Virus record (IMG/VR): IMGVR_UViG_3300021963_000196
Location: 1 to 48,819 of that record
Origin: a virus
DNA: 48,819 nucleotides
Strand: one strand, 5' to 3'
Under the pieces are notes generated by a model that made no database searches, had not been told where the DNA came from, and saw only the letters and a program-made list of their open reading frames with translations. Of the stretch, positions 1 to 48,819 are shown piece by piece. Each line of letters begins with the position of its first letter. The first letter of the stretch is position 1. The translations under genes were made by a program, and so were the position numbers.

Positions 1-426
1 CTCCTTGGATTCCCTGAGTTCCTTGAACTCCTTGAGTTCCTTGAACTCCTTGGATTCCCTGAGTTCCTTGAACTCCTTGGATTCCCTGAGTTCCTTGAAC
101 TCCTTGGATTCCCTGAGTTCCTTGAACGCCTTGGATTCCCTGAGTTCCTTGAACTCCTTGGATTCCCTGAGTTCCTTGAACTCCTTGAGTTCCTTGAACT
201 CCTTGGATTCCCTGAGTTCCTTGAACTCCTTGGATTCCCTGAGTTCCTTGAACTCCTTGGATTCCCTGAGTTCCTTGAACTCCTTGGATTCCCTGAGTTC
301 CTTGAACTCCTTGGATTCCCTGAGTTCCTTGAACTCCTTGGATACCTTGGATACCTTGGATACCTTGGATTCCCTGAGTTCCTTGAACTCCTTGGATACC
401 TTGAATACCTTGGATACCTTGGACGC
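1..426 (-). repeat. 27-bp tandem repeat array coding for (GIQ GVQ GTQ)n
   Basis: A 27-bp unit (three Gly-X-Gln triplets) is repeated more than a dozen times with almost no nucleotide variation. Two units lack the GIQ triplet (18 bp), and near 330-425 runs of 9-bp GIQ units interrupt the order. The one base change seen (near 127) is synonymous. Near-identity at DNA level suggests recent expansion by slippage or recombination. Confidence 0.95.
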
Positions 427-607
427 CTGGCGACCAAGATCTATTACCATTTACATCAGAAGATAAAAAATATTGTACTCCACTTAAAACATTAGATGGA
501 GCCCCTAAATTTGGTTCAGCTTGATCTACTCCGAGATATTCGTATCTATCTGAAGTAATTTCTTGTAGAGATTTTAATTTTACTCTACGACTTAATAATT
601 CTGCCAT
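1..607 (-). CDS. Collagen-like Gly-X-Gln tail/virion protein, C-terminus beyond window
   Basis: Partial gene reading right to left from ATG at 607 and running off the left edge. The first ~60 residues are ordinary sequence (start [14 protein letters not shown], then ...[13 protein letters not shown]). From there every third residue is Gly and almost every triplet is Gly-(Ile/Val/Thr)-Gln, the collagen-like pattern known in cyanophage tail-fibre and virion proteins. The repeat continues to base 1, so length and C-terminal domain are unknown. Such stretches form trimeric stalks. The reading frame on the other strand (Ser-Leu-Asn-rich) is only the shadow of this repeat. It follows the 110-residue gene by a few bases, so it belongs to the late structural operon. 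Virion location is inferred from composition and neighbours. Confidence 0.85.
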
Positions 608-611
608 TTTA

Positions 612-944
612 TCAAGCTGCTGATGTCTCTAATATACTTGCTAAAAATTTTAAATCAGTTGCAGAATCTCCAATAATTTTTACACTATGAGATGCTTCTA
701 ATACTAATTTACCAGTTAATAAATTTAGTGTATCGTTGGGGGGAATCGTGTAGTTATAAACTATTTCAGTATCAGTAGTTCCATCACTATGTATAAATGT
801 AACCGTGTGATTTGCATTACCAATATTTGTTACTTGTCCCATCAAAAATACTGCCTTAAATCCAATCGGACAGGTGTATATTTGCTGTAGATTAGTATCG
901 ACAACATTTGTAATAGTTCTGAAATTATTTAATGGTAATGCCAT
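612..944 (-). CDS. Small putative virion structural protein (110 aa)
   Basis: Starts [15 protein letters not shown]. The composition is beta-rich, with a single Cys and no membrane segment or signal peptide. It lies between the 788-residue beta-helix protein and the collagen-like protein in the same direction, with gaps of 17 and 4 bases, so it is co-transcribed with late tail genes. Short proteins in this position of cyanophage genomes are usually listed as virion structural proteins, possibly decorating or capping a fibre. No family was recognised; the role is inferred from position only. Confidence 0.6.
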
Positions 945-961
945 CGTATTAGGTTAGTAAA

Positions 962-3328
962 TTAAGTAAGTGCTAAAAGTATTGGAGTTATTGAACTAAA
1001 TAAACTTTTTTCAAATGCTTCTCCTGATATTGTTCCTGTATTTTGATTGATTGTAATACCTTCACCGATACTAAAATTGCCTAAATGATTAGTACTGGTA
1101 AAAGCAACTTTACCACCATTCAATTCCACTACTTCATTTTCTATTTTTGGTTTACCACCTCTTGCTGGTCGAGCTTTTGAAATCTCTGTTCCAGAACCAA
1201 CATACTCAAAACAGTGCGAGTTAGCAATAATTTTGGATACTTGGTAGAAGTATACAGTGCCACCGTTCAAAATTTCAAATGGAATATCGCCATCAAAAAC
1301 AATTGAATATATTCCATTTCCAATATTACTTGAATTTGAAATAGTGTAGTAAGAAGGATAAACACCAGATACAGCAGTAGCGGGTATAGTTGGATTACCT
1401 CCAACTATAGACACATTTGGAATCTGTATAAACTGAGATCCAGAAGATACTACAGTAATTGATTTAATTTTTCCATTTTCAATATTTGGTATTGCTTTAG
1501 CTTCAATACCATTAGGTCCAGTTGGCGAATCAATAACAATAGTTGGGGGATTATTTGGATCATATCCATCACCCTCATTAACTATATTTATTTGTTTAAT
1601 AAACAAATATGGATTTCCGCCATTATTAAATGATACTACTTGACCAACATATGGTTCGTTATAATCAAAATTTTGAACTAAAATTTGATTAGAATTGGAT
1701 AAATAATTGCCAACAACTGTAGAAGTATATTGTAGTGGACTTCTGCCATCTGCTATTAATCCATAATTGCCGAAGTCTGTATTACTATTTGTTATACTAC
1801 ATGTAGCACCAGAAGAAACATATACTGCTCTATCACAGCAAATTTCAAAAATAGAAACTAATTGAGCATAACCATCATTTACAATAATAATACCATCACC
1901 ACCTTGATTATATTGTGTATATGAATCTAGAACAAAACTCTTAGTTCCAGAAGCATAATGCCCATCAACAAACAAACCATTTCCTGTTGTAGTTATACTA
2001 CTGCAATTTTGAACATATGGACTTTTTGTAATAATTCCAGCATCACCAATATAATTAATAAATGTTACCTCAGTATCTACATCCGAAACATTTGCTCCAC
2101 TTAATGTTAATATTGTGCCATTAATTGATGAAATAACTGCTCCAGTAGAAATATTATCACCGTAGACGTGCATTCCCTCCGTTAACCCCAAAGAGTCCGA
2201 AACTTCAATCTCATATGAATTAGATGCCCCAATACATTCTTTAGTTACGGGATCTCCAAATTGGACTTTTGGAAACGAGCAAGCTGACTGTCCGCTCAAG
2301 TGCCCAGAAAAGGTAACTCCTGTAATATAACTACCGTTATTTAAATAAAATATATCTTTATTTAAATTTGATGGAATTATAGTAACTTGTCTAAGATTGT
2401 CGCCAACAATTCCAGTATTTGGTGGAAGGACAATTGGATTATTTTCAGTATAGATTCCTGATTTAACAACTATTGTTGTTTTAAAACTTGGTGCCTGTTG
2501 AATAGCTACTCCTGGTCCATTTTCTAATATATCAATTATGATCATCATATAGTTGGAAATAGATGATGCTACATCAGCACAGACTGGATTTTCTCCATCA
2601 ATGATAACAGACTCATCGGAATACAGTGGAGTTGATGAATATTCTGGAGAATATTTTGGACCGCTACTACCACTTAAATACCAATTTCGCATAGCAAGAA
2701 TCATCAAATCTCTTGCTTTGTTAAATGCCGCAATTGTCTCATCAAATTCCCCAATAATATAATTGAGAGAAGTTCCTTCATAATATGATAATGCTGCTTC
2801 AATGCAATTAATATTACCACCATTTTTTAGATCAGATGCAACTGCATCAACAATATATCCCAAATCTCTTTTGCACTTTTCTGTATTAAAAGTAATTAGA
2901 GGATATTGATTTTGTACCCATCCTAAAGTTTCTTCTTGAATAAATTTTTTATTGACCAAGATTAACCTAGAAGCATCTTGCAACTTTCCAAGAAATCCAG
3001 AATTTGCTGCCAATAAAGCAGATTTAATAGTTGCTTTTGCTGTTTGTGGACTTAAACCATCATTATTATCATCACCATCTTTTGTTACCCACAATAAATT
3101 TGTTATTGATTGAGTCTTCCATACAATTCCACTATTAGTAGAATGCAAAACTTGACCAGGAGTTCCAGAAGAATCTAATGAATCATATAAATCTCTATCT
3201 ATTTTTAAATCGTTTAAAGATTTTGTGCCTTCTGAAACATCATACAAGTCTTGAGCAATGAGATTAATCTCTTGACGCTGTTGCTCTAGTGTATTTGTTT
3301 TAAAAACTTGTCTAAGTTGTAATGCCAT
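962..3328 (-). CDS. Tail fibre-like protein with beta-helix region (788 aa)
   Basis: The N-terminal third holds TPGQVLHSTNSGIVW, then a stretch around residues 78-100 (DGDDNNDGLSPQTAKATIKS) like the entry of right-handed beta-helix/pectate-lyase-fold tail proteins. The middle is rich in Gly, Asn, Ser and short beta repeats. The last ~45 residues (GNFSIGEGITINQNTGTISG then a hydrophobic tail) match the 'GNFxIGxxFxINQxTGxxxG' ending seen in many cyanophage tail proteins. It is preceded by a T4-type late promoter octamer at 3388-3395. Probable role: adhesin or part of the short/long tail fibre apparatus. Exact T4 counterpart not assigned. Confidence 0.7.
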   Translation of the reverse strand: MALQLRQVFKTNTLEQQRQEINLIAQDLYDVSEGTKSLNDLKIDRDLYDSLDSSGTPGQVLHSTNSGIVWKTQSITNLLWVTKDGDDNNDGLSPQTAKATIKSALLAANSGFLGKLQDASRLILVNKKFIQEETLGWVQNQYPLITFNTEKCKRDLGYIVDAVASDLKNGGNINCIEAALSYYEGTSLNYIIGEFDETIAAFNKARDLMILAMRNWYLSGSSGPKYSPEYSSTPLYSDESVIIDGENPVCADVASSISNYMMIIIDILENGPGVAIQQAPSFKTTIVVKSGIYTENNPIVLPPNTGIVGDNLRQVTIIPSNLNKDIFYLNNGSYITGVTFSGHLSGQSACSFPKVQFGDPVTKECIGASNSYEIEVSDSLGLTEGMHVYGDNISTGAVISSINGTILTLSGANVSDVDTEVTFINYIGDAGIITKSPYVQNCSSITTTGNGLFVDGHYASGTKSFVLDSYTQYNQGGDGIIIVNDGYAQLVSIFEICCDRAVYVSSGATCSITNSNTDFGNYGLIADGRSPLQYTSTVVGNYLSNSNQILVQNFDYNEPYVGQVVSFNNGGNPYLFIKQINIVNEGDGYDPNNPPTIVIDSPTGPNGIEAKAIPNIENGKIKSITVVSSGSQFIQIPNVSIVGGNPTIPATAVSGVYPSYYTISNSSNIGNGIYSIVFDGDIPFEILNGGTVYFYQVSKIIANSHCFEYVGSGTEISKARPARGGKPKIENEVVELNGGKVAFTSTNHLGNFSIGEGITINQNTGTISGEAFEKSLFSSITPILLALT

Positions 3329-3387
3329 TTTTTGATAATAATTTTTTGACGTAGAAATTTATTGTGGCATAATCTCGCTATTTTAAA

Positions 3388-3395
3388 TATTTATA
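3388..3395 (-). promoter_or_regulatory. T4-type late promoter octamer
   Basis: TATAAATA on the minus strand, about 60 bases upstream of the 788-residue gene start at 3328. This is the exact T4 late-promoter -10 consensus recognised by the gp55 sigma factor. It lies in the short AT-rich gap before the gene, as expected. Confidence 0.6.
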
Positions 3396-3415
3396 AGTAA
3401 ATTTTTCAATTAGTG

Positions 3416-3628
3416 TTATTTCTTAGATATTTCTCGTAAAAGATTTTTAATTTCTGATAATTCACTTTTTAGAATATCCACATCTTCTTGTAGATTTTTT
3501 ATTATACTACCAGCAGATTTAGATTTTCTAGTATTCTCAAATAAACTTTTATCGGTATTTATTACAGCACCAGTCACGTTATCACGATACAAGTCATCGT
3601 GACCATAAACTTTAGAATAATTATTCAT
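3416..3628 (-). CDS. Small coiled-coil protein in structural module (70 aa)
   Basis: Starts MNNYSKVYGHDDLYRDNVTG. The C-terminal ~30 residues (NLQEDVDILKSELSEIKNLL) show a heptad pattern of Leu/Ile, so a short coiled coil is likely. The ATG shares one base with the stop codon of the 2830-residue gene (TAATG-type overlap at 3628), which implies translational coupling to that giant protein. It may be a small assembly or trimerisation factor of the baseplate/tail. No named family recognised. Confidence 0.65.
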   Translation of the reverse strand: MNNYSKVYGHDDLYRDNVTGAVINTDKSLFENTRKSKSAGSIIKNLQEDVDILKSELSEIKNLLREISKK

Positions 3629-6600
3629 CAGAATGCCGCTATAATTCTAGCGTCTTGAATTTTTGGAATGTATGATGGATTTGAAGACTTCATAACAATC
3701 TTGACAGCAAATGAAGCAAACTCATTTAGATTTGAAACACTATACTTATGCTCTTTATATGATGATTGCCTCTCAAATAATCCAGAAATTGCAGAATCAT
3801 TAGATGGAGTCACAGTATTATCTGGCAATCCATTACCGTTAAATGGAATCCATTCGATGTCATCAAAGATAGATTGTGAATTTACTGGTTTTGTCTTGTA
3901 GTAAATCTCTACGTCATTTTCTTCAAATAGATTTGCTGTAGTTCTCACTTCAATAGTTGTTGCTGGATTTGCTAAAGTGATTTCTTTAGTTACATATTTT
4001 GCAACAGAAGAACTATTCTTGGAATTAATATCAGAAGTGTATAACACACCACTACTATATTCAATGGAAGAAACTTCAACAAAACCAGGAACAGACTCGT
4101 TAGTGTCTGTTAAATTTTGTGGCTCAATTTGTTGATGCCATAGATTATCATTGACTCTAATAATATCTGGAAGTTGATTCGCCCCTTCGTCAGAAGAATT
4201 TCTGGCATAAGGACCAGCAGCTGCAGAGAAGTAATTGCCATTTTGTGGAGCTTTTTCTTCTAATACATATAACTTCTTATTTTTATCATCCCATCTAATA
4301 ATCTTTGCATAAATTTGATTTGCGAAGGTATCGGAAAGATTTTCCTGATATACTTCTACATTGGTGTCTGGAGTGAAATCAAATTCAACTTCAGAAATTC
4401 CTGAAGGTGATACTGCTACACCACTAAACGATTGAATGCCAAATGTTAGAGTTTCTCCAGCAGCAAATAAACTAGAATTCTTCATCTTGGTGTAGATGAG
4501 AGAACCAACAACTTTAATAATTTCACCTCTTGATTTGGTTGTATCACCAACCACAGATTGTCCCGCAGTTGGTAATATTGGAGATCCATCAGAGTTTGTT
4601 GGCAAATTGGTTACGTTAAATTTGTAAACAGGATAGAAATTCAATACCTTGTATCTTCTTCCATAACGAGTTTCATTTCCATAACCTTTCTCCACGATAT
4701 TGCTAATAACTTTCACTGAAGAGCTTCTTAAATCAATTACTGGAGAAAGATTATCTCTGGTAGTAGAGATTGTAAACTTATATTTCAGCGATTCGTCAAT
4801 ATTATTTTTCAATTCATTAAATGTAGATGCTATTACCTTTTGGTTGGTAAAGTATTGCTCTTCATTTAAGAAAGCAGTTTCATAATCAGAAATCTGATAT
4901 GATGAATAATTTTCGCCAGGAGAATCAACTGGAATGATATTTGTAGTTCTTACTTCTACATTGAATGGAGTTTCAGTAAATGATAGATATGAAACGGAAG
5001 GATATAGTCTTTCATACTTTCTATTGTAAGAAGCAAATATTCCATTTCCACCGCCAGAGGTTGTTGACCCAGCACCAAATGTGGATGTGATATTGTAGAA
5101 ATTCACACCCGAATTGGAAACTTGGAATAAGTTGGAATTGAAGTAATCTGCTTCAATTCCACCAACTCCAGATACATTTTTAAATGTTACATAAGATTTG
5201 CTAGAATCCTCAAATCCATTGTTTGGATGATTTATCTTAATAATTCTATTATTATTTTTGAATAAAGGTGATGTTGCACTATCATTAGAGGAAGCATCAG
5301 TTTCTATTGAATTTGCTGATAGCAATTCATAACCCAAATCTTCATTAGTTAACTCAACTGTTGCTGGTCTGTTGACAGCAAAAACAGCTCGATTGAGAGT
5401 AAATTTAATGTCTTGATTTAAATCTTCGGACCATGTATCTACGTTTTGTGATCTAAAGACAGACCCTAAAAGTGGTTGTTGAGTAATGACTTCCGACGTA
5501 GCAATATCATTTTCACCTAATCTAGAAGACCATACTCTATAATCAATAGAATCTGTTTCTATGCAAAGAGTGTAGTCAGTGTTGTTTAGTAGATAAATTG
5601 GATAATCAAATGTAAATCTAGTTGGGGATGTTGAATCTGCAATCTCACCATCCTGTGGGTCTACTGATACACCCATTCTAACTGCAGGTGTATCAATTTG
5701 TAAAATTGGCTCTAATACTGCTTCTCTACTAATAGAACCGTTTGGTCTGAGAATAATGGAAGGAGTATCAGTATAACCAGAACCACCTAAAAGAATATTT
5801 GCCTCGTAAACTTCACCATTGCTAATTAATACATTACCAATAGCACTACTGCCACCAGGAAGTTGAGGACTTTGAATAATCAATGTTGCTGATTCATAAC
5901 CATCGCCAAAATCAACAATCTTAATTCCAGATATTCTGCCAGAATCTTTAGCGATAGTAACAGTCAAGTTACTGTTATCTAAAGCATTTCTTTTAACAAC
6001 AGATGGAATGATTAGATTTTCATTCTGTAAAAATTCTTGTCCATTTTGACTGATGTAATTTGAAATAACTAGTTTATAAACTTGGTCATTTGCAAGAGTT
6101 ACAGTCCTTTGAATCGTTGGGACTAATTCATTATCATTACTATCAAATACAGTTTTAATAACACCTCTAACACCAGAACTTGCTCCAGAGATAGTTTCAT
6201 CAAGAGTTAAAACTACATTGCCATTAGTAAATATTCTGAGATATGTATCTGTTGATTTAACAACCTCTGTGCCAGGAATAATATGATTTCCAGGAGTGCC
6301 ACTATTAGTATCTGTTAGATATACTCTAATTGGTAGAGTTTCACTCTTCTGGGCAAAGAATAAATCAACTCCAGTTAAGAATACTCCGCCATCATAATTT
6401 TCAATACGGAATGTTTGTGATAGTGGGTTGGGTCTTGCTTGCGTAGAAGCATTGTCAATAAATTGAATACCTTCCGCAGACTTTAAGAATGATGGAATAG
6501 TTGAAATAATAGATGCTGGTTGACTTGGAAATACACCAGTGCAGAAATATTTGCTTTCTGCGAAACTATCTACTCTGTTATCGTTAGTATCCTCACTACT

Positions 6601-9600
6601 TGTAGTAAATCTGATTGTCTTTACGCCAGTGGTGAAGTTTAACTCTAGTGATCCATCTAGTGATATATCATCAATGCTGCCGCTCCAAGATGCCCCTTGG
6701 ACTGGTGCGAAACCAGCTGGGAATACTAATACACCACTAGCATCGCCATTAGCGTCTGTAATGATTGCACTGCCATCTTCATTAGCACCAAATACTCCAA
6801 CTGAGTTATCTGGAATACCAGTGAATCTAGTATCTTGTGCTACCCAGCGACCAACATTTCTTCCATCAATAAATGCATAAAACTTAGTATCTGGCTTGAG
6901 TCTTCTTAACACAAACTTGATTGCTCTTGACCTAGCAAATAATTGTATTGATGTTGCTACGGTTACATTACCATTATTGACTGTTTGAATTCCTTTTCCA
7001 ATTTCATTATTCTGAGGACTGATATTAGAGCTGGTAGAAATTGTCGCAGAAGAAATGCTAGTATTTGTATCACTGGTAATATCATTAAGTGATGATACAT
7101 TATAGAAAGTTCTATTCGTGCCAACCCAGTTTGTTAGGTAGAAATTATTTAAACTATTAAAACCTTCAGATGATTCTGATTTTGATACAAATACCGAGAA
7201 TACCTTAGTATCATTGTTTAAGATTACTGGTTTTTTATCTGTGTCATACCAATGATCTACAGAAGGACTAATAGACAAATCACCAACATATTGCACAACC
7301 ACAAATGGATTTGGATTTATAGGGGAAGTTGCATATGGATTTGAAATAGCAGATACACTAGTATAAGGCAGTGTAATTACGTCACCAGTTTTCTGATATC
7401 CATCGAGAGTTCTTTCTTGCTTGGTGTTATTAATTTCTACAAGAGAATAAGAATTTTCTACCGATTGAGGTCTTAAAATAGACTGCTGTGTATCGATAGC
7501 GCACTTGTAATCTAGAGAAGTTAAGTTACCTACACCATGATTCTCAAAGTTATCAACAACAATACCAGACTTAAATCTGTCTAGTCCAATATCATCCTTA
7601 ATTTGTGTATTGAAAGTTTGTTGCTCTAAAATACTAAGAGTTGTGTAATACTCAAGACGCTCAATACGCTTCTCAAGTTTACCAATATCTCTCATTGTAT
7701 ATCTACGATTATCAACAGGAGTTACACGAATGTCCTGAGGATTATTTGTATATGCTGGGATATACAAATAATATAGAGGGATTGCATCATCAGGAGATTC
7801 TGGCTTGGAAGGATTCAAGGATGAATTTCCATTCTTGACCACAAAATTGCCAGAAGAATTTAAGAATACGCCATCAATTCTATCTAGGTATTGCTTACTG
7901 GTAAATACAAACGAATAATCTAAGTTGCTATCGTGTGCTGGTGTTGCAGAAGGAATACCACCAGACCCGTTGAAGCTAATTGTATTATTTGATTCTAGAA
8001 TAGTCTTATTTTGGAATCCAGTAATGATTGTGTTGACATCCACTTTAGGACGAAAATCAATAACGTCTCTTAGAGAAACTTTTCCGAGAGATGGTGAGTT
8101 GAATGATGGAATATCATTTACTGGTGTGCCTGTGAGTGTATAAGAATCGACAATAGAGAAATCTCCTTGTGAATGCTCAAAGAAATTGAATACGATTACT
8201 AGCTGTCCAACAGGTGCATCGAATCCTGGTTTTAAAACCAATCTAGAAACGTCATATAGAGTATCTCTTTGACCATCATCAAAAGTAAATCTCTCAGTTA
8301 CATCAAATCCCTCAATAACATTATTTTGGTCATCTAATACTGGTGGATTTGAAATAGACCCTTCAAATACTCTAATATCTGTGCCATACTCACCAAAGCA
8401 ATCTGAATACGAAATAATATCTGCGGTTTGTTCGTCATAATCATATCCTCTAAATGGAATGACCTTATCACCAACAGATGTTACTACAATTCTCTTATTT
8501 CTAATTGCAGTCTTAGTTTTAGCAGATGCTTTTGTAATTTCAATAGTAGCAGTAAGTTTCAATACTACATTAGAAGCAGAAGATGCATCATTTCTAAACG
8601 TTAAATTGTCTAAACTAATCGAAACCCCACCAGAAGATAATTCTGTTACTTGATCTGCAGTGATAAACATTATATCACCATTTTCAAGACCAGTGTTTGA
8701 GTTACCTTTGTCTAGGATTGTTAGAATGAAATTACTTTCAGTAAATCCAATAAATCTCTGTGTGCCGAACTTTAATTGAGCCGAGAAAGTAATCTGACCA
8801 CCAGAAGTAGAAGAAGTGGTTATAAAATCTCTTCTTACATAATATGTAAAGTTAGTGTCATCACTATCCTTAATTAATGAGCTTACTGATTTAAATCCTA
8901 CTGGATAAATCAGAGAAGGATTAGATACAGTATCAATCTTTGTGCGCTTTCTAACTACTACAGAATCATTTACATCTTCTTGTAGTGCAGTATCTAAGTA
9001 GATTAGAGATCTTGAAATACCAGATGGTTTTGTTATATACTCTACGATATTTCTTCTTACAACACCAGTGGAGTCAACATACTGAATAACATCTCCAGCA
9101 AGTAAATCAACACTAGCATCTCCAGAGAATGCTAAACAAGTTAGATACTTTCTTCCTTTTGCGCCAGAGAAAGTAAAATTAGTGACATTTTTACTTAGAG
9201 TGAATTCATCGTTAAATGTATCTACGTCACAACTAAATGAGTTGCTTCCGCCTTCACCAAATTCGCAATAGATTGATTTTACATTCTCATTAGAATAGTT
9301 GACAATAGTATCTTTAAATAAAACTGGTTTAACAACAGCAGAATTCGACACAGGTGTAGCGGAATCAAAGTTTACTACTACGTCAGGTGGTGAAGCATAT
9401 TCTTCCGAAAGATTTCTTCTGTCTTTGATATCGATAGAAATAACATTGCCAGCAACAATCTGAGGTTTGGCAACAGACACATCAACCAATTTACCATTAA
9501 TAGACAATGGATTTGTTCTAACTTCGGTTGTTGTCTGAGTATATTCAGATCCTCTCTTAGTAACTACAAAATGAGAGATAGTATTTTCTTTTGCAATTTT

Positions 9601-12120
9601 TAAAGTATTGCCACCTTCATCAGTAATTGTTTCTCCAGAAACAAAATTACCAGATAATACTCTTACAAAAATTTCATTGGAAGAGCTAAAGCTTGAATCT
9701 GCAGATCCTTCAATTACTGCATAAGCACCACTTTGAGTGCCAGTGACATATTGACCAGATGAGAATCCTGCTACAATCTTACTTTCAGTGATTAATTTAG
9801 TAAAGAAAATAGGATTGAAATATTCTAGTTTAAATACTGAATTATATGTAGAGTTTCCAGATTCATCTCTACCTTTTGATAATACTTTATCTGTATCTTG
9901 ATTAAAACCAAATCCTCTCTTTACGAGGGAGAAATTCTTTGGTTTTGCAATACCAATAACAGGAGTAATAGTTTTACTATAGTCAACTACTTCCCCAAAA
10001 GGAAGAATTCTATTTCCTTGTGAAATAGGAACAGTTAAAACAATTTGTCCGCTTGCCGCCGATAGAGGATCTTCTTGAATCTGATACTCAAAGAATCTAG
10101 CAGTAACATTTGATAATACAGTGCCAGTGGTTGTATTATATGCATCAGGAATAGCACCAGAAATCTTAATAGTATTTCCAGCAACTAAACCATGATCAGT
10201 AACAGTGGTTACTTTTGCAATATAATTGTTTATTCCATTAACTACTCTAATTTCATATTCAATCGACTCTACTTGCACTTGAGTGCCAGACTCTTGCCAG
10301 TAATAATTTTGTGCTCTAAATGCACCATCATCAATTGGACTATTAATAGACCTGTAAAATACTTGTCTTCTCTTAACATCTGTTGTTACAGAAGTATCTG
10401 ATAAAGCTGCAGGAATAAAGTCTGCATTATCATATTCTAAAAACTTATCAACTAAATCTCTCTTATTTCCTAAAATGGTTAATTCTAAATAAATTTCCCC
10501 ACCAATATCATCTACTCTAGATAATTGTGAATATGCAATAACTTCTACATAATCAACTGTAGTTGCGGCTAGTGTTTCTCCTAAATTTGCAACGTAGTAT
10601 AGTTTTTGACCAAGAATAGAACTATAGTCATTAGCTGGAGATTTTGCCTTAACGTAAATGGTCTTAACAGCATAGTCGTGAAGTAAATTAGTTTTACTTA
10701 TAGACTTAAGTGGTAAACCTCTACGTAGTGAAGTTTTGCGCGAATTATATTCTCCATTGTATCCTAAGTATCCATCATTAAATAATGAAGAGAAATACAA
10801 TGTTGGATATGAAGTTAACTCGCTACCTTCTGAGTTCAGAGGAATAGAGTTATAAACATTAGTTACATTAAAAGAAGGCAATCCATATGTTTTAATACGA
10901 TTGTTTTCTTTTTCTAGAGTATCTCTCGCTTTATCTACTTCTACATACTTAGTTTCTTTATTTACAATTTCATATCCTCTGACGTATGCTTTACCAGATC
11001 CAAGACCAGCTACTAGTTTTGCTTCTGCTTCTTCAGTTGATAAACCATTGACAGTATCATCTACTCTAAGAGGATATAAACCTTGATTCCCATTTCTCTG
11101 CCAGTATTCTCTTAAATCAATGGGGAAATTATCTACTACATAGTCACCAGATTCATCATAAGTTCTTCTTGCTAGAGTTTCTTCAATTAAATTATATTCT
11201 TTCTTAGTTACTTTTTTCTGGACTACTCCCAGCTTAATAGTAAGTAACTCAATAAAGTTATCATCAGTAACTTCATCTAAAGAATAATTTACTAAATTCA
11301 AATTAATCTGCAATCTATGCGCCCCAGGAGCACTGAAATTAGAAAACCCTCTGGCATTATCGTAGAGAGTAACATCTTTTTCTGGGGTAATTATTTCTTC
11401 TTCAATTAAGAAGCCAATTTTAGTGGATGGTTGTGAATAATACTTATCTACTATTAAAATTTGTTTCTCATTTTGCACAAAAAATCCATTGACAAAATAA
11501 ATGCCAGTTTCTACCTGTAAAGCAGAAGCAAATCCCATAGCAGGACTATCAATTCTAGTTGCTTCTAGAGTATCTGGATTAATACTAATTACGCCTGATG
11601 GCAGAGAGCTTCCATCGGTGCCAACTACTAGAATAGGACTGTTTTGAATATTTGCTTCTAACTCTTCGCCTTGTCTGAAAGTATTTTCACTGCTATCGCC
11701 ACCACTTAAGTAATTGACATAGATAATATCCGATTCAGTTTCTGAAGCATAATCTGCTTCTATAACTACTGCTTTAACACCAGAAGTAAGACCAGTTAAT
11801 GTTAATCCAATTAAATTTCTGATGTCATACTTTCTGAATAGAATTTCACCACCTACATTTTCAGCTACTTCAGAAATAGATGCCAGTTTAACATAATTTA
11901 GTCTATTGTTAAATGAAATTTCACCTGGAATTACTTGCTGACCTTGTTTAAATTGATACTTTCCAAATTGCTCAATCTGATTCTGTAAAATCGATTGTAA
12001 AGCATTTAACTCTCTAGTCTGAATAGAGTATCCAGGTCTAAAAAGCACTTTATAAAAATTTTTAGACGCTTCAAAATCGTCGTTATATTCTTTAGTGTTT
12101 AGATTAATCTTTTGTGGCAT
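3628..12120 (-). CDS. Giant DUF4815-type baseplate/tail structural protein (2830 aa)
   Basis: The N-terminus (KINLNTKEYNDDF..., then VLFRPGYSIQTRELNALQSI, residues ~24-45, and IEQFGKYQFKQGQQV) matches the DUF4815 pattern at the head of large cyanophage virion proteins. The middle and C-terminal parts are long beta-rich Ig-like/fibronectin-like stretches. Around residues 2150-2260 there is a motif block (DYPIYLLNNTDYTLCIETDS, then ...RLGENDIATSEVI, QPLLGSVFRSQN) that I associate with large cyanophage baseplate proteins. It sits directly downstream of gp8, the place of gp9/gp10 in T4, but far exceeds them in size. Probably a peripheral baseplate or fibre-network component. The DUF call is from pattern memory. 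Confidence 0.75.
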   Translation of the reverse strand: MPQKINLNTKEYNDDFEASKNFYKVLFRPGYSIQTRELNALQSILQNQIEQFGKYQFKQGQQVIPGEISFNNRLNYVKLASISEVAENVGGEILFRKYDIRNLIGLTLTGLTSGVKAVVIEADYASETESDIIYVNYLSGGDSSENTFRQGEELEANIQNSPILVVGTDGSSLPSGVISINPDTLEATRIDSPAMGFASALQVETGIYFVNGFFVQNEKQILIVDKYYSQPSTKIGFLIEEEIITPEKDVTLYDNARGFSNFSAPGAHRLQINLNLVNYSLDEVTDDNFIELLTIKLGVVQKKVTKKEYNLIEETLARRTYDESGDYVVDNFPIDLREYWQRNGNQGLYPLRVDDTVNGLSTEEAEAKLVAGLGSGKAYVRGYEIVNKETKYVEVDKARDTLEKENNRIKTYGLPSFNVTNVYNSIPLNSEGSELTSYPTLYFSSLFNDGYLGYNGEYNSRKTSLRRGLPLKSISKTNLLHDYAVKTIYVKAKSPANDYSSILGQKLYYVANLGETLAATTVDYVEVIAYSQLSRVDDIGGEIYLELTILGNKRDLVDKFLEYDNADFIPAALSDTSVTTDVKRRQVFYRSINSPIDDGAFRAQNYYWQESGTQVQVESIEYEIRVVNGINNYIAKVTTVTDHGLVAGNTIKISGAIPDAYNTTTGTVLSNVTARFFEYQIQEDPLSAASGQIVLTVPISQGNRILPFGEVVDYSKTITPVIGIAKPKNFSLVKRGFGFNQDTDKVLSKGRDESGNSTYNSVFKLEYFNPIFFTKLITESKIVAGFSSGQYVTGTQSGAYAVIEGSADSSFSSSNEIFVRVLSGNFVSGETITDEGGNTLKIAKENTISHFVVTKRGSEYTQTTTEVRTNPLSINGKLVDVSVAKPQIVAGNVISIDIKDRRNLSEEYASPPDVVVNFDSATPVSNSAVVKPVLFKDTIVNYSNENVKSIYCEFGEGGSNSFSCDVDTFNDEFTLSKNVTNFTFSGAKGRKYLTCLAFSGDASVDLLAGDVIQYVDSTGVVRRNIVEYITKPSGISRSLIYLDTALQEDVNDSVVVRKRTKIDTVSNPSLIYPVGFKSVSSLIKDSDDTNFTYYVRRDFITTSSTSGGQITFSAQLKFGTQRFIGFTESNFILTILDKGNSNTGLENGDIMFITADQVTELSSGGVSISLDNLTFRNDASSASNVVLKLTATIEITKASAKTKTAIRNKRIVVTSVGDKVIPFRGYDYDEQTADIISYSDCFGEYGTDIRVFEGSISNPPVLDDQNNVIEGFDVTERFTFDDGQRDTLYDVSRLVLKPGFDAPVGQLVIVFNFFEHSQGDFSIVDSYTLTGTPVNDIPSFNSPSLGKVSLRDVIDFRPKVDVNTIITGFQNKTILESNNTISFNGSGGIPSATPAHDSNLDYSFVFTSKQYLDRIDGVFLNSSGNFVVKNGNSSLNPSKPESPDDAIPLYYLYIPAYTNNPQDIRVTPVDNRRYTMRDIGKLEKRIERLEYYTTLSILEQQTFNTQIKDDIGLDRFKSGIVVDNFENHGVGNLTSLDYKCAIDTQQSILRPQSVENSYSLVEINNTKQERTLDGYQKTGDVITLPYTSVSAISNPYATSPINPNPFVVVQYVGDLSISPSVDHWYDTDKKPVILNNDTKVFSVFVSKSESSEGFNSLNNFYLTNWVGTNRTFYNVSSLNDITSDTNTSISSATISTSSNISPQNNEIGKGIQTVNNGNVTVATSIQLFARSRAIKFVLRRLKPDTKFYAFIDGRNVGRWVAQDTRFTGIPDNSVGVFGANEDGSAIITDANGDASGVLVFPAGFAPVQGASWSGSIDDISLDGSLELNFTTGVKTIRFTTSSEDTNDNRVDSFAESKYFCTGVFPSQPASIISTIPSFLKSAEGIQFIDNASTQARPNPLSQTFRIENYDGGVFLTGVDLFFAQKSETLPIRVYLTDTNSGTPGNHIIPGTEVVKSTDTYLRIFTNGNVVLTLDETISGASSGVRGVIKTVFDSNDNELVPTIQRTVTLANDQVYKLVISNYISQNGQEFLQNENLIIPSVVKRNALDNSNLTVTIAKDSGRISGIKIVDFGDGYESATLIIQSPQLPGGSSAIGNVLISNGEVYEANILLGGSGYTDTPSIILRPNGSISREAVLEPILQIDTPAVRMGVSVDPQDGEIADSTSPTRFTFDYPIYLLNNTDYTLCIETDSIDYRVWSSRLGENDIATSEVITQQPLLGSVFRSQNVDTWSEDLNQDIKFTLNRAVFAVNRPATVELTNEDLGYELLSANSIETDASSNDSATSPLFKNNNRIIKINHPNNGFEDSSKSYVTFKNVSGVGGIEADYFNSNLFQVSNSGVNFYNITSTFGAGSTTSGGGNGIFASYNRKYERLYPSVSYLSFTETPFNVEVRTTNIIPVDSPGENYSSYQISDYETAFLNEEQYFTNQKVIASTFNELKNNIDESLKYKFTISTTRDNLSPVIDLRSSSVKVISNIVEKGYGNETRYGRRYKVLNFYPVYKFNVTNLPTNSDGSPILPTAGQSVVGDTTKSRGEIIKVVGSLIYTKMKNSSLFAAGETLTFGIQSFSGVAVSPSGISEVEFDFTPDTNVEVYQENLSDTFANQIYAKIIRWDDKNKKLYVLEEKAPQNGNYFSAAAGPYARNSSDEGANQLPDIIRVNDNLWHQQIEPQNLTDTNESVPGFVEVSSIEYSSGVLYTSDINSKNSSSVAKYVTKEITLANPATTIEVRTTANLFEENDVEIYYKTKPVNSQSIFDDIEWIPFNGNGLPDNTVTPSNDSAISGLFERQSSYKEHKYSVSNLNEFASFAVKIVMKSSNPSYIPKIQDARIIAAF

Positions 12121-12171
12121 TTCTATTCAGGGAAAAGTTAAATTATGAAATAAAGAATAATTATAAGTATA

Positions 12172-14052
12172 TCAGAATTCAATAACTAGCTTAATATCTT
12201 CAATCTGATCTGGTGCTCTGGTAATAAGTCTACGGTTTTCGATATAAACAATATCCCCAGTATATTTCGCTACTTCTGGACTTGCCATACCATTTGTAAA
12301 TGTTAATCCAAGTAGGGGAATAACAGGACCACCAGTTGTATACGTAGTTTCTACAGTACCCTCAATTAAAGAAGTTTGTCCTTTTACTAGTTTTGCTGCA
12401 TCAGAAACAAAATCTTTAACTACACCATTATCAGTATGGAGATGAGGTGATTGGAAATACTTCAATACTCCAGATGAAGGAGTTTGTCCAGCTGGAACTT
12501 CATCCCATACCCAAGAAACTACTGTGCCAATTGCAAATTCTCCAGTAGCAATTTCCTGTTTGATAATTTCATCGACTTGGAATGGACCACTAACATTATT
12601 CAACTTAAGTGCATATAAAGCACTTACAGTTTCTTGTGTAGCAAATTCAGTTGATGGAGCTGGCAGTCTAGGATTTTTGATAATGCCGATTCTTCTAAAA
12701 TCATTATCAACTGGGAAGTCTCCCTGTCCTTCTGCATAAGTTAGGCGAATATTCGCCATAATTCTTTTTGCTGATAGTTCTGTAATAGGATCTGATCCGT
12801 GACCGCCAGTAGGAGGAATGATAACTTTGATAGATCCAAAAGCATTAGGTGAAATATTAGTAAATGGATTGCTTAAATCTGGATTTTGATAAACAAAATT
12901 ATTCTTTAGTAAAATATTACCATAAGTATATCCAGATCCAGTAATATTTACTCTAGCACCAGTTGAATCACATAAGTAAACTTTACTGATAGTATTAGTA
13001 TTAGTTGTCTCGATGCAAACTAAACCACCAGTGCCATCTCCTAAAATAGGAGCATATAAAACTTCACTCGCTGGAAGATCACCTCCCGCAGAGGTTAAAA
13101 CAACTGCACTAATAGATCCTGCCTGAGATGCTGCCAAACTCTTAACAGTAACATCATCTACAATTGGCATAAAATCGGTTGATACGAATCTCAATACATC
13201 ATTTGTTGAGATAGTATACATATACTTCCAAACATAACCATTTTCTACATCTGGATATTCTGTGAAAATGCCAGTAGCAGAATCATAAGCACCTTGCCCA
13301 GAAGGTCCAGGAGTTCTAGTTGGTTCTAGTGAAGCATTGATGCCTGTTGGATGTGCTTCACTAGTACCATTTTGGAGACACTTAAATACTTCGTAGTTAT
13401 TATTAACTACATAATATCTTGCATTTAAAAGGTTCTGAGAAGGACTAGCAGGACCAGCACCATCTGGGTCTACAGATGCTGGTCTAGCATACGAATAGTC
13501 TGGTCTCCACATATCGAATTTTGGATTCAATGTGGGATTCCAATTATATCTTCTTGTTACTGCTCTTACTTGATCAGAGGTGATTCTCTTCATAGCAATC
13601 ATGTCATCATGAATGCTATAATCTTCTTCTTGATTATCTGCTGGTCTTACAGGAATTTCATCCGTTGCATAACGATATATGGCAGCGTTTGCAATAGCGT
13701 TTGAAGTGTTTCCTCTGATTTGGTTACCGATACCAGGAACTGAAGAAATATTTGGGAAAACATTCGATAATAGAAGACTGTTTGGATAAACAGCCTCTAC
13801 AGTTGCTCGGAAAGAAGAGTTGGATAAAGTAATACCAGAACCAGTTACATATACTTGCTCACCAACTTGGAATGTCCCAACAGTGGAATAAATTTCGAGG
13901 TAAGCATTCCACTTTTGTGGACGCCCAACAAAGAAATATGATTTTGTTCTTTCGTCAGAAGTTGCTTCAGTGCCTGTGCTACCTTCAGATAAAGATTCTA
14001 AAAATTGCTTAGCATTAAAGATTCTGAATTTTTCAGAAATGATGGCTGCCAT
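12172..14052 (-). CDS. 8: Baseplate wedge subunit gp8-like (626 aa)
   Basis: The N-terminus MAAIISEKFRIFNAKQFLES followed by SYFFVGRPQKW (residues ~38-50) is the signature I recognise for cyanophage gp8. Order gp25-gp6-gp7-gp8 matches T4. T4 gp8 is about 334 residues, so this copy is nearly twice as long, as usual in cyanophages. In the wedge, gp8 dimers bind gp7 and gp10. It has its own tandem late promoter octamers at 14089-14102 and a 51-base gap to the next gene. Domains are otherwise beta-rich without obvious catalytic motifs. Confidence 0.8.
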   Translation of the reverse strand: MAAIISEKFRIFNAKQFLESLSEGSTGTEATSDERTKSYFFVGRPQKWNAYLEIYSTVGTFQVGEQVYVTGSGITLSNSSFRATVEAVYPNSLLLSNVFPNISSVPGIGNQIRGNTSNAIANAAIYRYATDEIPVRPADNQEEDYSIHDDMIAMKRITSDQVRAVTRRYNWNPTLNPKFDMWRPDYSYARPASVDPDGAGPASPSQNLLNARYYVVNNNYEVFKCLQNGTSEAHPTGINASLEPTRTPGPSGQGAYDSATGIFTEYPDVENGYVWKYMYTISTNDVLRFVSTDFMPIVDDVTVKSLAASQAGSISAVVLTSAGGDLPASEVLYAPILGDGTGGLVCIETTNTNTISKVYLCDSTGARVNITGSGYTYGNILLKNNFVYQNPDLSNPFTNISPNAFGSIKVIIPPTGGHGSDPITELSAKRIMANIRLTYAEGQGDFPVDNDFRRIGIIKNPRLPAPSTEFATQETVSALYALKLNNVSGPFQVDEIIKQEIATGEFAIGTVVSWVWDEVPAGQTPSSGVLKYFQSPHLHTDNGVVKDFVSDAAKLVKGQTSLIEGTVETTYTTGGPVIPLLGLTFTNGMASPEVAKYTGDIVYIENRRLITRAPDQIEDIKLVIEF

Positions 14053-14088
14053 AGTTTTCCCTTTTTGTTATTTCTGGTAATTCCGAGT

Positions 14089-14102
14089 TATTTATATTTA
14101 TA
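14089..14102 (-). promoter_or_regulatory. Two overlapping late promoter octamers
   Basis: Minus-strand TATAAATATAAATA contains two overlapping TATAAATA boxes, 37-50 bases upstream of the gp8 start, in the only gap between gp7 and gp8. This matches T4 late promoters, so gp8 and the giant gene below it can be transcribed apart from gp6-gp7. Confidence 0.65.
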
Positions 14103-14106
14103 CTGT

Positions 14107-17100
14107 TTAGACCAAACTTCTTAAGTAATCACCTGCATTATGTGTCTGTGGTTTAGTGCCTTCCTGCCCTCTAGAAACTCCTGTAAAACGGTCAGATAAC
14201 TTCGATGTGTAACTTACAACTTCATTACCAATTAATAATTTACCCTCATCTGGGAACATCGAAGTATCTGGAATATAAACAATACTATCAGTTTCCGAAA
14301 GAGAGCTATCTAAAATAGCACCATATTCATTAATAGATGGACAAGTAAGTTGCCAAATAGCACCACTTGCACTCAAAAAAGTAAAACTTCTGTCATCAAA
14401 ATCACTAATAGTAACAGTAGGATAGTAAACATCCAACATCCCTAAAGTATATTCACTTACATTAGCAACTCCTAAATCATCAATGAATTTGTATACTTCA
14501 AATGTCTCAAATCTATTACCAAGACGAGGGAATATATACTTATTTTCATCAACATTATTACTATAAATATCGACGGCTCCAAAATCTGTAATGACAGATA
14601 CGGTCTTCAATAAAGATTCGATAGTTGCTTTTGCAGGTGGGAGGAAGAATTGGGAAACTATATCATAACTTACATTACTTATAGACACTACTTCAGGAGC
14701 ATCTAACGTCAATATTGAAGTTATATTTCTGTTAGATTCTTTCAGTGTAACCTCTTTTTCTGGCGGTGTTACAATAATAGTGGGTCTTGTAACATCATGA
14801 ATTACTCTTACATCAGAAACAGTTTGAATTTCTGGTAATTCAGAAGGAGTTTTGATTACAGTAATAACTCTACTGATATTACTATCTAAAAATATTTTGG
14901 GTGATAATACTAAATCAATTCTGCTTTCAATTATCTTTTGTGGTGATTTGAGAATATTAAATCCTCTAGTAACATAAACTTTCGGAGGAGTTAAATAACC
15001 AGAACCAGAATTAGTTAATACAACATCAATAATTTCGCCATTATTCATTACAACGAAACCATCAGCTCCTCCGCCAGAGACTGGCCCTATAATATTTCCA
15101 TATGTGTCACGTAGAGGTTGAGGGACAAATACTAATTGCGGTGACACATCATATCCATAAGCATTTGGTTGTATAGATGCTCCCTTAAAGATGATGACAG
15201 ATTCGTTTTTATTAATGACTGTAATCGTATCTCCATTTCTTAATTCCACATTATTCGGGAAATCTACATCTAAACCCCCATTTCTGGTTAAAATAGTTTT
15301 TGGACTAATAATTCCAGTAGTTATTCTTTGAGCATAATTTTTGTAGTTTCTATTATTCCATCTCAAATTAGTAACTTTTCCATTAGTTACATCAGCAACA
15401 ACACTCAATCCAATACCATCATTGATACCATTATATTCGGTTACTCCAACTAAACCATAATGGTTATTTTCAATTAAATCTTCACTTCTATGACCTAGTT
15501 TCTTTAATACTTTTGGTATTGAAGTGATTCTCCTATAATTTCTTTCACCATCTACTTTAACTAAATCATTTATATCTAATCTATTGACATATTTTGGAGA
15601 AAGTTCTGTGCCATCCATCCACGGAGACTTTGTTTTAAATACTAATTGATTTCTTTCATCATCTTCAACATAATCTGTGATAGAAGTAATCTCTGATGGT
15701 TGAATAGTAAATTCTGTAACATCTTTTTTGTATGATGTCAACTTAATAGATTTTGTTGCATCAAACTTATAATTTTGCTGATAAAAAATAATTTCTAAAG
15801 TTTGATTGCCGAGAGAATCTGTGTTACCAAAACAATTTAATATTTCTCCAACAGATTCCCATCCAGAGAAAGAATTGCCCTGATAAACAGTATCGTATTG
15901 CGATAATTGCAATAATTGAGTATTTGTAATTAATACAGAAGAGATTAAATGAATTTTATTGAAGAATTTGTTATTTTCAAAATTATAAAATGTTAGTTTT
16001 TTCTCTGTTTCTCTTCCGTAAAGATAAAGAATATTAATTTTTTGTCCAGGTCTTGGTGCTTCAGTGAAATAAATTTCAGACCCATTTATCGTATAAGCTC
16101 TATTTCTTATCTGAAGAATGCCTTCAATGAATACTAAAATAGTTCTGTCATTATCAACATTTACTGTCCTATTACCAAATACAGTTTTGAGTAAAAATGG
16201 ACCTTTTCTAACGCCATCATATAATCTTTCTTCTAATTGTAGTCTTTCATAATTAGATACTGTATATGCAAAAAACTTACTTCTATTATCCGCATCGAGC
16301 TTTCTTGGGGCATCAACAAAGACAATTTGATTTGGTGTTACTGTTCTATCAATATAATATGATGAAGTAGCGGGAAGAAGTGGCGTTACCTTATTTTCTT
16401 GTAATACACCGTCTAAAGACACAATAAGATTTTCTTTAGCATCTAATACTACTTCAGTGCCATCTTCATAGTATAGTGGGAATCTTGTAGATACGTTATC
16501 AAAATTATTTTCAATAGTTGCAATTTTTTTGAAATACCTACTATTCAATTCGTCATTTTTAAAACGAATCATTCTACCAACGAATCTTTGTGCCTCTACG
16601 ACTTGACCATTGGCAAATCTTTGACCTAATGGAGATCTAGAGAATGTTAACGTAGATCCAGATACAGTAAACGATTTACCAGGCTCTTGTAAAATACCAT
16701 CTAGTGTAATAATTAAATTATTGACATTTGCCACATTTAATGTGCCAAAACCAGGCAAAATCATATTAAATGATGTTCTTCCTACAATATTTCCTGCTTC
16801 GTCAAAATCACCATCAAAATCTTGGAGTAATTCAAACTGATATGACAACATTTCTGATGTGTCAATACTAGTAGAGAATACACTACCTTTACCTCTTCTA
16901 ATATTAGTATCCTGTACTTGGACCACACTTTGTGTAATGGTCCTTCTAGTATTTTCAATTGTTACTCTATTAGTAGTTTCATCCCATAGCTCTAAAATAG
17001 TAACATTAGAAGTTATTCTCTGGGTAGCAGGCATTACTGTTTTTGCCTCTGCTTCCACAGAAACTTCTCCAAACATTTTAAAACCTGCTGGATGAACAGT

Positions 17101-20100
17101 TTGCTCTACCAATTTCCTCCAAATATTAATTGGAGATTTTGATTTTACGACATACGAGTAATCTTGATAGAAGTATGAATCTGCTATCTTCTGTGAAGAA
17201 TTTGATGTCTTTCCTCTATCAGTGTCAAAATATCCTTGATTGTCATAATATGATTTAATAATAGGAGTAAACAGTGAAAAGAAAATACCAGTAACTGTTG
17301 CTGATTTTTTCTTGAGATTGCCAGTTATTTGCAATCCAGACTTAAATTCACCAACAACATCAATAACTTTTATATAATTAGTTTTTCTGATATATCCATC
17401 AGACGCAATTTTTCCTTCTGCAATTAAAAATCCATTTTCAAATTGTCTAATTATCTCTCCATTTAAGAAGACATCTTCATCAAAATTCTTTATAGTTAAA
17501 ATTTGATGGGATGAATATTTTGATGAGATAGAATTATCATTATAGAAATTGGACCCATTCATCAATACTTTAATATTTTTTGGTATTCCGATATTCTTAC
17601 TTTCGAGATAAATCTTGACATCAGATTCAATCACATACATTAATGGTTTTTCATTGAAAACAATATCAGTACGATCTGGTATAATAGCTATAATTTCTCC
17701 AAAATTTCCTTTAACAACATTAAACTTGGGAAGAATATTTGACGATGATTGTAATACGACTATTGGTTTAGAGTAATTTTTTCCAGCAATGTCGATAGAC
17801 ACAGATAATAATCTGCCTTCTCTCTCATCATAGTTTAATTTCGGAATACACTCAAATTCTCTATTTGGTTTTACTCCAATAACAGTTGGTATTTTCTTAT
17901 AAGATTTTCCACCATTGGAAATTTTAACAGAAGAAATTTTTCCTATTGCAAACAATGATTCTGTGGTGTAACTAAAATCACCAGTGCCATCATAATCTGG
18001 TTTTCTGTCTAATTTATACGCAAAAGAATATTTTGAAACATAATCAACCGACTTGTCTCCCTGCAATGGGTCTTCTACAAGTTGCAAGTAAGAATTATCA
18101 GAATTGATGATTGCAGATTTGTCAAAGTAATAAAAGTTGGCATAATCAGATGCCTTTTTCTCAGTAAAATTATTAGAAGGAGAAAATGCTCCAAATCCTA
18201 ACTTAATGTCAACAAAAGATGTAGATGCATCTCCAGATCCAGGTAGTGATGTGCCAGACTTAGATTCTACTGTGATAATATTATTATTTCTGCTAGGAGA
18301 AAACTCCAAGAATGACCCAGACATAGATGGGTGTGATGTAATGAATCTATATCTGTAATAATTTTGTATTTCTATGATTGGATTTCTGATCCAAGGTCCA
18401 TTGTCGTTGAAATAAGAAAATTCAAATCTGTAATCTGCTTCATCAACAATAGAATCAATTCTCACTAATTTAAGAGGATTACTCGCGTCAAAGAAAGAAG
18501 AATTGAAGTTTAATTTATTGATAGTCTCTAGGGTTTGAGAAGTTTCAAAAACTACAGTGAGAAGTTGTTTTTGTGCATCATACTCTTTAATGATTGGATC
18601 GCCAGTACTTGGTCCTAGTTGGTCTCCAATATTAAATTTGTAGCTAGGATTTTTGACTGTAACTACAGCATTATTAAAATGATTTTTTCTGGAGGTATTA
18701 TTAATACCTCTAGTTACTGTAATCGTGTTATTACTAGTATCTGTAGAGTTTACCAATATTTCTTCACTGTCTATCATAATAGTATTAGTTGCACTAATAC
18801 CAGAAACACTACTTAGTTTTATTTCTGTTTGATTTACACCCAGACCGACATGAGATACCTCTACAAATAAAATGCTTTGAGATAAAGACCCAGAAAGTCT
18901 TTGTAAGCTTTCATTGGTTACAGTTAAAATATCTCCAATTTGATAACCACTTCCTTTGTCAGTAATTACAACACTATTTGGTCCAACAACCCCATCTACA
19001 ACGGTAATCGTTGCCTTTGCATTTCCTGGTGCTCCTTCCGACCCAATAAATGCCTGATTTGCTGATACTAAAATACCATTTTTATCTCTGCATCTTGTCT
19101 GGTCTGCAAATATTAATTCAACATCAGTAAATACTTGACTACCACCTCCAGCATAATCATTGCCACTATTCAAGCTCTTTAGCACACCAATTCCAGTATC
19201 ATTGATTGATACTTGGACTTCTGGAGCAAATAATTTAACAGTCTGATAAATTCTTTTTCTTACGTGAATGTTTGTAGTGGAAACAGAATCATCTGGGATA
19301 ATATCTACTGTTATTTTATCTCCTTCTGTAAGTCTGTGCTCTTCGTTAGTTGTAACCAGAGCAATATTATCAGTAATCTCAAAAATACTGATGTTTCTAC
19401 TTAATTCATCAACTCTTACAATTCTGCTGCCAATAGTGTCATCAATTAAACTACTTCTTAAGTAGTAGTTAGTATCAATAAAGAAATCTCCATCTACAAC
19501 TTTTACTTTTAAAGTATTTGCACTTCTAACAGTTTCTAGTATTTCACCTCTTCCTTCTTCACTATTAGCTACTACTCCAAAAGAGTTATCATTAGATAAT
19601 GATACTTCTGGTCCTCCAACAATTTCTGATATTTTAAATCTAGAAGAAGCAGCATTAATTACATAATAAATTTTACCAGCAATAATTCCATTTTTTGTTT
19701 CTGGGAAACTAATTCTATCACCTTCACTGAAAGGGTTAAAAGCGACATTCAAATAGTTATTTTGAATACTTAAAACGTTTGCTTCTTTACCATTAGTTAA
19801 TCTAACAAAAAATCCAGCAGTATAAAAAGAAGGATTATCTACGATAATATTAATTACTCTAATATTAGAGTTTAATTTATTAACAGAATCAAAATTGCCA
19901 GAAACATTACGAAGTACAAACATATCTCCTGAGAAAATATCACCAACTACTTCACCAGTAGCATTTGTATTCTCTTGTGTGATGACAGTTTTATCAAAGT
20001 AATAAACTGGTGTTGTTGACTGAATTTTAAGTGCTTTCGTTTGCCAAGATTCAATAGAAGATATTTCTTTGCCAACAAGGGATTTAACTTCAGCAGATGC

Positions 20101-22941
20101 TCCACTTCCAGAAGTATTTTCATCAGAAATGAATATAGTGTTGCCAACCGAGAATGATTCGGGGGAATACTCAACATAACCAGAAGTTACATTGCCCTCA
20201 TTTACAGTCTCTACAATAGCCATCGAATTGACTCCATTATTAGGAGTTTTTGATGACCTCAACCTTATTGCAGTTGATGGCAAATCAGTGTGGGTAATTG
20301 AATTAGTATAATTTGACTCAGCAGGAATAGAATAATACTTTTCACCTACAATGTATGGAAATTGTGGAATATTACTTGCGTCTATAGTAATGAAGTATGC
20401 ATACACTCCATCTGGATAATCTGGAGTAACACAATATCTTCCGTTATTATCATCTAAATCACCAAAACGATGCTGATAACGATAGTCTTCTATAAATTGC
20501 CCTAGTGCATAATCAGCAATAGATGGTCCGCCAATTCTCTCAGTTTTTAGACGATAACTAGTCTCCATTCTTTTTACAGAGGAAGAAGAATCTAGTGGAT
20601 CGGTGTAACCATAGGGTCCATAGATAGGATTGCCATCATAAGCAAATCCTAGAATTGGAGAATGATTATTTGGATTGTTGTCCTGAAGTAAATTTCTAAG
20701 AGAAATTGGATTTGCTAAATGAGCATATCCATAACCAAACGCTCTTCTGATATTCTCAAAAAGATACCCATAGTCAGAATCTAAATTCGACTGCAGTTTT
20801 TCGTAACGATTTTTCTTCCATCGCTTAGTTTGTGATACTGCAGTTGAGCCGCTACCGATAGGAATTACATCTACTACAATATTTTCCTGCGTATAGAATT
20901 TACCTTCACTGATTTTATTGAATCCAATTAACTTACCATCAGTTGAGATGATTGAAGTATATTCTGCTAATTTGCCAGCATTATTCAAATCTCTAATTAA
21001 AATTCTTGGTGGTGTTGAGTAATACTCACCAGGATTAACGATAGTTAACTTTGTTACCTTGTCTTTTGTAACAGTTGCTGTTACTACTGCTCCTCTTCCT
21101 GAAGTAATAGTAATTCCAGGATTATTTTCATACTTTTCTCCAGAATCTACTACTTCGATTCTTTCTACTACTTCACCTGATAAAATTGCTTTCGCTCTAG
21201 ACCCTCTATCACCATCAATCAATACATATGGAGGATTTTTGTAACCTTTTCCTTTATTTGTTACTTGAATAGATTCTACTCCACCAAAAATAACATCATT
21301 TTCATCATAGTCCTTATAACCATACGCTAAAACGCCGTTAACAAGCACTCCAACGTCTCTGGTGCCTGTATAATTTAATTCTGTAGTCTTACTAGAAAAC
21401 TTTTTGATTAACTTGAGATGTTTTTGGTCTGATGGCGTCAATCCAGTAAAATTACTGGAGTAATATGATGGAAATCCAGATGAAGCAATATAATAGTATT
21501 GCTCATCTTCATAAACAGCTGCTACATCAGATAAAGATTCACTTAATTCTGGTGTAGATAGATTTGCATTTGATTCATTAATCAACCATCTTACTTTTGA
21601 TTCTCTCTTATCATAAATTACAGGATTTCTAGAATCAAATCCAGATTTGCTAATCTGAATAGAATCTCCTTCTGAAGAGTATGGTAGAGAAGATTTTACA
21701 TCAATATTATACAGTATTCCAAGTGCTAGAAATGATACCTTATAGGTAATGCCATTATCTTCATACTCTGAATATAAGTTTGAGTAATTATATACGGGAG
21801 TATTCTCTGCGTACGCGCCATTACCACTTCTAGAGTTGATTACAAACTGATTTACAGTTTTATCTTTGAAAATAAACTCTTCATTGCCAATTAAAATCTT
21901 ACCAGACGTGTTTCTCCACCCAGTAGCAGAATAAACATTGATTCTATTGTTAGTAGTATCTGTTGCTAAAACTCGCTTGGTTAAAAATGTCTTTTGAGCA
22001 ACAGAAAATTCTCCAACTACTGTTTCTGGAGCAATAATCACTTCATAGATACTTTCTCCATCATAATTACCCAAAAATACAACATTATCAATATAAGCAA
22101 ACGTATTTTTTACATTTGGATTGTATAAGTCATCTTCTTGGATAATTTTCTGTCCAATTACCTTAAATGGATCACCAGAAATTACTTTTACCTTTAAAGC
22201 ATACTTATCAATCCAGTCAGATACAGAAGATTTTAAAGTATTGTCTTTTGGGTAATAAATCGAAGGAATATCAGAAGGATCTTGAGCAACAATTGAATTA
22301 AAGATAAATTTGATTGATTGCTCTGTGCCTTTTGCTCTATAAAAACTTTTTATATTCTTGAGAAGAGTTCTTCTATCAATCTCCTCTTTTAAAGACTCTT
22401 CTGGGAAAGAAGCTAGATACTGCTTTTCAAAATTCTTGACAAAAGCATATAAAAATAAGTTACTGATATTATATGCTAAAGCACCAGTTAAATGTGATAC
22501 TCCATTTCCGAAATCTACTGAAGAAACTTTCTTGTATGATGATTTGTTGTATAAATCACCTAACTTTGTAGTGCCACTAACGTTTCTAACACAACCAGTA
22601 ATAGAATCACTGGTCTTTGAAGCATAAAATACTATTTCTTCATCGATCAATACATATCCATTCTCATCTGGGAATGAATCTGTATTCTCTAAGTAGATTA
22701 CATCATCAGAAGTATCAATATTTGCTGTTACTGATGTAAATTCTGACAATACTGATTTTTCATATGTATCAATATCACCATACTTAGTTAAATTAGTGAT
22801 AATATCAAGTGGTTGTCCAGGTAATTCAAGCTGCTCATAGTATTTCTGCAAAAAAGCAGAAAACTTTGGATAATCTGTAGAAATAAACTCTGGAAGCTGA
22901 TTATCAACTAGTTTTGAGATTTTTTTCTGGATAGCAGCCAT
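14107..22941 (-). CDS. 7: Giant baseplate wedge protein gp7-like with YHYH-type insert (2944 aa)
   Basis: Follows gp6 by four bases in the T4 order gp25-gp6-gp7-gp8. The N-terminus (MAAIQKKISKLVDNQLPEFI, YPKFSAFLQKYYEQLE) is typical of cyanophage gp7-position proteins. At roughly residues 755-800 lies PILGFAYDGNPIYGPYGYTD, a YHYH-domain-like motif. Many repeated modules with 'VVDSGEKYENNPGITITSGR'-type phrases (residues ~580-650) and 'LTVTNES' phrases suggest tandem beta domains. T4 gp7 is ~1030 residues; this is almost three times longer. It ends with ...HNAGDYLRSLV, a fragment like one near residue 100, so start and end share a similar module. Role: wedge scaffold joining gp6, gp8 and gp10. 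Identity rests on position plus pattern memory. Confidence 0.75.
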   Translation of the reverse strand: MAAIQKKISKLVDNQLPEFISTDYPKFSAFLQKYYEQLELPGQPLDIITNLTKYGDIDTYEKSVLSEFTSVTANIDTSDDVIYLENTDSFPDENGYVLIDEEIVFYASKTSDSITGCVRNVSGTTKLGDLYNKSSYKKVSSVDFGNGVSHLTGALAYNISNLFLYAFVKNFEKQYLASFPEESLKEEIDRRTLLKNIKSFYRAKGTEQSIKFIFNSIVAQDPSDIPSIYYPKDNTLKSSVSDWIDKYALKVKVISGDPFKVIGQKIIQEDDLYNPNVKNTFAYIDNVVFLGNYDGESIYEVIIAPETVVGEFSVAQKTFLTKRVLATDTTNNRINVYSATGWRNTSGKILIGNEEFIFKDKTVNQFVINSRSGNGAYAENTPVYNYSNLYSEYEDNGITYKVSFLALGILYNIDVKSSLPYSSEGDSIQISKSGFDSRNPVIYDKRESKVRWLINESNANLSTPELSESLSDVAAVYEDEQYYYIASSGFPSYYSSNFTGLTPSDQKHLKLIKKFSSKTTELNYTGTRDVGVLVNGVLAYGYKDYDENDVIFGGVESIQVTNKGKGYKNPPYVLIDGDRGSRAKAILSGEVVERIEVVDSGEKYENNPGITITSGRGAVVTATVTKDKVTKLTIVNPGEYYSTPPRILIRDLNNAGKLAEYTSIISTDGKLIGFNKISEGKFYTQENIVVDVIPIGSGSTAVSQTKRWKKNRYEKLQSNLDSDYGYLFENIRRAFGYGYAHLANPISLRNLLQDNNPNNHSPILGFAYDGNPIYGPYGYTDPLDSSSSVKRMETSYRLKTERIGGPSIADYALGQFIEDYRYQHRFGDLDDNNGRYCVTPDYPDGVYAYFITIDASNIPQFPYIVGEKYYSIPAESNYTNSITHTDLPSTAIRLRSSKTPNNGVNSMAIVETVNEGNVTSGYVEYSPESFSVGNTIFISDENTSGSGASAEVKSLVGKEISSIESWQTKALKIQSTTPVYYFDKTVITQENTNATGEVVGDIFSGDMFVLRNVSGNFDSVNKLNSNIRVINIIVDNPSFYTAGFFVRLTNGKEANVLSIQNNYLNVAFNPFSEGDRISFPETKNGIIAGKIYYVINAASSRFKISEIVGGPEVSLSNDNSFGVVANSEEGRGEILETVRSANTLKVKVVDGDFFIDTNYYLRSSLIDDTIGSRIVRVDELSRNISIFEITDNIALVTTNEEHRLTEGDKITVDIIPDDSVSTTNIHVRKRIYQTVKLFAPEVQVSINDTGIGVLKSLNSGNDYAGGGSQVFTDVELIFADQTRCRDKNGILVSANQAFIGSEGAPGNAKATITVVDGVVGPNSVVITDKGSGYQIGDILTVTNESLQRLSGSLSQSILFVEVSHVGLGVNQTEIKLSSVSGISATNTIMIDSEEILVNSTDTSNNTITVTRGINNTSRKNHFNNAVVTVKNPSYKFNIGDQLGPSTGDPIIKEYDAQKQLLTVVFETSQTLETINKLNFNSSFFDASNPLKLVRIDSIVDEADYRFEFSYFNDNGPWIRNPIIEIQNYYRYRFITSHPSMSGSFLEFSPSRNNNIITVESKSGTSLPGSGDASTSFVDIKLGFGAFSPSNNFTEKKASDYANFYYFDKSAIINSDNSYLQLVEDPLQGDKSVDYVSKYSFAYKLDRKPDYDGTGDFSYTTESLFAIGKISSVKISNGGKSYKKIPTVIGVKPNREFECIPKLNYDEREGRLLSVSIDIAGKNYSKPIVVLQSSSNILPKFNVVKGNFGEIIAIIPDRTDIVFNEKPLMYVIESDVKIYLESKNIGIPKNIKVLMNGSNFYNDNSISSKYSSHQILTIKNFDEDVFLNGEIIRQFENGFLIAEGKIASDGYIRKTNYIKVIDVVGEFKSGLQITGNLKKKSATVTGIFFSLFTPIIKSYYDNQGYFDTDRGKTSNSSQKIADSYFYQDYSYVVKSKSPINIWRKLVEQTVHPAGFKMFGEVSVEAEAKTVMPATQRITSNVTILELWDETTNRVTIENTRRTITQSVVQVQDTNIRRGKGSVFSTSIDTSEMLSYQFELLQDFDGDFDEAGNIVGRTSFNMILPGFGTLNVANVNNLIITLDGILQEPGKSFTVSGSTLTFSRSPLGQRFANGQVVEAQRFVGRMIRFKNDELNSRYFKKIATIENNFDNVSTRFPLYYEDGTEVVLDAKENLIVSLDGVLQENKVTPLLPATSSYYIDRTVTPNQIVFVDAPRKLDADNRSKFFAYTVSNYERLQLEERLYDGVRKGPFLLKTVFGNRTVNVDNDRTILVFIEGILQIRNRAYTINGSEIYFTEAPRPGQKINILYLYGRETEKKLTFYNFENNKFFNKIHLISSVLITNTQLLQLSQYDTVYQGNSFSGWESVGEILNCFGNTDSLGNQTLEIIFYQQNYKFDATKSIKLTSYKKDVTEFTIQPSEITSITDYVEDDERNQLVFKTKSPWMDGTELSPKYVNRLDINDLVKVDGERNYRRITSIPKVLKKLGHRSEDLIENNHYGLVGVTEYNGINDGIGLSVVADVTNGKVTNLRWNNRNYKNYAQRITTGIISPKTILTRNGGLDVDFPNNVELRNGDTITVINKNESVIIFKGASIQPNAYGYDVSPQLVFVPQPLRDTYGNIIGPVSGGGADGFVVMNNGEIIDVVLTNSGSGYLTPPKVYVTRGFNILKSPQKIIESRIDLVLSPKIFLDSNISRVITVIKTPSELPEIQTVSDVRVIHDVTRPTIIVTPPEKEVTLKESNRNITSILTLDAPEVVSISNVSYDIVSQFFLPPAKATIESLLKTVSVITDFGAVDIYSNNVDENKYIFPRLGNRFETFEVYKFIDDLGVANVSEYTLGMLDVYYPTVTISDFDDRSFTFLSASGAIWQLTCPSINEYGAILDSSLSETDSIVYIPDTSMFPDEGKLLIGNEVVSYTSKLSDRFTGVSRGQEGTKPQTHNAGDYLRSLV

Positions 22942-22945
22942 TTAT

Positions 22946-24775
22946 TTACTCTTGGAAAATTGTAAAAGTGCTCTTGGTGATGTCTACATCTAAAAACATT
23001 TCTCTTGTAGACACAATATCATTTACTGCGGGTTTTACGCGAATTTCAATTTTGTTATCATTGAAACTACCTTTTAGAATAATCAAGTCATACATTCTAA
23101 TTTCACCTTTTTCATAATTTACTTCTCCTAAGTTTGGACGAAGGACAATTTTATCACCTGTTATACTATCTAATTTATATAAGACAATTTTACCCTTTCT
23201 ATCTTCAATATAAACAGTATCTCTCGGGTATTCTCTTACTGTGAATCCTGTGCTATGTATTACAGGCATATCATCGACTAAAAATGGATTCTTATAGCAA
23301 ATTTCATAATAAAACTTGGAGTTGATGGCAGGATAAAAATCCTTTCTCATCATAATACTGGTTAAATTTGATTTGATTGATACATCAGAGTCATCGATGA
23401 CTCCAACAAACTTACTGTAACGATATTTTCCATTGAATTTTTCAGTATCTGATAATTTAATATAGTCTTCGACGTTTTTAATTACTAGTGACTTGATTTT
23501 ATCGGTCTTATAAGTAGTTAAAGTGCCATCATAGTAAATTTTCGATGTCATTTCGACATAAAGAATAGATGGGTCAACTATTTTAGGTGTAACTGAGGCA
23601 ACAGAATACTTTCTAAGTTTAGTTTCTAACTCTTTTTTGGTAAAAGAGGTTAAAAATGTGCTATATTTTGGTTTGATGACGATTTTTACGACTCCATACT
23701 CAGGGGGGTCGTCTTCTTCACCACCAAATGCTGTAATATCAGCAACAGCTGGATATAAGTTGCGTATAATTGCTTTATAATCCTCACCAGTAACTGCTCT
23801 ATCTTGAGTACCATAGTTTTTGGCAGCATTAAACTTGATTTTTTCGGTAGTCTCTGGCGCTTCACCTCCTGCAGAAACAGATTTTGTAGTTACACTAGCA
23901 ACATTAAAGGAATATATTGATGTTATTGTGCTAACAGTCTCTGTGTTATCAGCATCTTCTAGAATACCGCTAAATGAAAATACTCTAGCGCCATTTGTCA
24001 ATTGTGCTGGAGTAACAAGATAAGAAATCTCTACATACTCGCCATCTTCAAGTTTTCTACCAAAAACGCCATCGCCAAACTTTAACTCATAATTCTCATC
24101 CTCAATTTCCGATAAGAAGAAAATTCTATCCCCTGGTCCTACATTAAGAATATTTTCGGCGTAATCATAAATTTCAAATGCACCGCTTGGATATGCTTGC
24201 TCTGACTTGAATACTCTTACTCTAATGCTAGTATTATCAATATTGGTATTTCTAATTAAAAATCTCTGATTTTTTAGAGCAGTCTGCACAGTGATAAAAT
24301 CTGTGATAATGCTGCCACCATAAATCTCCAGATTATTAAATTCTGCTAGATTGCCGTTTACAGTTACTCTTACATCATCAAGAATACTGTATGGATAAAC
24401 AGTGCCATCTAAAAATGTCGAAAAAACAGTGCCTTTCTTTAATACTGCAGTCGTAGGCACTACATTTGACTGATACTCAATCACCATGTCAACAACCGCC
24501 TTTGATGCTGTTGCTGATTTTGGTCTATAACCAAGTTGTTTTGCAATTGCTACAACGTTATCTCTGAGTGTAGCAGAATTCAAAAACATTTCATTCACCA
24601 CCATGTTGGTGTTGAATGCGGTGTAGTAAGTATTGTATGCCAAAACATCAAGCAGTGCGCTCAAAGCACTACCTTCAAAATCATAATCAGTGAAATCAGA
24701 ATTTGCTCTTAGATATTCTTTGAGCGAAGTTTTTATATTTTCAAAGTCTAATTGGTTTAACTGCGTATATGGCAT
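22946..24775 (-). CDS. 6: Baseplate wedge subunit gp6 (609 aa)
   Basis: The N-terminus MPYTQLNQLDFENIKTSLKE, then DYDFEGSALSALLDVLAYNT (residues 34-53) and NMVVNEMFLNSATLRDNV (residues ~60-77), is the conserved gp6/baseplate-J-like region. Length is close to T4 gp6 (~660). gp6 dimers form the continuous inner ring of the T4 baseplate, with gp25 and gp53 at the wedge core. Upstream gp25 ends three bases before this ATG and gp7 begins four bases after its stop, so the three are one translational block. A middle beta domain and a C-terminal region with GKIVLYKLDSITGDKIVL are consistent with the family. Confidence 0.9.
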   Translation of the reverse strand: MPYTQLNQLDFENIKTSLKEYLRANSDFTDYDFEGSALSALLDVLAYNTYYTAFNTNMVVNEMFLNSATLRDNVVAIAKQLGYRPKSATASKAVVDMVIEYQSNVVPTTAVLKKGTVFSTFLDGTVYPYSILDDVRVTVNGNLAEFNNLEIYGGSIITDFITVQTALKNQRFLIRNTNIDNTSIRVRVFKSEQAYPSGAFEIYDYAENILNVGPGDRIFFLSEIEDENYELKFGDGVFGRKLEDGEYVEISYLVTPAQLTNGARVFSFSGILEDADNTETVSTITSIYSFNVASVTTKSVSAGGEAPETTEKIKFNAAKNYGTQDRAVTGEDYKAIIRNLYPAVADITAFGGEEDDPPEYGVVKIVIKPKYSTFLTSFTKKELETKLRKYSVASVTPKIVDPSILYVEMTSKIYYDGTLTTYKTDKIKSLVIKNVEDYIKLSDTEKFNGKYRYSKFVGVIDDSDVSIKSNLTSIMMRKDFYPAINSKFYYEICYKNPFLVDDMPVIHSTGFTVREYPRDTVYIEDRKGKIVLYKLDSITGDKIVLRPNLGEVNYEKGEIRMYDLIILKGSFNDNKIEIRVKPAVNDIVSTREMFLDVDITKSTFTIFQE

Positions 24776-24778
24776 TGC

Positions 24779-25177
24779 TTATCTCGTTCTCTGTAAGATA
24801 AATTCTGTGCTTAATGGAGCGTCTACATTCTCTCTACCGATAATTTCAAATTCAATGTAGACTTCATATCCATTTTCATCAAAATTTGGAGTAACAACAA
24901 CATCGATGAGTCTAACTCTAGGCTCATATGTTTCAATTACATCAATAATTTCAGATCTTAAACTACCAGCAGTACCAAAATCCAGCAATTCAAACAGTAA
25001 AGCAGTTACTCTACTGCCAATTCGTGAGTCAAATGGTCTTTCGCCATTCTTCGTGCGAATTAAACTTTGTAAAGCATTCTTAATGGCAGTTTCATTTTTA
25101 ACCACCACCAAATCTTTTGTATTAGGGTGTGCCCCGAAGGCAACACTTATGTCCTTAAAAATCTGAAAGGTGGGCAT
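24779..25177 (-). CDS. 25: Baseplate wedge subunit gp25 (132 aa)
   Basis: Complete GPW/gp25-like domain: GAHPNTKDLVVVKNETAIKN (residues ~16-35), then NGERPFDSRIGSRVTALLFE and the conserved ETYEPRVRLIDVVV (residues ~88-101) with the EPR triad typical of gp25 and the T6SS protein TssE. Length is the same as T4 gp25 as far as I recall. It joins tube and sheath initiation to the wedge through gp6 and gp53. It is first in the gp25-gp6-gp7 block and is preceded by a late-promoter-like GATAAATA at 25202-25209. Confidence 0.92.
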   Translation of the reverse strand: MPTFQIFKDISVAFGAHPNTKDLVVVKNETAIKNALQSLIRTKNGERPFDSRIGSRVTALLFELLDFGTAGSLRSEIIDVIETYEPRVRLIDVVVTPNFDENGYEVYIEFEIIGRENVDAPLSTEFILQRTR

Positions 25178-25201
25178 GAATACACCACTACTAGTCCAAA
25201 G

Positions 25202-25209
25202 TATTTATC
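25202..25209 (-). promoter_or_regulatory. Late-promoter-like octamer upstream of gp25
   Basis: GATAAATA on the minus strand, one mismatch to TATAAATA, 25 bases upstream of the gp25 ATG at 25177. It lies in an 85-base gap that otherwise holds nothing convincing. Confidence 0.45.
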
Positions 25210-25262
25210 AGACTAATTGACGGAGTTTCGCGCCCACCAGTGTTTTCATGTCGGAGACCCGA

Positions 25263-25460
25263 TCATAACCACTCTGCATAATCATCAAAACCATCCTTAC
25301 CTCCACACCACTTTTCTAAACGATTCGCAGGCACTTTATACTTCTGCATACGTGCTTTCTTCATCAGAGCATCGCTACGAGGGTCTGTGATTAGCACAGA
25401 AGTGCCAAAATCGCAATGCATCATAGCAGGCACATTATCTGGAATAGGTTTGTTAGCCAT
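25263..25460 (-). CDS. Small conserved-looking phage protein, unknown (65 aa)
   Basis: Starts MANKPIPDNVPAMMHCDFGT and ends GGKDGFDDYAEWL. A Shine-Dalgarno GGAG lies nine bases before the ATG (GGAGAAAACAG-ATG). No membrane segment; two cysteines (residues ~16 and ~52). It stands between the wedge genes and the 151-residue gene, all in one direction. No family recognised. Confidence 0.6.
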   Translation of the reverse strand: MANKPIPDNVPAMMHCDFGTSVLITDPRSDALMKKARMQKYKVPANRLEKWCGGKDGFDDYAEWL

Positions 25461-25503
25461 CTGTTTTCTCCATAAAGGTTGAACAGAACTTTTAGAGGGG
25501 TTG

Positions 25504-25959
25504 CTATCCCTGTTTTTTCACTAAATCGTAGTCATCACCGAGGATTTCGCGCATATAATCATCATCCCAGTAGTCATAATACTTGGTATTACCCAGTTTT
25601 TCGCGGAATTTCTTCAATTTTTCCTTGGGTTGCCCCAAAATTAGGTTGTAAAGTCCGTTGTTACTCTGAATTTCATCAACATAACTGATTTTTTCCGCAC
25701 AATCAGCATAAAATTCCCAGTCTTCCCAAATTTTGTTGTAAAATTCGACCCACTCTAGTATATCTTCAACGCTGTGATAGTCTTCGACAATAAAAATGAC
25801 GACATCGTAACCTTCAATAGGCTCGATATCGTCAATTTGACACTCTATAATCTTGTATTTTGCGGTCGAGGCATAGGGACAGACCGCAAAGCCGCCTAAT
25901 TCTGGGCGCAATACAGAAACTTTGCGTATCCATTCCCTAATGTATGCCTCTTTATCCAT
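25504..25959 (-). CDS. Conserved hypothetical protein with acidic C-terminus (151 aa)
   Basis: The N-terminal region has RPELGGFAVCPYASTAKYKI (residues ~18-37), vaguely like the 'CPFA' region of DUF1415-type proteins. It is followed by a beta-alpha pattern (YDVVIFIVEDYHSVEDILEW) and a Tyr/Asp-rich tail. The ATG overlaps the stop of the upstream 47-residue gene (TAATG), implying coupled translation. Soluble, function unknown; the DUF resemblance is weak. Confidence 0.6.
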   Translation of the reverse strand: MDKEAYIREWIRKVSVLRPELGGFAVCPYASTAKYKIIECQIDDIEPIEGYDVVIFIVEDYHSVEDILEWVEFYNKIWEDWEFYADCAEKISYVDEIQSNNGLYNLILGQPKEKLKKFREKLGNTKYYDYWDDDYMREILGDDYDLVKKQG

Positions 25960-26102
25960 TAACTCCCTTGACCACGATAGCGTTTTTTGCGTCCATTACG
26001 CGAGGATGCAGCAAGATTTGTATTTTTACTGCGACCTTGACGAGTGCATTTAGGCTTTCCAGGGAAATAACCATTCTTAGAGAAACTCGGGGACTTTGCC
26101 AT
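25959..26102 (-). CDS. Very basic 47-residue protein
   Basis: ATG at 26102, MAKSPSFSKNGYFPGKPKCT then Arg/Lys/Ser-rich sequence ending RYRGQGS. About a quarter of residues are Lys or Arg, so nucleic-acid binding or a structural role inside the capsid is possible. The stop overlaps the next ATG at 25959 (TAATG). It lies directly upstream of the wedge module among late genes. The gene fills exactly the space between its neighbours, which supports it despite its size. Confidence 0.6.
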   Translation of the reverse strand: MAKSPSFSKNGYFPGKPKCTRQGRSKNTNLAASSRNGRKKRYRGQGS

Positions 26103-26105
26103 ACA

Positions 26106-26378
26106 TCAATTATCTGAAGGACTCCCCGATTCTAACATATTTAGGCGCTCATGTAAAGAGTCTAAGACTTCTTTCAGTGGTTTTGCGCTCTCTTCGTTGG
26201 GAGGATTATATAGCAGCTTCAGTTTTCCTCTAACCTTATGGTCATTATCCTGAATGTAAGTTGTAATTTCAGTTACCTTTTGAGTTAGTAACAATACAAC
26301 TTTTTCTAAATTGTCAATCCTCGTTTCCTTCTCCTTCAATTCCTTCAGAAGATTCTCCACTTTCTGGTCTGTCGTCAT
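26106..26378 (-). CDS. Coiled-coil protein (90 aa)
   Basis: Start chosen at the ATG beginning MTTDQKVENLLKELKEKETR, because the reading frame further upstream only mirrors the preceding gene. Residues ~5-40 show a clear heptad pattern (LLKELKEKETRIDNLEKVVL), predicting a coiled coil, followed by a loop with Pro-Pro and a second helix (LKEVLDSLHERLNMLESG). It overlaps the 97-residue gene by 65 bases in another frame. Probable oligomeric phage protein; function unknown. Confidence 0.6.
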   Translation of the reverse strand: MTTDQKVENLLKELKEKETRIDNLEKVVLLLTQKVTEITTYIQDNDHKVRGKLKLLYNPPNEESAKPLKEVLDSLHERLNMLESGSPSDN

Positions 26379-26607
26379 GTAGTAATCCATCTTCAACACT
26401 CGCTTCAAAACTACTGCGGTCTTCAAATACAACTTGACCGTTTTCTTTTCTTTCTAAAACCATCGTATCGCCAGGGTCTTGTAACCCTGCATACCATTTA
26501 TCTGCCGCATCTAGCATATAGTCAGCCACAGCATCAAAATTTTCAAAAGAAAGGTTTTCAATTACCTTTCCATCCTTACCAACAATTTTAAATCCAAATT
26601 CAGTCAT
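26314..26607 (-). CDS. Acidic hypothetical protein (97 aa)
   Basis: Starts MTEFGFKIVGKDGKVIENLS, a small beta domain (residues 1-65) with ENFDAVADYMLDAADKWYAG, then an acidic Gly/Glu-rich tail (ESGESSEGIEGEGNED). The ATG lies inside the last codons of the AbrB-like gene (8-base overlap). Its last 65 bases overlap the start of the coiled-coil gene. Acidic tails on small phage proteins often bind basic partners, but no function can be named. Confidence 0.6.
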   Translation of the reverse strand: MTEFGFKIVGKDGKVIENLSFENFDAVADYMLDAADKWYAGLQDPGDTMVLERKENGQVVFEDRSSFEASVEDGLLHDDRPESGESSEGIEGEGNED

Positions 26608-26761
26608 TGTTCTTCGTTAGAGAAATAGTGTCGTCATCAGTATACTCCCATTTTAGAGTATCGCCTTCTGCCCATCCAAGTGAATCAAGTAACTCTTCTG
26701 GAATCGGTAGAATATATTCGTCGCTTAAATCGTCATATTCAATTTGTGAAATGTGCTTCAT
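26600..26761 (-). CDS. AbrB/MazE-like small protein (53 aa)
   Basis: ATG at 26761, stop overlapping the next start. The phrase YILPIPEELLDSLGWAEGDT (residues 16-35) followed by LKWEYTDDDTISLTK matches the swapped-hairpin AbrB fold (VxIPxxLxxxLGWxxGDxLxW...). Phage copies may bind DNA as transition-state-type regulators or be antitoxin-like, but no toxin gene was recognised beside it. It is the first gene of the four-gene overlapping block 26761 to 25959. A late-like TATAAATT is at 26834-26841. Confidence 0.6.
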   Translation of the reverse strand: MKHISQIEYDDLSDEYILPIPEELLDSLGWAEGDTLKWEYTDDDTISLTKNND

Positions 26762-26833
26762 ATTAACCCTCAGTCTTTTTTCTTCTAGGTGCTCTCTTTC
26801 TGATTCTTTGTCACAAATATCACCTCCATAAGT

Positions 26834-26841
26834 AATTTATA
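26834..26841 (-). promoter_or_regulatory. Late-like octamer between divergent genes
   Basis: TATAAATT on the minus strand, one mismatch to the T4 late consensus, 73 bases upstream of the AbrB-like gene. It faces away from the plus-strand promoter at 26854-26883, so the gap is a divergent control region. Confidence 0.35.
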
Positions 26842-26853
26842 TATTTAAGATGC

Positions 26854-26883
26854 TTGACACACCTCTCATACCTGTGCTAGTAT
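26854..26883 (+). promoter_or_regulatory. Sigma70-type promoter with extended -10
   Basis: TTGACA at 26854-26859, 18 bases, then TAGTAT at 26878-26883 preceded by TGC (extended -10). Transcription would start near 26890, giving a leader of about 20 bases before ATG 26909 and no visible Shine-Dalgarno sequence. It is one of the few good promoters on the plus strand. Confidence 0.7.
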
Positions 26884-26908
26884 TGTAGCACAAAATCAAG
26901 CACATATC

Positions 26909-27232
26909 ATGAGAAACCTTGTCATTCTTGCTTTGACGCCATTCATTGCCTCTCCTGCCTTTGCAGGTTACCCCTTTGGTCCCGATCCACAACCTACGAA
27001 GTCTCGGATGATGGCGGAGATGGGTCGGTCATACCAAACAGCACAATACGTGCCTACCCAGTATTACCCAGCACAGATGATGGGTGGTGGGGGAAGCCCT
27101 GTAATCGTGCCGCCTACTGTGATTAACACACAGGGTTATGAACACAATTCATCGAAGAAGTCCTGTAAGGAGAGTGTGATTGACCTCTTTCTATTCTCTG
27201 TGAGGCGCACGACGGGCGACTGCACTCCATAA
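26909..27232 (+). CDS. Secreted/periplasmic small protein with signal peptide (107 aa)
   Basis: The only convincing plus-strand gene. Residues 1-19 (MRNLVILALTPFIASPAFA) form a classic Sec signal peptide with an Ala-x-Ala cleavage site before GYPFGPDPQP. The mature part is Pro/Tyr/Gln/Gly-rich with GGGGSPVIVPPTV in the middle and two Cys near the C-terminus (residues ~85 and ~105) that could form a disulphide. It has its own promoter (26854-26883) and terminator (27269-27312), so it is an autonomous unit, possibly acquired. Export to the periplasm or envelope of the host is predicted; no enzyme motif is visible. Confidence 0.7.
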   Translation: MRNLVILALTPFIASPAFAGYPFGPDPQPTKSRMMAEMGRSYQTAQYVPTQYYPAQMMGGGGSPVIVPPTVINTQGYEHNSSKKSCKESVIDLFLFSVRRTTGDCTP

Positions 27233-27268
27233 AATCCTTCCGAGTTCCTTAGAGGTCATCCAAATATA

Positions 27269-27312
27269 CCCCACTTGCTCCCTTAGAGTAGTCCGAGTTG
27301 GTGGGGTTTTTT
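27269..27312 (+). terminator. Rho-independent terminator
   Basis: CCCCAC (27269-27274) pairs with GTGGGG (27301-27306), with an inner CTC/GAG pairing, directly followed by six T. It lies 36 bases after the secreted-protein stop codon. Confidence 0.7.
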
Positions 27313-27488
27313 GGCGGTTTTTGTTTGGGAAAAATTTTTTTTCTGAGAGCGTTATCATGAGAGCGTTTTCAAAGTTTTGTAGGTTAATAGTATCTATCGA
27401 ATTTCCCCCGCTCGGCCCCGCCGCCATCACGATAACGTTATACCATACTGCCAAAGCAAGGGGGCATCCGCCCCCTGCTCTGCTATGC
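27313..27488. other. Gap between convergent genes
   Basis: The region between the plus-strand terminator and the 3' end of the minus-strand array. It holds the stem-loop at 27460-27475 (GGGGGC-ATCC-GCCCCC), which follows the 88-residue gene on the minus strand. No convincing gene was seen. Confidence 0.6.
27460..27475 (-). terminator. GC stem-loop at end of the small-gene array
   Basis: GGGGGC-NNNN-GCCCCC perfect 6-bp stem, 13 bases after the stop of the 88-residue gene, followed on the minus strand by TTGCTTT. Probable transcription end of the whole array, though the T-run is poor. Confidence 0.5.
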
Positions 27489-27755
27489 TCAGTAGTTACA
27501 GGCGAGGCGCTCGCTCTGCCAGATGCCAGCGGCACGGTCACGCGCTGCCTGGCGTCGGTCCTTGCGATACTGGGCAGCGGCACGGGCAGCGTTGGCGTCC
27601 TTGTCTCCAATCCACTGCCTGCCCAGTCCAACCACTGGGGTGATGGTGAAGGCGCGTCCGCTGCCTGCGCTGCCATTCACAGGGCAGGTGCCCTTCACTC
27701 CATCAGCGCCGCTGCCGAGTGTGCCGATGGTCTGGTGAGCGTTGGGGCGAATCAT
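27489..27755 (-). CDS. Hypothetical small protein, Ala/Arg-rich tail (88 aa)
   Basis: Starts MIRPNAHQTIGTLGSGADGV. The Gly-rich middle is followed by a basic helical tail (ANAARAAAQYRKDRRQAARD). The start is fixed by the array leader: -10 TATACT (27784-27789), then AACCGAGTCAACCACACACC and the ATG. Codon choice is GC-rich (CGC, GCC, CTG), unlike the structural genes. Last gene of the array. Function unknown; the basic tail could bind nucleic acid. Confidence 0.6.
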   Translation of the reverse strand: MIRPNAHQTIGTLGSGADGVKGTCPVNGSAGSGRAFTITPVVGLGRQWIGDKDANAARAAAQYRKDRRQAARDRAAGIWQSERLACNY

Positions 27756-27789
27756 GGTCGTCTGGTGTGTGGTTGACTCGGTTAGTATA
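27756..27789 (-). promoter_or_regulatory. Array promoter/leader: TATACT plus A/C-rich leader
   Basis: -10 TATACT at 27784-27789, leader with GAGTCAACCAC and GACC just before ATG 27755. No Shine-Dalgarno sequence. A CCCCC-TA-GGGGG palindrome lies in the -35 region. Confidence 0.6.
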
Positions 27790-27809
27790 GCACCCCCTAG
27801 GGGGGGGGG

Positions 27810-27986
27810 TCAGTCCTCGAACGTGGGGAGGGCAGCGATTGCCTCATCGTGCCAGCGGTCAGCGTAGGCACCTGCCAACCACTCGGGCTCGACGGTGATG
27901 GGCAGATCCTGGCCCATGGTCTGGGCGCTGGTCTCTGTCTTGCGACCTGCCCACACGGTGCGGCGGGTGGTGAGGTCGGATGCCAT
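27810..27986 (-). CDS. Hypothetical protein (58 aa)
   Basis: Starts MASDLTTRRTVWAGRKTETS, ends ADRWHDEAIAALPTFED. The start at 27986 puts the ATG at the distance from the putative -10 (TACCCC, about 28017) seen in sister genes; an in-frame ATG at 27998 would add four residues. The N-terminal half is basic, the C-terminal half acidic. High GC at third positions. The leader here is the most divergent of the array. Function unknown. Confidence 0.5.
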   Translation of the reverse strand: MASDLTTRRTVWAGRKTETSAQTMGQDLPITVEPEWLAGAYADRWHDEAIAALPTFED

Positions 27987-28037
27987 GGAAAGAATCATGA
28001 GAGGGAAGCGATGGGGTAGGGGGTGGGGGTGCCCCCC

Positions 28038-28199
28038 TCAGTGACGGTCGCTGATGTTCCAGGTGGTGGCAGCGGGCACAGGGATGTAGGTGCCGTTGGC
28101 GACTGCCTCACGGATCTCCTGGCGACGCTTCTCCTCAGCGATGACCTTGGCGGTGTAGTCTGCCATGATGGCGCTCATGTCGAGTTTGGTCTTGGTCAT
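28038..28199 (-). CDS. Hypothetical small helical protein (53 aa)
   Basis: ATG at 28199, MTKTKLDMSAIMADYTAKVI then AEEKRRQEIREAVANG and a short beta/Pro end (YIPVPAATTWNISDRH). Charged amphipathic helix over residues ~14-35. The leader of class 'AACAGCATCGAAACGAAACGACCC' precedes the ATG, with -10 TAGACT at 28224-28229. GC-rich codons. Function unknown. Confidence 0.6.
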   Translation of the reverse strand: MTKTKLDMSAIMADYTAKVIAEEKRRQEIREAVANGTYIPVPAATTWNISDRH

Positions 28200-28229
28200 G
28201 GGTCGTTTCGTTTCGATGCTGTTAGTCTA
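28200..28229 (-). promoter_or_regulatory. Array promoter/leader
   Basis: -10 TAGACT at 28224-28229 followed by AACAGCATCG, AAACGAAACGACCC and ATG 28199. No Shine-Dalgarno sequence. Confidence 0.55.
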
Positions 28230-28243
28230 CAGGGTCCGATGCC

Positions 28244-28393
28244 TCAGCGGCAGGGGGTCTCGGACACCTCGCACATTGTCACAGCGAGGCGGTCGCTGTA
28301 TGCCTTGGTGATTTGCAGTCCTGCGCTCAGGGCGTTGCCACCAACCCACAGGGTGATGCCGAGCATGGTCAGGGGGAGGATGAGGCGGGTCAT
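28244..28393 (-). CDS. Small single-pass membrane protein (49 aa)
   Basis: ATG at 28393, MTRLILPLTMLGITLWVGGN. Residues ~4-20 are a hydrophobic segment, so this is a one-helix membrane protein or an uncleaved signal anchor. The remainder (SAGLQITKAYSDRLAVTMCE) has two Cys near residues 41 and 48. The leader (-10 TAGACT at 28421-28426) overlaps the stop codon of the upstream KTSC gene. Could be a small inhibitor acting at the host membrane; function unknown. Confidence 0.6.
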   Translation of the reverse strand: MTRLILPLTMLGITLWVGGNALSAGLQITKAYSDRLAVTMCEVSETPCR

Positions 28394-28426
28394 GGGTCGT
28401 CTCGTTTGGTTGATGCTGTTAGTCTA
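28394..28426 (-). promoter_or_regulatory. Array promoter overlapping a stop codon
   Basis: -10 TAGACT at 28421-28426. Its TAG is also the stop codon of the KTSC-like gene ending at 28424. The leader AACAGCATCAACCAAACGAG leads to ATG 28393. Confidence 0.55.
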
Positions 28427-28645
28427 CAGGGTCACGGTCTCGTGGCGCTGCAGGCAGTGACGGTTTACCCACTGGCCCAGGGAGCGGTCCTGCCACAGCA
28501 TCAGCGACAGGATGGCACGGCGGGAGATGCCATCGAAGCGGTAGAACTTGGTGCCACCTTGGAAGCGGACGCGAACGGCACCCGTCAGGGGATCGACGGT
28601 CATGCGGTTGATGGCGTCGCTGCCGATGGTGTTGATGCGAATCAT
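28424..28645 (-). CDS. KTSC-domain-like protein (73 aa)
   Basis: Residues ~8-62 fit the KTSC pattern: GSDAINRMTVDPLTGAVRVR, then FQGGTKFYRFDGISRRA and RSLGQWVNRH. KTSC domains are found as short proteins or attached to other domains in bacteria and phages, often beside nucleic-acid enzymes; their activity is not settled. The stop codon TAG is part of the next gene's -10 box. A second KTSC-like gene lies at 38402-38638. Leader class 'CTCAACAGCAAACGACCC', -10 AATACT or TAGAAT at 28664-28672. Confidence 0.6.
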   Translation of the reverse strand: MIRINTIGSDAINRMTVDPLTGAVRVRFQGGTKFYRFDGISRRAILSLMLWQDRSLGQWVNRHCLQRHETVTL

Positions 28646-28672
28646 GGGTCGTTTGCTGTTGAGAGTATTCTA
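28646..28672 (-). promoter_or_regulatory. Array promoter/leader
   Basis: -10 AATACT (28664-28669) or TAGAAT (28667-28672), then TCAACAGCAAACGACCC before ATG 28645. The same leader end stands before the genes starting at 29156 and 32753. Confidence 0.55.
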
Positions 28673-28693
28673 CAGGGTCAGGTGGCAGGGTAA

Positions 28694-28714
28694 GGGGCGG
28701 CCGCGGCCACCCCC
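28694..28714. repeat. GC palindrome with GGCCGCGGCC core
   Basis: GGGG-c-GGCCGCGGCC-a-CCCCC stem-loop between two array genes. The GGCCGCGGC core recurs at 30906, 30981 and around 31754. Confidence 0.6.
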
Positions 28715-28721
28715 TCAGGTG

Positions 28722-28889
28722 TCACATGCCATTCAGGAAGTCTGCCATCGCTTCCTGGTACTCGGCGTAGGTCTTGAAGCGGTCAGCGAAGCGAGCAGGC
28801 ACCTTGCCATCGAACTTCTGGGGCTCGGGCAGGTCGCGGCCCTTGGCGAGGATCTGTGCTTCGTAGACGTTGGGGTTGTAGCGAGTCAT
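28722..28889 (-). CDS. Hypothetical protein (55 aa)
   Basis: ATG at 28889, MTRYNPNVYEAQILAKGRDL then PEPQKFDGKVPARFADRFKT and a helix (YAEYQEAMADFLNGM). Looks like a compact helical protein. -10 TAGACT at 28917-28922 with leader 'AAACGAAACGACC'. GC-rich codons. No family recognised. Confidence 0.6.
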   Translation of the reverse strand: MTRYNPNVYEAQILAKGRDLPEPQKFDGKVPARFADRFKTYAEYQEAMADFLNGM

Positions 28890-28922
28890 GGTCGTTTCGT
28901 TTCGGTTGATGGAATCAGTCTA
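28890..28922 (-). promoter_or_regulatory. Array promoter/leader
   Basis: -10 TAGACT at 28917-28922, leader GATTCCATCAACCG then AAACGAAACGACC before ATG 28889. Confidence 0.55.
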
Positions 28923-28970
28923 CAGGGGCAGGTGGCAGAGTCAGGGGCAGAGTGGACACTGCCCAGACCG

Positions 28971-29156
28971 TCACATCACATAGATGCCGTGCTGCTGGTA
29001 GTGGGCAGGGTAGTTTTGACGCCAGTTGGCAAGGCGAGCGATGAGGGTATCATCGTCGGCGCTGTGCTGCAGTTGCACCAACCAAGCGGGGATGCTGCCA
29101 TGCTCTGCCTGAAACATCAGCAGGAGAGAGGTGATGATGCGAGCGCGGTCAATCAT
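28971..29156 (-). CDS. Hypothetical helical protein (61 aa)
   Basis: Starts MIDRARIITSLLLMFQAEHG, then SIPAWLVQLQHSADDDTLIA and a Tyr/His-rich end. Mostly helical by pattern; the N-terminal hydrophobic stretch is short and interrupted, so probably soluble. The start is supported by the leader 'CTCAACAGCAAACGACCC', with -10 GATACT at 29175-29180. Upstream lies the stem-loop 29194-29211. Function unknown. Confidence 0.6.
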   Translation of the reverse strand: MIDRARIITSLLLMFQAEHGSIPAWLVQLQHSADDDTLIARLANWRQNYPAHYQQHGIYVM

Positions 29157-29183
29157 GGGTCGTTTGCTGTTGAGAGTATCCTA
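29157..29183 (-). promoter_or_regulatory. Array promoter/leader
   Basis: -10 GATACT (29175-29180) or TAGGAT (29178-29183), leader TCTCAACAGCAAACGACCC, ATG 29156. Confidence 0.5.
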
Positions 29184-29193
29184 CAGGGGGTGG

Positions 29194-29211
29194 GGGGGCA
29201 TCCCTGCCCCC
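29194..29211 (-). repeat. GC stem-loop between array genes
   Basis: GGGGGCA-NNNN-TGCCCCC, perfect 7-bp stem and 4-base loop, between the stop of the 62-residue gene and the promoter of the 61-residue gene. No T-run follows. Confidence 0.7.
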
Positions 29212-29226
29212 TCTTGTGCCACTAGC

Positions 29227-29415
29227 TCAGGCGTCCATTCCCATCGCTGCCTTCAGGGTGTTGTAGGCGTTCAGGTAGTAGTCTGCATCAGCAGTCTTGC
29301 CAGCGACTCGGCAATCGACTGCCAGGCAGAGCACGGCGGTTCGGATGGTGCTCCACTGTGCCTCAGTCAGGGTGACGGTGAGGGTATCGAGGGGCAGGAC
29401 GTTGGTGCGGGTCAT
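29227..29415 (-). CDS. Hypothetical helical protein (62 aa)
   Basis: Starts MTRTNVLPLDTLTVTLTEAQ, then two helices (WSTIRTAVLCLAVDCRVAGK and ADADYYLNAYNTLKAAMGMD). Two Cys in the first helix. The start is fixed by the leader AGAGTCAACCACACAAGAGACC and -10 TAGACT (29441-29446). No family recognised. Confidence 0.6.
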   Translation of the reverse strand: MTRTNVLPLDTLTVTLTEAQWSTIRTAVLCLAVDCRVAGKTADADYYLNAYNTLKAAMGMDA

Positions 29416-29446
29416 GGTCTCTTGTGTGGTTGACTCTGGTAGTCTA
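29416..29446 (-). promoter_or_regulatory. Array promoter/leader
   Basis: -10 TAGACT at 29441-29446, leader ACCAGAGTCAACCACACAAG and AGACC before ATG 29415. Confidence 0.55.
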
Positions 29447-29451
29447 AAGGG

Positions 29452-29622
29452 TCAGGCGGTGATGGCAGAGCCCATGTGGACAGTCTGCAGATTGACCTCT
29501 GCCCAATCGTATTCTTCCTTCAGTTGGGCACAGCGAGCATCGGCAGCAGACTTGCAATCCCACAGGGAGCAATGATCATCGGACTCGTAGAAGAATCCAG
29601 CGGTGACAACGTAGACTTGCAT
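29452..29622 (-). CDS. Hypothetical protein (56 aa)
   Basis: ATG at 29622, MQVYVVTAGFFYESDDHCSL then a helix (AADARCAQLKEEYDWAEVNL) and a beta end. The beta-alpha-beta pattern suggests a small alpha/beta domain. Its stop TGA lies six bases before the next gene's -10. -10 TAGAAT at 29648-29653. Function unknown. Confidence 0.6.
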   Translation of the reverse strand: MQVYVVTAGFFYESDDHCSLWDCKSAADARCAQLKEEYDWAEVNLQTVHMGSAITA

Positions 29623-29653
29623 AGTCTCTCTCGTTTGGTATGGGATAATTCTA
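29623..29653 (-). promoter_or_regulatory. Array promoter/leader
   Basis: -10 TAGAAT at 29648-29653, leader ATACCAAACGAGAGAGACT before ATG 29622. Confidence 0.45.
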
Positions 29654-29658
29654 CAGGG

Positions 29659-29808
29659 TCAGGCGTCAGGGGCGTGGGTCTCGGGTGCCAGTGCCTCAGG
29701 TGTCACACCTGCCAGTTTCACTAGGGCGATGATAGAGGCGACGCCAGCAGGGCCCAACCACAGGCAGAGTATAATGCCCAGCACGATGTAACGCTTCTGG
29801 ATCTTCAT
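29659..29808 (-). CDS. Small single-pass membrane protein (49 aa)
   Basis: ATG at 29808, MKIQKRYIVLGIILCLWLGP then AGVASIIALVKLAGV: a basic start and a hydrophobic stretch over residues ~8-33, followed by a Pro/Ala/Glu tail. One transmembrane helix with the N-terminus inside is predicted. -10 TACACT at 29822-29827 and stem-loop 29837-29854 just upstream. May act on the host envelope. Confidence 0.6.
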   Translation of the reverse strand: MKIQKRYIVLGIILCLWLGPAGVASIIALVKLAGVTPEALAPETHAPDA

Positions 29809-29827
29809 GAGATGCAGTTAGAGTGTA
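29809..29827 (-). promoter_or_regulatory. Array promoter/leader, short form
   Basis: TACACT at 29822-29827, then CTAACTGCATCTC and ATG 29808. The leader is shorter than in sister genes. Confidence 0.4.
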
Positions 29828-29836
29828 CACTGGAAA

Positions 29837-29854
29837 GGGGGCATCTCTGCCCCC
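29837..29854 (-). repeat. GC stem-loop between array genes
   Basis: GGGGGCA-NNNN-TGCCCCC, perfect 7-bp stem, between the stop of the ArdA-like gene and the next promoter. Confidence 0.7.
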
Positions 29855-29861
29855 GTTGTGG

Positions 29862-30296
29862 TTAGTAATCAGCGAAGATGTGGCAGGAGCGATAGGACGT
29901 GCCATCGTTACAGGAAGTGAAATCGTAACGTAGATTGCGGTCGTAAGTTGCCTGCCAATCAATCACCAAACCATCAGGCACATCCATGGTTTCATTGTAG
30001 AACTCCTCAGCGAAGTCTGCCTCGTCATGATAGTGCCCACGATAGCGTTCGTCGCATCCTTCGATGCAGGAGCATTCGCCATTCTCATCAATCAGGGCAT
30101 CAACTGCCTCGTATCCGATTGCTTCACCACAACGCACATACTCCTCATAGTATGTAACGAAGTTGGTCTCATTGCGCTCGTCGATGAACTCCAGCATGTC
30201 ATCGAGAGCATAGGACTCGTCGAGAAGTTCGTCGATCTTCTCTACAGTCTCAGCAGCGAGCATCTCACGGTAGGAAGCGGTCAGGGTCACGGTCAT
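29862..30296 (-). CDS. ArdA-like antirestriction protein candidate (144 aa)
   Basis: Very acidic throughout (e.g. KIDELLDESYALDDMLEFID). The C-terminal half has the ArdA-like run HDEADFAEEFYNETMDVPDG (residues ~90-109), then a Trp/Tyr segment (VIDWQATYDRNLRYDF) and a final CHIFADY in the place of the aromatic ArdA ending. An N-terminal part with FVTYYEEYVRCGEAIGYEAV also resembles the ArdA middle domain. ArdA proteins mimic DNA and block type I restriction enzymes; an early-expressed copy would protect incoming phage DNA. Own promoter (-10 TATACT, 30320-30325). The four Cys (residues ~56, 75, 77, 81) are unusual. Family call is by pattern, not alignment. Confidence 0.55.
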   Translation of the reverse strand: MTVTLTASYREMLAAETVEKIDELLDESYALDDMLEFIDERNETNFVTYYEEYVRCGEAIGYEAVDALIDENGECSCIEGCDERYRGHYHDEADFAEEFYNETMDVPDGLVIDWQATYDRNLRYDFTSCNDGTSYRSCHIFADY

Positions 30297-30325
30297 GGTC
30301 GTTTGTGGTTGACTCTGTTAGTATA
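30297..30325 (-). promoter_or_regulatory. Array promoter/leader, consensus form
   Basis: -10 TATACT at 30320-30325, leader AACAGAGTCAACCACAAACG then ACC and ATG 30296. The same leader, to one base, stands before ATG 30626. Confidence 0.65.
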
Positions 30326-30333
30326 GGGTGGAT

Positions 30334-30351
30334 GGGGGCGCTGTCGCCCCC
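30334..30351 (-). repeat. GC stem-loop between array genes
   Basis: GGGGGCG-NNNN-CGCCCCC, perfect 7-bp stem. On the minus strand it lies between TGGCACA after the upstream stop and the -10 of the ArdA-like gene. Confidence 0.7.
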
Positions 30352-30365
30352 TGCTGTGCCACTAG

Positions 30366-30626
30366 TCAGACTGTCACAGGCTTGTGGCGCATGGGCACGT
30401 CGTGGGTTGTAACGTTGTGCCCGTTAACCTTTGCCCAACCATACATCAGGGCATCCTCTCTAGATACAAACTTTTGCTTGAATGTGTGGGCAACTTTATA
30501 CTTATAGTATGTGCCACTATCCTTCTTAATCGTGCTCACATACACCCAGCAGTTATACCCATGCTTTCCTTTGTTAACTACAACTGGCGAAGGAGTTGCC
30601 TTTTCAGGTGAAACTTTTTTGAGCAT
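30366..30626 (-). CDS. Hypothetical protein (86 aa)
   Basis: Start chosen at MLKKVSPEKATPSPVVVNKG because the consensus leader ends just before it; the open frame extends further but would read through the promoter and stem-loop. The middle (YNCWVYVSTIKKDSGTYYKY) and KVAHTFKQKFVSREDALMYG look like a small beta sheet plus one helix. Basic overall. Function unknown. Confidence 0.6.
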   Translation of the reverse strand: MLKKVSPEKATPSPVVVNKGKHGYNCWVYVSTIKKDSGTYYKYKVAHTFKQKFVSREDALMYGWAKVNGHNVTTHDVPMRHKPVTV

Positions 30627-30654
30627 GTCGTTTGTGGTTGACTCTGTTAGTATA
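30627..30654 (-). promoter_or_regulatory. Array promoter/leader, consensus form
   Basis: -10 TATACT at 30649-30654, leader AACAGAGTCAACCACAAACG then AC and ATG 30626. The stem-loop 30655-30672 directly abuts the -10 box. Confidence 0.65.
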
Positions 30655-30672
30655 GGGGGCACCGCTGCCCCC
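30655..30672 (-). repeat. GC stem-loop abutting a -10 box
   Basis: GGGGGCA-NNNN-TGCCCCC, perfect 7-bp stem, ends one base before the TATACT box, so it occupies the spacer/-35 region. Confidence 0.7.
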
Positions 30673-30680
30673 TGCGAGTG

Positions 30681-30806
30681 CTACTGTGCCACCTCTTCAT
30701 CTGGCACACTGTTAATGTCCATGTCGTGCCAGCATTCTGCCAGGGGATGCCCCCACTCTTCAATGTCGAAGATCTCGCCAGGCATGTCTTGGATCTCTTC
30801 CCACAT
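30681..30806 (-). CDS. Small acidic protein (41 aa)
   Basis: Start at MWEEIQDMPGEIFDIEEWGH, following a leader with -10 TATACT (30832-30837). The rest is HPLAECWHDMDINSVPDEEV. Strongly acidic and Trp-rich for its size. Such small acidic early phage proteins often bind and inhibit host enzymes, but nothing identifies a target. Confidence 0.5.
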   Translation of the reverse strand: MWEEIQDMPGEIFDIEEWGHPLAECWHDMDINSVPDEEVAQ

Positions 30807-30837
30807 AGGTCTCGGTGCGTTTGACTCTCTTAGTATA
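30807..30837 (-). promoter_or_regulatory. Array promoter/leader
   Basis: -10 TATACT at 30832-30837, leader AAGAGAGTCAAACGCACCGA then GACCT and ATG 30806. Confidence 0.55.
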
Positions 30838-30905
30838 GGGTGCAGCGGTGCCCCTGCAACGGGGTGTGTGCCACCAGTCAAACCGACCACAACCCCCTTG
30901 CAATC

Positions 30906-30993
30906 GGCCGCGGCCGCCTTTATGCTAGAGGGAGGCAAGAGGGCGGGATCCCCCTCTAGGGCCAGTAGTATAAACCTACTGGCCGCGGCCGCC
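30906..30993. repeat. 13-bp direct repeats flanking two hairpins
   Basis: GGCCGCGGCCGCC at 30906-30918 and 30981-30993. Between them are a hairpin with arms CTAGAGGG / CCCTCTAG (30925-30932, 30952-30959) and a perfect 9-bp hairpin GGCCAGTAG-7nt-CTACTGGCC (30960-30984). The block is non-coding and is followed by the array gene ending at 31001. It has the look of an insertion scar, a structured RNA or a recombination site. Confidence 0.7.
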
Positions 30994-31000
30994 GAGTTTG

Positions 31001-31216
31001 TTATACTAACACATGCCGATAGTCGATCTCATCAATCAACCAACCTGAGGCAGTGGTGATCTCATCAACTAGGTCATCTTCATCATCAGCTTCCCAGATA
31101 GATCCAACGTATTGTTCTTGCAAATGGTGCTGGTATTCATTGATGTCATTGTTCTCCCAATCTGGATCTTCAGGAGACAAATCAAAAAAGATTTTGGTGA
31201 TTTGATACTGCATCAT
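31001..31216 (-). CDS. Acidic hypothetical protein (71 aa)
   Basis: Starts MMQYQITKIFFDLSPEDPDW, then a helix and a second acidic stretch (EADDEDDLVDEITTASGWLI). The ATG overlaps the stop of the 57-residue gene (4 bases), so the three genes 31549 to 31001 form an operon driven by one array promoter. I recall similar small acidic proteins in cyanophages, always clustered; function unknown. Confidence 0.65.
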   Translation of the reverse strand: MMQYQITKIFFDLSPEDPDWENNDINEYQHHLQEQYVGSIWEADDEDDLVDEITTASGWLIDEIDYRHVLV

Positions 31217-31386
31217 GCCTCCAGAAGTTCGGGATAGTATTCTTCAACCTCAGTGATTAACTCCTCTTCAGTATAATCATTGAAGCACTGAACTAGCATG
31301 TCATAAGCATACATCTCCAGCGTTTTCATGTCCATGTTCTCTAGGACTTGCTGGGCGTAGGCATCAATCAATTCTGCTTTGTTCAT
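31213..31386 (-). CDS. Acidic helical protein (57 aa)
   Basis: ATG at 31386, MNKAELIDAYAQQVLENMDM then KTLEMYAYDMLVQCFNDYTE and EEELITEVEEYYPELLEA. Amphipathic helices, net negative. An in-frame GTG at 31398 would overlap the upstream gene by 11 bases; the ATG is preferred because a GGTG sequence lies about nine bases before it. Middle gene of the three-gene operon. Confidence 0.65.
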   Translation of the reverse strand: MNKAELIDAYAQQVLENMDMKTLEMYAYDMLVQCFNDYTEEELITEVEEYYPELLEA

Positions 31387-31387
31387 G

Positions 31388-31549
31388 TCAGTTGTCACCG
31401 AAATTGTTGGCGAGAAAATCCTCTAACTCATCGAGTTTGTCGTTCTCATCTAGAGCGACAATGTACTCATCAATCACCATAGCCAGCAAGTCCAAATCTT
31501 TCTGGCACTCTCTATACAAAAACTCAAAGAGTTCGACTTGCTTTGTCAT
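31388..31549 (-). CDS. Acidic helical protein (53 aa)
   Basis: ATG at 31549, MTKQVELFEFLYRECQKDLD, then LAMVIDEYIVALDENDKLDE and LEDFLANNFGDN. All-helical and acidic. The start is placed by the array leader (CATACTTAACAAGTCAACCA, -10 at 31572-31577). First gene of the operon with the 57- and 71-residue proteins. Unknown role, perhaps acting as a complex with its neighbours. Confidence 0.65.
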   Translation of the reverse strand: MTKQVELFEFLYRECQKDLDLLAMVIDEYIVALDENDKLDELEDFLANNFGDN

Positions 31550-31577
31550 GTTTTGTTTGGTTGACTTGTTAAGTATG
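31550..31577 (-). promoter_or_regulatory. Array promoter/leader
   Basis: -10 CATACT at 31572-31577, leader TAACAAGTCAACCAAACAAA then AC and ATG 31549. Its upstream flank forms the 8-bp stem TGGCACAG / CTGTGCCA (31576-31613). Confidence 0.55.
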
Positions 31578-31613
31578 GCACAGCATCCTGCCGTTAGGGA
31601 GAATACTGTGCCA
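31576..31613 (-). repeat. Stem-loop TGGCACAG / CTGTGCCA
   Basis: Perfect 8-bp arms separated by 22 bases, ending inside the -10 region of the next promoter and starting just after the stop of the 77-residue gene. Confidence 0.55.
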
Positions 31614-31625
31614 CTTCTACAACTG

Positions 31626-31859
31626 TCACACAGTAACAGTTTCTGCGTCCTCCAGAGTGTAGTATACCCGCTCAGACATTTTGTTAACAAATGTCAGCAC
31701 TTTGCAGGCATTGTTGATCATAACTTGTTTGCCGCCATTAGTATACCAATTGGCCGCGGCAGTATAGGTGAACTTAACAACACCCACCACGATAGCAGCA
31801 ATGGTGGCAATGTTGAAGATCAGAGTGTTAACGAAAGATTTCAGGAAAGTGTCAGTCAT
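31626..31859 (-). CDS. Small membrane protein (77 aa)
   Basis: MTDTFLKSFVNTLIFNIATI then AAIVVGVVKFTYTAAANWYT: a hydrophobic helix over residues ~10-35, followed by a soluble C-terminal part (KVLTFVNKMSERVYYTLEDA). One transmembrane segment, C-terminal domain probably in the cytoplasm or periplasm. Own promoter, -10 CATACT at 31884-31889. C-terminal ...TVTV is similar to endings of other array genes because the same boundary motif follows. Function unknown. Confidence 0.6.
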   Translation of the reverse strand: MTDTFLKSFVNTLIFNIATIAAIVVGVVKFTYTAAANWYTNGGKQVMINNACKVLTFVNKMSERVYYTLEDAETVTV

Positions 31860-31889
31860 TGGTGAAATGTGTTTGACTCTGTTAGTATG
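31860..31889 (-). promoter_or_regulatory. Array promoter/leader
   Basis: -10 CATACT at 31884-31889, leader AACAGAGTCAAACACATTTC then ACCA and ATG 31859. Confidence 0.55.
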
Positions 31890-31961
31890 GCATCAAATCA
31901 GGGGCAATGGGGAAACCATGTGCCACTAATCAAAGTGGCACAATACCCCTTGACATCGATA

Positions 31962-32114
31962 TCAGAATTCAATATAATCTAGAGTAGCATCTGCATATCC
32001 TCCAGCGATATCAGCATCTTTGTCACTATTTGTGACAAAACTATCAAGAATTGCCAGCATTTGGTTACCATTGCTGGCACGATTGAGCAGGGAAAGCATA
32101 ACAGATTGGGTCAT
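31962..32114 (-). CDS. Small hypothetical protein (50 aa)
   Basis: ATG at 32114, MTQSVMLSLLNRASNGNQML then AILDSFVTNSDKDADIAGGY and ADATLDYIEF. Reads as a helix followed by an acidic tail. The upstream -10 is TATACC (32131-32136) with leader CTACCACACTCAAATC. The codons are AT-rich again, unlike the array genes left of 30.3 kb. Function unknown. Confidence 0.6.
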   Translation of the reverse strand: MTQSVMLSLLNRASNGNQMLAILDSFVTNSDKDADIAGGYADATLDYIEF

Positions 32115-32136
32115 GATTTGAGTGTGGTAGGGTATA
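32115..32136 (-). promoter_or_regulatory. Array-like promoter
   Basis: AAGTATACCCTACCACACTC: -10 TATACC at 32131-32136, 16 bases before ATG 32114. The element AAGTATACCCT also occurs in the inverted repeat at 33141-33166. Confidence 0.4.
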
Positions 32137-32159
32137 CTTAGTGGATTGAATATGATATA

Positions 32160-32288
32160 TTACATATCATATTCTTCTTCAATTACATTGTCGATAGTAT
32201 AATCTTCGACAATGTATCCATCTTCATCGAGGAAGATATCAGCCATTTCTTGTTCAACAATTTCTTGATACATTTCAGAAGTGGTCAT
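32160..32288 (-). CDS. Very acidic small protein (42 aa)
   Basis: ATG at 32288, MTTSEMYQEIVEQEMADIFL then DEDGYIVEDYTIDNVIEEEY. More than a third of residues are Asp or Glu. It may mimic nucleic acid or bind a basic partner; nothing specific can be said. Two late-like TATAAATT octamers (32303-32310 and 32315-32322) lie 15-35 bases upstream. Confidence 0.55.
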   Translation of the reverse strand: MTTSEMYQEIVEQEMADIFLDEDGYIVEDYTIDNVIEEEYDM

Positions 32289-32302
32289 AAATTACTCTTT
32301 TG

Positions 32303-32322
32303 AATTTATAATATAATTTATA
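32303..32322 (-). promoter_or_regulatory. Two late-like octamers
   Basis: TATAAATT on the minus strand at 32303-32310 and 32315-32322, each one mismatch from TATAAATA, before the 42-residue gene. The region is very AT-rich, so chance is possible. Confidence 0.3.
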
Positions 32323-32350
32323 ACTTTGCAGTCATAAATTATAAGTTTTC

Positions 32351-32439
32351 TTAAAATCTGTGGTTTCTGAGAATTTTAAATTTTCAAGGTTTCTGAGAAT
32401 TTGCAAATTTCAAAAATTCTCAGAAACCACAGATTTTAA
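32351..32439. repeat. Perfect 27-bp inverted repeat with an extra half copy
   Basis: Arms at 32351-32377 and 32413-32439, TTAAAATCTGTGGTTTCTGA plus GAATTTT and its exact complement, separated by 35 bases that hold a further direct copy GGTTTCTGAGAATTT (32388-32402). The right arm reaches to three bases from the stop codon of the 103-residue gene, so it may act as its terminator. The core GTRGTTTCTGAGA recurs at 33425-33541. Confidence 0.9.
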
Positions 32440-32441
32440 AT

Positions 32442-32753
32442 TTATGCAAATTTCATGCCGCTCTGAAATTCAAGAATTCCAGCAGCAGTAGAAACAAACC
32501 AATTCCAGTTTTTCTGGAAGATTCGCTCACCAGCACCATGCTCAGTCAGAATAGCATTCAGGCGGGACTTGGTAGTGTTAGACTGCCAGCCACCATCGTG
32601 CAGTTTCAACCAAGTGTCACCAATCTCAGCAATCAGATTGCCATGAAGAAATACGAAACTCACACCATCATGGTTAACAACTTTGGTGTTATCGAGTTGC
32701 CAATCCTTCTCCTTAGAGATGGCAGCATTCATGAGTCGCTCGATTTTACGCAT
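32442..32753 (-). CDS. Conserved cyanophage-type hypothetical protein (103 aa)
   Basis: MRKIERLMNAAISKEKDWQL then HDGVSFVFLHGNLIAEIGDT, a beta stretch with KLHDGGWQSNTTKSRLNAIL, and an aromatic end (FQKNWNWFVSTAAGILEFQS). I recall the same pattern (HGNxIAE, DGGWxxNTTKSRLNA, FQKxxxWFV) in many T4-like cyanophages. No enzymatic motif. The array leader 'AACAGCAAACGACCC' with -10 CATACT (32778-32783) fixes the start. Confidence 0.7.
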   Translation of the reverse strand: MRKIERLMNAAISKEKDWQLDNTKVVNHDGVSFVFLHGNLIAEIGDTWLKLHDGGWQSNTTKSRLNAILTEHGAGERIFQKNWNWFVSTAAGILEFQSGMKFA

Positions 32754-32783
32754 GGGTCGTTTGCTGTTGACTTAGGTAGTATG
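32754..32783 (-). promoter_or_regulatory. Array promoter/leader
   Basis: -10 CATACT at 32778-32783, leader ACCTAAGTCAACAGCAAACG then ACCC and ATG 32753; GGGGG/CCCCC stem at 32793-32813 upstream. Confidence 0.6.
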
Positions 32784-32832
32784 GGTCAGGATGGGGGCAA
32801 TTGCAAGACCCCCTGTGCCAGTTTGGAAAGTG

Positions 32833-33009
32833 TCACACGTCGTAGCAGAGGTGTCCCTTCTTCATGCTATACCACCAGGACATATCGGATTTGTTATCAA
32901 ATTGCTCTGCAACTTGCAGGCAAAAGTCATAACACTCTGCCATGCTGTTGTTGAGATATAGCAGCTGGTCGTGGTTGTTAACGATGTCGGTGTTGAAATA
33001 GTTTTTCAA
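32833..33009 (-). CDS. Hypothetical protein with TTG start (58 aa)
   Basis: A TTG at 33009 preceded by GAGGAA five bases upstream is the likely start; the frame is closed by TGA just before. Protein: (M)KNYFNTDIVNNHDQLLYLN, then NSMAECYDFCLQVAEQFDNK and SDMSWWYSMKKGHLCYDV. The alternative ATG at 32943 would give 36 residues without any ribosome site. Soluble, Cys/Tyr/Trp-rich. Unlike the array genes to its left it has a Shine-Dalgarno sequence. I recall similar sequences in cyanophages but cannot name a family. Confidence 0.55.
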   Translation of the reverse strand: MKNYFNTDIVNNHDQLLYLNNSMAECYDFCLQVAEQFDNKSDMSWWYSMKKGHLCYDV

Positions 33010-33140
33010 ACGAATTCCTCAGCAACAGAAGTAATATAACCCAGATGGTGACCCTGTGGGGCAACCCTGTGCCAGTTGTTGAAGTGTCACAGGGCAGTCT
33101 CCAAAGTGACCACTGAGATGTTATGAATATTAATCGACAG

Positions 33141-33224
33141 AAGTATACCCTCTAAGTATACTAAACTCAAAGGGCTTAGATATACTCTGAGTCCAATGGT
33201 TTAGTATACTTAGAGGGTATACTT
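33141..33224. repeat. Perfect 26-bp inverted repeat
   Basis: Arms 33141-33166 and 33199-33224 (AAGTATACCCTCTAAGTATA plus CTAAAC, and its exact complement), 32-base spacer. Each arm carries two GTATAC-type palindromes. Confidence 0.9.
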
Positions 33225-33280
33225 TAGAGTATATTGTATACTCTACTATAGTATATGGTATATTATAATAATATATCATA

Positions 33281-33351
33281 TAGTTTTCCACAGTTTATTA
33301 TAACTTTCCAGTTATAATAAGGGTTTTATTATATTGTCCTGTGGAAAACTA
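33281..33351. repeat. Nested palindromes with DnaA-box-like arms
   Basis: Outer arms TAGTTTTCCACAG (33281-33293) and CTGTGGAAAACTA (33339-33351). Inside is a perfect hairpin TTATTATAACT-TTCC-AGTTATAATAA (33295-33320). Each outer arm contains one TTTTCCACA. Confidence 0.9.
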
Positions 33352-33380
33352 TCATATATTTGTGGAAAACTTGTGGAAAA
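33284..33380. promoter_or_regulatory. Cluster of four DnaA-box-like sequences
   Basis: Exact TTTTCCACA at 33284-33292 (plus strand) and its complement TGTGGAAAA at 33340-33348, 33361-33369 and 33372-33380. Confidence 0.6.
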
Positions 33381-33424
33381 CTGGTCATAATTACGTTATC
33401 ATAATCATAACACACCCGAAAAAC

Positions 33425-33541
33425 CTCAGAAATCTCAGAAACTACAGAATTTGAAACTTTGAAATATCTTAATTTTTAAGATTTTCGAGTTTTTTGTGTT
33501 TTTTAAGTTTTGAAACTTCTGTAGTTTCTGAGATTTCTGAG
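33425..33541. repeat. Perfect 25-bp inverted repeat
   Basis: Arms 33425-33449 (CTCAGAAATCTCAGAAACTA plus CAGAA) and 33517-33541. The core TGTAGTTTCTGAGA is shared with the 32351-32439 repeat. Between the arms, TTTGAAACTT occurs twice as a direct repeat. Confidence 0.9.
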
Positions 33542-33743
33542 TTTTTACAGATATATCATACCCCAAAACCCAGTGTTTGTCAAGGATTTTGAGTTTTGTG
33601 AGCATTTCCGAGTCTTTCTGGGTTGGGGCTTGACATTCGATACCATACGCGCTAAGACCACAACAACTCTGAGCATTTCAGATAACAACTGAGGAATACA
33701 GAGCTCTCAACTATATTTTTTTAAACATTTAATTTATCATACT

Positions 33744-33788
33744 TTTTCCACAGGTTTTTCCACAGACTACTCTACAACCTGTGGAAAA
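33744..33788. promoter_or_regulatory. Cluster of three DnaA-box-like sequences
   Basis: Exact TTTTCCACA at 33744-33752 and 33756-33764 (plus strand) and TGTGGAAAA at 33780-33788. Confidence 0.6.
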
Positions 33789-33823
33789 CTTCAGTTATAG
33801 TCTACGGTGTGGTCTTCCGCATA

Positions 33824-34423
33824 CTATTGAAGATTGAATATATTTTTTGGAAATGGGTCATAGTATGGTGGATTAATACCTTTCTTTTTAAAATAGTCTT
33901 CTGTCCATTCTCCTTCATAGTCATCAGGAAAGAAAGCAAATGAAACACCTGCTCTTGCTGTTAATGGTAATGTATTATGATACATGCCTGCTGGTATGAA
34001 TACACAATCACCTGGATTCAACACATAGGTATATGGTTTATCATCGTAGATAGTAAATGTTGTTTTTCCTTGTTGTTGCCAATGAAAGACATCAGTTACA
34101 TCACGGTGAATACCATGTGATTTTGCTTTAGGAATAATTGACATGTATATACCACAATCGGGTCTATAACCATTATTAATTTTTTGTTGTTTAAATTCTT
34201 CTATGCCCAATGATTGATAGAGAGATTGTATTCTTTCTTTGTATTGGGGAAAATCTTCTAATTGTAGGAGCATCATGGTGTAAGTAATATCTGGTTTGAT
34301 ATTCTTTGCTCCATACTCTCTTGCGGATTGCACTTCATTTAATTCCGATAAAGTAGCGAGAATAGAGAAGATTTCATCCCAAGAGAGTAAGTTAGATGAT
34401 TGATGAAAGAATTTATGATTCAT
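33824..34423 (-). CDS. Cupin/JmjC-like Fe(II) oxygenase (199 aa)
   Basis: Residues ~88-165 form a double-stranded beta-helix core: YRPDCGIYMSIIPKAKSHGI, then His-Arg-Asp (H106, D108) as the metal HxD pair, a Pro-Gly-Asp-Cys turn (LNPGDCVFIPAGMYH) with H149 as distal ligand, and R157 in ARAGVSFAF as possible 2-oxoglutarate anchor. This arrangement fits cupin_8/JmjC-type hydroxylases. The N-terminal ~85 residues are helical. Last gene of a three-gene operon; its start overlaps the preceding gene by 11 bases. Substrate unknown: a protein, nucleotide or DNA base are all possible. Confidence 0.65.
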   Translation of the reverse strand: MNHKFFHQSSNLLSWDEIFSILATLSELNEVQSAREYGAKNIKPDITYTMMLLQLEDFPQYKERIQSLYQSLGIEEFKQQKINNGYRPDCGIYMSIIPKAKSHGIHRDVTDVFHWQQQGKTTFTIYDDKPYTYVLNPGDCVFIPAGMYHNTLPLTARAGVSFAFFPDDYEGEWTEDYFKKKGINPPYYDPFPKNIFNLQ

Positions 34424-35093
34424 GGCTCAACCAACGAGAGAAGAAAGTTTTTGTTGCATAGTATGGACAAAAACGTGGTGTTTGAAAATGTCTGAGGTTA
34501 GTATCCAGTATTTTCTGTGTTGGTAGTTTTTTAACAAGTTTAATTTGTGAATCACCAACGAGAGTAAATGCTGCAAGTGGTTGACCACGTTTAATTTTGA
34601 TTGTTGTTTTATCTGTGTTAAGAATGAGACCGATGGATGTATTTCTAGTGTATTCACCAACTGGAATCATACCAGATGCAACATAGAATGATGGTGTTTG
34701 TTTTACTTCATGCAATGGCACATCGTGCATCCAGAGTTTATCATTTGTTTTCTTTTCAGACCAGAAGAGATAATAGATTTTTAGTTGTAGATATGGTGAC
34801 TGTGTGCCAGGTGGGACGATTAAATCAAAGACTTCTTCAGTCATGTTACCTTGCACAAACCATTCACCTTTCTCTGGATTAAACATCAACTCCATATCAA
34901 CTGGAGAGCGTAGGAGATAAGTATGATTACGATAGATGTTCATTGCTGGACAAGAATCCATCTGACTCTTGAATTTTGTATGTGGTGGATTGATAGGCTC
35001 TAGATCATACAAAAGGTCGATGAATGGATGTGCTTGATAGTTTTCAATCTTATCAGTGTTAGGTGGATGTGGGTGATAATAAATCGTGCTCAT
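34413..35093 (-). CDS. Cyanophage-type hypothetical protein between two oxygenase genes (226 aa)
   Basis: Starts MSTIYYHPHPPNTDKIENYQ. The centre has a beta-rich pattern (GNMTEEVFDLIVPPGTQSPY, then ASGMIPVGEYTRNTSIGLIL) and KIKRGQPLAAFTLVG, a phrase like a beta-helix/dUTPase-type edge. No metal-binding triad is visible. It overlaps the upstream 2OG oxygenase by 4 bases and the downstream cupin by 11, so the three products probably act together or in sequence. I recall similar proteins in cyanophages beside 2OG oxygenases. Confidence 0.6.
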   Translation of the reverse strand: MSTIYYHPHPPNTDKIENYQAHPFIDLLYDLEPINPPHTKFKSQMDSCPAMNIYRNHTYLLRSPVDMELMFNPEKGEWFVQGNMTEEVFDLIVPPGTQSPYLQLKIYYLFWSEKKTNDKLWMHDVPLHEVKQTPSFYVASGMIPVGEYTRNTSIGLILNTDKTTIKIKRGQPLAAFTLVGDSQIKLVKKLPTQKILDTNLRHFQTPRFCPYYATKTFFSRWLSHES

Positions 35094-35704
35094 AATTGTA
35101 TGTCTTGATAATTAGGATAAAGATTAAAAGATATTGATACCTTTCTCGTTTTTACTGGATTGACATAATGATTTATCTTAGATGGAAATAAGAGTATATC
35201 ACCTTCTTTCACATAATCTGCTTTATGATATACACTCCACAATGGTAACGAATCAGTTAATGGAAATTGATTATCATAAACAAACATCGTTGAATTCTTA
35301 TCTGTTAATTCAAGAAAGTAAATGCCTGAAATACCTGATGGTTGATGATTATGCAATTCAACAAAATCACCAGGCTGATATACATTCCACCACAAAGAAT
35401 CTACCATGATATCATTTGGTTTTGTGGGAGATGGATTGAGACTAGTATCACGAATCGAATCAAAGAATCGATTCACATTATACCATATAATATCATTATA
35501 TTGCTCTTTGGTGAAGAAATCAATCTGTGAATGATTGAAATTCGTTGTTACATCAGAGTCTGTGTTAGGTGCCCACTTATAGCTCTGTTTTGTTTTATTT
35601 TGTTGATACTCTGCTACTATCTTTGGTAGTATATCTTTCTTGTGTTTATCATGATTTTGTGCTCTACCATGATAAATGTATGGTCCTGGTAGTAACTTTA
35701 ACAT
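35090..35704 (-). CDS. 2OG-Fe(II) oxygenase (204 aa)
   Basis: Motif WWNVYQPGDFVELHNHQPSG then ISGIYFLEL (residues ~105-133), with H118/H120, matches the 'NxYxxGxxxxxHxHPxSxxSGVYY' signature of the 2OG-FeII_Oxy_5-type family common in cyanophages. The distal half gives GDILLFPSKINHYVNPVKTR with H179 as third ligand and R187 as 2-oxoglutarate anchor. First gene of the operon 35704-33824. The start follows an ATGGAAAA sequence; a leader-like GCAGTCAAATC and a GC stem-loop (35730-35755) lie upstream. Likely hydroxylates a small molecule, protein or nucleic acid of the host or virion. Confidence 0.75.
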   Translation of the reverse strand: MLKLLPGPYIYHGRAQNHDKHKKDILPKIVAEYQQNKTKQSYKWAPNTDSDVTTNFNHSQIDFFTKEQYNDIIWYNVNRFFDSIRDTSLNPSPTKPNDIMVDSLWWNVYQPGDFVELHNHQPSGISGIYFLELTDKNSTMFVYDNQFPLTDSLPLWSVYHKADYVKEGDILLFPSKINHYVNPVKTRKVSISFNLYPNYQDIQL

Positions 35705-35729
35705 TTTTCCATGATTTGACTGCGGTGGA

Positions 35730-35755
35730 GGGGCAGTAGGGTGTGCTGCTGCCCC
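35730..35755 (-). terminator. Stem-loop after the helicase gene
   Basis: GGGGCAG / CTGCCCC, 7-bp stem with 12-base loop, between the helicase stop (35765) and the oxygenase operon. No T-run. Confidence 0.45.
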
Positions 35756-35764
35756 ATTGATGAT

Positions 35765-37000
35765 TTATGCGATGATGGAGGTAGGAGGCACACCTTTCAC
35801 GAAGATGGCGTCAACAACATTCTGCAGACGCTTGACGGTGTGGGCATTCTTGCGACCGAAGGTGGGCACAGTCACGAAACCGTAGGATTTGGTATAGTTG
35901 GAGAGGTCGCCAGGTTGCAGGGTGCCTGCTTGGATTGCTTTGATGTCATCCTGGTGCATACGAATCACGCGACCCACAGTTTGTGCCATCTCAACGATGT
36001 TAAGATTACGCAGCAGAATGCACTGAGTCAGACCAGGGCAGTTGATACCCTCGCTCAGAATAGAGTAATGAAACAGCACAAACTTCTTGCTGGGGTCTTT
36101 GCCATAGGCAGTCAGCGTGTCAAAGAATACCTCACGATTCACCTTCTGCTTGTTGATGTAAGCACCAAACTTAGAGGTGATGTGCAACACTTCATATCCA
36201 CGCTCTGTCAGGTCTTGAATGAGTGTGGTGGTAGAGATAGCTGCCCACATCACTTTAGACGAGGGAGCAGCAACCAGCACTTTCTGATTGTTGTCGGTAT
36301 TGTCAAGGATATTCAGAATTGCTTCTGCATTTGCCTCATGTGCATTGTGCTTGGTGTAGTCGATGGTAAGATTGAATTCTTCCATCTTAGGAGGAATGAT
36401 GCTACCGTTGTTGATGAGGTGAGGTGCAGGCACGTTGCACAGCACAGGACCGTAGATGTCACGGTTATTCATACCACGGGAGTGAGGATTCTTGCTCTGA
36501 CGTGGTGTAGCAGTGAAGAAAAATGCTTTCTCAGCGTGGAGGGAGGTAGCAGCAACACCAGTAAAGAAATGCCGACCAGTAGCATTGTGTGCTTCATCGA
36601 AATACGCGACATCAATCGTGATACCACTGTCAATAACTTTGTTGAGCGAGTGATACGTTGTGAAGATGAGCGTGTGCTTTTGGAGCGTTTGATTGATGAG
36701 AATATGTTGCTTGATAGCGTCCGCTTTTGTCGTCTTACTGTAGTGTGTTTCGCCAGAGTGTACATGCAGGATTTGAGTGTCAGTGATAAACTCGGTGAAT
36801 TCAGCACAGAGCTGACCAGCGAGCAGAATACGCGGTGCTACAATCACAAACGTCTGTGGCGTGGTAGCAGACTCCAGACGACGCTTTGCATCGAAAATCA
36901 TGCAAGGAGTCTTGCCACCACCAGTAGGGCAATACACTTGACCCTTGATTGCATTCTGCAGAGCATCAAGAATCATTTGCTGGTGGTCACGAAGTTGCAT
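35765..37000 (-). CDS. SF2 DEAH helicase/translocase (411 aa)
   Basis: Clear superfamily 2 motifs: Walker A PTGGGKT (residues 25-31), DEAH (135-138), TATP motif III (163-166) and QTVGRVIR motif VI (340-347). A Q-motif-like LRDHQQMILDAL is at residues 3-14. Only the two RecA-like domains are present, as in the helicase part of type III restriction enzymes and in T4 UvsW-like proteins, but no nuclease domain is seen. Likely roles: branch migration, recombination or replication restart. Read from a promoter overlapping the terminator at 37024-37059. The long open frame on the other strand is a shadow. Confidence 0.85.
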   Translation of the reverse strand: MQLRDHQQMILDALQNAIKGQVYCPTGGGKTPCMIFDAKRRLESATTPQTFVIVAPRILLAGQLCAEFTEFITDTQILHVHSGETHYSKTTKADAIKQHILINQTLQKHTLIFTTYHSLNKVIDSGITIDVAYFDEAHNATGRHFFTGVAATSLHAEKAFFFTATPRQSKNPHSRGMNNRDIYGPVLCNVPAPHLINNGSIIPPKMEEFNLTIDYTKHNAHEANAEAILNILDNTDNNQKVLVAAPSSKVMWAAISTTTLIQDLTERGYEVLHITSKFGAYINKQKVNREVFFDTLTAYGKDPSKKFVLFHYSILSEGINCPGLTQCILLRNLNIVEMAQTVGRVIRMHQDDIKAIQAGTLQPGDLSNYTKSYGFVTVPTFGRKNAHTVKRLQNVVDAIFVKGVPPTSIIA

Positions 37001-37023
37001 GGCGATTGCGTTTCAATACAGAT

Positions 37024-37059
37024 AGTATGACACAAAAAAAGGAGGGTGTCAACCCTCCT
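37024..37059 (-). promoter_or_regulatory. Composite terminator-promoter element
   Basis: Minus strand: hairpin AGGAGGGT-TGAC-ACCCTCCT (37040-37059) then seven T. The -35 hexamer TTGACA (37047-37052) consists of the closing T:A pair and the loop. Then 17 bases and CATACT (37024-37029), 23 bases before the helicase ATG. Confidence 0.75.
37034..37059 (-). terminator. Rho-independent terminator after the ParB-like gene
   Basis: 8-bp perfect stem, TGAC loop and seven T on the minus strand, 21 bases after the stop at 37081. Confidence 0.85.
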
Positions 37060-37080
37060 AGCATTAGTGTATCTTATGAA

Positions 37081-38082
37081 TCAGTTAAGCTCAACCAATG
37101 ATTGAGGATCTTCCACACCGATAAGTTGAGGCAGAGCACCAGCAATATCATAGGAAGATGATTGTGAAGTCAGACGCTTGGCAGCATACTGAATCACAAG
37201 AGCATCAAGTTGCTTGAGGTAATCAACAGCACTGTGGCGCTGGTCAACCACTTCCTCAGCAGTTTCACATCCTTTGGTGTAAGTAACCACATCTGTCGTG
37301 TCGATACCATGCTCAACGTAGTTGTGCATGATTTGCAGGAAACCACGCTCGATGTAGGTTTTCTCTTTGCAGCAGATGACTACAGGGTTGGTAGAAGTCT
37401 GTGTGCTGATGATTTCAGACACTTTAGACTGTGCGCTGCGAGGATGTGCATACGGTGCGATGTTAACTGCAATCGTAGTCTGTTGGTAGATTTTATCTAC
37501 GATGTCAGTAACTTGCTTGGAAGTGAAAGAATGCTCGATAGTGCTAACCCAAGATGCAATCTGATCTTTAGAAAGAGAGTTACCGTGACGCTTACAGTGG
37601 CATACACCACGAAGCACAAAATCATTGATTGTGTGACGTTTGGCAACTGTGTGGTGGTTTGCACTGAGAGAAACCATATCGTAGGCATCTTCAATCAGTG
37701 ATTCCCACTCATTGTGCAGACGATAGACAAGGAAAGGGTAATCAGTGATTCCCAGCTCATATGCTGCATTGTAACGATTGTATCCATCCCACAACTCCAT
37801 GTTGCCGTTGGGAAGAATCATTGCGATGGGAGGAAGCTCAGTTACGCGGTATCCATGCTGGAATTCAGCAATCAATCCGTTGATATTGTTGCTGTCCACA
37901 CCACCAGCGCGAGCACGATTCTTTTCGTCTTGAATATGCAGGTTTGCCCATTCCATTACTTGTGTGCCTACAAATTCAGCACATTCAAATTGAGGAACTT
38001 CAAGAGAAGCGAAAGTGTGATTTTCGAGAAGGTCATCCCACTCAGTAACGTTGGTGGTGAAAAAAGGAATGATTTGTGTCAT
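37081..38082 (-). CDS. ParB/sulfiredoxin-fold protein (333 aa)
   Basis: Residues ~75-120 (GYRVTELPPIAMILPNGNME, LWDGYNRYNAAYELGI) carry the DGYNR (99-103) signature of ParB N-terminal-fold proteins, equivalent to the GxxRxxA motif. The C-terminal two thirds are mainly helical with a Cys-rich patch (GVCHCKRHG, residues ~159-167). ParB-fold proteins in phages include nucleases and CTP-binding DNA clamps; the catalytic type here is not clear. Own promoter with a -35 in the terminator hairpin at 38149-38183 and a ~65-base leader. Placed between terminators, so an independent unit. Confidence 0.65.
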   Translation of the reverse strand: MTQIIPFFTTNVTEWDDLLENHTFASLEVPQFECAEFVGTQVMEWANLHIQDEKNRARAGGVDSNNINGLIAEFQHGYRVTELPPIAMILPNGNMELWDGYNRYNAAYELGITDYPFLVYRLHNEWESLIEDAYDMVSLSANHHTVAKRHTINDFVLRGVCHCKRHGNSLSKDQIASWVSTIEHSFTSKQVTDIVDKIYQQTTIAVNIAPYAHPRSAQSKVSEIISTQTSTNPVVICCKEKTYIERGFLQIMHNYVEHGIDTTDVVTYTKGCETAEEVVDQRHSAVDYLKQLDALVIQYAAKRLTSQSSSYDIAGALPQLIGVEDPQSLVELN

Positions 38083-38148
38083 GATTAAAATAAAATAGCA
38101 GTTTGCTTGGTATCAGTTGGTTAACAGTAGTTTTCAACTGATGTAATC

Positions 38149-38183
38149 AGTATAGCAGAAAAAAAGAGGGGTGTCAACCCCTC
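38149..38183 (-). promoter_or_regulatory. Composite terminator-promoter element
   Basis: Hairpin GAGGGGT-TGAC-ACCCCTC (38166-38183) plus seven T, and inside it -35 TTGACA (38172-38177), spacer 17, -10 TATACT (38149-38154). Near-perfect sigma70-type promoter for the ParB-like gene. Confidence 0.85.
38159..38183 (-). terminator. Rho-independent terminator
   Basis: 7-bp stem, TGAC loop, seven T on the minus strand, 15 bases after the 54-residue gene. Confidence 0.85.
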
Positions 38184-38197
38184 GTTACAATCAGTAA

Positions 38198-38362
38198 TCA
38201 ATAGTCATAGGCATCATAATCTTTAAACTTGGTGACTTTCTTGTTTTTCGGTGTGCGCTTGGCGTTTTTCACGTCGTAGCCGAATGTTTCAAAATCATCC
38301 TCGTCAAAGTTGCGGAAGTTGTCAGAAGAAGACTTGTTAAACTTCTTGAATGTTTTGCCCAT
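38198..38362 (-). CDS. Small Lys/Asp-rich protein (54 aa)
   Basis: ATG at 38362, MGKTFKKFNKSSSDNFRNFD then EDDFETFGYDVKNAKRTPKN and a Lys- and Asp-rich end (VTKFKDYDAYDY). Alternating basic and acidic clusters suggest a disordered or nucleic-acid-associated peptide. Last gene before the terminator at 38159-38183, about 40 bases after the KTSC-like gene. Function unknown. Confidence 0.6.
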   Translation of the reverse strand: MGKTFKKFNKSSSDNFRNFDEDDFETFGYDVKNAKRTPKNKKVTKFKDYDAYDY

Positions 38363-38401
38363 TGTGTGTGTCAAAAATAAAGTGACAGAATTATTTAGAA
38401 A

Positions 38402-38638
38402 TCAGGTAGTAAGCAGTTGCAGACTGCCACTGGACACATTGCTATTGATGAATCGACCGACAGAGAAATCCTCAGTGTCAAATTCAGCAAGGAATTGCTG
38501 ATTAAACAATGCAGCATCCTCAGCACTATAAGTATAGGTCTTATCGCTCGATTTGTAAACCACTTCCACTTTGTTGGTGTCAGTGTCAATTACAATACGG
38601 TTGATAGCAGAAGAAGGAAGATTGTCGTAAGTTGTCAT
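38402..38638 (-). CDS. KTSC-domain-like protein (78 aa)
   Basis: MTTYDNLPSSAINRIVIDTD then NKVEVVYKSSDKTYTYSAED, ending with DFSVGRFINSNVSSGS: the order Ser-Ser-Ala-Ile, beta hairpin, helix, Gly-Arg-Phe-Ile-Asn fits KTSC. A second family member is at 28424-28645, so the phage carries two divergent copies. Start overlaps the upstream stop (ATGA). Activity unknown. Confidence 0.6.
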   Translation of the reverse strand: MTTYDNLPSSAINRIVIDTDTNKVEVVYKSSDKTYTYSAEDAALFNQQFLAEFDTEDFSVGRFINSNVSSGSLQLLTT

Positions 38639-38808
38639 GATTTTGGAAAGTAATAAATGTGGTAGTCGTCACCATTGGGTGTGTTAAACCATTCGTCAAA
38701 CTCTTGAGCGATAGCTAGACACTCATAAAACTGCTCTTTGTTGTGATGATAAGAGATGCGGTCCTCTGCCCAGTCTAGTATATCCTCAACAGTTTTAGAA
38801 TCAGGCAC
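38635..38808 (-). CDS. Small protein with GTG start (57 aa)
   Basis: GTG at 38808 lies within the last codons of the upstream gene (8-base overlap). Protein: (M)PDSKTVEDILDWAEDRIS, then YHHNKEQFYECLAIAQEFDE and WFNTPNGDDYHIYYFPKS. Helical, acidic and aromatic. The gene exactly fills the space between its neighbours with overlaps at both ends, which supports it. Function unknown. Confidence 0.55.
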   Translation of the reverse strand: MPDSKTVEDILDWAEDRISYHHNKEQFYECLAIAQEFDEWFNTPNGDDYHIYYFPKS

Positions 38809-39055
38809 GAGTCACAATCAGTTTTAACTGAAGGTGATCGTATGACTGAAGTTTAGCACCCTCTGGTAGCTTGGAGACGAGAGCAGCAGCATACTCAGAA
38901 GGATACTTATCACGCAAACGATAGAAACGATTGCGCTTGTCTTCATCCTCAAATTGTGGTGTATATCTGGTGACATACACATCACCCTCAAAGGTGAAGT
39001 CATCCCATGTCAAATCTGGGAGCATGTTAGCAATGTCGTCTTGCAGGAATTTCAT
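38801..39055 (-). CDS. Hypothetical protein (84 aa)
   Basis: MKFLQDDIANMLPDLTWDDF then TFEGDVYVTRYTPQFEDEDK, a helix (RYRLRDKYPSEYAAALVSKL-like) and a final beta strand (QLKLIVTRA). Start overlaps the previous stop by four bases. Second gene of the operon headed by promoter 39278-39306. Soluble; no family recognised. Confidence 0.65.
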   Translation of the reverse strand: MKFLQDDIANMLPDLTWDDFTFEGDVYVTRYTPQFEDEDKRNRFYRLRDKYPSEYAAALVSKLPEGAKLQSYDHLQLKLIVTRA

Positions 39056-39252
39056 TTGGCAAATACCTCGTTGGTGTACTCTCTAGTTAGGTTTTCAATG
39101 CACTCAAGATGATAGGCAAGGTTAGCAAAGAACTCAATCTCATTCTCAGAGAGATTCTGCCAGTCAAGTTGCTCAGTCACACCGTTACTACGGCAATGCA
39201 GAGCACCATCACGAAAGAAATACACGTCGTTGCCGAGAGCAAGATAATTCAT
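39052..39252 (-). CDS. Hypothetical protein (66 aa)
   Basis: Start at MNYLALGNDVYFFRDGALHC (ATG 39252), since the frame further upstream reads through the promoter. Then RSNGVTEQLDWQNLSENEIE and a helix (FFANLAYHLECIENLTREYT). Beta hairpin plus helix. First gene behind the promoter TTGACA-N17-TACAAT (39278-39306), with a ~20-base leader. Confidence 0.65.
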   Translation of the reverse strand: MNYLALGNDVYFFRDGALHCRSNGVTEQLDWQNLSENEIEFFANLAYHLECIENLTREYTNEVFAK

Positions 39253-39277
39253 CGCTGGTCTTTTAGATTGCTTTAGA

Positions 39278-39306
39278 ATTGTAGCAGAGAGCACGGGCAT
39301 TGTCAA
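39278..39306 (-). promoter_or_regulatory. Sigma70-type promoter whose -35 holds a stop codon
   Basis: -35 TTGACA (39301-39306), 17-base spacer, -10 TACAAT (39278-39283). The TGA in the -35 is the stop codon of the 82-residue gene ending at 39303. Confidence 0.8.
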
Positions 39307-39551
39307 GCGTCTAGAGCGGGCAGGGAAGGGTCGTAGGGCACCACAGGCAGGGGAAGGGCAGCAGGGGCGCTCACAGGCGCTCCTAGAGGCGTCTGGTGGC
39401 GCTCAAAGAATGCCATACACTTCTGGAATCGCTCCCACTCCTCATCGGTGAAATTATCTGAAGCGTAGGGAATACCCACAACCTCGGCACAAAACTTTTG
39501 TGTTTCAGGATTGGCAGCAATCAGCTGTGTTGCAAGAAAAATGTCAATCAT
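39303..39551 (-). CDS. Hypothetical protein with Pro/Ala-rich tail (82 aa)
   Basis: MIDIFLATQLIAANPETQKF, then VVGIPYASDNFTDEEWERFQ and a long flexible tail (PLGAPVSAPAALPLPVVPYD). The N-terminal ~50 residues look like a small helical domain, the tail a linker without partner domain. Its 3' part is clearly more GC-rich than the neighbours. The stop lies in the next promoter. Starts eight bases inside the upstream gene. Confidence 0.6.
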   Translation of the reverse strand: MIDIFLATQLIAANPETQKFCAEVVGIPYASDNFTDEEWERFQKCMAFFERHQTPLGAPVSAPAALPLPVVPYDPSLPALDA

Positions 39552-39675
39552 AGTCTCTCTCTAGGACAGTTTCTTTCAGAATTTCATTGATACGTCGCTC
39601 TGCTTGGATATTGCGAAAAATGTCCATAATACAATAACCAAACGAGAAACCTGCCATGATAGCAATAATATTCAT
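39544..39675 (-). CDS. Small membrane-anchored protein (43 aa)
   Basis: ATG at 39675, MNIIAIMAGFSFGYCIMDIF (hydrophobic anchor, residues ~1-20), then charged NIQAERRINEILKETVLERD. One transmembrane helix with a cytoplasmic coiled tail. Overlaps its neighbours by 4 and 8 bases. Confidence 0.6.
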   Translation of the reverse strand: MNIIAIMAGFSFGYCIMDIFRNIQAERRINEILKETVLERDYD

Positions 39676-39785
39676 TTTGCAATACCTCTACGATAACGGG
39701 ATACAGAATCAGCAGCACATTCGTGACCACTGAGATAGAGTTTTAATTCAAGAATGAGCAAATCAACCACTTTATCAGCGGGCAT
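39672..39785 (-). CDS. Small helical protein (37 aa)
   Basis: ATG at 39785, MPADKVVDLLILELKLYLSG, then HECAADSVSRYRRGIAK. A strong Shine-Dalgarno GGAGG lies eight bases before the ATG, inside the end of the 117-residue gene (11-base overlap). Its stop overlaps the next start (ATGA). Function unknown; the good ribosome site makes it credible. Confidence 0.6.
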   Translation of the reverse strand: MPADKVVDLLILELKLYLSGHECAADSVSRYRRGIAK

Positions 39786-40128
39786 AGAGATAACCTCCTG
39801 CCCAATCACAACGCTCAAACATTTTCTCACGGGATTCAATACTCAACACATTGTAGCGAGCACCTTTAGCAGGCGCTTTGAGTGATGCTGGCTTGAAAAC
39901 TTCACCAGTCTTCTTGTCAATGAATGCGTGGATGCTATCACGCTTGCCATTGATGCACATGAAGACTTTGTGATATTTACGACCTTCAGAATTCAATTCA
40001 TAACTATAACCATCAGGTGCAGTTTGCTGCAGAGCATCACACAACATCAGACCATACTTAACAATGTTAAGATGAATGGTGTTGCGAGCATCCTGTTGAG
40101 CAGCGAAGTCAGCGAAGGTGGCAGTCAT
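39775..40128 (-). CDS. Conserved cyanophage-type hypothetical protein (117 aa)
   Basis: The C-terminal half HAFIDKKTGEVFKPASLKAP then AKGARYNVLSIESREKMFER and DWAGGYLYAR matches a pattern I recall from many T4-like cyanophages ('FVDKxTGEVYKPASWKxPAK...DWAGGYLY'). N-terminal half helical. First gene behind the promoter 40152-40180. No catalytic motif seen. Confidence 0.7.
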   Translation of the reverse strand: MTATFADFAAQQDARNTIHLNIVKYGLMLCDALQQTAPDGYSYELNSEGRKYHKVFMCINGKRDSIHAFIDKKTGEVFKPASLKAPAKGARYNVLSIESREKMFERCDWAGGYLYAR

Positions 40129-40151
40129 TTGCTTTGTTTGTTTACTAGAAT

Positions 40152-40180
40152 ATCATAGAGCAGGGACCAATCCATGTCAA
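40152..40180 (-). promoter_or_regulatory. Sigma70-type promoter
   Basis: -35 TTGACA (40175-40180), 17-base spacer, -10 TATGAT (40152-40157), 23 bases before ATG 40128. Confidence 0.8.
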
Positions 40181-40184
40181 CCTC

Positions 40185-40397
40185 TCATTGATTAGTGTTG
40201 TTTATGGTGCCGTCCAGGTTGAATAAGGTTTTGCAATCTGGACATTGATAAGCATGTGTGCGGTCTGCTTCCCATGTTTGTAGAGCAATCACGCGAGAAT
40301 AGAAGTATGGTGGAGAATAATTGTGGCGATACTCTTCAGGAATCTCTTTATCATGCCACAGTGTATCACATGCTGGGCAATGAGATAGTTTGTCCAT
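40185..40397 (-). CDS. Zinc-ribbon protein (70 aa)
   Basis: Two CxxC knuckles: HCPAC (C7, C10) and QCPDC (C52, C55), spaced as in small zinc ribbons; between them is a loop rich in Tyr/His (EEYRHNYSPPYFYSRVIALQ). Such proteins may bind nucleic acid or RNA polymerase. The ATG at 40397 overlaps the upstream stop (TGATG). Last gene of the operon 40913-40185. Confidence 0.65.
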   Translation of the reverse strand: MDKLSHCPACDTLWHDKEIPEEYRHNYSPPYFYSRVIALQTWEADRTHAYQCPDCKTLFNLDGTINNTNQ

Positions 40398-40516
40398 CAG
40401 ATGAATTCCGCAATGTAATAGTCTACAGTGACTTCTAATTCCGCAGCTGCGGATTCTAAGTCCTCAACGTAGTAGTCAATCAATTCTTTTTCGCGGATGT
40501 TGTCGTTGTCAGTCAT
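40397..40516 (-). CDS. Very acidic small protein (39 aa)
   Basis: ATG at 40516, MTDNDNIREKELIDYYVEDL then ESAAAELEVTVDYYIAEFI. A helical, strongly negative peptide. Overlaps the next ATG by one base (TGATG) and the upstream gene by four. Confidence 0.55.
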   Translation of the reverse strand: MTDNDNIREKELIDYYVEDLESAAAELEVTVDYYIAEFI

Positions 40517-40668
40517 TTCTTTTTAGCGTAGATGCAGTCAGGGTGTCCAGTTGGGAGTTGAGCACAAGCGCGATCGTATGCTTCAAACATGTTAGCGTCG
40601 CGCTTGATTAGCATACCATTATACATGATAATGGCGATGACTCCAAGAAAAATGTAAGTTGCTTTCAT
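40513..40668 (-). CDS. Small single-pass membrane protein (51 aa)
   Basis: ATG at 40668, MKATYIFLGVIAIIMYNGML (hydrophobic residues ~4-20), then IKRDANMFEAYDRACAQLPT and GHPDCIYAKKK with two Cys. The ending is like small secreted cyanophage peptides in which two Cys pair. It shares one base with the upstream stop (TGATG). Confidence 0.6.
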   Translation of the reverse strand: MKATYIFLGVIAIIMYNGMLIKRDANMFEAYDRACAQLPTGHPDCIYAKKK

Positions 40669-40913
40669 CAGCAGGCACCATTCATGGGATTGTAATCGTT
40701 GCCAGAGTATGGGTCAAGGTTGAAATCAGTTACAGTAGCACCGTTGAGAATATACATGTTAGCATCATACACCATGTCAGTCTTAGTGATGGTAGAAAAT
40801 GTAACCATTTCACTATCAGCACCAGGATGCCAGATTACACGGCGGACAAAACCTTTACCAGCAGAAGTCAGTGGGTAGTAATCAACTTGCTTGGCGGCGT
40901 TGGTCAGTTGCAT
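40668..40913 (-). CDS. Hypothetical protein (81 aa)
   Basis: MQLTNAAKQVDYYPLTSAGK then GFVRRVIWHPGADSEMVTFS and beta strands (TKTDMVYDANMYILNGATVT). All-beta pattern. First gene behind the promoter 40940-40968 with the conserved leader TATATTACATAGGTAATCGA. Unknown family. Confidence 0.6.
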   Translation of the reverse strand: MQLTNAAKQVDYYPLTSAGKGFVRRVIWHPGADSEMVTFSTITKTDMVYDANMYILNGATVTDFNLDPYSGNDYNPMNGAC

Positions 40914-40968
40914 GGGGTGCGTCCCTCGATTACCTATGTAATATAGCAGCGATGGGTCGGAAGCGCAA
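40914..40968 (-). promoter_or_regulatory. Second leader family, copy 1 (promoter and leader)
   Basis: -35 TTGCGC (40963-40968), spacer 17, -10 TATATT (40940-40945), leader ACATAGGTAATCGAGGGACG then CACCCC and ATG 40913. An imperfect inverted repeat GATGGGTC/GACCCATC surrounds the -35. Confidence 0.7.
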
Positions 40969-41008
40969 GCCCCTGACCCATCAGCGTTACTTATCGTAAC
41001 GATAAAAT

Positions 41009-41416
41009 TTACCTATTCATCTGAAGTGTAGGCACAGGCATACCACCTTCAGTTGGCACATAGATGGTTACATTACCATTCTTGCTACCATCTTCCAAAC
41101 CAGTGATATACAGATATTGCAGATACTCACGATTATCTTTCAGCGAATCACCGATGATCTGGTTTGCTTTAGCAACACCAGTAGCACGAATAATCTCAGC
41201 ATCAGCTAGTTGTTGTGCAGAATCTTTCTTTGCTTGTGCTTCAAGCACTGCTACCTGGCGAGTGTATTCTGCTTTCTGAAGCTCTGCTTTACCAGCAAGA
41301 GATTGTTGCCACACGTTGTATTGAGGTCCACCAATAAAGATGAGACTACCAAGTGCAAACACAACACAAACTACACCAATTGCAGCAGGTTCAATATATC
41401 CGTTTTGTTGTTTCAT
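41009..41416 (-). CDS. Truncated prohibitin/SPFH-like membrane protein (135 aa)
   Basis: N-terminal anchor AAIGVVCVVFALGSLIFIGG (residues ~11-30). Then helical EYTRQVAVLEAQAKKDSAQQ and the prohibitin-like RATGVAKANQIIGDSLKDNR, EYLQYLYITGL, ending in VTIYVPTEGGMPVPTL. The helical and C-terminal part of Band-7 proteins is kept, but the central SPFH beta domain is missing (family members are usually more than twice this length). Could interfere with host membrane protease complexes (FtsH partners) or join them. Starts 20 bases below the 126-residue gene. Confidence 0.6.
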   Translation of the reverse strand: MKQQNGYIEPAAIGVVCVVFALGSLIFIGGPQYNVWQQSLAGKAELQKAEYTRQVAVLEAQAKKDSAQQLADAEIIRATGVAKANQIIGDSLKDNREYLQYLYITGLEDGSKNGNVTIYVPTEGGMPVPTLQMNR

Positions 41417-41431
41417 AATTTGTTTTAGTAA

Positions 41432-41812
41432 TTAACAGGCAAGGGCACCAGAAGGAATCTCCACAACTTCAGGCATTTTAGTGCCCCACTGGTGACGGTC
41501 ATAGCACACCCATTCACCTTTCAGAGTGTAGATGTAGGCATACTCTTCACCCTCAGCAAGATACTCATATTTGTTAGCATCAAGACGAGGAGGACAATTC
41601 TCTCCACGAGCAGAATAATATTCTGGTTCGTTGCTTTCATTCCAGCAGGTGCTCATATCACCACCATCAATCAACTCAGCAACTTTATCACGAGTGTTGT
41701 AGTGAGTCTTCAGAATGCGACCTAACCATTCGGGATAACCATCCCAGTGATGATACACCGAGAGCACAGACTCATCAGCGAGTTGAATACCAATGCGAGA
41801 GCGAGTTGCCAT
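41432..41812 (-). CDS. Conserved phage hypothetical protein (126 aa)
   Basis: MATRSRIGIQLADESVLSVY then HHWDGYPEWLGRILKTHYNT and KVAELIDGGDMSTC: this 'MATRSRI..., HWDGYP..., LxxHY, VxxLIxxGDxS' pattern is shared by a phage and bacterial family seen in many genomes; its biochemical role is not known to me. C-terminal half Glu/Tyr-rich with VCYDRHQWGTKMPEVVE. Two bases after the 28-residue gene. Confidence 0.7.
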   Translation of the reverse strand: MATRSRIGIQLADESVLSVYHHWDGYPEWLGRILKTHYNTRDKVAELIDGGDMSTCWNESNEPEYYSARGENCPPRLDANKYEYLAEGEEYAYIYTLKGEWVCYDRHQWGTKMPEVVEIPSGALAC

Positions 41813-41814
41813 GA

Positions 41815-41901
41815 TTAACGATAGATTGCTTTGAAGAAGAATACAATGCCACCAACTAATAGAATGAAAGTGGCGAGAAGAGAAAGATTAACAATATCCA
41901 T
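41815..41901 (-). CDS. Tiny single-pass membrane peptide (28 aa)
   Basis: ATG at 41901, MDIVNLSLLATFILLVGGIV then FFFKAIYR. Almost entirely one hydrophobic helix with a basic end inside. Start shares one base with the upstream stop (TGATG). Packing with neighbours supports expression; role unknown. Confidence 0.5.
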   Translation of the reverse strand: MDIVNLSLLATFILLVGGIVFFFKAIYR

Positions 41902-42137
41902 CAGTAATGTGCTTCGGAGTAATCAAGCATTTCGCTATATTTGGCAATACCATTGTAGCATTTTGCTACCATCTGGTCATCACCGTCAGCGATGTAACCT
42001 TTGAGAAACTCAAAGCAGTATTTGATACGCAACTCGGGTGCAATAGCAGCGAGTTGCTGTTGCTTACGCTCTTGATAGTTTGCGTTGTAAGCAAACATCT
42101 CACGGTCAACGAAGGAGGTGGTGTAGTAGGGATGCAC
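41901..42137 (-). CDS. Helical hypothetical protein with GTG start (78 aa)
   Basis: Start placed at GTG 42137 because it falls where the ATG follows the conserved leader in the two sister copies (before 40913 and 42747). Protein: (M)HPYYTTSFVDREMFAYNA, NYQERKQQQLAAIAPELRIK, then YCFEFLKGYIADGDDQMVAK. Helical, mixed charge. An ATG at 42098 is the alternative (65 residues). Function unknown. Confidence 0.55.
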   Translation of the reverse strand: MHPYYTTSFVDREMFAYNANYQERKQQQLAAIAPELRIKYCFEFLKGYIADGDDQMVAKCYNGIAKYSEMLDYSEAHY

Positions 42138-42169
42138 TGGGCGTCTCTCGATTACCTTGTAATTATAGG
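42138..42169 (-). promoter_or_regulatory. Second leader family, copy 2
   Basis: TATAATTACAAGGTAATCGA then GAGACGCCCA and GTG 42137. The -10 TATAAT (42164-42169) overlaps the stop codon TAA of the 44-residue gene. The -35 is weak. Confidence 0.55.
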
Positions 42170-42297
42170 GCAACTGGCGGCGCTTCGGCAGTCTGCTGTG
42201 CCACTTTCACAACTGGCACAGGAGCAGGCGACCCAGTTTCTTTGTTATAGGTGTTGCCAAAGATTTTAACGGTCTTGGGTTGTTTTTTGTGCGACAT
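42163..42297 (-). CDS. Small Pro/Val-rich protein (44 aa)
   Basis: ATG at 42297, MSHKKQPKTVKIFGNTYNKE then TGSPAPVPVVKVAQQTAEAP. Basic start, then a flexible Pro/Ala/Val tail. The 3' part contains TGGCACAG, the boundary motif of the left array. The stop lies in the next -10 box. Two bases after the 46-residue gene. Confidence 0.5.
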   Translation of the reverse strand: MSHKKQPKTVKIFGNTYNKETGSPAPVPVVKVAQQTAEAPPVAL

Positions 42298-42299
42298 GA

Positions 42300-42440
42300 T
42301 TAGAATTTAACGTTGACGCCCATTACTTTAGCTTTAGGATTACGCGCTAGGGCAGTTTCACGCGCATCTTGTGGGTTGGTAGCTTGTACTTCTTCGTTGA
42401 AGACTTTGCCACCAACGTAGAGTTTAACAACGTAAGTCAT
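42300..42440 (-). CDS. Small alpha/beta protein (46 aa)
   Basis: ATG at 42440, MTYVVKLYVGGKVFNEEVQA then TNPQDARETALARNPKAKVM and GVNVKF. The beta-beta-alpha-beta pattern is like small phage 'DUF1508/RNase H-like' peptides, but no family is certain. Overlaps the upstream stop by four bases. Confidence 0.55.
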   Translation of the reverse strand: MTYVVKLYVGGKVFNEEVQATNPQDARETALARNPKAKVMGVNVKF

Positions 42441-42565
42441 TTGCGAAGAGGAGAGTTGTAGTAACGACGGAAAGCAGTAACAACAATAAGCAGCGTCGAA
42501 GCAACACCAACCAAACCAAGGAAGGTAACAGCATTACCGTTGAAAGTGTAAGTGTCAGGAGTCAT
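42437..42565 (-). CDS. Small single-pass membrane protein (42 aa)
   Basis: ATG at 42565, MTPDTYTFNGNAVTFLGLVG then VASTLLIVVTAFRRYYNSPL. One transmembrane helix (residues ~13-31), C-terminal basic tail inside. Sized like small photosystem subunits but without a recognisable match. Confidence 0.55.
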   Translation of the reverse strand: MTPDTYTFNGNAVTFLGLVGVASTLLIVVTAFRRYYNSPLRK

Positions 42566-42567
42566 AA

Positions 42568-42747
42568 TCAGAGATCGATGTGGTTTTTGACGTTGAGAGT
42601 AGCAGCAATACGCTTGATTACTTCTTTAGCGTATTCACGCTTTTCATCAGTATAATCACCGTAAGTAGAGTTAGCAGTGTCTGCAAAATCAGACAACAAA
42701 TAATCTACAATGTCCCACTTAACTTCGCGGGCATCGGCGTGGTGCAT
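42568..42747 (-). CDS. Helical hypothetical protein (59 aa)
   Basis: ATG at 42747, MHHADAREVKWDIVDYLLSD then FADTANSTYGDYTDEKREYA and KEVIKRIAATLNVKNHIDL. Helical, mixed charge. First gene behind promoter and leader 42748-42800. The MH start parallels the GTG-His start of the gene at 42137. Confidence 0.6.
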   Translation of the reverse strand: MHHADAREVKWDIVDYLLSDFADTANSTYGDYTDEKREYAKEVIKRIAATLNVKNHIDL

Positions 42748-42800
42748 TGGGCATCCCTCGATTACCTATGTAATATAGGGCATCAGTCGCCCAAAGTCAA
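42748..42800 (-). promoter_or_regulatory. Second leader family, copy 3 (promoter and leader)
   Basis: -35 TTGACT (42795-42800), spacer 17, -10 TATATT (42772-42777), leader ACATAGGTAATCGAGGGATG then CCCA and ATG 42747. The promoter lies inside the last codons of the 69-residue gene. Confidence 0.7.
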
Positions 42801-42992
42801 GCGTCCTTTTGATTTGCTTTTCTTATTAGTCTTGGGTGCCTTGGATAATTTCTCCTTATCTTTCTTTTGTTGCTCCCTAATATACTCTACTGCCTCGGCA
42901 GCAGAGTCTACATCTGCGATTTGAAATCCATTGTGGATGATAACATATCTATCACCCCATGGCACAGCAGCGTATCCGTCTTTAGTAATCAT
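42783..42992 (-). CDS. Hypothetical protein with Lys-rich tail (69 aa)
   Basis: MITKDGYAAVPWGDRYVIIH then NGFQIADVDSAAEAVEYIRE: beta hairpin then helix, and a basic tail (KKDKEKLSKAPKTNKKSKSK) likely to bind nucleic acid. Overlaps the methyltransferase stop by four bases, so it belongs to the modification operon. Confidence 0.6.
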   Translation of the reverse strand: MITKDGYAAVPWGDRYVIIHNGFQIADVDSAAEAVEYIREQQKKDKEKLSKAPKTNKKSKSKGRLTLGD

Positions 42993-43825
42993 TCTAGGAA
43001 ATTAGTAATCTTAGCATTGAGTGTCTTCAATCGTGACTGACAAAGACCATAGTATTCCTCATCAATCTCAAATCCAATATAGTTGCGATTCTCTGCGATT
43101 GCCATTGCTGCAGTAGTGCCACTGCCCATGAATGGGTCGATAACCAAATCACCAGGATTGCTCCAGGTAATGATATGTCCACGGGCTAATTCTTCTGGCA
43201 TGGTAGCAGGATGCTTGTATGCTTCCTTACTTGACTGACCGAATCCACCAGAGTTAATAATACGCCAGATATTAGTGCGAGCACCAAACTCTCTGATTTC
43301 TTTACTCTTCTTGCCAGCATCTTCTAACTCACCAGTTTTCTTTCGTGCCTTAGCATTGCCCCAGGAAGAGATACCTGCCCACTTATTCTTCTTGTCCATG
43401 ATGATATTCACGGTCTTGGGCTTACCTTTGGACAGAATAAAGCAATACTCAAATGCTTGTGAGTAACGCACACTATGGGGACCAGCAGCAAACGCAATAC
43501 CAGACTTCTCGTAAATCATAGTGTCATGCAGACGCAATCCACACTCTTCCATAAAATACAGTGCCTGACGGAAACTGCTGCCAGATTCACCACCATTGAT
43601 GGTGGCATCATTCACATTCCACATAATAACACCGCCAGGTTTCAGCACACGGGTGAGAGCCTTTGCAACGTCCTTGAAGACGTTGAAATCCCATTTGCTG
43701 CTGTCGTTATATGTGCGAAGGTCATCGTATGGTGGCGATGTCACACACAGGTCAACAGATTCTGCATCCATGGCATTCATGCCGTCGATACAGTTTTGAT
43801 TGTAAACAGTGTTAGTTTCAAGCAT
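42989..43825 (-). CDS. DNA methyltransferase, SPPY type (278 aa)
   Basis: Motif IV TSPPYDDL (residues 29-36), PGG loop after LTRVLKP (motif V region) and motif I DPFMGSGTTAAMAI (residues ~230-243) followed by NYIGFEIDEEYYG. Motif IV before I is class beta, and SPPY is the form common in N4-cytosine methyltransferases, though some adenine enzymes share it. Region ~145-210 between the halves would be target recognition. Start at ATG 43825 (MLETNTVYNQNCIDGMNAMD) overlaps the nuclease-like gene by eight bases. Likely modifies phage DNA and, with the neighbour, may form a restriction-modification pair. Confidence 0.8.
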   Translation of the reverse strand: MLETNTVYNQNCIDGMNAMDAESVDLCVTSPPYDDLRTYNDSSKWDFNVFKDVAKALTRVLKPGGVIMWNVNDATINGGESGSSFRQALYFMEECGLRLHDTMIYEKSGIAFAAGPHSVRYSQAFEYCFILSKGKPKTVNIIMDKKNKWAGISSWGNAKARKKTGELEDAGKKSKEIREFGARTNIWRIINSGGFGQSSKEAYKHPATMPEELARGHIITWSNPGDLVIDPFMGSGTTAAMAIAENRNYIGFEIDEEYYGLCQSRLKTLNAKITNFLE

Positions 43826-44606
43826 TGATAGATTTGATAGTTTTGTATACAATATTGAGCAGTTTAGATCCTTTGCGGAGATCACCATAATAGCACACAA
43901 GCTGATCGATGTCATCATTACCTGCAGTCAAACCAGAAAATCCATTATTGTTTTTACCGCTAGTAGTAACAGTATCAGACCACTTTGTGTCTTCACTGAC
44001 ACACTTCCCCATGTCAAGATGTCCTACCCAAAGATCAGTAAACTTATTTCCTTCCATAACAAATTGGATAGAAATAATATCATCAACTTTTACTTTAGAG
44101 TGATTATTGCCAGTAGCAATCTGAGAATTAGATTTACTTTGACCAATTTTCAACTCAACTAAAACACCGTTAATAATAGCGTCATATCCATCAACTTCTT
44201 CGGCAACAAAGTTGAGACCAAGTTTCTGACATTGGTATGTCAATTCAGGATAAAACCATGGTGCAAGATACTTAGATTTTTCGGCAGTCTGCTCAACCCA
44301 AACATACATGTTACTCATTTCAGTAACTTTTTTCTTGGTTGTTTTGTCTTTATATGTAACTTGTACTTCGTCTTCCGAATAGAAGACTTCTGTATTACGC
44401 TTCTTTTTGCTATATGATGCAAAAGTTTGCAGGGGAATATATTTTTTCTTGTTTGGATAAACATCCGTCAATGTTTTCCACTTGCCGCGAGACTTGCGAG
44501 GAATTTCTTCGTTAAGATTTTCGGTAGTTTGAGCAAGAGTCAGCATAACAGCAATAACGAATTTGTCTTGCTCAAGTTTGGTGGGAAAAATCTTGTCGAG
44601 AGTCAT
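43818..44606 (-). CDS. PD-(D/E)XK-like nuclease candidate beside the methyltransferase (262 aa)
   Basis: Residues 139-155 (DGYDAIINGVLVELKIGQ) fit the PD-(D/E)XK core: D142, a beta hairpin, then E151-x-K153. Upstream helices are basic (SKKKRNTEVFYSEDEVQVTY); downstream is a Gly/Asn-rich loop (TTSGKNNNGFSGLTAGNDD). The eight-base overlap with the methyltransferase gene implies coupled expression, as in type II restriction-modification systems. Phages more often carry a lone methyltransferase, so a nuclease here would be notable. Alternative: a non-restriction PD-(D/E)XK protein. Own promoter at 44629-44657. Confidence 0.55.
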   Translation of the reverse strand: MTLDKIFPTKLEQDKFVIAVMLTLAQTTENLNEEIPRKSRGKWKTLTDVYPNKKKYIPLQTFASYSKKKRNTEVFYSEDEVQVTYKDKTTKKKVTEMSNMYVWVEQTAEKSKYLAPWFYPELTYQCQKLGLNFVAEEVDGYDAIINGVLVELKIGQSKSNSQIATGNNHSKVKVDDIISIQFVMEGNKFTDLWVGHLDMGKCVSEDTKWSDTVTTSGKNNNGFSGLTAGNDDIDQLVCYYGDLRKGSKLLNIVYKTIKSINA

Positions 44607-44628
44607 GGCGAAAATTGATTACAGGGTC

Positions 44629-44663
44629 ACTGTAGCACAAAAAAAGAGGGCTGTCAAGCCCTC
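44629..44663 (-). promoter_or_regulatory. Composite terminator-promoter element
   Basis: Hairpin GAGGGCT-TGAC-AGCCCTC (44646-44663) followed by seven T. -35 TTGACA (44652-44657) is loop plus closing pair, spacer 17, -10 TACAGT (44629-44634), 22 bases before ATG 44606. The TGA in the -35 is also the stop of the upstream coiled-coil gene. Confidence 0.85.
44639..44663 (-). terminator. Rho-independent terminator inside the promoter
   Basis: 7-bp perfect stem, TGAC loop and seven T on the minus strand, overlapping the last codons of the coiled-coil gene. Confidence 0.85.
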
Positions 44664-44959
44664 TCCATAAGAAATTCGATGCTGGCGACCCGCGCCTTCA
44701 ACTCTCGCATTTCTTCTTTAAGATAATCGTAGTCATTCATCAAGTAACCACGCTGTAGAGATTCATCAATGAATTTATTACGATAGTAGTTTAATTCATC
44801 GTCAGTTTCAACAAATAGATTCTGCAACTCTTCATATTTAACTTTCAACTCTTCAAAGTTTTTACGCCAAGAGTCTGCTTCTGCTTTGTATGTCATTGCA
44901 TCCATTTCAGCATCAGTATACTGAGCATGATACTTCAAATCGTGGACATTACTCTGCAT
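44654..44959 (-). CDS. Coiled-coil protein (101 aa)
   Basis: Start taken at MQSNVHDLKYHAQYTDAEMD (ATG 44959), with GAGG upstream; an ATG at 44974 would add five residues. Long helical heptad region (KVKYEELQNLFVETDDELNY, then YDYLKEEMRELKARVASIEF), so a parallel coiled coil of ~80 residues. The stop codon sits in the next promoter. Function unknown; may bridge other phage proteins. Confidence 0.65.
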   Translation of the reverse strand: MQSNVHDLKYHAQYTDAEMDAMTYKAEADSWRKNFEELKVKYEELQNLFVETDDELNYYRNKFIDESLQRGYLMNDYDYLKEEMRELKARVASIEFLMERA

Positions 44960-45140
44960 TTTCTTGTGCCTCATGATGTTTGATGAATTCTTCTAATGCT
45001 TTGGTAACGTAAGCATTAAGCTCTGCTTCATTCATTTCATTGAAGATAGCATACCGTGGGTCATTTGGATCCCATTCAATAGCAAGTGTGCCGTCATCAT
45101 TCTCAGTAACTTTTAGAGAATCTTCACTAGTATACGTCAT
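44949..45140 (-). CDS. Acidic hypothetical protein (63 aa)
   Basis: MTYTSEDSLKVTENDDGTLA then IEWDPNDPRYAIFNEMNEAE and helix LNAYVTKALEEFIKHHEAQE. The phrase 'TENDDGTLAIEWDPNDPRY' is a pattern I have seen in cyanophage proteins: short beta hairpin and one helix. Overlaps both neighbours (11-14 bases). Confidence 0.65.
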   Translation of the reverse strand: MTYTSEDSLKVTENDDGTLAIEWDPNDPRYAIFNEMNEAELNAYVTKALEEFIKHHEAQENAE

Positions 45141-45321
45141 TTGACTCCTCCCAATCTTTGGGTTTCATAGTGTAATTTATCAACGCATCAATTTGTGCTT
45201 GGAGACGATTCTCCATCTCATAGAGTGCGTTGGTTGTTTCAGTGTTTTCATCTTCAAGGATTTTAACACGATTCTCCATGTAAAGCAAGCGTTCTTTGTC
45301 AGACATTTCGGATAATCCCAT
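45127..45321 (-). CDS. Small coiled-coil protein (64 aa)
   Basis: MGLSEMSDKERLLYMENRVK then ILEDENTETTNALYEMENRL and QAQIDALINYTMKP: heptads over residues ~10-50. The strong purine-rich AAGGAAAAGGAA just before ATG 45321 supports this start, although an in-frame ATG at 45306 would reduce the overlap with the upstream gene from 23 to 8 bases. Confidence 0.6.
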   Translation of the reverse strand: MGLSEMSDKERLLYMENRVKILEDENTETTNALYEMENRLQAQIDALINYTMKPKDWEESNDVY

Positions 45322-45478
45322 TTCCTTTTCCTTGCAAAGATTTCGCTAAAAGATATGTATAATACTCCATGTATTTGGCGTCAAATGCAGTGACAGAACC
45401 ACATCTACGAATGCAATCACGCATTTCTGTGAGTTCTTTCCATTCTTGGTCTGTCATAGTCTTTTTGGCGATTACCAT
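45299..45478 (-). CDS. Small helical protein (59 aa)
   Basis: ATG at 45478, MVIAKKTMTDQEWKELTEMR then DCIRRCGSVTAFDAKYMEYY and TYLLAKSLQGKG. Helical, two Cys in the centre. An ATG at 45457 (MTDQEWKEL) is possible. First gene after a 76-base gap. Function unknown. Confidence 0.55.
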   Translation of the reverse strand: MVIAKKTMTDQEWKELTEMRDCIRRCGSVTAFDAKYMEYYTYLLAKSLQGKGNGIIRNV

Positions 45479-45554
45479 AGTAATTTATCAGGGTTTCCAC
45501 ACAAATGGGGATTTCTTAATATTCTGTTTTTGTTTGTGAAATAAAACTTTACAA

Positions 45555-45722
45555 TTATATGATTCCCATTATTTTTAAATATCTGCGATATGCAGCATAT
45601 CTACCAAGTTTGGGTTGGTCTTTAACTCCCAACTGATGACAGATCTCACAATACATTAAAAACTCATACCATGGCGTAGTTGGGTCTAGCACATGGTATG
45701 GGTATTCTTTAGAGTTTTCCAC
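45555..45722 (-). CDS. Small protein with GTG start (55 aa)
   Basis: GTG at 45722 lies inside the last codons of the 78-residue gene. Protein: (M)ENSKEYPYHVLDPTTPWY, then EFLMYCEICHQLGVKDQPKL and GRYAAYRRYLKIMGII. A CxxC (residues 25-28) and basic helix are visible. The only other ATG is near residue 23. Overlap with the upstream gene supports coupling. Confidence 0.5.
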   Translation of the reverse strand: MENSKEYPYHVLDPTTPWYEFLMYCEICHQLGVKDQPKLGRYAAYRRYLKIMGII

Positions 45723-45945
45723 CTACAGTTCCCTCGTATGTTGTGGTAGCAACCCAGCCTTCTTGGCATCCTTTAAGGTAAAATCTGGTTGCATCAATAC
45801 AAGATTGTCTGTGTAATGAGGTGACGAGTTCTTTACCGTCTTTCGCAAAACTCCTGAAAGTTTTCCAGCGAGTTTCTTCAACACGGAACGCATCATCGAA
45901 CCATTCATGCTCAGCTATTTCGGGGTGCTCGTTTGGGTGGTTCAT
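45709..45945 (-). CDS. Hypothetical protein (78 aa)
   Basis: MNHPNEHPEIAEHEWFDDAF then RVEETRWKTFRSFAKDGKEL and a beta end (GWVATTTYEGTVGGKL). Looks like a small alpha/beta domain. Overlaps the upstream membrane protein by four bases and holds the next GTG start. A competing frame inside it is a shadow. Confidence 0.6.
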   Translation of the reverse strand: MNHPNEHPEIAEHEWFDDAFRVEETRWKTFRSFAKDGKELVTSLHRQSCIDATRFYLKGCQEGWVATTTYEGTVGGKL

Positions 45946-46271
45946 TCAAACTCTCCAGTGTAATTTTTGATTGTGCCTGAGCGATATACGCCCTCAATTC
46001 GGGTGTCTCTGCCCACTCCCAGATTGTGCCATCCTTCTGGGTATAGGATTTCGGAATTGTTTGGAGTTTCATAGATTTCTACCTCAACTTTAATTTCTCG
46101 GTCATTCCAGTGTCTCATCACCCCCGCCACAATAAAGACGTTGGTGATGAGATATGTAGCAAAGATAAAGGTGCGAATGATGGCAACTTTATCTGATTCT
46201 TTATCGCAATCGCTTGCTTTTTGCCCCAGTGACTTCGCCCACCAGCGCCACATCATTCGTAAATGCTTCAT
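45942..46271 (-). CDS. Cyanophage-type membrane protein (109 aa)
   Basis: MKHLRMMWRWWAKSLGQKAS, then ESDKVAIIRTFIFATYLITN with a transmembrane helix at residues ~30-52 and 'RHWNDREIKVEVEIYE' after it. The Trp-rich start and 'xRHW' after the helix are a pattern I recall from T4-like cyanophages. Overlaps the upstream gene by 71 bases in another frame. Probably inner-membrane, function unknown. Confidence 0.65.
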   Translation of the reverse strand: MKHLRMMWRWWAKSLGQKASDCDKESDKVAIIRTFIFATYLITNVFIVAGVMRHWNDREIKVEVEIYETPNNSEILYPEGWHNLGVGRDTRIEGVYRSGTIKNYTGEFE

Positions 46272-46569
46272 ACTGTGTTACTTTGTATCGTGTGATATGT
46301 TTGATGTAATGATCTTCGCATTGAAACCAACAGATTCGTTTTACGTCTCTGTCTTGGTATTCAAGGCGAATAGGAAATCCACCATGAGGAAACTTATCGG
46401 GGTCGTTACTAAGTTTAAGACTACATCCCCGTTGGATATTTGTAGTGGTCTTGGTATCCTTCTTTTGTTTCGTTAGTTTCCCCCAGTTTTGATCCGTTTC
46501 CGCTTTGGCGGTAGCACGGGTGCTCTTGGCAGGCTTCGTAGCAGGCATCGTAGAAACTTTTTTCGGCAT
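46201..46569 (-). CDS. Basic-start conserved phage protein (122 aa)
   Basis: ATG at 46569 (MPKKVSTMPATKPAKSTRAT). A Lys/Thr-rich disordered first ~45 residues is followed by a folded part: CSLKLSNDPDKFPHGGFPIR, LEYQDRDVKRICWFQCEDHY and IKHITRYKVTQYEAF. The folded part is the pattern I recall from cyanophages; the N-terminal tail could bind nucleic acid. The first ~149 bases overlap the preceding gene in another frame. A promoter-like TTGACA-N18-TAGGAT lies at 46576-46605. Confidence 0.6.
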   Translation of the reverse strand: MPKKVSTMPATKPAKSTRATAKAETDQNWGKLTKQKKDTKTTTNIQRGCSLKLSNDPDKFPHGGFPIRLEYQDRDVKRICWFQCEDHYIKHITRYKVTQYEAFTNDVALVGEVTGAKSKRLR

Positions 46570-46723
46570 AACCACATCCTAACATGAAAGATTTAAAAAT
46601 GTCAAGCAACTCGTGTGTGTTAAGGTCATCACACTTTGTTGAGATTGTCAGTGTCTTGGCTGGGTAGCGTTCACCCAGACACACCAGTTCATCGTTTTTG
46701 TATGTAAAAGTTGTTGTACTCAT
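46421..46723 (-). CDS. Hypothetical protein (100 aa)
   Basis: MSTTTFTYKNDELVCLGERY then PAKTLTISTKCDDLNTHELL and LDIFKSFMLGCGYAEKSFYD, a fold I recall from cyanophage proteins of this neighbourhood (those end near this point). The remaining ~35 residues (QEHPCYRQSGNGSKLGETNE...) look less conserved and overlap the next gene by ~150 bases. The true gene may be shorter in function. Four Cys. Confidence 0.55.
   Translation of the reverse strand: MSTTTFTYKNDELVCLGERYPAKTLTISTKCDDLNTHELLDIFKSFMLGCGYAEKSFYDACYEACQEHPCYRQSGNGSKLGETNETKEGYQDHYKYPTGM
46576..46605 (-). promoter_or_regulatory. Putative promoter inside an overlapping gene
   Basis: -35 TTGACA (46600-46605), 18 bases, TAGGAT (46576-46581). 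It would start transcription just before ATG 46569, within the coding part of the 100-residue gene. Confidence 0.4.
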
Positions 46724-47109
46724 CGTCCTGTCACATCAGTATAGTCTTGTAGTATACCATACTTGAAGTGTAAACGCAAGCGGGGCCAGTCTTCCCATTT
46801 GCCTTTCCAGTTGGCAGGATAGACTTCAACATACTTTGTAATCATACATGGTTGATACTTGCCATGCACACCAGTTGGTATCCATTCATGGTTGAGAAAC
46901 TTTCTGGCTGGGTCATACTTTGGATGACCCTCTTCGTATATTTCCAGTGTGCTACATCCAATATAGCTTGGATACCACAAAAGACCATTGGGATCTAACC
47001 AATAGTCAGTCATTGTGCCACCAATACCTTCTTCAATGTCTTTCGTGTGTAAAACAACGTCAGTAAACTGCTCTCCTAAGTCATACGACGAGCGCAGATA
47101 ATCAAACAT
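46720..47109 (-). CDS. Conserved phage/cyanobacterial-type protein (129 aa)
   Basis: Start at MFDYLRSSYDLGEQFTDVVL (ATG 47109) rather than the longer frame upstream, because AGGAGGTGA, a near-perfect Shine-Dalgarno, lies about a dozen bases before it. Then HTKDIEEGIGGTMTDYWLDP, NGLLWYPSYIGCSTLEIYEE and a beta end (TKYVEVYPANWKGKWEDWPR). This 'MFDYxRSSY...LQTKDLE...DYWxxPxG' pattern is known to me from phage and cyanobacterial proteins of unknown function. Not membrane bound. Confidence 0.7.
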   Translation of the reverse strand: MFDYLRSSYDLGEQFTDVVLHTKDIEEGIGGTMTDYWLDPNGLLWYPSYIGCSTLEIYEEGHPKYDPARKFLNHEWIPTGVHGKYQPCMITKYVEVYPANWKGKWEDWPRLRLHFKYGILQDYTDVTGR

Positions 47110-47120
47110 CCCCAAAGCAA

Positions 47121-47723
47121 TCACCTCCTGTGAGTTTTTGTTATCATACCACGACTCCACTCAGAGCCAGGGCATTCTTCACAATGCTTATTTATTTTTC
47201 CGTTATTCCACCACTTCCTGTTTTTCATTTGCTTCAATGTTTCTTCATCATGTTTTTTGCCTTTGAAACCATATGCGCCTGGCCTGCCTTTATGAGATTC
47301 ACTCATTTTTGCTCGCCATTCATCATCTATAACTCTACCCTTGAGGGATTTACTCATTTTATTGCGAGTTTCTTGTGAAGGGTTTACACCATATAAAGGA
47401 TGATTTTCTCCCCTCACTGCTTCACTTATTTTTCTTTTTGTTTCTTCACTATGGTAACATCCTGTCTTGCCTTCGCCACCATCAGTTTTGTTGCGAAGAA
47501 TACCAGTGCCTAAATCTATTCTGCCAAAGACAGCAATCATATAGATTTCGTGCTTAAATGCTTCTTCTTCTGTTAGATTATTTTTGAGTATTATAATACG
47601 TGTTTTATCTGTTGGTGGATTTACTCCATCTACACGCTTTTTGTAAGCTCTATCTTTTTTGCCCTTACCAATATAGTAAGGTGTGCCATCTTCACGCAAG
47701 TATGCGTAAGTATAGTATTCCAT
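47121..47723 (-). CDS. GIY-YIG homing endonuclease with NUMOD3 repeats (200 aa)
   Basis: ATG 47723: MEYYTYAYLREDGTPYYIGK, with YAY (residues 6-8) and YYIG (16-19) as the GIY-YIG pair, then KKDRAYKKRV with the conserved Arg, and catalytic Glu in EEEAFKHEIYMIAVFG. Residues ~90-165 hold repeated NUMOD3-type DNA-binding motifs (SEETKRKISEAVRGENHPLY, SQETRNKMSKSLKGR, EEWRAKMSESHKGRPG-like). Free-standing mobile nucleases of this type (Seg family of T4) insert between phage genes. A Cys pair near the C-terminus (KHCEECPG) may be a zinc knuckle. It has a late promoter box just upstream and a terminator beyond that. Confidence 0.9.
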   Translation of the reverse strand: MEYYTYAYLREDGTPYYIGKGKKDRAYKKRVDGVNPPTDKTRIIILKNNLTEEEAFKHEIYMIAVFGRIDLGTGILRNKTDGGEGKTGCYHSEETKRKISEAVRGENHPLYGVNPSQETRNKMSKSLKGRVIDDEWRAKMSESHKGRPGAYGFKGKKHDEETLKQMKNRKWWNNGKINKHCEECPGSEWSRGMITKTHRR

Positions 47724-47750
47724 CTGCTCTGTTTGTTGGGGTCGCAATAC

Positions 47751-47758
47751 TATTTATA
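47751..47758 (-). promoter_or_regulatory. T4-type late promoter octamer
   Basis: Exact TATAAATA on the minus strand, 28 bases before the GIY-YIG gene start and directly after the stem-loop 47760-47781. Confidence 0.6.
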
Positions 47759-47759
47759 A

Positions 47760-47781
47760 GGGGAAGCATTTCTACTTCCCC
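47760..47781 (-). terminator. Stem-loop after the thioredoxin gene
   Basis: GGGGAAG / CTTCCCC, 7-bp stem and 8-base loop. On the minus strand it lies 31 bases after the thioredoxin stop and is followed by TTATAAATA, so stem-loop and late promoter adjoin. Confidence 0.55.
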
Positions 47782-47812
47782 CACCTGAAAAGTGCGACCC
47801 AAACAGGCATAG

Positions 47813-48085
47813 TTATTTAGCATGTTTTGCTACAGTTGCTTGCCAGAAGTCAGAAGTCATATCTTGTGACCCTGCCATTTTAGCAACAATGTTGCCATCA
47901 GTCAACGCCACAAGCGTTGGTGTAGCTTCAACACCACATTTCATAGCAAACTCAGACCACACACCATTCTCTTTGGCATTGGTGATGGTGACAACATTCT
48001 CCCATCCTTCTACTTTCTTCAGTTGTGTTTCTGCATACATGCAAGGTCTACAACCTTCCTGCACGAATAAGTGAATCTCGGTCAT
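47813..48085 (-). CDS. Thioredoxin-like protein (90 aa)
   Basis: Active-site Cys-Arg-Pro-Cys (C12-C15) after IHLFVQEG, and the cis-Pro loop VEATPTLVAL (Pro56). Short, N-terminally trimmed thioredoxin/glutaredoxin of the size found in T4-like phages, where it reduces ribonucleotide reductase or acts in redox control. Overlaps the upstream gene by four bases (ATGA). No signal peptide, so cytoplasmic. Confidence 0.85.
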   Translation of the reverse strand: MTEIHLFVQEGCRPCMYAETQLKKVEGWENVVTITNAKENGVWSEFAMKCGVEATPTLVALTDGNIVAKMAGSQDMTSDFWQATVAKHAK

Positions 48086-48246
48086 GTCGTTGTCATTCCG
48101 TTGAAACTATCTATAAAGGTTTTCCATCCTTCATCCAGTTGTTTCTCCGCCCAACCCCATGCACCGTGCTCCATACCATCAATCTGAGCACAATCAATCT
48201 CACCTTTGATTAGGTCACGCAACATTTCTGCTTGCTCTTTAGTCAT
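48082..48246 (-). CDS. Small acidic helical protein (54 aa)
   Basis: ATG at 48246, MTKEQAEMLRDLIKGEIDCA then QIDGMEHGAWGWAEKQLDEG and WKTFIDSFNGM. Helical, acidic, Trp-rich. Overlaps both neighbours by four bases. Unknown function. Confidence 0.6.
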   Translation of the reverse strand: MTKEQAEMLRDLIKGEIDCAQIDGMEHGAWGWAEKQLDEGWKTFIDSFNGMTTT

Positions 48247-48467
48247 TCTGATTGCTCCCAAAGTTTTTCTCTCATCATTCTAACACATTTATCCCACTGC
48301 ATCGTAGCATATGAAGGTCGTGGGTCTTCCTTTGGCAACCATCGCTCCACTGCTTCTACAATCTCATCACACATGTCAATAGAGTATCCCAACTCATGTC
48401 TCATGATATTCCACAGCGATGGTGGGCGATTGTTAAACTTTTCAAGTAATTTGTCGAGATCAGTCAT
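48243..48467 (-). CDS. Hypothetical protein (74 aa)
   Basis: MTDLDKLLEKFNNRPPSLWN then IMRHELGYSIDMCDEIVEAV and ERWLPKEDPRPSYATMQWDK. Helical. Similar 'EAVERWLPxE' phrases occur in phage proteins of unknown role. The start overlaps the upstream stop by eight bases. Confidence 0.65.
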   Translation of the reverse strand: MTDLDKLLEKFNNRPPSLWNIMRHELGYSIDMCDEIVEAVERWLPKEDPRPSYATMQWDKCVRMMREKLWEQSE

Positions 48468-48645
48468 AGATTCTAGGTTGCTGTGGGTCTTTTCTCCATT
48501 GTCTTATAAAACACAAATGTGGTTCTGTTTTATGATCCATCTCTGCCATCCAGTGAATACCATCCTCATCAATGGCATCAATGTAATGGATTCGTGTCTT
48601 AGGATCAATCACACGGGTGATTGTAGTAAACTTTACTTCTCTCAT
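48460..48645 (-). CDS. Small beta protein (61 aa)
   Basis: MREVKFTTITRVIDPKTRIH then YIDAIDEDGIHWMAEMDHKT and EPHLCFIRQWRKDP. Reads as a small beta-barrel-like domain. Overlaps its neighbours by four and eight bases. No family recognised. Confidence 0.6.
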   Translation of the reverse strand: MREVKFTTITRVIDPKTRIHYIDAIDEDGIHWMAEMDHKTEPHLCFIRQWRKDPQQPRIYD

Positions 48646-48809
48646 AGTTCGTCCAATTCATCAGCAATTTTATACAACAAATCTACATCTGGGTCGTGAT
48701 AGATTTCTTCAGCAACAGCACGAATAGCAGCAGCAACTCCATCCTTCGGAAAGTTGTAAGTATCCTCTGCTTCATATGCTCTCATAATCTTTTGTGCTCG
48801 TTCAGTCAT
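48642..48809 (-). CDS. Small acidic helical protein (55 aa)
   Basis: ATG at 48809 with a strong GGAGG five bases upstream. MTERAQKIMRAYEAEDTYNF then PKDGVAAAIRAVAEEIYHDP and DVDLLYKIADELDEL. All-helical, acidic. First visible gene of the last operon; the operon head may lie beyond the window. Confidence 0.65.
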   Translation of the reverse strand: MTERAQKIMRAYEAEDTYNFPKDGVAAAIRAVAEEIYHDPDVDLLYKIADELDEL

Positions 48810-48819
48810 ACTTTCCTCC

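What the first reader, a model, noticed from the sequence alone, without database searches (positions are those of the whole stretch)
33284..33788. Seven cyanobacterial-type DnaA boxes in a gene-free region of a phage genome
TTTTCCACA or its complement occurs exactly seven times within about 500 bases (33284, 33340, 33361, 33372, 33744, 33756, 33780) and nowhere else that I saw. The region lacks genes, is AT-rich and holds long perfect inverted repeats. TTTTCCACA is the DnaA-box form reported for cyanobacterial origins. T4-like phages are not known to start replication with host DnaA, so this could be a host-dependent origin or a DnaA decoy.
Basis: partly seen in the sequence, partly recalled or inferred. 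Interest (0 to 1): 0.85.

Follow-up and report, generated by a model that had tools for sequence, protein, structure and literature searches.

The report
Host DnaA sites in cyanophage origin
T4-like viruses of marine cyanobacteria carry, at one fixed place in their genomes, a tight cluster of the DNA sites to which the host's own replication starter protein (DnaA) binds, which suggests that these viruses borrow the host's initiator to start copying their DNA.

Summary
In detail: exactly seven TTTTCCACA sites lie at 33284-33788 and none elsewhere in the window (1.0 expected; no shuffle reached seven). The window is a fragment of an S-PM2-like T4-type cyanophage. The cluster is not a quirk of this contig. 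In 21 named cyanomyovirus genomes, 29 of 80 TTTTCCACA sites lie 3-10 kb upstream of gene 25 (2.9 expected). A blind scan of 2.9 million viral contigs with paired boxes gave 72 loci holding g25; in all 72 the boxes lie upstream of it, against 1 g25 locus in 120 for a reversed control motif. A conserved non-coding 34-bp element lies beside the boxes. Used as independent bait, it returns TTTTCCACA as the top 9-mer in its flank. The same 9-mer is enriched at the dnaN-linked origins of host-family cyanobacteria. None of 22 phage records encodes a DnaA box-binding domain. The best explanation is a phage replication origin that recruits host DnaA, placed where T4 has oriE and oriF. Host DnaA binding is likely; origin function is inferred. 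Decoy and transcription-factor roles remain open, GC skew is uninformative, and some relatives lack the boxes.

The parts
33744..33752 (+). DnaA box TTTTCCACA (array A)
   Evidence: exact match
33756..33764 (+). DnaA box TTTTCCACA (array A), 12 bp from the previous one, the same spacing as in S-PM2, Sf-FR1, Syn1 and S-CAM1
33780..33788 (-). DnaA box TTTTCCACA (array A), convergent
33711..33738 (-). AT-rich block GATAAATTAAATGTTTAAAAAAATATAG next to array A; related AAATG..TTAAAAAA.ATAG blocks sit at the same place in relatives; candidate unwinding region
33630..33663 (-). conserved 34-bp non-coding element (TTGTWGTCTTAGCACGCNNCCTAWCGAWTGTCAA). Read on the + strand it is TTGACA-N17-TAAGAC, a possible promoter directed into array A (inference)
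33555..33583 (-). sigma70-type promoter TTGACA-N17-TATGAT pointing away from array A, toward g25
   Evidence: such promoters in 41 of 63 relatives, 0.5 expected after shuffling
33407..33559 (-). inverted repeat (46-nt arms, 83%) that would form a strong hairpin in the RNA from that promoter, z = -9.35
33284..33292 (+). DnaA box (array B)
33340..33348 (-). DnaA box (array B)
33361..33369 (-). DnaA box (array B)
33372..33380 (-). DnaA box (array B). The spacing 0/11/32/88 is the same in L124 and L040 and close to it in L047 and L081
33222..33281 (.). least stable 60-bp duplex of the whole window, abutting array B; candidate unwinding region in this phage
   Evidence: not a general property of relatives
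33141..33224 (.). perfect 26-bp inverted repeat flanking the weak duplex
24779..25177 (-). gene 25 (baseplate wedge), the positional anchor about 8 kb downstream
22946..24775 (-). gene 6 (baseplate wedge)
33824..34423 (-). cupin/JmjC-like gene that ends just before array A

Best explanation
The cluster is the DnaA-binding part of a replication origin of T4-like cyanophages. Host DnaA, which these phages do not encode, binds the closely spaced TTTTCCACA array upstream of the g25-g6 baseplate genes. It helps to open neighbouring AT-rich DNA, and/or stabilises an R-loop made from the flanking host-type promoters. The phage's own gp41/gp43 replisome then takes over and later replication becomes recombination-dependent. 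Shown by sequence: the array, its fixed place, its neighbours, and the match to host oriC boxes. Inferred: DnaA binding, opening, priming and origin firing.
For: Seven boxes against 1.0 expected. In 21 genomes 29 of 80 sites fall 3-10 kb upstream of g25, expected 2.9. Blind box-pair scans: 33/33 tandem and 39/39 inverted loci with g25 have the boxes upstream of it; the reversed control motif gives 1 g25 locus in 120. Element used as bait: 26 of 40 loci have at least 2 boxes in the adjacent 150 bp; 11.3 per kb against 0.13 per kb elsewhere; TGTGGAAAA is the top 9-mer found de novo. In the 5 complete genomes examined that carry an array, it is the only or the largest box-like cluster. TTTTCCACA is 44-fold enriched upstream of dnaN in 68 host-family regions and is the cyanobacterial DnaA box in PMC4674748. 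Variant boxes in phages are DnaA-type: TTATCCACA in S-SKS1 and S-SSM4. No DnaA box-binding domain in 22 phage records. T4 has oriF beside g25 and oriE 1.7 kb upstream of g6. AT-rich block and promoters flank the array.
Against: No replication or binding data. GC skew of six complete genomes does not mark the site. Relatives lacking the boxes exist, including phages of the same host WH7803 such as ACG-2014h and S-T4. S-RSM4, S-WAM2, ACG-2014h and P-SSM4 keep the 34-bp element without boxes nearby, so boxes are not obligatory. The weak duplex beside array B is not general. The DnaA-trio motif of host origins is not clearly present. WH7803's own dnaN-linked origin has only degenerate boxes.
Confidence: 0.62

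Rival explanations
1. DnaA decoy: the array, multiplied as the phage replicates, soaks up host DnaA and stops host chromosome initiation (datA-like titration).
For: The phage boxes are perfect matches, while the dnaN-linked origin of WH7803 has only degenerate ones, so the phage sites could outcompete it. No phage DnaA.
Against: Only 2-8 boxes per array. A decoy needs no fixed position, regular spacing, AT-rich neighbour, conserved 34-bp element or promoters. Phage takeover can stop host replication by other means.
Confidence: 0.13
2. DnaA as a transcription factor: host DnaA bound to the array controls the flanking early promoters and thereby couples early phage transcription to host DnaA level.
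For: A sigma70-type promoter lies within 400 bp of the element in 41 of 63 relatives; the element itself looks like a promoter directed into the array.
Against: Boxes usually lie 100-250 bp away from the clear promoter, not over it. The arrays (3-8 closely spaced sites) resemble oriC arrays more than single regulatory boxes.
Confidence: 0.15
3. The sites are bound not by DnaA but by an unknown phage or host protein with a similar motif.
For: Some phages swap the boxes for an unrelated inverted repeat (TTCTCAATAAG...CTATTGAGAATC) at the same spot, so different binding proteins may serve there. Phage boxes avoid the host-favoured variant TTTTCCCCA (1 copy against 39).
Against: The 9-mer is identical to the cyanobacterial DnaA box, and substitutions seen in phages include DnaA-type variants.
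Confidence: 0.08
4. Chance or low-complexity artefact.
For: AT-rich DNA raises the background of such words.
Against: Enrichment, conservation of position and controls.
Confidence: 0.01

Closest known systems
T4 oriE and oriF
   Same: Placed beside baseplate genes 6 and 25. oriE has evenly spaced 12-nt repeats and an early promoter (PMC3016281); cyanophage boxes also often repeat every 12 bp next to an early-type promoter.
   Different: T4's oriE region has no DnaA-box-like site. The T4 initiation review does not mention DnaA. T4 uses several origins.
Cyanobacterial chromosomal oriC (dnaN-linked)
   Same: Same 9-mer box in clusters.
   Different: No dnaA/dnaN neighbour. Host family members often use TTTTCCCCA and CTACTACTA DnaA-trios; the phage uses nearly pure TTTTCCACA and has its own 34-bp element.
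DnaA-assisted phage and plasmid origins (P1 oriR, mini-F, lambda; from general knowledge)
   Same: A mobile replicon that uses host DnaA boxes to help open its origin.
   Different: Those replicons use the host replisome and a dedicated Rep/O initiator; T4-like phages bring their own polymerase, helicase and primase.
E. coli datA (from general knowledge)
   Same: A compact cluster of DnaA boxes that can titrate DnaA.
   Different: Chromosomal and regulatory; no early promoter/AT-rich arrangement at a fixed phage locus.
Predicted single theta origin of Syn9 (Weigele 2007, as cited in PMC2984593)
   Same: A single origin was predicted in a phage that carries this array (52565-52597).
   Different: The location and basis of that prediction could not be read here.

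Membership tests
Bacterial-type DnaA-dependent origin (oriC/BUS) | cluster of species-type DnaA boxes | tested here: met
Bacterial-type DnaA-dependent origin (oriC/BUS) | AT-rich unwinding region beside the boxes | tested here: inconclusive
   AT-rich block conserved next to array A; the weakest duplex of the window abuts array B; but box regions of relatives are not generally the weakest DNA
Bacterial-type DnaA-dependent origin (oriC/BUS) | DnaA-trio repeats adjacent to a box | tested here: inconclusive
   CTACTA/TAGTAG somewhere in the 250 bp upstream in 23 of 66 loci, no adjacency test; host regions have CTACTACTA in 25 of 68
Bacterial-type DnaA-dependent origin (oriC/BUS) | dnaA or dnaN gene next to it | tested here: not met
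   no DnaA C-terminal domain in any of 22 phage records; neighbours are phage genes
Bacterial-type DnaA-dependent origin (oriC/BUS) | strand-composition switch at the site | tested here: inconclusive
   GC skew dominated by one-strand coding in six genomes
T4-type origin (oriE/oriF) | position beside baseplate genes 25/6 | tested here: met
   same neighbourhood, 2-10 kb away rather than adjacent
T4-type origin (oriE/oriF) | early/middle promoter that can give a primer RNA | tested here: inconclusive
   promoter-like sequences predicted only
T4-type origin (oriE/oriF) | early origin activity in infected cells | not testable with these tools
   needs infection time-course sequencing
DnaA titration site (datA-like) | binds many DnaA molecules and lowers initiation in the host | not testable with these tools
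   needs binding and host-replication assays

The most novel reading that the evidence does not exclude
A large part of the T4-like cyanophages start replication by recruiting host DnaA to a dedicated origin upstream of g25, making their first round of replication dependent on the host's initiator. In relatives the DnaA array is exchangeable with another binding module (an inverted TTCTCAATAAG/CTATTGAGAATC repeat) on the same AT-rich/34-bp core.
Probability: 0.5. Interest if true: 0.88.

Novelty: new variant of a known kind. Interest (0 to 1): 0.8.

Why it matters
T4-type phages are the textbook case of replication independent of the host initiator. A conserved host-DnaA array at one site in T4-like cyanophages, among the most abundant ocean viruses, would tie phage replication to the host's initiator level and possibly to its cell and light cycle. 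It also gives a concrete origin candidate in this group, and it can be tested by marker-frequency sequencing of cultured S-PM2 or Syn9. T4's oriE has unexplained iterons in a comparable place.

Tried and rejected
GC skew as an origin test: six complete genomes, no switch at the array. Weak-duplex test as a general feature: only the window and a few relatives. Rfam hits at the inverted repeats: miRNA models far below their gathering scores, so hairpin artefacts. Host-range explanation for missing boxes: rejected, because phages of WH7803 occur with boxes (S-PM2, S-CAM1) and without (ACG-2014h, S-T4). T4 oriE repeats as DnaA boxes: none in the region. Literature search for DnaA boxes in cyanophages: nothing found in the held library. 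The Syn9 origin paper (Weigele 2007) is not held. Family-wide tandem-box scan of hosts: 21 of 121 genomes, few of them at dnaN, so exact tandem pairs alone do not mark host oriC.

Full report
Observation. The expectation is 1.0 and no shuffle reached seven. The stretch has no ORF of 60 aa or more between 32954 and 33824. The window is a 48.8-kb IMG/VR fragment of a T4-type cyanophage nearest to Synechococcus phage S-PM2. The sites form two arrays. Array B is at 33284-33380 (four sites) and array A is at 33744-33788 (three sites).

Conservation in named phages. S-PM2 has three boxes at the corresponding place, just before the genes around its 2OG-Fe(II) oxygenase. Twenty further cyanomyovirus genomes were then scanned whole. 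Of 80 sites in the 21 genomes, 29 lie 3-10 kb upstream of gene 25 against 2.9 expected, in 11 genomes. In the genomes with arrays, the sites are typically 2-3 boxes, often repeated every 12 bp. In the five complete genomes examined that carry an array, it is the only, or the largest, cluster of box-like sites. S-RSM4, the sixth, has none. S-SKS1 and S-SSM4 use TTATCCACA for some of the boxes.

Blind test. The viral contig collection was scanned for two boxes within 30 bp, tandem or inverted, without reference to genes. Loci that contain g25 number 33 (tandem) and 39 (inverted), besides the window itself. In every one the boxes are on the 5' side of g25, at 1.9-10 kb. A reversed control 9-mer pair gave one g25 locus in 120.

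A second conserved part. Next to the arrays of many genomes lies a non-coding 34-bp element, TTGTWGTCTTAGCACGCNNCCTAWCGAWTGTCAA in the direction of g25. In the window it is at 33630-33663 on the minus strand. Scanning with the element alone gives a sample not chosen for boxes. Of 40 such loci and reference genomes, 29 have at least one and 26 at least two boxes in the adjacent 150 bp. The density is 11.3 per kb there and 0.13 per kb elsewhere in the same loci, and TGTGGAAAA is the most common 9-mer found without prior assumption. A 150-bp window misses arrays placed a little further away, as in L137 and L325. Between boxes and element there is usually an AT-rich block of the type AAATG..TTAAAAAA.ATAG. 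On the far side of the element a TTGACW-N16-18-TANNAT promoter follows in 41 of 63 loci, 0.5 expected by mononucleotide shuffling. Read on the other strand the element is itself TTGACA-N17-TAAGAC. A promoter directed into the array is therefore possible, but this is inference.

Array B. Its spacing (0, 11, 32, 88) recurs in other T4-like cyanophage contigs, L124 and L040, with similar AT-rich sequence between the last two boxes in L124; L047 and L081 are close variants. The least stable 60 bp of the whole window, 33222-33281, abut array B. This last property is not general in relatives.

Who binds. TTTTCCACA is the DnaA box of most cyanobacteria, as predicted and tested in PMC4674748. In 68 regions upstream of dnaN in the host family of WH7803 it occurs 38 times against 0.86 expected. 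TTTTCCCCA occurs 39 times against 1.8, and CTACTACTA, a DnaA-trio-like repeat, is found in 25 of them. WH7803 itself has only degenerate boxes, TTTTCCACG and TTTTCCCCA, just upstream of dnaN. None of 22 phage records encodes the DnaA box-binding domain PF08299, while the same search rings in 10 of 14 control genomes. Host DnaA is therefore the likely binder. This has not been measured.

Function. An origin is the best reading because the array is at one fixed place, with regular spacing, AT-rich DNA, a conserved element and early-type promoters at its side. T4 itself has oriF beside g25 and oriE 1.7 kb upstream of g6. T4 oriE has unexplained 12-nt iterons and an early promoter (PMC3016281), but no DnaA-like boxes. 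A single theta origin was predicted for Syn9 (PMC2984593), but its coordinate could not be read. GC skew neither supports nor rejects this. A decoy for DnaA or DnaA-controlled transcription is not excluded.

Exceptions. S-RSM4, S-WAM2 and ACG-2014h keep the AT-rich block and element but carry an inverted repeat TTCTCAATAAG...CTATTGAGAATC where the boxes would be. L347, L137 and L295 have box and related repeat together. ACG-2014h and S-PM2 share host WH7803, so the host alone does not decide. P-SSM4 has the element only, and several genomes have neither.

Novelty. DnaA-assisted origins are known in plasmids and some temperate phages (general knowledge). A conserved host-DnaA array in T4-type phages was not found in the searched literature, a library that lacks most subscription journals. 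It is rated a new variant of a known kind.

Noticed in passing
window 27000-31000: GC island of 55-64% in a roughly 34% GC phage, with many small minus-strand ORFs that share a repeated leader (CTATACTAACAGAGTCAACC...ACC-ATG); S-PM2 has about 86% similar DNA near here in pieces.
   Followed up: no
S-RSM4, S-WAM2, ACG-2014h (L253, L252, L251) and L347, L137, L295: An inverted repeat TTCTCAATAAG...CTATTGAGAATC sits where other phages have DnaA boxes; it may be the binding site of a different protein or a hairpin.
   Followed up: partly
window 32351-32439 and 33141-33224: Perfect 26-27 bp inverted repeats on either side of the Kyanoviridae Gp96-like gene (32442-32753) and beside array B; function unknown.
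   Followed up: partly
window 33395-33550, minus strand: RNA from the promoter at 33583-33555 would fold into a very strong hairpin (z = -9.35); similar AAATCTCAAAA...TTTTGAGATTT repeats follow the element in S-PM2, Syn1 and S-RSM4.
   Followed up: partly
L174 (60% GC, 7 boxes in about 110 bp) and L091 (57% GC, 6 boxes): Dense TTTTCCACA arrays on GC-rich contigs where no T4-like g25/g6 was found; possibly other cyanophages, plasmids or host origin DNA in a viral collection.
   Followed up: no
upstream of dnaN in the WH7803 family (L553-L622): Host-family origins mix TTTTCCCCA and TTTTCCACA boxes with CTACTACTA repeats, whereas WH7803 has only degenerate boxes there.
   Followed up: partly
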